Positions 1 to 24,698 of a DNA stretch of 24,698 nt are shown in pieces. Under the pieces are notes generated by a model. That model ran no database searches, was not told where the DNA came from, and worked only from the letters and a program-made list of their open reading frames with translations. This DNA comes from a virus: the IMG/VR virus record IMGVR_UViG_3300030099_000627, positions 1 through 24,698 of that record; one strand, written 5' to 3'. The position numbers and the translations under genes are program-made. Numbering within the stretch: position 1 is the first letter of the stretch; every line of letters starts with the position of its first letter.

Positions 1-116
1 ACACGATAAATGTAACTAAACCAATGGTCATCTTTGGGTGTTGGTGTTACTGCTGCTATAACTGAAGCTATAGATATTATTGCTGTAACCCATGCTAATA
101 CATTAAATATATTCAT
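1..116 (-). CDS. Small membrane protein, 3' end beyond window
   Basis: Minus-strand reading from ATG at 116-114 gives MNIFNVLAWVTAIISIASV followed by IAAVTPTPKDDHW, then runs off the left edge with no stop. Residues about 4-24 form one hydrophobic segment, so this is a single-pass membrane protein. GGAGAA (121-126) lies just upstream of the ATG and supports the start. Small proteins of this shape, with a PTPKDD-type motif after the membrane segment, occur in marine phages; a holin-like role is possible but not shown. Last visible gene of the minus-strand block. Confidence 0.6.
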   Translation of the reverse strand, partial: MNIFNVLAWVTAIISIASVIAAVTPTPKDDHWFSYIYR

Positions 117-126
117 ATTTTTCTCC

Positions 127-375
127 CTAATTTTCTATAGTTTTGGTCTCTGTTTCTAAAACTTCATTTGCTTGTTCTTTTGCAGAATCAACAAATGCTT
201 TTTCAAAAACGCTTTTACTGGCTTGAACTTGGTCTAATTGAAATTTTATTCGTGCTTCTTGATTGGTTAAATCAAGTATTTGTGAGTGTAAGTATTTTTG
301 TTGTGGTGTTAAATCAGACACTTTCATTTCTTTATCATCTAACATTACCACTGATTCTTCGTTTTGTTTAGTCAT
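127..375 (-). CDS. Small coiled-coil phage protein (DUF6447-like)
   Basis: 82 residues. After a short N-terminus comes a pattern of acidic residues, a 'DLTPQQKYLHSQI' segment, then a long heptad-like helix (about residues 30-70) rich in Q, K, E and A. This resembles small phage proteins of the DUF6447 type (a short 'dgkey..dlsde' start followed by a two-helix coiled coil); the assignment is by pattern only. It is the penultimate visible gene of the virion block, 9 nt after the preceding gene, and stops next to the RBS of the following membrane protein. Function unknown; it may be a minor virion or assembly protein. Confidence 0.7.
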   Translation of the reverse strand: MTKQNEESVVMLDDKEMKVSDLTPQQKYLHSQILDLTNQEARIKFQLDQVQASKSVFEKAFVDSAKEQANEVLETETKTIEN

Positions 376-384
376 TTTCTCTCC

Positions 385-732
385 TTATGAACTTAATGTT
401 TTTGTTACACTAGATGGATTAATTTTTTCAGCTATATCTTCTGATAATGCTGTTTTCATTTCAGTAACTTTATCACTACCCAATGCAGCCTCAACCCAAG
501 CTTGTACATCACTATTACTTAAAGTTGACCAGTTTTTAAAATTAGATAAATCAGATGTATCTAGTAGTTGCGCACCAAAGTAAGACTGTGACCAATAATA
601 ACCATCTTCATCTTTATTAGTATCGTCTGTAGCTGTTAATTTCCAATGCACTGTATGAACTACATTTGATTTACCACTTTTTGAAGGGTAAGTATCACAA
701 GTTTTACAATCCCATGTATATCCTATTGCCAT
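385..732 (-). CDS. Conserved phage protein (DUF7936-like)
   Basis: 115 residues with the pattern 'V.HTVHWKLTATD.......YYWSQSYFGAQLL' followed by 'VQAWVEAALGSDKV..MKTALSEDIAEKINP'. That order (a beta-rich first half with a W-x-(L/C)-TATD strand, then a helical W-V-x-x-ALG-x-x-x-V segment) matches a small family found beside tail-fibre genes in many marine phages (DUF7936-like). Two Cys near the N-terminus (CKTC, about residues 9-12) are unusual. It starts 2 nt after the S74 fibre stop. Likely a virion-associated accessory protein; biochemical role unknown. Confidence 0.7.
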   Translation of the reverse strand: MAIGYTWDCKTCDTYPSKSGKSNVVHTVHWKLTATDDTNKDEDGYYWSQSYFGAQLLDTSDLSNFKNWSTLSNSDVQAWVEAALGSDKVTEMKTALSEDIAEKINPSSVTKTLSS

Positions 733-734
733 AT

Positions 735-2720
735 TTATTCTCCTTTTAAAGTTTGAATTTCAGATTGTAAGGCATCAATCTGTTCTTGTTGTTCTTTCAT
801 TCCTGCAATTAAATGAACAACTAATTTACTGTAATCCATTTGATAGTATTGTGTTCCTTTATTTAAGCTGACTGCATCGGGTACTAAATCTTTTACTTCT
901 TGTGCTATTAAACCTTCACTAGCTTTGTTATCTACTTTCCAGTTAAAAGCTACTGGATTTAATTCGTTAATTACATCTAAACCTCTTGCTACACCAGTAA
1001 CCTCTTTAAGCCTTCCATCAGAAGATGTGCTATAAGATGTTGATGTACCATTTGTTTTAATATCTCCAACAGTACCATTAGGATTTCTAAATTCTATAAG
1101 TTCTAAACTACCTGAACCAGTTGTAGCACAAATAAAGTTCATTCTGTCATTATTATCTACACTCATGGTAATACCACCTGTAGAACCAGTTGCTTCTCCT
1201 GTATGACCTCCAAAATTAACAGAGCCACCATTATTTATTTGTATTTGCGCAAGACCAGCAGCACCATTACTTCTATTGACACTAAGTTTTAATACACCTC
1301 TTTCACTTGTGCTTGGTCCTCTACAAGTTATAGCACCAAAACCTGATTCTTGGGACATAGAAATACTGTTCGCATCATTTGCGACAGCAGCACCAGTACA
1401 TCTTATATCTGCATTTGAAACTGATAAACCTGCGTTAGGACTGGTTAAATCATTACCGATTCCAACACGACCAGTTGAAGCAAGAAAAACTCTTGTAGCA
1501 CCAGCACCTGCATCAAATATAGCTAATCCATCTGATAAACCGCCATGTACATTTATAGCATATCTTCTAGCATCATTTTCCAAAGATATCCCAGATACAC
1601 TATCTGAGGCACTGTTTTTTATATGTAAAATAGAATCAGGGCTGGTTTCCCCAATAGCAAGTTTCCCATCACTGGTAAGACGCATTTTTTCACTTTCATC
1701 TACAACAAAAGTAAATGTTTGATTTGAATGAAATTCTAATGTTCCAGAAGACACACCAAGTCCTAAAATATTTGAAGAAGTATCTTCAAAAACTTTAAGT
1801 TTCATTTTTGATTTACTTCCTGCTGAATCTGCGAAAGTGCTACCTAAATTAAGTTCAATAGGAGAAGATGTTGATGCACCACTACCTACAGAACCCAAAG
1901 TTACATTTGAATTAAATGTAGCTGCACCTGCTGCTGACATATCCAAAAGCAGAGCAGTTATTGCAGAAGAACCATCTGTACCTGTCAAGAATATGTCTTT
2001 ATCAGCAATACTCGCATCAATTATTAAATCAGAGCCACCACCTTTTCCAATTTTACCAAATTGTGTTCCACCATCTTTAAAAATTATATCTGCACCATCT
2101 GCATCAAGAATAATATCTCCTGCAACATCTATTGTTAAGTCACCACTAGATAAATCTATTTCTGTTCCATCAATAGTTATGTTATCTATTGAGACACCTG
2201 CATCTGCTGTAACTGCACCTGTAACTCCTAAAGTACCTCCTATAGTAGCGTTACCACTAGCGCTTAACACATCTATTGTTGTTGTACCTGCTAAATTTAA
2301 ATCAGTAAACGCATCTATTATTGCAGCACCTGAACCAGCACCATCAGAGTAGACGGCTTTCACATGACCTGCAGGTATGGTTACATTAGCACCACTACCT
2401 TGCGAAATAATTATGTTTTGTGAACCAGATGTAGCGTTTTCTATAAACCACATTTTGCTAACAGTATTTGGTCCAAGCGTGATGGTACAAGCACTATCAA
2501 GTGTACCTGTATATTTTAAATAAATACTCCTGCCTTCGTCTGTTGCTCCATCTGCTATAGTTGTTGCATGAGTATCTGCATTTGTAGTAATAGCTTCTGT
2601 GCCAAAGCTAAAAGCTTCAGCAATAAGTTCTAAATTAGTATTAGTGCTGTCGCCCCATGTACCTGATTCATCACCAGTTGCTATTTCTTTTAATCTTAAA
2701 TCATTTGTATATGCTGCCAT
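735..2720 (-). CDS. Tail fibre/spike with C-terminal S74 chaperone domain
   Basis: 661 residues. The N-terminal part (about 1-60, AAYTNDLRLKEIATGDESGTW) resembles virion-attachment ends of marine phage fibres. The middle is low-complexity beta-repeat sequence (GTTTIDV..., DLTIDVAGDIILDADGADI, 'LTSDGKLAIGETSPDSILHI'), typical of trimeric fibres. The C-terminus is an intramolecular chaperone of peptidase family S74: SDGRLKE at 567-573 supplies the Ser567/Lys572 pair spaced as in endosialidase chaperones, followed by LDVINELNPVAFNWK, GLIAQEV and a terminal coiled coil (about 630-661). Family knowledge: the domain folds the trimer, then cleaves itself off just before the Ser, which would release about 95 residues. 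Likely the receptor-binding fibre. Start ATG at 2720-2718 has an RBS-like AGGAATA upstream. Confidence 0.9.
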   Translation of the reverse strand: MAAYTNDLRLKEIATGDESGTWGDSTNTNLELIAEAFSFGTEAITTNADTHATTIADGATDEGRSIYLKYTGTLDSACTITLGPNTVSKMWFIENATSGSQNIIISQGSGANVTIPAGHVKAVYSDGAGSGAAIIDAFTDLNLAGTTTIDVLSASGNATIGGTLGVTGAVTADAGVSIDNITIDGTEIDLSSGDLTIDVAGDIILDADGADIIFKDGGTQFGKIGKGGGSDLIIDASIADKDIFLTGTDGSSAITALLLDMSAAGAATFNSNVTLGSVGSGASTSSPIELNLGSTFADSAGSKSKMKLKVFEDTSSNILGLGVSSGTLEFHSNQTFTFVVDESEKMRLTSDGKLAIGETSPDSILHIKNSASDSVSGISLENDARRYAINVHGGLSDGLAIFDAGAGATRVFLASTGRVGIGNDLTSPNAGLSVSNADIRCTGAAVANDANSISMSQESGFGAITCRGPSTSERGVLKLSVNRSNGAAGLAQIQINNGGSVNFGGHTGEATGSTGGITMSVDNNDRMNFICATTGSGSLELIEFRNPNGTVGDIKTNGTSTSYSTSSDGRLKEVTGVARGLDVINELNPVAFNWKVDNKASEGLIAQEVKDLVPDAVSLNKGTQYYQMDYSKLVVHLIAGMKEQQEQIDALQSEIQTLKGE

Positions 2721-2734
2721 ATTTTATTCCTATA

Positions 2735-3394
2735 TTAAGCTACCTCTGTCCATTCTGGGTCTTGGGTAGTATTTATATTACTATAATTTGGTATTTGTGT
2801 ATCATCTACTAAAGTCCAAATATTTACTCCTTGTACTCCTCCTGTAGCATTTACACCTGTTACATCTACATTAGCATCTGCTTTTGGAGTTACAGTGCCT
2901 AAACTTGTTGTACCAGATAATCCTGTTATTGAAAGTATATTATTAGTAATTAAACTTATACTTCCTAATCCACTTGTTCCAGATACTCCATTTGGAGATA
3001 CTGTAGCTCCTGCTGATACTGATTCATCACCAAGAGTTCCTACTGAAGCAGTACCTGAAACTCCTGTAACAGCAGCACCTGCCGTTATAGCATTACCTAG
3101 TGCTGATGTACCTTCGTTACCTGTAGCAGAAATATTTGCATCTGCTGTAACTATTTCATCACCTAAAGCAGATGTACCAACATTTCCTGTTGGTGATATA
3201 TTAGCAGTACCAGTAACAGTTTCATTACCTAATGCAGATGTAGCACCAACTCCAGTTACACTAACTAGAGCTTTAGCTATTACTGTTTCACTACCAAGTG
3301 CAGAAGTACCAGCAACACCTGTTACTTCTACTATAGTTGCTGCAGGTTGACCCCAAGGACCAATACCCCAACCGGCTCGACCCCAACCAGCCAT
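2735..3394 (-). CDS. Glycine-rich tandem-repeat virion protein
   Basis: 219 residues. It opens with a Trp/Gly cluster (MAGWGRAGWGIGPWGQ), followed by about eight degenerate repeats of 19-25 residues built on V-T-G-V-x-G-T-S-A-L-G-x-E-x-V-x-A-x-A-x-V-S, and closes with a non-repeat tail (IWTLVDDTQIPNYSNI, ending PEWTEV). Such GWG-start repeat proteins lie beside fibre genes in marine podoviruses; the repeats suggest an extended beta-structured virion or fibre-accessory protein. It lies 4 nt after the preceding gene and 14 nt before the S74 fibre. No enzymatic motif seen. Confidence 0.7.
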   Translation of the reverse strand: MAGWGRAGWGIGPWGQPAATIVEVTGVAGTSALGSETVIAKALVSVTGVGATSALGNETVTGTANISPTGNVGTSALGDEIVTADANISATGNEGTSALGNAITAGAAVTGVSGTASVGTLGDESVSAGATVSPNGVSGTSGLGSISLITNNILSITGLSGTTSLGTVTPKADANVDVTGVNATGGVQGVNIWTLVDDTQIPNYSNINTTQDPEWTEVA

Positions 3395-3397
3395 TTA

Positions 3398-3829
3398 TTA
3401 AGCTATTCTTATAATGGCGTTAGAAGCATCTGCTGTTGGAAATTGAATTGTAAAATCACCTGCTGTTGAAGTTTTATCTCCGCCAAAAGCTAAAACAGCA
3501 ACTGCTGGGTCTCCTGAAGCACTATCATTAAATATTAATGCTCCATTAGCAGTTATAGTAGCTGTACTAAATGTTAAATCAGCAAAGTCTGTTAAGGCAG
3601 TTGTGCCTGAAGTAGTTGGTGTAACATTAGTTAATGCCCCACCTTTAGCTGTATAACCTGTACCACTTACTTCATTTGAAGTTGAATATGCAGTTGTACT
3701 AGCACCTAAAGATGCTGAACTTGTATATAAAGCAAGTCTAAATGTATTACCGCTTGAATTAGTAAAATCGTGTGTAGCTGTCATTAATTCTTTTTTAAAT
3801 GAAGTACACATAGCTTGTGAAATTGCCAT
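3398..3829 (-). CDS. Conserved virion structural protein
   Basis: 143 residues with a short helical start (MAISQAMCTSFKKELM) then beta-rich Ser/Thr/Gly sequence: 'FRLALYTSSASLGASTTAYS', 'EVSGTGYTAKGGALTN', 'GALIFNDSASGDPAVAVLAFGGDK', 'GDFTIQFPTADASNAIIRI'. This is a recurrent protein of marine phage tail regions (the ALYTSSA... GYTAGG pattern), taken as a virion component. Its start overlaps the preceding stop by one base (TAATG), so translation is probably coupled. Exact position in the particle unknown. Confidence 0.7.
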   Translation of the reverse strand: MAISQAMCTSFKKELMTATHDFTNSSGNTFRLALYTSSASLGASTTAYSTSNEVSGTGYTAKGGALTNVTPTTSGTTALTDFADLTFSTATITANGALIFNDSASGDPAVAVLAFGGDKTSTAGDFTIQFPTADASNAIIRIA

Positions 3830-4119
3830 TAAAGTCTCCTTATAATATCAGCCATATCTTTATGACCTTGTTTTTGTAATAATCCTGCTACAGTAGCTCT
3901 ATCACTAGCTATAGCTTGTTTTAAATATAATAAAACAACTTGTGTCATACTATCTTTAAATGCTTGTGCTTGTGCTTTAACCATTGGGTCTGCACTATCA
4001 CTAATAGAAATTAATTTATCTATTATTCTTTCAGTCCAATATTCTGGACTTAAACCTTTATTGTTTGTTGTTTTAACTTCTATATCACCTATGGTTGTTT
4101 GAACATCTACACTAAACAT
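3829..4119 (-). CDS. Conserved small phage protein, unknown function
   Basis: 96 residues, mostly alpha-helical by composition: a short beta start (MFSVDVQTTIGDIEVKTTNNKG), then 'PEYWTERIIDKLISISDSADPMVKAQAQAFKDSMTQVVLLYLKQAI' and a C-terminal 'AGLLQKQGHKDMADIIRRL'. It overlaps both neighbours by a single base, placing it in a tight unit with the adaptor-like gene before it and the virion protein after it. I recognise the shape from marine phage structural clusters but no function; an assembly or connector accessory role is inference. Confidence 0.65.
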   Translation of the reverse strand: MFSVDVQTTIGDIEVKTTNNKGLSPEYWTERIIDKLISISDSADPMVKAQAQAFKDSMTQVVLLYLKQAIASDRATVAGLLQKQGHKDMADIIRRL

Positions 4120-4760
4120 TATGTTCTCTCTACTCTTACAACATCATCTCTATAAGTATCCACAGTGTTATATCCTTCACCTAAAACTTTTAATCTTGAC
4201 ATAGACTCTAAATATCTTTTTTCATATTGATTCATTAAATCCATATCTCCTTTCATATACATATATCCTTCTATTAAAGAACCATATAGTAACGCATTTC
4301 TTGCATTAGTTGATAACCATGTTGTACCACTATCAGAACCTGCTGTTATAGAATCTGGTCTATAAAAATAATGTAATTCTGCTGTAAAATTTGCATTAGG
4401 TGTAGGTCCAACTATAAAAGTAGTATCATCAAATAAAGCATAATGTTTTGGTATTCCTGTAGTTGATGCGTTTGGATAAGCTTCTCTAATAAAGTTTACA
4501 TCTTTAAATAATAAAAAAGATTGTTCATCTGAATTAGTTATAGACAAAGAAAAATTATCTAAAAAGTCTGTTGGTGTAGCTAAATATTTATTACCTGAAG
4601 TTATAGTTCCTTCTACATTTTTTCTAAAATTAGGAAGTCTTACAGTTTTTAATATTCTTTCTTCTGCTTGTTTTATAACATTGTCTATATTAGAAACAAA
4701 ACTTGTTTCTGTATTTTGTAAATAATCTTGTATTAAACTTTTTAACTCTGACAATGTCAT
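4119..4760 (-). CDS. Putative head-tail adaptor protein (SU10 adaptor-like)
   Basis: 213 residues. The N-terminus (TLSELKSLIQDYLQNTETSFVSNI, then IDNVIKQAEERILKTVRLP) is the helical signature of phage adaptor proteins that attach below the portal ring in podoviruses such as SU10. The middle is beta-rich (LATPTDFLDNFSLSIT, HYALFDDTTFIVGP, ELHYFYRPDSI) and the C-terminus helical (WLSTNARNALLYGSLIEGYMYMKGD...YEKRYLESMSRLK). This alpha-beta-alpha layout and length fit an adaptor or tail-tubular A-type connector. One-base overlap with the next gene. Alternative: another neck protein of the same superfamily. Confidence 0.7.
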   Translation of the reverse strand: MTLSELKSLIQDYLQNTETSFVSNIDNVIKQAEERILKTVRLPNFRKNVEGTITSGNKYLATPTDFLDNFSLSITNSDEQSFLLFKDVNFIREAYPNASTTGIPKHYALFDDTTFIVGPTPNANFTAELHYFYRPDSITAGSDSGTTWLSTNARNALLYGSLIEGYMYMKGDMDLMNQYEKRYLESMSRLKVLGEGYNTVDTYRDDVVRVERT

Positions 4761-4762
4761 TC

Positions 4763-4939
4763 TTATTTTCTCTTAGTATTTCTTTTAATAGATTTTTTTC
4801 TTTTTGGTGCTTTTACTATACTTAATCTTTTTTGGTCTTTATTAATTTTTTCTAGTTTTTTAGCCTGTGCAGCATGTAACTTACTTGCTTTTTTTAAACC
4901 TTTTATAATTTCATTTAAATCTTTTGTGTAATGAGCCAT
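4763..4939 (-). CDS. Small Lys-rich protein, partial paralogue of the 6864-7148 product
   Basis: 58 residues, start ATG at 4939-4937, stop TAA at 4765-4763. The first 30 residues (LNEIIKGLKKASKLHAAQAKK at positions 8 on, then LEKI) match LNKVIKGLKKASKTHAGQAKT then LESI near the N-terminus of the 6864-7148 product almost residue for residue. The C-terminal half is instead a short basic tail (KRLSIVKAPKRKKSIKRNTKRK). Spacing of 2-4 nt from both neighbours fits a real gene. The matching helix suggests duplication of a shared module; its job, perhaps binding DNA or a virion partner, is unknown. Confidence 0.7.
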   Translation of the reverse strand: MAHYTKDLNEIIKGLKKASKLHAAQAKKLEKINKDQKRLSIVKAPKRKKSIKRNTKRK

Positions 4940-4943
4940 ATTA

Positions 4944-5258
4944 TTATCCTGTTGTTATTGTTACTTTACCTATTGCACCACGCATTATTAATCCTGTTCC
5001 CGTTACTGGGTCAAAACCAAACAACTCTCTCGAATCTGCTTCTCCAGTATCAACTCTTGCATCATATAAAGTTTGTGGGTCTATGGTTGATACAAGGTTT
5101 ACATCTAATTGTGGTTGGTCTGGGTCATAACAAGTATGGCAAACTCTTAAACCATTTCTAACTTTATTTTCTGTTTCGTATTTAAGTTCATACAACTTAT
5201 AAGTAAAGCCACATCTATCACAAATACCTAAAGCTTTTTTTCCTGCTGCGTATGCCAT
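4944..5258 (-). CDS. Putative zinc-ribbon virion-locus protein
   Basis: 104 residues. Two CxxC pairs, C13-x2-C16 and C40-x2-C43, form a treble-clef or zinc-ribbon-like site (ALGICDRCGFTYKLYELKYE ... GLRVCHTCYDPDQPQ). The second half (LYDARVDTGEADSRELFGFD, then GLIMRGAIGKVTITTG) is beta-rich. Proteins with this CDRCG ... CxxCYDPDQPQ layout recur in virion clusters of marine phages and are thought to be structural. It ends 4 nt before the small paralogue gene and starts 2 nt after the preceding stop. Zinc binding is inferred from the four cysteines. Confidence 0.7.
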   Translation of the reverse strand: MAYAAGKKALGICDRCGFTYKLYELKYETENKVRNGLRVCHTCYDPDQPQLDVNLVSTIDPQTLYDARVDTGEADSRELFGFDPVTGTGLIMRGAIGKVTITTG

Positions 5259-5260
5259 AA

Positions 5261-5953
5261 TTAAATGTGATTATTAAATGGAACAAATCTTACTGATGCT
5301 CTTTCTCTATCAGCATCACTAACATCATTCCATAATTCTTCATACTTTTGTTTTATCATTGGTACTTTTTGTAAAGCATCATTGTTTTTACAAGCAATAT
5401 TATAAGCTAATCCATAAGTCATACATGGTAAATATCTAGTTGGTACAGCTGTATTATTACTAGCGACATTTCCTGTATCTTCTATTTTTTTTACATAAAA
5501 ATATACTAATGTATATGTTTCATTACCATCTGGAGATGACCATAATTTAACTGTAGGTGTGCTAATATTTCTATCAAAGTAAAATAAACTAGGTTTACCT
5601 TTATTTAATTTATTAGCTATATGTGCGTATTCACTTACAGATATTCTTCTAAGTGTTTGGTCAACTTGTTTGTTTACATCACTAGCATCTGTTCTTATAA
5701 AGGCTTCTATTATATCTAACACATTACTATCTAATGTGTAATCTGATGTGCCCTCTGTTAATGTTTGTGTAGCTTCTTCTACACTAAAAAGATTAAGACC
5801 TCTATTCTGCCACTCTAAAAATAATAAATCTAAAGCTCTCCTAGCTGTTTTATATTCATAGCCTGAACGCAATTCAAGACCGCATAACTCGTATGCTTCT
5901 TCAATAATATCACTTAAATCTAAATTAAATGTTGTTGTTCCGCTTGTAGCCAT
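5261..5953 (-). CDS. Putative connector/neck protein
   Basis: 230 residues. It begins with a beta segment and a conserved helical region (FNLDLSDIIEEAYELCGLEL, then YKTARRALDLLFLEWQNRGLNLFSVEE), then 'ATQTLTEGTSDYTLDSNVLDIIEAFIRT', 'FDRNISTPTVKLWSSPDGNETY' and a helical C-terminal region (YLPCMTYGLAYNIACKNND...KQKYEELW). This follows the head-to-tail connector layout common in marine podoviruses: D-I-I-E-E-A-Y-E near the start, a Tyr-rich core strand and helices at the end. Distinct from, but similar in shape to, the 4119-4760 product, so the two may be partners in the neck. Exact role inferred. Confidence 0.65.
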   Translation of the reverse strand: MATSGTTTFNLDLSDIIEEAYELCGLELRSGYEYKTARRALDLLFLEWQNRGLNLFSVEEATQTLTEGTSDYTLDSNVLDIIEAFIRTDASDVNKQVDQTLRRISVSEYAHIANKLNKGKPSLFYFDRNISTPTVKLWSSPDGNETYTLVYFYVKKIEDTGNVASNNTAVPTRYLPCMTYGLAYNIACKNNDALQKVPMIKQKYEELWNDVSDADRERASVRFVPFNNHI

Positions 5954-6189
5954 TATCTATACCTTGCTGTTTTTTTTGCTATCTTTTTAGGTTGTTTTAC
6001 AAATTGTTTACCTTTTTTAGCACCTGCTGCTTTGGCTCTATTTGTTGCTCTTTTTTCTGCTGCACTTAATGATTTCCATGCTTTGTCAGGCAAATATCTT
6101 TTTTTACCTTTGCTTGGTTTTCCATCTGAAGTTCGCCATTTTTGTTTACCCCAGTCTTTTAAAGACCTTTGTGATTTTTTTAATGGCAT
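5953..6189 (-). CDS. Small basic protein (DUF5872-like first half)
   Basis: 78 residues, very rich in Lys/Arg. The core 'SLKDWGKQKWRTSDGKPSKG' followed by 'KKRYLPDKAWKSLSAAEKRATNRAKAAGAKKGK' resembles one half of DUF5872-type proteins seen in phages and large DNA viruses. The other half (a 'TKPGLR ... GGKPGQWSARKAQ' motif) is encoded separately at 6864-7148. The C-terminal Lys/Arg-rich tail suggests nucleic-acid contact. It overlaps both neighbours by one base. Family assignment is from memory of the motif; function is unknown. Confidence 0.65.
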   Translation of the reverse strand: MPLKKSQRSLKDWGKQKWRTSDGKPSKGKKRYLPDKAWKSLSAAEKRATNRAKAAGAKKGKQFVKQPKKIAKKTARYR

Positions 6190-6863
6190 TAATCTTCCTC
6201 TTCAAAACCTTCACTATATAAATTATTAAATGTAATATCAGGACTTAAATAACTTTCATGTCCTTCTGCTGAATGTAAATATTGTGATGGTGCAAAATCT
6301 GGAGGTCCTTCTCCTGTTATCCATAATGCAGGACTTGTAGCTCTAACTCTATTATTAGGTAGTGCAACAAAATTACCCTTCCATTTACAATCTTCTGTTA
6401 TATATAAAACATGAGACTGTTTATGTTGTGCAGGACAATCTGCTATTGAGTTACCTGTGTAATCTACAGTAAACATATATTTAGCACGATAAAAACCATT
6501 ATCAATTTTTGCTATCCAAGGACTAGAGCTTACCCTGTCAATTACTACAACAGAATGATTTCTTGCTTCACAATCCCAAGGTTGTGCTAAATGGTCTTCC
6601 ATTGGTTCTCCCCATTCCTCAGAAGGTATGTCTGCTACTAAAGCTTGTATTGGCATACGAGCCCACATAGCTCCACCATGTACATCTTCATCATCATCAC
6701 AACCTGTAAACACAACTTGAAATGATAATGACCTATCAGGTATTGTATTTACTGCCATAGCTATAGCATGTAAATATTCTCCATGATACTTTTCGTGATT
6801 TGCTGTAAATTCTTTTCTTACCCAGCATTTAAAATAAGGTATATTACTTATGAGATAGGGCAT
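6189..6863 (-). CDS. Conserved phage protein of unknown function
   Basis: 224 residues, with a non-basic composition unlike its small neighbours. The start, MPYLISNIPYFKCWVRKEF, followed by a helical 'HGEYLHAIAMAVNTIPDRSLSFQVV', and later aromatic-rich segments ('GGAMWARMPIQALV', 'KIDNGFYRAKYMFTVDYTGN', 'VLYITEDCKWKGNFVALPNNRVRATSPALW') match the shape of a widespread marine-phage protein that lies in the virion cluster. No catalytic motif was recognised. Acidic C-terminus (EGFEEED). It starts directly after the preceding stop codon. Confidence 0.6.
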   Translation of the reverse strand: MPYLISNIPYFKCWVRKEFTANHEKYHGEYLHAIAMAVNTIPDRSLSFQVVFTGCDDDEDVHGGAMWARMPIQALVADIPSEEWGEPMEDHLAQPWDCEARNHSVVVIDRVSSSPWIAKIDNGFYRAKYMFTVDYTGNSIADCPAQHKQSHVLYITEDCKWKGNFVALPNNRVRATSPALWITGEGPPDFAPSQYLHSAEGHESYLSPDITFNNLYSEGFEEED

Positions 6864-7148
6864 TTATTTATATCCTCCACCAGCTTTTTTATAAGCTTTT
6901 GCCATCATTTGTGCTTTACGAGCAGACCATTGTCCGGGTTTTCCACCTTTACCACCTGCTTTAATTCTATTAAATATTCTTTTACGCAGTCCGGGTTTAG
7001 TATAATTACCAGCTTCATTTACTCTGCTTTTAGTTTTACCACCTTTTTTTAGTTCTATAGACTCTAAAGTTTTAGCCTGACCAGCATGTGTTTTACTTGC
7101 TTTTTTCAAACCTTTTATAACTTTATTTAATTTTAATGCTCTACTCAT
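6864..7148 (-). CDS. Basic protein with GKPGQWSARKAQ motif (DUF5872-like second half)
   Basis: 94 residues from ATG 7148-7146, which overlaps the preceding stop (TAATG) and has GAGG about 7 nt upstream. An in-frame upstream ATG at 7202 exists but lies inside the preceding gene, so I reject it. Residues 1-30 carry the LNKVIKGLKKASK...QAK module shared with the 4763-4939 product. The C-terminal half, 'YTKPGLRKRIFNRIKAGGKG' followed by 'GKPGQWSARKAQMMAKAYKKAGGGYK', matches the motif that in DUF5872-type proteins sits in one chain with the SLKDW...RYLP half, here encoded at 5953-6189. Looks like a duplicated and split module. Function unknown, probably nucleic-acid associated. Confidence 0.65.
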   Translation of the reverse strand: MSRALKLNKVIKGLKKASKTHAGQAKTLESIELKKGGKTKSRVNEAGNYTKPGLRKRIFNRIKAGGKGGKPGQWSARKAQMMAKAYKKAGGGYK

Positions 7149-7330
7149 TATATAAACCTCGCTAAAAATACTACGCCAACTATAAAAGGATAAACTGCCC
7201 AAATCATATTATCTAGTTTATCAAATCTTTTAGAACCATCTTCTAATCTTTTATCAATACTTTTGTATAATGCTTTACACTCTCTTTCATGTGATTCAAT
7301 AGCATTTAAAGCATCTTTAATTGTTGTCAT
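7148..7330 (-). CDS. Small membrane protein, holin- or XhlA-like layout
   Basis: 60 residues. An amphipathic, charged coiled-coil-like N-terminal part ('ALNAIESHERECKALYKSID' then 'KRLEDGSKRFDKLDN') is followed by one C-terminal hydrophobic segment (about 43-60, MIWAVYPFIVGVVFLARFI). The HERECxxxYxxI...RLxxGSxxFxxLxxMIW pattern is familiar from small marine-phage membrane proteins, some annotated as holin-like. Starts one base inside the preceding stop and ends overlapping the next start. A lysis role is possible but no endolysin is seen nearby. Confidence 0.65.
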   Translation of the reverse strand: MTTIKDALNAIESHERECKALYKSIDKRLEDGSKRFDKLDNMIWAVYPFIVGVVFLARFI

Positions 7331-7620
7331 TATTTTTTCCCATGTGCTTTCCTTATTGCTTCTTTACCTTTTTTAAATATACTTGCTACTTGTTTTTTGC
7401 CCATAACTTTTGCTCTTTGTTCACCTACAGTTAATATTTGTATTTTACGAGCATAAGGTTTTTTTATTCTTTTTACTTTTGCAACTGTTGCTCTAGCATC
7501 TGTTGGAGTTGCAAATTTAATGCTTACTGTATCTTTAGGATTTTCGTCAGTGTATAACCTACGACCAGAGCCTTTAGGTTTTTTACCTGTTCCTACTTTT
7601 GGGTCTCTTTTTCTTCGCAT
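7330..7620 (-). CDS. Conserved small basic phage protein
   Basis: 96 residues. Strongly conserved-looking start 'RRKRDPKVGTGKKPKGSGRR' followed by 'LYTDENPKDTVSIKFATPTDARATVAKV', then a basic helical region ('KKGKEAIRKAHGKK'). The DPKVGTGKKPKGSGRRLYTDENPKDTV block is a hallmark of a small protein encoded in virion clusters of many marine phages. The upstream codons in this frame contain a stop, so ATG 7620-7618 is the only reasonable start. It overlaps the 3' part of the preceding 35-codon ORF by 38 nt. Function unknown. Confidence 0.7.
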   Translation of the reverse strand: MRRKRDPKVGTGKKPKGSGRRLYTDENPKDTVSIKFATPTDARATVAKVKRIKKPYARKIQILTVGEQRAKVMGKKQVASIFKKGKEAIRKAHGKK

Positions 7621-7690
7621 TTTTTAAAACTTTATTTTTTTTTGATGCTGGTGCTTTTAAAGTACTTTGTCTAAAAGCAGTTCTCGACAT
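7583..7690 (-). CDS. Very small basic ORF, translationally coupled candidate
   Basis: A 35-codon frame (MSRTAFRQSTLKAPASKKNK, then VLKNAKKKRPKSRNR). Its ATG (7690-7688) overlaps the stop of the preceding gene as TAATG, the same junction style as its neighbours. Composition (Lys/Arg/Ser) matches the adjacent small basic proteins, and the MSR start matches the 7690-7983 product. Its last 38 nt overlap the next gene in another frame. A chance frame in AT-rich DNA remains possible. Confidence 0.4.
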   Translation of the reverse strand: MSRTAFRQSTLKAPASKKNKVLKNAKKKRPKSRNR

Positions 7691-7983
7691 TACCATTTTA
7701 CTCTATTTGCCCAGTATGCTGCTGACATTTTACCTTTTCTTATGTTCTTTCTATGTCTAGCTTTAAAAGATTTTCTTTTCATTTTAGTTCTACGAGATTC
7801 ACCTGCTTTAGGCTTACCTGCAGTTTTTGCACCTTGTTGTCCAAATCTAATTGTTTTAATTTTGTCGCCTTCCTTAGCAACGACTATGTGAGATTTTTTA
7901 GGGTGGTTAGGGGTACGCTTTGGTTTATTGTACCCACTAACACCTGCTCTCTTTAAACGAGAATCTTTGGAAGAACGACTCAT
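7690..7983 (-). CDS. Conserved small basic protein (DUF6321-like)
   Basis: 97 residues, strongly basic. The motif 'RLKRAGVSGYNKPKRTPNHP' followed by 'KKSHIVVAKEGDKIKTIRFGQQGAKTAGKPKAGES' and 'KRKSFKARHRKNIRKGKMSAAYWANRVKW' recalls the DUF6321-type domain found in phages (KPKRTP...KSH.V.AKEG.KIK.IRFG.QG pattern). The SFKARHxKNIxKGKMSAAYWA ending is typical. Probably nucleic-acid or head-associated, which is inference from charge and context. It lies 6 nt after the repeat protein gene. Confidence 0.7.
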   Translation of the reverse strand: MSRSSKDSRLKRAGVSGYNKPKRTPNHPKKSHIVVAKEGDKIKTIRFGQQGAKTAGKPKAGESRRTKMKRKSFKARHRKNIRKGKMSAAYWANRVKW

Positions 7984-7989
7984 TTATTA

Positions 7990-8232
7990 TTAGAGTCTTC
8001 CGCCTATTTTCTTTTTAATTATTTCATTAAAAGTTTTTGGCATAGCTCTAGTTTTAGAGGTTCTACCGGCTCTCATAGTTCTAGTCTTGGCAGTTTTTCC
8101 ACCTCGCATAGTTCTAGTTTTAGCAGTTTTTCCACCTCGCATAGTTCTAGTCTTGGCAGTCTTACCACCTCGCATAGTTTTAGTTTTGGTGTTTTTACCA
8201 CCTTTCATAGTTTTAGTTTTTGATGTTTTCAT
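7990..8232 (-). CDS. Basic protein made of 11-residue tandem repeats
   Basis: 80 residues: almost entirely repeats of T-M-R-G-G-K-T-A-K-T-R (variants TMKGGKNTKTK, TMRAGRTSKTR), five to six copies, followed by a unique end (AMPKTFNEIIKKKIGGRL). No acidic residue occurs before the C-terminal helix, so the net charge is extremely positive, like histone-like or protamine-like peptides. ATG 8232-8230 overlaps the preceding stop as ATGA. It may bind the packaged DNA or RNA; that is inference from composition only. Confidence 0.6.
   Translation of the reverse strand: MKTSKTKTMKGGKNTKTKTMRGGKTAKTRTMRGGKTAKTRTMRGGKTAKTRTMRAGRTSKTRAMPKTFNEIIKKKIGGRL
8041..8205 (-). repeat. Five tandem 33-bp coding repeats
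   Basis: Units begin at 8041, 8074, 8107, 8140 and 8173, each opening with CATAG on the plus strand, and a partial sixth follows at 8206. The three central units are nearly identical at DNA level (e.g. 8074-8106 and 8107-8139 differ by two C/T and G/A changes), suggesting recent duplication by slippage or recombination. The repeats encode the 11-residue module of the surrounding gene; unit number is likely to vary between relatives. Confidence 0.9.
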
Positions 8233-8417
8233 TTTTTCACCTTTGGTTTTTTAGCTGGTTTTTTTGCAGCTGGTTTCTTTTTTGGTTTGAGTTCTTTGAG
8301 CATAGCATTAGCTTCCGCTTCTCGTAATGGTCCTGCTACTAATTCTTCGCCATTCCATATAACATAAGCTGGGTCGCCATTTTCATAATGCCCATTTTCT
8401 TCTTTTCTAATTGTCAT
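8229..8417 (-). CDS. Small protein with Lys/Ala-rich tail
   Basis: 62 residues. The N-terminal two thirds look folded: 'NGHYENGDPAYVIWNGEELV' then 'AGPLREAEANAMLKELK'. The C-terminus is a histone H1-like tail (KPKKKPAAKKPAKKPKVKK). The pattern 'YVIWNGEELVAGPLREAEA' suggests a small beta-beta-alpha domain. Stop overlaps the next ATG (ATGA). No function recognised; the tail suggests nucleic-acid binding. Confidence 0.6.
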   Translation of the reverse strand: MTIRKEENGHYENGDPAYVIWNGEELVAGPLREAEANAMLKELKPKKKPAAKKPAKKPKVKK

Positions 8418-8425
8418 AATTGTAC

Positions 8426-8830
8426 CTATCCGTAAATTTTAGTTAAATATAAAATTATAGAGTAAGCGTCTCCGCTGGAATGACCAACAGTTGTAAAGTC
8501 AATATCTCCGGTTACGCCTGAACCTGCATTATTAGGAATACCTGTAAATAAATCATAATACTCATCACCTGTACTATCTGCTGGTAATGGCATAGCTAGA
8601 ACATTAGTACTAGCATCAAATTCAATATTTACTCTCATTCCTACACAAGCCCAATATATTCTTGATATTGTTACTGATGTGCATGACTGCCCTAAACTAT
8701 TAGATTTTAGAGCAGACACATCAACTTTTTTTACTGCTGATTCACCAGTGCCATCACTGACATTAGTAAATTTTAAGACAGCAATTTTATCGCCATCTTG
8801 AATGGTTTGTGAAGTTACTGTATCAGCCAT
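8426..8830 (-). CDS. Putative virion decoration/structural protein
   Basis: 134 residues, beta-rich. Characteristic segments: 'MADTVTSQTIQDGDKIAVLKF', 'SDGTGESAVKKVDVSALKS', 'NIEFDASTNVLAMPLP', 'DLFTGIPNNAGSGVTGDIDF' and 'GDAYSIILYLTKIYG'. The NNAGSGVTGDI-F-T-x-G block recurs in structural proteins encoded just after the capsid gene in marine phages. No signal peptide. It follows the 8844-9371 gene by 13 nt and is probably co-expressed with it. A capsid or fibre surface role is inferred from position. Confidence 0.65.
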   Translation of the reverse strand: MADTVTSQTIQDGDKIAVLKFTNVSDGTGESAVKKVDVSALKSNSLGQSCTSVTISRIYWACVGMRVNIEFDASTNVLAMPLPADSTGDEYYDLFTGIPNNAGSGVTGDIDFTTVGHSSGDAYSIILYLTKIYG

Positions 8831-8843
8831 AATTTACTCCTTA

Positions 8844-9371
8844 TTAAGATTGGTCAGTAAATGCTGGAGCATCTGCACCTTCTTGATTACCCCAGATGTA
8901 CCAATTAGTACTATCTTTAGCTAGTATATTAATTTCAAACAAACCAAAGTCTGTAAGAGTTAATATAGAGTTAGAGTTACCATCTGCATATACAGATACA
9001 TTATCTGCATTAGAATCTAAATGTACTATACCGCCTATATAGAAATTAGTATCTGAACCTGTATCAATGATAAGGTTTTCTGTTTCTTCTGCAGCACCAC
9101 CATAAATTAATTTAAAGTGAACACCTGCTGATGGGGAAGGTAATGTTAATGTGCAGTTCGCTGATAAAGCAGGAACAACAGAAACTCTACCGCCATGAGT
9201 AGTTGCTGTTAAAGAAATAGCTGTTGTGTCAGCCAAAGCTACAGGAGTAACTTGCATACCATCACCATTTAAAGTGAACTCTGTAGTTACAGCACCTGTA
9301 GTTGAATTTTTAGATACGACTTGAAAGCCGTTCTCGGACCTGACTGGTCCATTAAAGGTTGAATTAGCCAT
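8844..9371 (-). CDS. Putative virion structural protein
   Basis: 175 residues. It starts 'MANSTFNGPVRSENGFQVVS', a pattern typical of a structural protein encoded beside the capsid gene in marine podoviruses, then beta-rich sequence ('GGRVSVVPALSANCTLTLPS', 'AGVHFKLIYGG') and a C-terminal 'TNWYIWGNQEGADAPAFTDQ'. A clean SD (AGGAGAAA, about 5 nt before ATG 9371-9369) sits downstream of the capsid terminator, so read-through or a separate promoter must feed it. No promoter of good quality was seen in 9381-9455. Confidence 0.7.
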   Translation of the reverse strand: MANSTFNGPVRSENGFQVVSKNSTTGAVTTEFTLNGDGMQVTPVALADTTAISLTATTHGGRVSVVPALSANCTLTLPSPSAGVHFKLIYGGAAEETENLIIDTGSDTNFYIGGIVHLDSNADNVSVYADGNSNSILTLTDFGLFEINILAKDSTNWYIWGNQEGADAPAFTDQS

Positions 9372-9455
9372 GTCTTTCTCCTAAAAGAAAATATCTATCA
9401 TCTTGGCAAAGTCTGCTAGGGCAGTTGATAGACAATTAATAAATCCCTAGTTACG

Positions 9456-9480
9456 AAAAAAGGGGAGCACAAGGCTCCCC
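9456..9480 (-). terminator. Intrinsic terminator after the capsid gene
   Basis: On the minus strand, 7 nt past the capsid stop: GGGGAGC (9480-9474), loop CTTGT, GCTCCCC (9468-9462), then six T (9461-9456). Seven GC-rich pairs plus a U tract is a textbook Rho-independent terminator. It would set high capsid expression apart from the downstream minor virion genes. Confidence 0.93.
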
Positions 9481-9487
9481 ATCAAAT

Positions 9488-10426
9488 TTAGCTTGAACCC
9501 GGTGAGCCATAAATACCAAGCGGGTCTGATACTCCAAATGAGTATCTTTCTCTAGCTTTGTATCTGACATTTCCGGTGTCAAAATCTCCGTCCATAGATG
9601 TTTCCATTCCGGTTCTGTTGAAATGTTTCATGCCGTTAGGAACATCAGTAATAATGAAGAAAGCATTAGTATCAGTAAGATAATGATTAATAAAATATCC
9701 TTCTGGGAAAGACCCGTTATTAGATATAGCATTAATATCATTATCAGATGTACCAACTCTAAATTGAGATTCTAAAAGTCTAGTTGCTGTAAACTGCAAA
9801 GCAGATGGAACAATTAATCTTTTAGGTCTAGCTGCTATCTTCAAACCTCTTTGGTCCACGAAGTTGCTGATGTTAATAACAGCATCTTCTAAAGATGTTT
9901 CATTGAGGTCTGCAGCAGTAGCAGGTCTATTAGAGTTTTTACCTCCATTTACTAATGGGTGTCCGTCCCCACCAGTAACACCATCACCATCTGCAGTAAA
10001 TAAGTTTACTCCGTCTCCTGATTGGAAAGAGTTTGTAAACCCATTATTGAGCGGGAAAGCAGACTTGACTTGTTTTGTATAAGCCATAGCTCTTGCTAAT
10101 GCTTTAGTATAACGAGCAGAAAGTGAATCATAAAGGTTGTCCTCTATAGCTTCTTCTGTAATCGCAAAACCTAAAGCGATGGTTTCATGGTTGTATCTAG
10201 CTGTAAAGCTTTCTTGTGCTGAATCATAAGTGATTGCTGCACCTTCGTCTTTTACAACTGCTTGACTAAATCCACTTAACTGAACTTCCTCTTCAAAACT
10301 TCTATCAGAGTTTTCAGTTTCGTAAATCATAGTATGCTCATCTTCGTACTTTTCGTACTCCAATCCAAACAATGCGTTTAGTCCGGGTAGGAGTTCTTTT
10401 AACATTTGTGCTCTTGAAATAGCCAT
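9488..10426 (-). CDS. Major capsid protein
   Basis: 312 residues. An HK97-fold type head protein by context and pattern: N-terminal 'RAQMLKELLPGLNALFGLEY', then a loop-type segment with 'YNHETIALGFAITEEAIEDNLYDSL' and 'RYTKALARAMAYTKQVKSAF', and a beta-rich C-terminal half ('AARPKRLIVPSALQFTATRLL', 'GYFINHYLTDTNAFFIITDVPNGMKHF', 'NVRYKARERYSFGVSDPLGIYGS'). The last block (R-x-R-x-R-Y-S-F-G-x-x-D-P-x-G-I-Y-G) is typical of capsids in this group. Flanked upstream by scaffold and decoration genes and downstream by a strong terminator. RBS AGGAGAAT precedes ATG 10426-10424. Confidence 0.9.
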   Translation of the reverse strand: MAISRAQMLKELLPGLNALFGLEYEKYEDEHTMIYETENSDRSFEEEVQLSGFSQAVVKDEGAAITYDSAQESFTARYNHETIALGFAITEEAIEDNLYDSLSARYTKALARAMAYTKQVKSAFPLNNGFTNSFQSGDGVNLFTADGDGVTGGDGHPLVNGGKNSNRPATAADLNETSLEDAVINISNFVDQRGLKIAARPKRLIVPSALQFTATRLLESQFRVGTSDNDINAISNNGSFPEGYFINHYLTDTNAFFIITDVPNGMKHFNRTGMETSMDGDFDTGNVRYKARERYSFGVSDPLGIYGSPGSS

Positions 10427-10442
10427 AATTTATTCTCCTATA

Positions 10443-11021
10443 TTAAACGCCTGTTGTATTAGTTAATTGATGTCCTGCGTTAAAGACAACAATAACATCT
10501 GTAAATGAGTCGCCAACTGCACTATCAGGTCCTTCTACGAACTCAATAATTTTAACTGGCAAAGTATTAGTTGTTGCAATCGTGCTGCTATCAACAGCAT
10601 TTTTGCTTCGACCTATACTTGTACTACCTGCTGTTTGAACAACAGCAGCATTGTTTCCTAATGCTGTTTGTGCTAGTGAAGCATCACCTTGCATTTTCAT
10701 TTCAACAAAAGGGTCATCAACCACATACGCACTAATATCACTTGCACTTGTAGATGCTGGATATGTTTGTGAGAATGTTAGTTGGTTTGTATTTGGGTCA
10801 GTGTATGACACACCTACAAATACTCCTACTGGAGTTAAAGATGTAGTTCCTGTGTCTTTTTCGACAGTACCAGAACTAACAAGCTTTACAAAATCTCCGT
10901 AGAATATAGCGGTACCATAACCGGAAGCTATCTTATAATGTCTAACTTTTCCTGTAAAAGAGCCATTAGAACTAAGACAACCTACTGGTTCTGCACCCAT
11001 TGGGGTAGCTGAAGCAGCCAT
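10443..11021 (-). CDS. Putative head decoration protein
   Basis: 192 residues. Beta-rich and Gly/Thr-rich: 'KVRHYKIASGYGTAIFYGDF', 'VKLVSSGTVEK', 'TPVGVFVGVSYTDPNTNQ', 'YVVDDPFVEMKMQGDASL', 'FTDVIVVFNAGHQL'. The HYKIASGYGTAIFYGDFVKL segment recalls small beta-barrel proteins that decorate capsids. It lies directly upstream of the capsid gene (16 nt), the usual position of a decoration or capsid-stabilising protein. RBS AGGAGAAT is 3 nt before ATG 11021-11019. Biochemistry inferred. Confidence 0.7.
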   Translation of the reverse strand: MAASATPMGAEPVGCLSSNGSFTGKVRHYKIASGYGTAIFYGDFVKLVSSGTVEKDTGTTSLTPVGVFVGVSYTDPNTNQLTFSQTYPASTSASDISAYVVDDPFVEMKMQGDASLAQTALGNNAAVVQTAGSTSIGRSKNAVDSSTIATTNTLPVKIIEFVEGPDSAVGDSFTDVIVVFNAGHQLTNTTGV

Positions 11022-11073
11022 ATTATTCTCCTAAAATTTTTAAAAGATGGCTTGTAGCTAAATTATTATTTAG

Positions 11074-11553
11074 TTATTTGCCGCCAAATGAAGTTCTCGT
11101 TTTGCGGTCTGGTTTTAACATTGGCATACGAGGGTCATTTTCTTTTAAATAGTTATTATCAACGGCTTCCATTTGTTCTCTTGCAACTTTTCTGTAGTAT
11201 TCATCTCTTTGTTCCATTAACTCTTTTGGAGCTTTACAAAGCAATAAACCACCTACTTCCATGTTACCTTTTTCTGCCCATTCAGAATCCACATCACAAA
11301 CTAAATGTAGTTCAGGGTGGTCTTCTGCTTTTACAGGTTGCCAACCTTCTCTAAATTTAGAACTAACATTTACATTATTAGGTTGTCCTAATATTGATGT
11401 AGCTATCCACCTAAATACCCAGCCATCTTGCGGTGTTGGGTTAGGTAGTTTTGATTGTGGTTCCCAAGGTTGAGCTCTTTGTTGAGTATCTCTGGTTTCC
11501 GTTTCTCTTGCAGCTCTTGTAACTTCTTCTGTTACATTTTCATTATCAGCCAT
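11074..11553 (-). CDS. Conserved head-locus protein, unknown role
   Basis: 159 residues from ATG 11553-11551, chosen over an upstream in-frame ATG at 11583 because AAGGAGGTG sits just before it. Pattern: Glu/Arg-rich start, 'GWVFRWIATSILGQPNNVNV', 'FREGWQPVKAEDHPELHLV', 'GNMEVGGLLLCKAPKELMEQ', 'RDEYYRKVAREQMEAVDNNY' and a basic end (LKPDRKTRTSFGGK). Such WxxV...DHPEL... GGLLLCKAP proteins occur between scaffold and capsid genes in marine phages. Overlaps the scaffold gene by 8 nt, so translation is coupled. After the stop lies a short AT-rich inverted repeat, CTAAAT-N4-ATTTAG (11058-11073). Confidence 0.7.
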   Translation of the reverse strand: MADNENVTEEVTRAARETETRDTQQRAQPWEPQSKLPNPTPQDGWVFRWIATSILGQPNNVNVSSKFREGWQPVKAEDHPELHLVCDVDSEWAEKGNMEVGGLLLCKAPKELMEQRDEYYRKVAREQMEAVDNNYLKENDPRMPMLKPDRKTRTSFGGK

Positions 11554-12601
11554 TTTGCACCTCCTTGGCGACTTGTTTGGCATATTGTTCCGGTGTTAAA
11601 CCCAAACGCCTTGCGAGAGCAACTTGGGTTCCTGTCAACTGTACTTTGCGGGGTATAGCACCATTGTTTCTGGTTGCGGGTGCTACAACTGCCGATGGTT
11701 TTTTGGAAATCACAGTTTCAACAACCTCTTCTTCGTTGCCGACAGGTACTTCTTCTTCTCCAAAAAACTCAGGAAATTTAGTTCGCATACGCTTATCAAC
11801 TTCCTGATAATACTGGTCAGTAGTAGGATAGATACCCTCATTTTGAATAAGAGTTTCATGTAATCCATACGCATAACCAGTCATGTCTTTATGTTCATTA
11901 CTTCCAAACCAAGTATTTTTTTGTAACCATTCCACTGCTTTTGGGTCAGGTGGTGTATGTTGTGGTTGTACTTGTTGTGGTTGTTGTGCAACATTTTGTT
12001 GTTGTTGCATAAATTGTTGTTGTGCTTCTGTTTGCTTTTGATAATAGTTTAATTTTTCGTTAGCACTCTTTGCATCTACTTGTGCAGATAATATTCTTTC
12101 GTTAGCAGCTAACATTTTATCTGTATCACCAGCTTCATAAGCTTCTTTAAATTCAACTTTGCCTTGCTCTAATTCTGCACTAGCTTTAGCTGAAATTTGT
12201 CCAAGCAAAGCTTCTTCTCCTTTACTAATTAAAGCAGATAATCTTTTATTTTCATCTTGGATTTTTTGAGTATAAGTTACTGCTTCATCTCTTAGTCTTT
12301 CTGCAGCTTCTTTTGCTCGTCTTTCTTCGTGATAATCGTATTTAATTTTATCAATTCTTTTTTGTACTTTATCACTAATACCATCTATTTCTTCTTCAAC
12401 TTCATTAGTTTTAGTTTCAACTTTAGGTGGTCTCCTGTCCTCTTTAGGTCTATCATCAATAACTTCTACTTGAAGTTCATCAGTAGTATCTTGTTCAGGT
12501 TCTTTTTCAAAGGTGGTTTTAACACCAAAGAATTTTTCTTCTTTAGAAGATTCTGGAAATTCTTCCCTAACTTCTTGATTTGCTGTAATATTTTCACTCA
12601 T
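11546..12601 (-). CDS. Putative capsid scaffolding protein
   Basis: 351 residues, highly charged and helical. An acidic N-terminal third is followed by 'DKVQKRIDKIKYDYHEERRA' and 'KEAAERLRDEAVTYTQKIQD', a long coiled coil (about 85-200), a Gln-rich stretch (about 198-222, with QQQFMQQQQNV), then a small C-terminal region ('PRKVQLTGTQVALARRLGLT' then 'PEQYAKQV'). An acidic, coiled-coil protein with a basic C-terminal helix-turn-helix, encoded just before the capsid cluster, is the usual description of a scaffold. No protease motif was seen. 8-nt overlap with the next gene. Confidence 0.8.
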   Translation of the reverse strand: MSENITANQEVREEFPESSKEEKFFGVKTTFEKEPEQDTTDELQVEVIDDRPKEDRRPPKVETKTNEVEEEIDGISDKVQKRIDKIKYDYHEERRAKEAAERLRDEAVTYTQKIQDENKRLSALISKGEEALLGQISAKASAELEQGKVEFKEAYEAGDTDKMLAANERILSAQVDAKSANEKLNYYQKQTEAQQQFMQQQQNVAQQPQQVQPQHTPPDPKAVEWLQKNTWFGSNEHKDMTGYAYGLHETLIQNEGIYPTTDQYYQEVDKRMRTKFPEFFGEEEVPVGNEEEVVETVISKKPSAVVAPATRNNGAIPRKVQLTGTQVALARRLGLTPEQYAKQVAKEVQNG

Positions 12602-12602
12602 A

Positions 12603-12992
12603 TTAAATTACCTTTACTATACCTCTAGGGTCTTCGACAACAGCTTCTACACTATCATCATTAATTAAACGAAATTCTTTGCCATGCACTTTAAATCTAG
12701 TGCCTGAATAAGAACGCATAATAATCCAATCGCCCTCTTTACAATAAGGACCATTTGGAAATCTTCTTTCATCTTTATAACAATCATCTCCCATAGCAAG
12801 AATAAAACCACAGATAGAACCCACCTCTTCAACTTGCATTGTTTGAGATGCTTTTATAATTCCGCCTTTGGTTTGTTCTTCAGGCTCTGGTAGAGCTATT
12901 AAGATTTTGTAACCTTTTGGTATTGGTAATTGTTTTGCTGTTCTTTCTTCAACTTGTTCAGTTGATTTAACAGCCTTTGCAGGTTTAGTCAT
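12603..12992 (-). CDS. Phage GroES-like co-chaperonin
   Basis: 129 residues. After a basic Ala/Lys-rich extension (1-22), 'PKGYKILIALPEPEE' and 'TKGGIIKASQTMQVEEVG' match the first strand and mobile loop of Cpn10, 'GFILAMGDDCYKD' the next strand, and 'CKEGDWIIMRSYSGTRFKV' and 'HGKEFRLINDDSVEAVV' the second half. GroES-type proteins cap GroEL; phage versions such as T4 gp31 serve capsid folding. Longer than bacterial GroES (about 97 residues) because of the N-terminal extension and an insert near 'ERRFPNGPYCKEG'. Sits between portal and scaffold genes, consistent with a capsid-folding role. RBS AAGGAG is upstream. Confidence 0.85.
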   Translation of the reverse strand: MTKPAKAVKSTEQVEERTAKQLPIPKGYKILIALPEPEEQTKGGIIKASQTMQVEEVGSICGFILAMGDDCYKDERRFPNGPYCKEGDWIIMRSYSGTRFKVHGKEFRLINDDSVEAVVEDPRGIVKVI

Positions 12993-13033
12993 TTTTTTCT
13001 CCTTGCACTAGAATTAAGGTCTAGGTCCTTGCG

Positions 13034-13234
13034 TCATTGTTGACGATTTGCTATTTCCTGTAGGTCGAGTATATCTCTTTCTACTATAGCGAGTCCAGCA
13101 ATTACACCTGTTAAATGTCTGTACTCTTCAAAATTCTTGCAACCACCTCCTGAAAGATGGTCTGCATGTTCGTTCATGTGGTCTCTAATTTTTTTTCTTA
13201 GAGCATCTATAAAATTTGTATCTGATGCAGCCAT
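13034..13234 (-). CDS. Conserved small protein between portal and GroES
   Basis: 66 residues, helical: 'FIDALRKKIRDHMNEHADHL' followed by 'SGGGCKNFEEYRHLTGVIAG' and 'LAIVERDILDLQEIANRQQ'. The LRKKIRDxMNxxADHLxxGGCKxFxEYxHxTGxxxGLAxxERxILDL pattern is common in marine phages, always next to the portal. It starts with a one-base overlap of the portal stop. Possibly a portal-assembly or head-maturation helper; the family has no known function. Confidence 0.7.
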   Translation of the reverse strand: MAASDTNFIDALRKKIRDHMNEHADHLSGGGCKNFEEYRHLTGVIAGLAIVERDILDLQEIANRQQ

Positions 13235-15672
13235 TAATCCTCTTTATCTAATAAAGTTTCTGCTATATCTTTACCTATCTTAGCACCTTCTATTTGTTCT
13301 TTGCTAGATATTTTTGCATTTTCTGATGCAGCTTCAAATCCTATTTTAGCACCAGCTATTCTTTCTTGTGATGCTATTCTTTCTTTTTCTATTTCTTCTG
13401 TAGCTTTTGCTTTCTGTAAATCAAGGGCTATTCTTTCTGCATCAGCTTTCATTTTTCTTTGTACTTCAGCTTCTCTAATAGCTAGTTCTTTTTCTCTTTG
13501 TTGTATTACAGGGTCTTCTAGTTTTTCATTTATTTCTTCTGCTCTTTCTTCTGCTCTACTAGAAGCTAATACTCTTTCTGCTGCTTCAGATACCAGTTCT
13601 GATAGGCGTAGTTCAATATCCTCTGGTAGTGGTTCATCAGGCGGTGGTAATGGAGCACCCAGTTGTTTTTCAATTTCTTTACGATATTGAAACGCAATAT
13701 GTTCTGTAACATGCTCTGTAAACGCACCAAGTATTCTTGAAGCATTAGGACTTTGACCCACCATTTCTCTAATTTTAGGGTCTTCCATTGTAGCCATGTG
13801 CACTTTGATATGTGCTTCATGGTCTTGATACATAAACGCTTTAACAGGTTTACCATTAAGCATATTCATATTTTCTGATACAGGGTCTGTTGGTAATATC
13901 TCTGTTTCTAGTGGAACAATTTTATCTGCATCTTGTATTCCTAGTACATCTAGCATTTGTCTATGTAGTTCTTGCATATTATACATTTCAGGTGCTTGTG
14001 TAGATAACTGTAAAGCTGCTTGATATTGCATAATTTTTTGTGCTTTTGTAGATGCGTTAGGGTCGGATACAGGCACTACATCTACTCTGCCATCAAAATC
14101 TTCTTTTAATAATTCTTTGCCTTTAACTTCATAAGGATATTCTGTAGGTCCAAAATCAAATATTATTCTGGATAATATTCTTAACTCATGTTTCATAGAG
14201 TTATGTATTCTTGATTGCACTGAACCAATGACTTTTAAAGACCTTTCTAATAAAGCTAGTGTTGTACCTACAGGAGCCTGACTACTCATGTCAGATACCT
14301 TTAAATCAGCTAGTGAAGCAAATCTTCTGCCCTCTTCTACTAAATTTTGCAACAAAGTATATAAAGTTCCTGATGGCTCTTTGTAAGGCAAGAAAGTAAT
14401 ATTATCTTTTATAGCACCACCGGGTACATCTACATCTCTAAACTCACCCGGCATAATAGGAGTATCATCACCTTTTATTCTTAAACCTCTGGATTTAAGA
14501 CCTCCCGGTAAATTAGACAATGTACCAGCGTCTACTAACTGTCTTAATAAACTTGTAGCAGATTTAGCAATACCACCTATCAAATGTATTAAACCAAATC
14601 CATAAAAACCTAATCCGGGTAAATATTGATAGTGAACATAGTGTTCTCTTTTCTTTTTCATAGGGTCATCTGCTAGATAGTTCCTACGAATAGCAAGTAT
14701 TACACCTGATTGTAAATCTAATGTAACTACATAAGGTAATGCTATTCCTGTAATCTTGCCATCTTTTCTATCTTCAAAGCCTTTAATATCTAAATCAACT
14801 TGCATTTCAAGAATAGTATGCCTTTGGTCATTTTCATAACTTGAACTGTATCCAGTTATTTCATTGTATTTAGATTGTATGTTGCTTAGTTCATCACTAG
14901 GGGCTTGTAGTTCAACATCTCTATAAAAACCTATAACTTGTAGCTTTCTAATATCATTAGTAGCTTTTTTCATTACATGAGTAGCTCTTTCACAGGTGCT
15001 CAAATCAGATGCACCATAGCTAACCACAAAATCTTCAGCTGGTACAAACATACTAGCTGGTCTTCCTAGGCTTGGGTCATAGTATATTTTTCTAAATGCA
15101 GAACCTGCTAATGGTAAATTAAATAATAGTTTTTCTGTTTCTGTTCTGTATTCACTCATCTTTTCTGTGAGTAAATAATTTAGATAATCTTTAACTCTTT
15201 CTGATTGTTTTTGTTTTTCTGCATCTATTTCACCAACAATCTTTGTATCTACTGGACCTTTAGCAGGAAATATTTCAGCTACACATTCAGCTTGAAAACG
15301 CACTACAGATTCAGTTAATAAAGGGTGGAACACACCACAAGCACCCTGCCAAGGCAAGGTTCTTTCTTCAATTTTTAAACCTAGTTGGTCTAATCCTTTA
15401 GTATATGTATCTTCCCAGTCTTTTCTTGATTCTTTGTCTGAATTAAAATACCCAACAAGTTCACTAGATAATAGCTGCAGTTCAGCTTCTTCCATAAACT
15501 CTGCAATATTATCATCAAAGTTTGGTGTTCCTAATTCTGCACCATCTTCAAAATCTATAATTAAACCACCATCTTCTGTTGCTATTGCAACTTCATCAGG
15601 GTTGGTAACTAAAACTTCTACAGGAGAATCTTTAAATTTTTTTTCTGGGGTCTGTAATGGTTTTTCTGCCAT
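13234..15672 (-). CDS. Portal protein
   Basis: 812 residues. The N-terminal 'DDNIAEFMEEAELQLLSSEL', 'SRKDWEDTYTKGLDQLGLKI' and 'WQGACGVFHPLLTESVVRFQ' followed by 'AECVAEIFPAKGP' are typical of P22-like portals of marine podoviruses. The core contains 'YLPGLGFYGFGLIHLIGGIA' and 'SLLRQLVDAGTLSNLPGG', then 'RGLRIKGDDTPIMPGEF', the stem and crown region. Residues about 680-812 form a long coiled-coil-prone, Glu/Lys/Ala-rich extension, comparable with the C-terminal barrel region of P22-type portals. Sits directly after terL (8 nt gap). The dodecameric ring through which DNA is packed. Confidence 0.92.
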   Translation of the reverse strand: MAEKPLQTPEKKFKDSPVEVLVTNPDEVAIATEDGGLIIDFEDGAELGTPNFDDNIAEFMEEAELQLLSSELVGYFNSDKESRKDWEDTYTKGLDQLGLKIEERTLPWQGACGVFHPLLTESVVRFQAECVAEIFPAKGPVDTKIVGEIDAEKQKQSERVKDYLNYLLTEKMSEYRTETEKLLFNLPLAGSAFRKIYYDPSLGRPASMFVPAEDFVVSYGASDLSTCERATHVMKKATNDIRKLQVIGFYRDVELQAPSDELSNIQSKYNEITGYSSSYENDQRHTILEMQVDLDIKGFEDRKDGKITGIALPYVVTLDLQSGVILAIRRNYLADDPMKKKREHYVHYQYLPGLGFYGFGLIHLIGGIAKSATSLLRQLVDAGTLSNLPGGLKSRGLRIKGDDTPIMPGEFRDVDVPGGAIKDNITFLPYKEPSGTLYTLLQNLVEEGRRFASLADLKVSDMSSQAPVGTTLALLERSLKVIGSVQSRIHNSMKHELRILSRIIFDFGPTEYPYEVKGKELLKEDFDGRVDVVPVSDPNASTKAQKIMQYQAALQLSTQAPEMYNMQELHRQMLDVLGIQDADKIVPLETEILPTDPVSENMNMLNGKPVKAFMYQDHEAHIKVHMATMEDPKIREMVGQSPNASRILGAFTEHVTEHIAFQYRKEIEKQLGAPLPPPDEPLPEDIELRLSELVSEAAERVLASSRAEERAEEINEKLEDPVIQQREKELAIREAEVQRKMKADAERIALDLQKAKATEEIEKERIASQERIAGAKIGFEAASENAKISSKEQIEGAKIGKDIAETLLDKED

Positions 15673-15680
15673 TTAATCTC

Positions 15681-17168
15681 CTAATAATAATTGGCTTCTC
15701 TAGGTGGTAAGTCTTCATCTTCTTCATCAGAATATAAAGGTATAAAACCACCCTGTCTAAATCTAATTAAAGCTTGGGTTGATGAATCAACTAAATCATC
15801 ATGGTCTCCAGAAGGAAAAGCAGCAAACTCTTCTATAACTTCTTCTGCATACTTTCTTTCAGGTGCCCATACAATACCAGATGCAAATAAATCAGCAACA
15901 GCATTTACCCTTGCTATCTTATCGTTGCCACGACTAGGTGTATATTCTGATACTGGTATTCCCATTTGCCTTAATTCAAAGATTAAAGGCATACCTGCAG
16001 CTTTAGCTTCTACAATAAAAGCTTCTGGCTGCCAATCTTTATACATTTCAAAAGCTTTCTTTTTAAGTTCTGGAAACTCTAATCGTTCTTTATACGCATC
16101 TAACAGTATTAAGTTAGGTTGTGTTACGCCTGTATCGTCTGGTTGATAAAAAACACCCCATGTCGTACACGCAGAGTAGTCAGAACGCTGTGTTTTAAGA
16201 AAAGCAGTATCCCAAGACTGTATAATAAAGTCGCATTGTGGGGGATTATCGTACTCCCATGTACGCCACCAATCTCTTTTTATAATTGCAGACTCTTCTG
16301 CAGTAGGATTTTGTTGGTATTGTGCAGACCATTTAGATAAAGGTAGTTCTGCTCGTAGCTTTTCTAACTCTTTTATGTCCCAAAATTCTTGCCACAGACT
16401 TTTACCTGATGGCAGTATTGCAGGAAACTCTATAACTTTCCAATCATCAGCACCATCTCGTTGGGCTGAAGACTTTAGTATTTGCCCTGTCAGGTCCCGT
16501 TTGTGCCATCTTGTCATAACAATAATAATTGCACCACCGGGCTGCAGACGCTGACGAGGACCAGATGTATAGTATTCATACACCTTATCAAACACAGAAG
16601 GGTCATTACTTTGTCCTTCTTGTTCTGAATGTGGGTCATCAATAATAAGCAAATCTGCACCTTTACCGGTTACAGCACCGCCTACACCAATAGCAAAGTA
16701 CTCTCCGCCTTTGTTGGTATTCCAACGACCAGCAGCTTTACTATCAGATTGTAAACCTACATCTTTAAAAACCTTTTTAAAATCCGCAGAACCAACAAGA
16801 TTTCTAACCTTACGACCAAAACCAACAGCTAGTTCTGCAGTGTGAGCCACTTGGATTATTTTCTTTTCTGGGAAACAACCTAAGAACCAAGCGGGTAATA
16901 GATAAGAAGCAAACTCTGATTTAGTATGTCTAGGGGGCATATTTATAATCAATCGTTTTAACTTGCCGTTTTTAACATCATTGAAAGCATCAGACATAAT
17001 CTTATGATGATAGCCTTCAATAAAGGCAGCCCACATTTCTTTAACAAAAGATAAAAAGTTATCTGAACAATCTTCTTGTCTTTTTGCAGACTCATATTGA
17101 GATAGTAAATCTAACAATTCTTTTTGTTGTTCTGGTGGGAGTTTGTTTATCTTATCAATATCAAACAT
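15681..17168 (-). CDS. terL: Terminase large subunit
   Basis: 495 residues with both expected activities. ATPase: Walker A variant 'PPRHTKSE' (78-85), 'GKGADLLIIDDPHSE' with Walker B Asp-Asp at 177-178, and 'VMTRWHKRDL' (218-226), the coupling motif. Nuclease (RNase H-like): 'IQSWDTAF' with Asp320, 'VEAKAAG' with Glu387 and 'HDDLVDS' with Asp457/Asp458. This layout matches the family of TerL typified by psiM2-like terminases. The DNA-packaging motor, acting with TerS and the portal. No strong Shine-Dalgarno is seen before ATG 17168-17166; an AAGG at about 10 nt is weak. Confidence 0.95.
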   Translation of the reverse strand: MFDIDKINKLPPEQQKELLDLLSQYESAKRQEDCSDNFLSFVKEMWAAFIEGYHHKIMSDAFNDVKNGKLKRLIINMPPRHTKSEFASYLLPAWFLGCFPEKKIIQVAHTAELAVGFGRKVRNLVGSADFKKVFKDVGLQSDSKAAGRWNTNKGGEYFAIGVGGAVTGKGADLLIIDDPHSEQEGQSNDPSVFDKVYEYYTSGPRQRLQPGGAIIIVMTRWHKRDLTGQILKSSAQRDGADDWKVIEFPAILPSGKSLWQEFWDIKELEKLRAELPLSKWSAQYQQNPTAEESAIIKRDWWRTWEYDNPPQCDFIIQSWDTAFLKTQRSDYSACTTWGVFYQPDDTGVTQPNLILLDAYKERLEFPELKKKAFEMYKDWQPEAFIVEAKAAGMPLIFELRQMGIPVSEYTPSRGNDKIARVNAVADLFASGIVWAPERKYAEEVIEEFAAFPSGDHDDLVDSSTQALIRFRQGGFIPLYSDEEDEDLPPREANYY

Positions 17169-17259
17169 AAATTGCGGTACCTTTTTTATCTACCATTGGA
17201 GTAAGTATAAAAGTAGAGGAGGTAACTATGAATATCACTGAAAGATACCGCAAAACTGT

Positions 17260-17334
17260 CTAGTATATTACTAGCTCTAGTAATAATACTATATAAACTA
17301 AAATCTAGTGTATTACTCTTTAGTAAATCACTAG
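17260..17334. promoter_or_regulatory. Cluster of three inverted repeats in the terL leader
   Basis: The 195 bp between the winged-helix gene and terL carries CTAGTA-N3-TACTAG (17260-17274), TAGTA-N4-TACTA (17278-17291), and a 30-bp imperfect palindrome from CTAGTG to CACTAG with inner TTACT/AGTAA (17305-17334). The shared CTAGT half-site suggests operators for one DNA-binding protein. Also here, TTGCGGTA (17172-17179) and TACCGCAA (17245-17252) form a long-range 8-bp stem in the terL leader. Function inferred. Confidence 0.45.
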
Positions 17335-17363
17335 GGGCAATATACCCAATTATATACATACTT

Positions 17364-17618
17364 TCATATCTTCACGGGTTCGTCAATAGTTTTTTCAACT
17401 TTTTTAAACGGACTGTTTCTAGTGCTCATCACTGTACGCCATCTGTTAGGTTGCATAGTAACCCAGCCACCATCTTTAAGTCTATGTATCATAGCGTGTA
17501 TTGTGCTCTTAGAAGACAATCCTAAAGCATCAGCTAAAGCATCAAGACTAGGACCGCAGCCAAACTCTTCCCAGTATTCTTCTATGGTTTCTAAAAGTTT
17601 TAGTTGTTTACTTGTCAT
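17364..17618 (-). CDS. LexA-type winged-helix DNA-binding protein
   Basis: 84 residues. The pattern 'LKLLETIEEYWEEFGCGPSLDA' then 'LADALGLSSKSTIHAMIHRLKDGGWVTM' closely follows the N-terminal winged helix of LexA: a first helix, G-x-x-P-S, a recognition helix in 'LSSKSTIHAMIHRL', and a wing start 'GWVTMQPNRWRT'. No LexA autoprotease domain (Ser/Lys catalytic pair) follows; the protein stops shortly after the wing, so it cannot self-cleave. A likely transcriptional regulator placed between terS and terL. Its own promoter overlaps a LexA-type box (17650-17664), so it may bind its own site or be controlled by host LexA. Confidence 0.8.
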   Translation of the reverse strand: MTSKQLKLLETIEEYWEEFGCGPSLDALADALGLSSKSTIHAMIHRLKDGGWVTMQPNRWRTVMSTRNSPFKKVEKTIDEPVKI

Positions 17619-17649
17619 AATATATATCCTATGCCTGTATGGGACCCTA

Positions 17650-17664
17650 GAACATTATACGAAC
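17650..17664 (-). promoter_or_regulatory. GTTC-N7-GTTC box (alphaproteobacterial LexA-type)
   Basis: On the minus strand GTTC-GTATAAT-GTTC. The 7-nt spacer contains the -10 hexamer TATAAT. A direct repeat GTTC-N7-GTTC is the known LexA box of Alphaproteobacteria; here it would occlude the promoter of the LexA-like gene. Exact match on both half-sites. Confidence 0.6.
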
Positions 17665-17682
17665 ATTCCTATAAATAAGCAA
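17654..17682 (-). promoter_or_regulatory. Sigma70 promoter for the winged-helix gene
   Basis: On the minus strand, -35 TTGCTT (17682-17677), 17-nt spacer, -10 TATAAT (17659-17654), followed by the gene about 36 nt later with an AGGATAT-type RBS. The -10 is perfect and the spacing ideal; the -35 matches 3 of 6 positions. It would also feed terL and possibly the virion block if no terminator intervenes. Confidence 0.65.
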
Positions 17683-17702
17683 TCTGTAAGTTAGCCGAAA
17701 AC

Positions 17703-17721
17703 AAAAAAGGGGTACCCCCCC
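17703..17721 (-). terminator. Possible weak terminator downstream of terS
   Basis: On the minus strand a G7 run, TA, then CCCC and six T (17708-17703): a 4-bp G:C stem with a short loop and U tract, about 170 nt after the terS stop. Its strength is doubtful because the loop register is ambiguous. The KpnI-type GGTACC core also makes it a palindrome. Confidence 0.35.
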
Positions 17722-17789
17722 ATAAAAATTATAGAATTATATGTGCAAAATAGTATGTACACTAGACACACAAAAATTTTTATACGCGT

Positions 17790-17808
17790 GGGGTGGGGGT
17801 AGGTGGGG
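17790..17808 (+). other. G-run tract in the terS/winged-helix gap
   Basis: GGGG-T-GGGGG-TA-GG-T-GGGG on the plus strand, in otherwise AT-rich DNA. It could form a two-tetrad quadruplex, or mark a packaging or cleavage site, since terS-flanking DNA often carries these. The gap 17619-17889 otherwise holds the winged-helix promoter, the terminator-like G/C run, a second weak promoter-like TATAAT (17821-17816, minus) and a GTAAG/CTTAC repeat (17842-17853). Confidence 0.3.
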
Positions 17809-17889
17809 TCAAACCATTATAAAATGCGGTTTCCAGCGATAGTAAGCACTTACATCACGATACAATAATAAATGCTATCCCTTATATTG

Positions 17890-18354
17890 CTAGGCTTTGT
17901 TGAACATAGACTGTATTTTTTGTTCCAGTTCCAGTCTAATCTCATCAGATGACTTGCTGCTGCTGGTTGTTTCTAATCTCTCTGTAAACAATGCGACTTC
18001 AGATACTTTGCCTAGTAGTTCCAATGCCCTGATTCTTGATGCTTCGTTATTATCTGTATTCAATGCTTCCTTCTGTAGCTGCTCCAGTACCATCTGTCTT
18101 AGAGATAGCCCTGTAGTAGCTGCATACTCATTCTTCCGCTTCATACCTAGCTTTACCCTTTGGGAGACCTTGGGGCTGCTCATTAGCTTTGATGCTTCTG
18201 TCCATACGCTGCTATCCTTCATGTTCTTGGTACTATATGCGTTGCGATATGATTCACTTGCTGTCATACCTGATACAACACCCTGAACGAACTTCTCTTG
18301 CTTTGGAGTAAGCCCTGATATATTGGCTACATTGTCCTTGTCTTTACTGCTCAT
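17890..18354 (-). CDS. terS: Terminase small subunit
   Basis: 154 residues. 'LTPKQEKFVQGVVSGMTASE' (15 on), then 'SYRNAYSTKNMKDSSVWTEA' and 'SKLMSSPKVSQRVKLG', is the Terminase_2 pattern: an N-terminal helix-turn-helix that binds the packaging site, followed by a helical oligomerisation part with coiled-coil propensity ('LRQMVLEQLQKEALNTDNNE'). Forms a ring that recruits TerL to phage DNA. First gene of the minus block; ATG 18354-18352 follows one copy of the 24-nt element, and AAGGGAT is the only SD-like sequence, at suboptimal distance. Unlike its neighbours it is more GC-rich. Confidence 0.9.
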   Translation of the reverse strand: MSSKDKDNVANISGLTPKQEKFVQGVVSGMTASESYRNAYSTKNMKDSSVWTEASKLMSSPKVSQRVKLGMKRKNEYAATTGLSLRQMVLEQLQKEALNTDNNEASRIRALELLGKVSEVALFTERLETTSSSKSSDEIRLELEQKIQSMFNKA

Positions 18355-18358
18355 ATCT

Positions 18359-18382
18359 ATCTATTAATCCCTTAATATTTAA
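18359..18382 (+). repeat. 24-nt recurrent element, copy 1
   Basis: ATCTATTAA-TCCCT-TAATATTTAA. Contains the palindromic core TATTAA-N4-TTAATA (18362-18377). Lies in the terS leader, so on the minus strand it is a near-start hairpin with AAGGGAT inside. Confidence 0.7.
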
Positions 18383-18428
18383 AATTATTTTATATCTCTA
18401 TGTTAGTAATCACTATCACTGCAGACCT

Positions 18429-18458
18429 ATTATACGCTTACTTCGTAAGCAACAACAA
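18429..18458 (-). promoter_or_regulatory. Promoter for terS
   Basis: On the minus strand -35 TTGTTG (18458-18453), 18-nt spacer, -10 TATAAT (18434-18429), about 75 nt before the terS ATG. The spacer holds a perfect palindrome GCTTAC-N3-GTAAGC (18436-18450), an operator candidate that would block RNA polymerase. The GTAAGC half-site recurs beside GTAAG/CTTAC at 17842-17853. Confidence 0.6.
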
Positions 18459-18483
18459 ATATGTTCACGAACATTTGTAGAAA
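18456..18483. promoter_or_regulatory. GTTC/GAAC operator between divergent promoters
   Basis: ATGTTC-AC-GAACAT (18461-18474) inside a longer imperfect palindrome from ACAAA to TTTGT. On the plus strand GAAC-ATTTGTA-GAAA (18469-18483) is one base from the GAAC-N7-GAAC form. The same GAACAT half-site occurs twice at the winged-helix promoter, so one regulator may act at both. It lies just upstream of both -35 boxes. Confidence 0.45.
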
Positions 18484-18500
18484 ATAAATACATTTTTTTA

Positions 18501-18529
18501 TTGACACGATACACCACATAAACTAATAT
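18501..18529 (+). promoter_or_regulatory. Strong plus-strand promoter
   Basis: TTGACA (18501-18506, perfect consensus), 17-nt spacer, TAATAT (18524-18529, 4 of 6). Predicted start near 18536. It drives the structured RNA and probably, by read-through, the right-arm genes. No other good plus-strand sigma70 promoter was seen further right. Confidence 0.75.
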
Positions 18530-19012
18530 TCGTTTTGTTGCGGGATTGATGAGACCCAAAAAAGCGAAGAAACAGTAGCTAACTCCCCTTTCCAAGACAC
18601 CCATAGCGAGACATCTAGTTTCCTTGAAGTTGGGCTTTGCAATAAAGACTAACGATTTGGGTTGCCTAGAGCAGCACAAGGTATCAAGGGGGCAAACAGA
18701 ACGGGGTAAACTGGGAATCCCTATCGCGAAAAATCCGCTTTTCAAAAGTTTGTGCGTTTACCCAGTGTCCTGACAGTGTTGCTATTGATGGTTCAATACC
18801 TGTCTTGCGGAGAGTGTGGCGGCTTCTCCCTTGATGGAGTTTTTAAAACTGGCTTTAGTCCCCACAGAACATGGAACAGGGCATAGCAGCGAAAGTGCTA
18901 ATTCTGATGGTGTAGCAAAGTCTATCTCTAGGGGCTAATAGGAGTTGTGTGTAGTCAGAAAATCCCATGCTGTTGTGAGTTTTTGCTTATGTATTAACGA
19001 TTTAATACTTGA

Positions 19013-19068
19013 TTATGTCCTTGAATTAACAAGCTGAATGAGTATCCGCAAGGGTACAAGAAACATAG
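19013..19068 (+). ncRNA. Hammerhead-like ribozyme, type III layout, variant core
   Basis: Stem III TTATGT (19013-19018) with ACATAG (19063-19068, one wobble); cleavage base C19019; stem I CTTG/CAAG (19020-19023, 19030-19033) with loop AATTAA; core CUGA-A-UGA (19034-19041), one A more than the canonical CUGAUGA; stem II GTATCC-GCAA-GGGTAC (19042-19057, GNRA loop); then AA and GAAA. Order and pairings fit a type III hammerhead, but the core has an inserted A and stem II is followed by two extra A. Predicted cut: GUC^C at 19019/19020, at the 3' end of the large RNA. Confidence 0.6.
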
Positions 19069-19072
19069 AAGT

Positions 19073-19105
19073 TGGCAGACCTTCGGAGAAAACTGCCACA
19101 TTTTT
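19073..19105 (+). terminator. Terminator-like hairpin before the first plus gene
   Basis: TGGCAG (19073-19078) pairs with CTGCCA (19093-19098); the loop contains a C-UUCG-G tetraloop sequence (19080-19085). CA then five T follow. Six pairs plus a short U tract suggest a leaky Rho-independent terminator that may let part of the transcription pass into the downstream genes. Directly follows the hammerhead-like motif. Confidence 0.55.
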
Positions 19106-19122
19106 AATAACTAGGAGAAAAT

Positions 19123-19389
19123 ATGAATAAAATAACTAAAGTAAATGATTGGGTAATTAATTATCGTGGTTTTTATTTCAGTGTGCATAAAAGCTATACA
19201 TTCAATGGGAATGTAAGAAGCATTGAGTATCATGGTCTTAATGCTGGTATGAAAAGAATGTACTGGAATAGAGAAGATTTAAAAGATGGTGTTGATAGAA
19301 CAATTGATAAAGCTATGAAACTTTATATTGAACATTATGGAATGAAAACTAAAGATAGTCCTATCTTAGAAAGTTTTTTAACGGCTTAA
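19123..19389 (+). CDS. Small phage protein, unknown function
   Basis: 88 residues: 'WVINYRGFYFSVHKSYTFNG' and 'RSIEYHGLNAGMKRMYWNRE' suggest a small aromatic beta-rich domain, then 'DGVDRTIDKAMKLYIEHYGM' a C-terminal helix. RBS AGGAGA is about 6 nt before ATG. First gene after the large RNA. Its stop codon (19387-19389) abuts the type I hammerhead, so ribozyme cutting would leave this mRNA with a 3' end about 56 nt after the stop. No family recognised. Confidence 0.65.
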   Translation: MNKITKVNDWVINYRGFYFSVHKSYTFNGNVRSIEYHGLNAGMKRMYWNREDLKDGVDRTIDKAMKLYIEHYGMKTKDSPILESFLTA

Positions 19390-19450
19390 ACCTACTGATG
19401 AGCAACACTGAAAGGTGGCGAAAAAGCGGACACTTGTTCGCTTTATAGGT
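19390..19450 (+). ncRNA. Type I hammerhead ribozyme
   Basis: All core elements present. Stem I ACCTA/TAGGT (19390-19394, 19446-19450); core CUGAUGA (19395-19401); stem II with GC/GC, AA bulge and CACU/GGUG capped by GAAA (19402-19419); GAA (19420-19422); stem III of nine pairs, AAAGCGGAC with GTTCGCTTT (19423-19431, 19436-19444), loop ACTT; cleavage base A19445. A15.1-U16.1 and G10.1-C11.1 pairs are as required. Predicted cut after A19445 (UUA triplet, allowed by the NUH rule). Fills the gap between a stop codon and the next RBS (AGGAG at 19461-19465). Activity not tested. Confidence 0.9.
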
Positions 19451-19470
19451 AAATTTTTATAGGAGTAAAA

Positions 19471-19653
19471 ATGGAAGCAAATATTTATAAAATTAAATCT
19501 AAACAATTTAAGGCTTTTAGTGGTATGACCATCAAGGCTTTAAATCCAAAAGAAGCTAAACAAGAATTTAAAAATCTTGTTGAACTTGAAACTAACGAAA
19601 TTGTGAAAAACAATCAATTTAAAATTACATTGAAATATGAAGGAGTAAATTAA
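19471..19653 (+). CDS. Small phage protein, unknown function
   Basis: 60 residues: 'EANIYKIKSKQFKAFSGMTI', 'KALNPKEAKQEFKNLVELET', 'NEIVKNNQFKITLKYEGVN'. A beta-alpha-beta-like layout is suggested. RBS AGGAGT 6 nt before the ATG lies 11 nt past the hammerhead, so the predicted 5' end after cleavage (19446) would give this gene a 25-nt leader. Its last codons carry GAAGGAG, the RBS of the next gene. Function unknown. Confidence 0.6.
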   Translation: MEANIYKIKSKQFKAFSGMTIKALNPKEAKQEFKNLVELETNEIVKNNQFKITLKYEGVN

Positions 19654-19655
19654 AT

Positions 19656-19844
19656 ATGGAAAAAAGAATTATTGTAGAACCAAAAAATGTATATGGAAAA
19701 ACTTTATATTATCCAGTTTGTGATATTTCTAAATTTTTTCTGAAGATACAAGGCGGAAAAACTTTGTCTTTTGACACAATAAATACACTGGCGGAAGCTG
19801 ATTTTAAAATTGATGTAAAGGCAAAAATGCCTAAATTTATGTAA
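19656..19844 (+). CDS. Small phage protein, unknown function
   Basis: 62 residues: 'IIVEPKNVYGKTLYYPVCDI', 'SKFFLKIQGGKTLSFDTINT', 'LAEADFKIDVKAKMPKFM'. Two nucleotides after the preceding stop, sharing its RBS region (GAAGGAG). The composition suggests a small beta-rich domain. Followed at 19853-19900 by a G/C inverted repeat (GGGGCTA with TAGCCCC) and T-rich DNA, then the third hammerhead-like motif. No recognised family. Confidence 0.6.
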   Translation: MEKRIIVEPKNVYGKTLYYPVCDISKFFLKIQGGKTLSFDTINTLAEADFKIDVKAKMPKFM

Positions 19845-19860
19845 TTAAAAGTGGGGGGCT

Positions 19861-19929
19861 ATGGTTATCCTAGTAGCTTTCATATTGACTGTAGCCCCTT
19901 TGCTTTTTGCTGTCGTACAACATTGGTAG
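19861..19929 (+). CDS. Possible 22-residue hydrophobic peptide
   Basis: ATG at 19861 opens MVILVAFILTVAPLLFAVVQ-HW, a clear membrane segment, ending at TAG 19927-19929. A G-run (19853-19858) lies very close upstream, not a normal SD. The frame overlaps stem III and stem I of the hammerhead-like motif at 19908-19960, so the coding reading may be chance. Low confidence. Confidence 0.25.
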   Translation: MVILVAFILTVAPLLFAVVQHW

Positions 19930-19960
19930 TTGTACCTGAATGAGATACCACGAAACAGCA
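19908..19960 (+). ncRNA. Hammerhead-like ribozyme, type III layout with pseudoknot
   Basis: Stem III TGCTGT (19908-19913) with ACAGCA (19955-19960), six perfect pairs; cleavage base C19914 in a GUC context; stem I GTACAAC/GTTGTAC (19915-19921, 19929-19935), seven perfect pairs, loop ATTGGTA; core CUGA-A-UGA (19936-19943), with the same extra A as the motif at 19013; loop II ATACCA between a single G-C pair (19944, 19951); then GAA. TGGTA of loop I (19924-19928) is perfectly complementary to TACCA of loop II (19946-19950), the loop-loop pseudoknot known from natural hammerheads. Predicted cut after C19914, about 90 nt before the AAA+ gene. Core insertion and minimal stem II leave activity open. 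Confidence 0.7.
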
Positions 19961-20004
19961 TTTCATTTTGTAATATTAATTTGTTTCATGGAGTAAGTAA
20001 TTGT

Positions 20005-21006
20005 ATGAAAGCATTACAATTAGAAAAATCTTTGAACACTTTGATTTCTCTAAACCAGCCTTCCTTTGTTTGGGGTGGTGTTGGTATTGGTAAATCAGAA
20101 ATTGTTCATAAAGTTGCTTCATCACTTGGATACACTGTTAGAGATGTCAGAGTTGCTTTGCTTGACCCTGTCGATTTAAGGGGTGTGCCTAGTGTTGAAG
20201 ATGGAATCACTGTATGGAATCCGCCTGTATTTTTACCTACTGAAGATGATGGGAAAATATTATTGTTTCTTGATGAGTTGCCGCAAGGTAGCCCATCTGT
20301 ACAAAATGCCCTATTTCAGTTGATTAAGGATAGACAGCTTGGCGAATACACTTTACCAAAAGACACTGTCATAGTGGCTGCTGGTAATAGAGTTCAAGAC
20401 AAGGCTGGAGCAAATAGAGTAAACACTGCATTAGGAGATAGGTTTATTCACTTGAATCTTGACCCTTGTTCTGATGAGTGGATTGAGTGGGGTGCTAAAA
20501 GCGGAAGGATAAGACAAGAAGTATTATCTTTTATTGGCTATCAAGGAGATGAGTATTTATATCACTTTGATAAAAACAGTCCTGTTAATGCTACCCCTAG
20601 AGCATGGGAGTACGCATCTAAGATATTGGATACTGACCCTGATAAAGAGATAGAGCAAGAACTTTATGCTGGTACTATTGGCGAAGGTATTGCTGCTGAA
20701 TTTACTTCTTTTGTTAGAAGATATAGACAGCTACCTAGTATTGATAAACTTTTAGATAATCCTGAAAGTATATTTGATGATGTCGAATATCAGTCAGACA
20801 CTATCTATCTGATTATTGGTGTTCTAGCTAAGAACATGACCAAAGATAATATTCAAAAGTTCTATGAATTTATGAAGAATACATCTGATATTCAAGATGA
20901 GTTTTTAGTATTGGCTATGACTATGGCTACTGCTAGAGATGAAGGCTTGAAGAAAACAAAAACATATATCGACTATGAAGTTGAATATCAAGATATTGGG
21001 GCTTAA
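20005..21006 (+). CDS. MoxR-like AAA+ ATPase
   Basis: 333 residues from ATG 20005, which has GGAG (19990-19993) 11 nt upstream; the longer frame from a TTG at 19930 would run through the ribozyme and is rejected. Walker A GGVGIGKS (24-31), Walker B 'ILLFLDEL' with Asp90-Glu91, sensor 1 'VIVAAGN' with Asn128, then 'NTALGDRFIHLNLDP' as usual after the second region. This is the MoxR branch of AAA+, proteins that work with VWA-domain partners in assembly or insertion of metal centres. Followed by a DUF3150-like and a VWA gene, the standard MoxR neighbourhood. Substrate unknown. Confidence 0.85.
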   Translation: MKALQLEKSLNTLISLNQPSFVWGGVGIGKSEIVHKVASSLGYTVRDVRVALLDPVDLRGVPSVEDGITVWNPPVFLPTEDDGKILLFLDELPQGSPSVQNALFQLIKDRQLGEYTLPKDTVIVAAGNRVQDKAGANRVNTALGDRFIHLNLDPCSDEWIEWGAKSGRIRQEVLSFIGYQGDEYLYHFDKNSPVNATPRAWEYASKILDTDPDKEIEQELYAGTIGEGIAAEFTSFVRRYRQLPSIDKLLDNPESIFDDVEYQSDTIYLIIGVLAKNMTKDNIQKFYEFMKNTSDIQDEFLVLAMTMATARDEGLKKTKTYIDYEVEYQDIGA

Positions 21007-21015
21007 CAGCCCCTT

Positions 21016-21039
21016 ATCTATTAACCAATTAATATTTAA
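21016..21039 (+). repeat. 24-nt recurrent element, copy 2
   Basis: ATCTATTAA-CCAAT-TAATATTTAA, immediately followed by the GGAG of the DUF3150-like gene. Palindromic core TATTAA-N4-TTAATA at 21019-21034. Confidence 0.7.
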
Positions 21040-21047
21040 GGAGAACT

Positions 21048-21929
21048 ATGGCTTTATTACAAGACAAAGCATTACTGATTGAAGTTAATCTTAAAAAGTG
21101 GAGTGGAGTTAAAACTGACAAAACTTTGAGAAATGAACTTGCTGAAAATCATGGTGTGCATGAGACAAGGCTTACTGTAAACAAGAAATTGACTGACAGT
21201 GAATCTTTGAAAACTATCAAGAAGATTGATGGCTTGATAAGAACTGATTGTATTTACAGTGGGGCTGGATACAGTGGCTTTTGTTTAGCATGGGATAATC
21301 AAGGAACTTATCTATTACCTATTGAATTAAAAGATAGGTTTGAGAAAAGAGTTCAGTCTTATCAACATGATAGAGAAAAAGCTGTTAAACAATTTATCAA
21401 GGAATATGATTCTATGATTGCTAAAGCTAAAAGAGATTTAGGCACAGCATTTAATCCTGAAGATTTTCCTAGTAAAGATGAGATGGAAGGTTTATTTGAA
21501 TTTGATATTATCAAAAAGCCTATCCCATCTAATGATGATATTAGAATCAATTTACCAGCAGATGAGATTGCTGAATTAAAAGCTAATGCAAAAGCATCTG
21601 AAGATGCAAAGATACAGCAAATCACTGGGGCTGTCGTTGATAAAGTAAAGGGTGTGCTTACACACTTTGCAGATAAGGTTGATGCTGGAGAAACATTTAG
21701 AGACAAGACTGTTGATAAACTTGTTGAACTTTGTAATGTTTTACCAGCATTGAATGTTAGCGGAGATTCGCAGATAACAGCAGCCCATCAAAAGTGTATG
21801 GATTCTTTTCATGGCAAAGGCATTACTGCTGACAAAGTTAGAGATGATGAAGATTTAGCTGAAGAATTATCTAGTGCGGCTAAAGAAATTGTTTCTGATT
21901 TAGATACTAAAGGGGGTTATTTTGACTAA
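21048..21929 (+). CDS. DUF3150-like protein of the MoxR/VWA module
   Basis: 293 residues. N-terminal 'LLIEVNLKKWSGVKTDKTLR' and 'ETRLTVNKKLTDSESLKTIK', 'CIYSGAGYSGFCLAWDNQGT' and 'YLLPIELKDRFEKRVQSYQH', then a helical C-terminal half ('VVDKVKGVLTHFADKVDAGE' and 'FRDKTVDKLVELCNVLPALN'). Placement between a MoxR-type ATPase and a VWA metallopeptidase-like gene matches DUF3150 proteins on plasmids and phages. Likely an adaptor or substrate-binding part of the complex. RBS AAGGAGAAC is clear. The stop overlaps the next start by 8 nt. Confidence 0.65.
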   Translation: MALLQDKALLIEVNLKKWSGVKTDKTLRNELAENHGVHETRLTVNKKLTDSESLKTIKKIDGLIRTDCIYSGAGYSGFCLAWDNQGTYLLPIELKDRFEKRVQSYQHDREKAVKQFIKEYDSMIAKAKRDLGTAFNPEDFPSKDEMEGLFEFDIIKKPIPSNDDIRINLPADEIAELKANAKASEDAKIQQITGAVVDKVKGVLTHFADKVDAGETFRDKTVDKLVELCNVLPALNVSGDSQITAAHQKCMDSFHGKGITADKVRDDEDLAEELSSAAKEIVSDLDTKGGYFD

Positions 21930-23124
21930 CGATATTGATAAAAAAGCTGCAAACAAGATGACTAAAGCTAGAGTATATTTGCTGAAGAATAAACCCTTCT
22001 TTGGCAAACTTGCTATGGATTTAGATTTTGTTGAGAGCAGTCAGTTTGATACTATGGCTGTTGATGGACAAAGGATATTCTATAATCCTGACTTCACTAA
22101 CAAGATAACATTTCTTGAAACAGTTGGAGTGATAGCCCACGAAGTTCTTCATGTGGTGTTCAAACATCATTTGCGTAGGAACGACAGAGACCCCTTCTAT
22201 TGGAATGTAGCTGGAGACTATGTCATTAATGATGTTCTTGTAGAAGAAGGCTTTGAGTTGCCTGAGAATCCCTTGCATGACCCTAAATATCACAAGACTA
22301 CAACAGAGAAAGTCTATGCTGAAGTTTACAAGGGAGATGATTCTAATGATTCTAATACTGATTCTGATTCTGATTCTGATGGTTCTGATGGCGAAAGCAC
22401 AAAAGATTCTTTAGCAAAAAGAATGTTTGGCGAAGTAATAGATGCTGTCTCTGAAGAAGATGGACAGCCTTTATCAAAAGAAGAAGTTGAGAAGTTAGAG
22501 CAAGAGATTAACGACAAAGTTATTGATGCTAAAACTGTTTCAAAAGATTGTGGTAAAGGTGGAGATGCTTTTAAATCTATGATGGATATTGTTAAGCAGC
22601 AGTCAGTATCATGGGAAGAAGTGTTGGGTAATCTTGTATTAGAAAAGACTACTACTAATGATTATAACTTCAACAATGCTAATAGAAGATTCATATATCA
22701 GAATATGTATCTACCTAGTGTTGAGAAAAAACCTAGTCCCAAGGGGGCAGTTGCTCTTGATATTAGTGGGAGTGTATCAAAAGAAGATATGGCTATGATG
22801 CAAGATGCAATCAACAATATCATTCCTGTAGCTAACTTTGAAGAACTTACTATTCTTTATTGTGATGATGCTGTCAGACAAGTTGATACCTATTCTAGTG
22901 GAGAAGAGGTTGAGTTAGATTATATATGTGGCGGTGGCACAGACTATGAGCCAGTGTTCAAGTATGTAAACAAACAGCTTGATGATGATATTGCTTTCCT
23001 TGTATATCTTACTGATGGGTATTGTTATCCCCCATCAAGCGGAGAGCCTGACTATCCTGTTATTTGGGCTACTACTGGGACATCAAGATACTTCAAGTTT
23101 GGAGAAGTGGTTGATGTTGAGTAG
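21922..23124 (+). CDS. Metallopeptidase-like plus VWA-domain protein
   Basis: 400 residues. The start is TTG (21922-21924) with AGGGGG upstream; the next ATG (21958) would lose 12 residues. N-terminal domain: 'AHEVLHVVFKHHLRRN' with HEVLH at 73-77, the HExxH zinc-site motif, followed by 'WNVAGDYVIND' (94-104), as in DUF2201-type proteins. A very acidic Asp/Ser linker (139-158) separates a VWA-like domain with MIDAS start DISGS (280-284) and 'CGGGTDYEPVF'. Family knowledge: MoxR ATPase plus this protein form a chaperone or assembly pair. Whether the peptidase is active is unknown. Last gene of the module, overlapping the previous one. Confidence 0.8.
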   Translation: MTNDIDKKAANKMTKARVYLLKNKPFFGKLAMDLDFVESSQFDTMAVDGQRIFYNPDFTNKITFLETVGVIAHEVLHVVFKHHLRRNDRDPFYWNVAGDYVINDVLVEEGFELPENPLHDPKYHKTTTEKVYAEVYKGDDSNDSNTDSDSDSDGSDGESTKDSLAKRMFGEVIDAVSEEDGQPLSKEEVEKLEQEINDKVIDAKTVSKDCGKGGDAFKSMMDIVKQQSVSWEEVLGNLVLEKTTTNDYNFNNANRRFIYQNMYLPSVEKKPSPKGAVALDISGSVSKEDMAMMQDAINNIIPVANFEELTILYCDDAVRQVDTYSSGEEVELDYICGGGTDYEPVFKYVNKQLDDDIAFLVYLTDGYCYPPSSGEPDYPVIWATTGTSRYFKFGEVVDVE

Positions 23125-23148
23125 TTAATCTATTTGGCGGAATGAGTT

Positions 23149-23179
23149 TGCTTGTTCTCATCTCAATCAAAAACAAGCA
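23149..23179 (+). repeat. 8-bp inverted repeat between genes
   Basis: TGCTTGTT (23149-23156) and AACAAGCA (23172-23179) form a perfect stem with a 15-nt loop in the 91-nt gap after the VWA gene. No U tract follows, so it is not a clear terminator; it may stabilise the mRNA 3' end or be part of a processing site just before element copy 3. Confidence 0.45.
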
Positions 23180-23180
23180 T

Positions 23181-23204
23181 ATCTATTAACTGATTAATAT
23201 TTAA
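23181..23204 (+). repeat. 24-nt recurrent element, copy 3
   Basis: ATCTATTAA-CTGAT-TAATATTTAA, followed by AAGGAG and the start of the 23216 gene. Palindromic core at 23184-23199. Confidence 0.7.
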
Positions 23205-23215
23205 AAGGAGTAAGT

Positions 23216-23359
23216 ATGAATTTAATAAAAAGAGAATGGAGAATATTTAAACAAGACTTTGTGCGACAAGCTAACGAAAGTTTTATGTTTAGATTTAATT
23301 GGTATGTGCTGAAGCCTGTTGCTTTAGTGCTTGTAATAATTGCTTTTATAATTTTATAA
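23216..23359 (+). CDS. 47-residue membrane peptide
   Basis: ATG 23216 with AAGGAG 6 nt upstream. A basic, aromatic N-terminal part ('KREWRIFKQDFVRQANESFM', about 5-24) is followed by one hydrophobic segment, VLKPVALVLVIIAFIIL (31-47), at the very C-terminus. The tail-anchored layout suggests an inner-membrane peptide with a cytoplasmic basic head. It shares the GGAGTAAGT RBS style with its neighbour. Function unknown. Confidence 0.65.
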   Translation: MNLIKREWRIFKQDFVRQANESFMFRFNWYVLKPVALVLVIIAFIIL

Positions 23360-23369
23360 GGAGTAAGTA

Positions 23370-23459
23370 ATGACAAAACTAGAAATAATTAGCTACTCAA
23401 TACTTGCAATAGTACTAATAGCAACACTTTATTTTAACGAAAAGGAGTTAAGAAAATAA
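23370..23459 (+). CDS. 29-residue membrane peptide
   Basis: ATG 23370 with GGAGTAAGT upstream gives MTKLEIISYSILAIVLIATL and YFNEKELRK, a single membrane segment (about 5-20) with a charged tail. The stop overlaps the next ATG by one base (TAATG), and AAAGGAG inside its end is the RBS of the next gene. Unknown function; probably co-translated with it. Confidence 0.6.
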   Translation: MTKLEIISYSILAIVLIATLYFNEKELRK

Positions 23460-24172
23460 TGGATTTAAACAAAGAAGAACTAAAACAAGTGGCTGATAAG
23501 TTTGCTATGGAGAGAGAACAAGAGCAGTTGGAATATCCTGTTGAAGATTATTCTAAAGACAAAGTTGTTCTCTATCATGGAACTAACACAGTTAATCTAA
23601 AGAAGATACTCAAAGATGGGCTATGCCCTAGAGGAAACAACGAGGGTAATTGGACACACACTATAAGCAGTAGAAATGACATGGTGTATCTTACAAACTC
23701 TTATGCAGTTCATTTCGCTATGTGTTCAATGAGTGAAGATGATATGCACGGCATGGTAGTTGACCCAGTTGTATTAGAAATAGAAGTTGATACAAAGAAT
23801 CTTTATCCTGATGAAGATTTTATGGAACAAGCAACAAGAACTAACAGTATGTGGCAAGGATATTTTGATGATATTGGTTGTGAAGATATGACAGCTAGAA
23901 CTAAACACTTTAGAGATAACATATCTGAATACAAAGAATATTATAACGATAGCTTAAAACATTTAGGTAATGCTTGTTATCTTGGAGAGATTAAACCTGA
24001 AAGCATCAAAAGATATTCTGTCTTAAATACTGATGTTGTTTGGGATTATTCAGACCCAACAATAACTTTAATGAACTACAAAATTTTAGGTAGCAGATAT
24101 AGAAAGCTATCCAAAAAATTAATGTGGGAAGAACCTTTATCTATTAACGAAGTAATATTTAATAAAGAGTAA
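23459..24172 (+). CDS. Putative ADP-ribosyltransferase-like protein
   Basis: 237 residues. Motifs in order: 'VVLYHGTNTVNLKKILKDGL' (36-55) with H40-G-T, 'MVYLTNSYAVHFA' (75-87) with Y77, and 'ACYLGEIKPESI' (172-183) with E177. An H-G-T start, a Y-L-T-x-x-x-x-A-x-x-F strand and a G-E-I-x-P-E-x-I end are the layout of ADP-ribosyltransferase-fold proteins (H-Y-E group and Tpt1-like relatives). If active, it could modify host proteins with NAD+. Fold identification is by pattern; substrate unknown. Element copy 4 lies inside its last codons. Confidence 0.55.
   Translation: MDLNKEELKQVADKFAMEREQEQLEYPVEDYSKDKVVLYHGTNTVNLKKILKDGLCPRGNNEGNWTHTISSRNDMVYLTNSYAVHFAMCSMSEDDMHGMVVDPVVLEIEVDTKNLYPDEDFMEQATRTNSMWQGYFDDIGCEDMTARTKHFRDNISEYKEYYNDSLKHLGNACYLGEIKPESIKRYSVLNTDVVWDYSDPTITLMNYKILGSRYRKLSKKLMWEEPLSINEVIFNKE
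24139..24162 (+). repeat. 24-nt recurrent element, copy 4
   Basis: ATCTATTAA-CGAAG-TAATATTTAA, within the end of the ADP-ribosyltransferase-like gene, 12 nt before the next ATG. The palindromic core has one mismatch (GTAATA instead of TTAATA). Confidence 0.65.
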
Positions 24173-24174
24173 GT

Positions 24175-24366
24175 ATGAAAGATATAGATGAAGATGAAAT
24201 TCTTTGGCAAAAATTAGATGAATTTACAAAACCTAAAAATAAAAAAGAAATTGTTGTTATCAGACAATGGAATTGGTTAGCCAAAAGAAGTAGAAAAATA
24301 CTTGCTGCACAAGTAATAAAAATTACCATAGAAGATGGTATTAAAAAAAATAAATTTAAAAAGTAA
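24175..24366 (+). CDS. Small phage protein, unknown function
   Basis: 63 residues. An acidic start (KDIDEDEILWQKLDEFTK) is followed by 'IVVIRQWNWLAKRSRKILAA' and 'QVIKITIEDGIKKNKFKK', basic and helical. The start has AGAGTAAGT upstream, a weak SD within the previous gene, 2 nt after its stop. Unknown function; composition suggests a small helical protein that may bind nucleic acid or membrane. Confidence 0.55.
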   Translation: MKDIDEDEILWQKLDEFTKPKNKKEIVVIRQWNWLAKRSRKILAAQVIKITIEDGIKKNKFKK

Positions 24367-24377
24367 AGGAATAAACA

Positions 24378-24698
24378 ATGAAAAAATTTGAAATAAATGT
24401 AGAAGATAATGTTGAAAAACCTAGTCTCATAAGAGGATATATACTTGATAAAAAAATAATGAAACAGCTAAAAAATATGAAAGCTGGACAAAGTTTTACT
24501 GTTAAAACAGATAGTCAGAAAAATACTATTCTGTTATATGGTAGAAAAATTGGTAAGTTATTCTCATCAAGAAAAGTATATGAAGGAGATAGAAAAGGAG
24601 TAAATGCTCCACATCATTTTAGAATATGGTGTGATAGTGGAAAACCAAAACCTTTAGCAAAGACAAACTATCAAAGTCAAGACAGTGTTGTTAAAAAA
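24378..24698 (+). CDS. Phage protein, 3' end beyond window
   Basis: ATG 24378 with AAAGGA upstream, open to the right edge (107 codons visible). The sequence starts 'KKFEINVEDNVEKPSLIRGY', continues 'DKKIMKQLKNMKAGQSFTVK' and 'GRKIGKLFSSRKVYEGDRKG', then 'APHHFRIWCDSGKPKP'. The visible part is basic and rich in beta strands. No motif recognised; function unknown. Confidence 0.6.
   Translation, partial: MKKFEINVEDNVEKPSLIRGYILDKKIMKQLKNMKAGQSFTVKTDSQKNTILLYGRKIGKLFSSRKVYEGDRKGVNAPHHFRIWCDSGKPKPLAKTNYQSQDSVVKK

Follow-up and report, generated by a model that had tools for sequence, protein, structure and literature searches.

A conserved structured RNA between TerS and the first early gene of a phage, predicted to end in a hammerhead-type element

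The stretch of DNA analyzed here (the window) is a 24.7-kb virus record, which was assigned to a phage by matches to TerL, the portal and the major head protein. The structural genes (tail fibre, major head protein, portal, TerL and TerS) run leftward, and the early genes run rightward from position 19123. The TerS gene (17890-18354, minus strand), identified by matches and synteny, is the divergent neighbour that defines the conserved locus. The first early gene, p88 (19123-19389, plus strand), has no family match, and its Shine-Dalgarno (SD) sequence AGGAG was read from the sequence at 19113-19117 (plus strand). The divergent gap between TerS and p88 (18355-19122) houses the RNA that is the subject of this study. 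We looked for tRNA genes in the window and found none. Since the isolate terminases nearest to the window TerL (about 56% identical) are those of a seawater phage and Pelagibacter phage HTVC027P, the phage is likely marine.

From 19123, the rightward genes encode small proteins, a MoxR-like AAA ATPase, a DUF3150-like protein (its match is just below the cut-off) and a DUF2201 metallopeptidase/VWA protein. The last three (19930-23124, plus strand) resemble MoxR-VWA systems. Another early-operon protein, of 237 aa (23459-24172, plus strand), matched the PARP catalytic domain with an E value of 2.4e-6, just above the Pfam cut-off, and is possibly a phage ADP-ribosyltransferase. On the minus strand, an 84-aa protein with a LexA DNA-binding domain match (17364-17618) is kept between TerS and TerL in relatives. 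This protein is a candidate regulator of the divergent promoter.

The gap had been described beforehand as lacking a good open reading frame, as raised in G+C and as headed by a consensus-like promoter, and all three descriptions were borne out. No plus-strand ORF of at least 50 aa was present between TerS and p88, and a long frame open throughout 16 relatives was looked for and was absent. An antisense TTG ORF at 18416-18745 was rejected as a coding sequence, because its frame is missing in the A3 and A4 groups. The G+C content is 0.44-0.48 across most of the RNA, whereas the flanks are at about 0.28-0.31. A sigma-70-like promoter, TTGACA-17-TAATAT, lies at 18501-18529 (plus strand). Most clade A relatives keep it at this position. 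In the gaps of clades A and B, the best promoter-like scores averaged 9.31, as compared with 8.52 in shuffled gaps (8.85 in the best of 100 shuffles). The start of the RNA, 18536, is inferred from this promoter.

Scanning IMG/VR for TerL yielded 80 loci. Those extending past TerS have a noncoding gap of about 600-770 nt ahead of the next rightward gene, and they split into clade A, which is window-like, and clade B. When clade B, clade C and the other loci were searched with a covariance model built on the core of clade A, none matched. Some strings common to the clades (GGGGCNAA...GTGTGTAG) may be due to chance and were set aside. The TerS of clade C matched no isolate. Clades A, B and C have position and plan in common; homology of the RNA bodies is not claimed. 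In three other loci (L092, L101 and L102), the gap upstream of TerS contains a conserved stretch of about 230-325 nt (72-85% identical), apparently unrelated to these RNAs. This stretch is a candidate fourth RNA family.

The minimum free energy of the RNA showed no excess over shuffles on either strand (z = +1.8). Therefore, structure was sought by comparison and covariation. In clade A, a de novo helix search found eight helices with at least three compensatory pairs each, whereas column shuffles averaged 0.05 such helices and never gave more than 1. The same search found three helices in clade B (null, 0.15) and one in clade C (null, 0.1), where it supports structure weakly. A six-helix model was scored in 16 clade A sequences. 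Pairing was kept in 95.6% of the pair cells against 74.1% in shuffles (0 of 500 shuffles reached this value), and 25 of the 33 pairs were altered on both sides. The covariation score was 0.676, as compared with 0.261 in shuffles and at most 0.18 when the partners were slid. As this model was drawn from the alignment that it scores, the shuffle of the de novo search is the fairer control.

All elements of the model are on the plus strand. Hairpin P1 (18630-18653) has compensatory changes in three of three counted pairs. Hairpin P2 (18656-18680; nine pairs, six changed on both sides) carries the conserved loop CUAGA. A long-range pairing, PK1, is proposed between CUAGAG of the P2 loop (18666-18671) and CUCUAG at 18926-18931; in the A4 group, both strands are changed and pairing is still possible with the register shifted by one position. 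P3 (18703-18706 with 18719-18722) and P4 (18710-18715 with 18761-18766) form an H-type pseudoknot at 18703-18766, in which 100% of the cells are paired and eight of ten pairs are changed on both sides. Within the pseudoknot loop is hairpin P5 (18738-18748; all four pairs changed on both sides). P6 pairs 18902-18908 with 18954-18960 (seven pairs, four changed on both sides). The covariation across homologues (eight helices against 0.05) bore out the main point of the preliminary description, a structured phage RNA that is noncoding and, by our estimate, about 0.5 kb long. This conserved RNA is encoded at approximately 18536-19019, in the gap that separates TerS from the first early gene.

These results bear on the explanation that the gap works as DNA, with TerS or a regulator binding it at a packaging site or at operators and with the helices being incidental. 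The place of the gap next to TerS and a folding energy no better than that of shuffles speak for it. However, the many compensatory changes, far over the nulls, the strand-specific promoter and hammerheads, and the absence of a conserved ORF are all against it, and we consider this explanation extremely unlikely.

The RNA had been described as having a ribozyme-like motif near its end. This motif is real: 19013-19068 (plus strand) has the layout of a type III hammerhead with a variant core, and is here named HHR-alpha, with a predicted cut between 19019 and 19020 (GUC^C). It folds in the hammerhead topology. The GUC site is followed by a stem I hairpin (loop AAUUAA), the core, stem II, GAAA and the closing strand of stem III. 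All core bases are present in the window copy, as CUGA(A)UGA and (AA)GAAA. The three stems around the core and the NUH-type site (GUC) were found, and stems I, II and III covary. In IMG/VR, at least 87 distinct copies have GUC, a paired stem I, CUGA-N-GA and GAAA. Among the 87 copies listed, the stem I loop is fixed as GAAUUAAC, two extra adenines lie between stem II and G12 in every copy, and 33 have an extra base after A6, including the A inserted in the window copy.

Covariation of the stems was analyzed in 37 diverse copies, and none of 500 shuffles matched either the paired cells or the covariation score. Stem I is paired in all 37 by CG, GC, AU or UA pairs. In stem III, the first pair past the invariant ones alternates between A-U and U-A with zero exceptions. 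A covariance model of HHR-alpha gave 62.7 bits (E = 1.4e-13) for 19013-19068, where the window copy is itself one of the 37 training sequences; it also recovered an independent copy in locus L095 at 60.5 bits. Of the whole records tested, most of those carrying the element have one copy each. Tandem pairs, about 300-350 nt apart, occur in L211 and L278. The HHR-alpha pattern gave 16 matches in bacterial and archaeal genomes, which are without GUC and a full stem I. These matches were rejected as chance and serve as a control. HHR-alpha was not found in the isolate phage records tried.

No Rfam hammerhead matched 19013-19068 even at E ≤ 10, and RF00163 was silent in the window record. By its architecture HHR-alpha is hammerhead-derived, but its core insertions and the lack of an Rfam match keep us from classing it among the standard hammerheads. 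Its likeness to known hammerheads (RF00163, RF00008; HHphage) consists of the three-stem layout, the CUGA-N-GA and GAAA core and the GUC site. In contrast to them, it has AA before G12 and the fixed GAAUUAAC loop, scores under the Rfam cut-offs, terminates a structured leader by TerS and is flanked by SD and anti-SD sequences. Low activity was reported for one natural hammerhead that carries an insertion after A6 (PMC3088659), and self-cleavage by HHR-alpha is therefore putative. We found no earlier report of HHR-alpha in a literature search that reached few subscription journals.

The predicted cut would set the 3′ end of the RNA. The span originally given was 18536-19105, about 570 nt. Its start is kept, and the 3′ end is probably 19019 rather than 19105, so that the leader would be approximately 484 nt (18536-19019, plus strand). 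The terminator-like hairpin placed at the end of that span, a hairpin with a short T run at 19073-19098 (plus strand), occurs in the window only and is absent in the aligned relatives. A terminator scan found none, and a conserved terminator was therefore rejected.

HHR-alpha copies mostly end a noncoding gap of 250-490 nt divergent from TerS, just before the SD. Among the matches listed, the opposite-strand upstream ORF is TerS-like in 63 of the 72 copies having such an ORF; of the remaining nine, four are spurious and run antisense to the RNA itself in window-like phages, where TerS is further off. An SD core lies within 30 nt 3′ of the element in 82 of the 87 copies listed, and 66 of the 87 have an anti-SD, CUCC, no more than 12 nt 5′ of the cut site. 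This CUCC is missing upstream of the cut in the window group. The strings CCUCCA and UUGGAGG can lengthen stem III, and each can alternatively form its own hairpin. To judge from these positions, the hammerhead may gate the ribosome site of the first gene in most relatives.

A second element, at 19390-19450 (plus strand), sits between p88 and p60. It is a type I hammerhead with the canonical core CUGAUGA/GAAA, three stems and an NUH site (UUA), and the cut is predicted after 19445 (UUA^U). The descriptor stems have 5, 6 and 10 pairs, and the minimum-energy fold of the segment is exactly the hammerhead. It is kept in A1, A2 and A3 relatives with changed stems. When the 1.5 Mb of sequence searched were shuffled once by mononucleotide, the strict hammerhead descriptor gave no match. 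The segment did not reach the Rfam cut-off (RF00008, 13.6 bits against 48.5); a sub-threshold Rfam hammerhead match was obtained at 19382-19429, and all other relaxed-threshold matches were attributable to chance.

In the A2 group (L018, L019, L020 and L072), the RNA 3′ end carries a 17-nt exact duplication of the hammerhead substrate strand (AATTGTCTTGATAAACA). The ribozyme has its own copy in the gap after the first gene, and the duplicate precedes this copy by about 410-430 nt. The presence of a duplicated substrate half of the ribozyme at the RNA 3′ end suggests that the same ribozyme could serve both boundaries in this group.

Other relatives have different elements. The A4 phages (L029, about 4110-4180, minus strand) have at the RNA 3′ end a different hammerhead-like hairpin set, CUGAAGA...GAAA, and a short part of this set also precedes a gene in a more distant phage (L143, about 1000-1045 of the gap). 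Three more distant relatives have canonical-core hammerheads about 600-700 nt upstream of TerS, all on the minus strand (L077, 662-713; L090, 3237-3290; L091, 4398-4455). In clade B (L044), the RNA ends in a hairpin set at 3926-4040 (minus strand) with no hammerhead, and this set recurs twice more in the early region (2969-2883 and 2732-2664, minus strand). This set could be a site of RNase III-type processing or an element of another kind. In phage T7, the early polycistronic mRNA is cut between genes by the host RNase III. The loci described here are similar to T7 in that an early mRNA would be cut between genes, and clade B has long conserved hairpins at the same places; in clades A and C, unlike T7, the cut is predicted to be catalyzed by RNA.

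We propose, with a probability of roughly 0.62, that the RNA is an early leader cut from its own mRNA by the hammerhead and that the released RNA acts in trans. The analysis shows conservation, covarying structure, promoter position, hammerhead architecture and synteny, and we infer transcription, cleavage, translation gating and trans action. Host RNA polymerase would start at the 18501-18529 promoter and transcribe first the RNA and then, still rightward, the early genes. HHR-alpha would cut the transcript after 19019. The products would be a free, folded leader of about 484 nt, its 3′ end defined by the cut, and an mRNA starting shortly before the ribosome site of the first gene. The second hammerhead would cut between the first and second genes. 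In most relatives outside the window group, the anti-SD 5′ of the cut can pair with the SD 3′ of the ribozyme and extend stem III. Before the cut the SD could be held against the leader; after it, leader and mRNA could refold apart, and the cut would help to free translation of the first early gene. The released RNA would most likely act in trans in host takeover or early expression.

We counted for this model the covarying helices, the conserved TerS gap in clades A and B, the TerS-like gene divergent from most copies in clade C, the HHR-alpha copies with their SD and anti-SD sequences and covarying stems, the hammerhead at 19390-19450 and the promoter. Counted against it were the core insertions, the rejection of HHR-alpha by the Rfam models, the window group without an anti-SD, the lack of detectable RNA-body homology among clades A, B and C, and the hairpins that replace the hammerhead in clade B.

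Some of these observations could also be explained by a leader that acts only in cis. Such an RNA would never be released and would serve, still attached, as a processive antiterminator, an mRNA stabilizer or a translation regulator, the hammerhead-like element being a non-cleaving structural remnant or a translation switch. The fixed place at the head of the early operon, the extra core adenines in every HHR-alpha copy listed and the SD and anti-SD positioned around the element agree with this explanation. However, the catalytic core bases and GUC are kept while the stems are changed, a pattern that would be difficult to account for if cleavage were not selected, and a canonical hammerhead lies one gene downstream. 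We regard a purely cis-acting leader as rather unlikely.

Cumulative GC skew reaches its lowest point near 18.5 kb. Together with a divergent gap that has a promoter and a structured transcript, this would fit a replication origin, with the RNA as a primer or its regulator, like ColE1 RNA II. The skew, however, switches where the coding direction does, which accounts for it just as well, and a ribozyme cut ahead of the first gene is unexpected in a primer. We regard an origin transcript as very unlikely.

The preliminary description had likened the RNA to GOLLD and ROOL. Its RNA, promoter and ribozyme-like motif stood, and this analogy, like a conserved terminator, found no support: the Rfam covariance models of GOLLD and ROOL were unmatched in the window and 14 relatives, where no Rfam family reached its gathering score and nothing credible appeared at E ≤ 10. 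The likeness is that of a large structured phage noncoding RNA with pseudoknots (PMC12286853). GOLLD and ROOL are frequently, though not obligatorily, near tRNA genes. Unlike them, the leader RNA has no Rfam match, is shorter (about 0.3-0.6 kb), has no tRNA genes near it, heads an early operon and has a hammerhead at its end. The hammerhead identity, the second hammerhead and the layout of TerS, RNA, ribozyme and early gene emerged only in the present analysis.

In haloviruses HF1 and HF2, 13 nt separate HHphage from the start of an early gene downstream of it (Perreault et al. 2011, PMC3088659), and HHR-alpha resembles it in its position just ahead of a phage early gene. The noncoding transcript of ICP1, of about 800 nt, is also a long ORF-less phage RNA of obscure role (PMC7567579). 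It adjoins the lysis cluster rather than preceding early genes, and the passages considered here do not mention a ribozyme for it.

Large phage RNAs and phage hammerheads are each known and poorly explained. Here they are joined, with a ribozyme bounding a structured leader at a fixed place, divergent from TerS and ahead of the first early gene. Dozens of distinct viral contigs have this arrangement, and the start site of the first gene can often pair into the ribozyme fold. The AA core insertion, present in all 87 copies listed, poses a question of ribozyme chemistry: either it is tolerated or the activity is conditional. It is conceivable, though distinctly unlikely on the sequence evidence, that the leader allosterically controls its terminal hammerhead in nature, sensing a host or infection signal and switching self-cleavage on. 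If so, cleavage would release the leader and uncover the ribosome site of the first early gene, and a broad phage group would possess an RNA-only early switch. Under the self-cut leader model, phage hammerheads would gain a concrete, testable job, and a large phage RNA family would gain a predicted start, end and timing.
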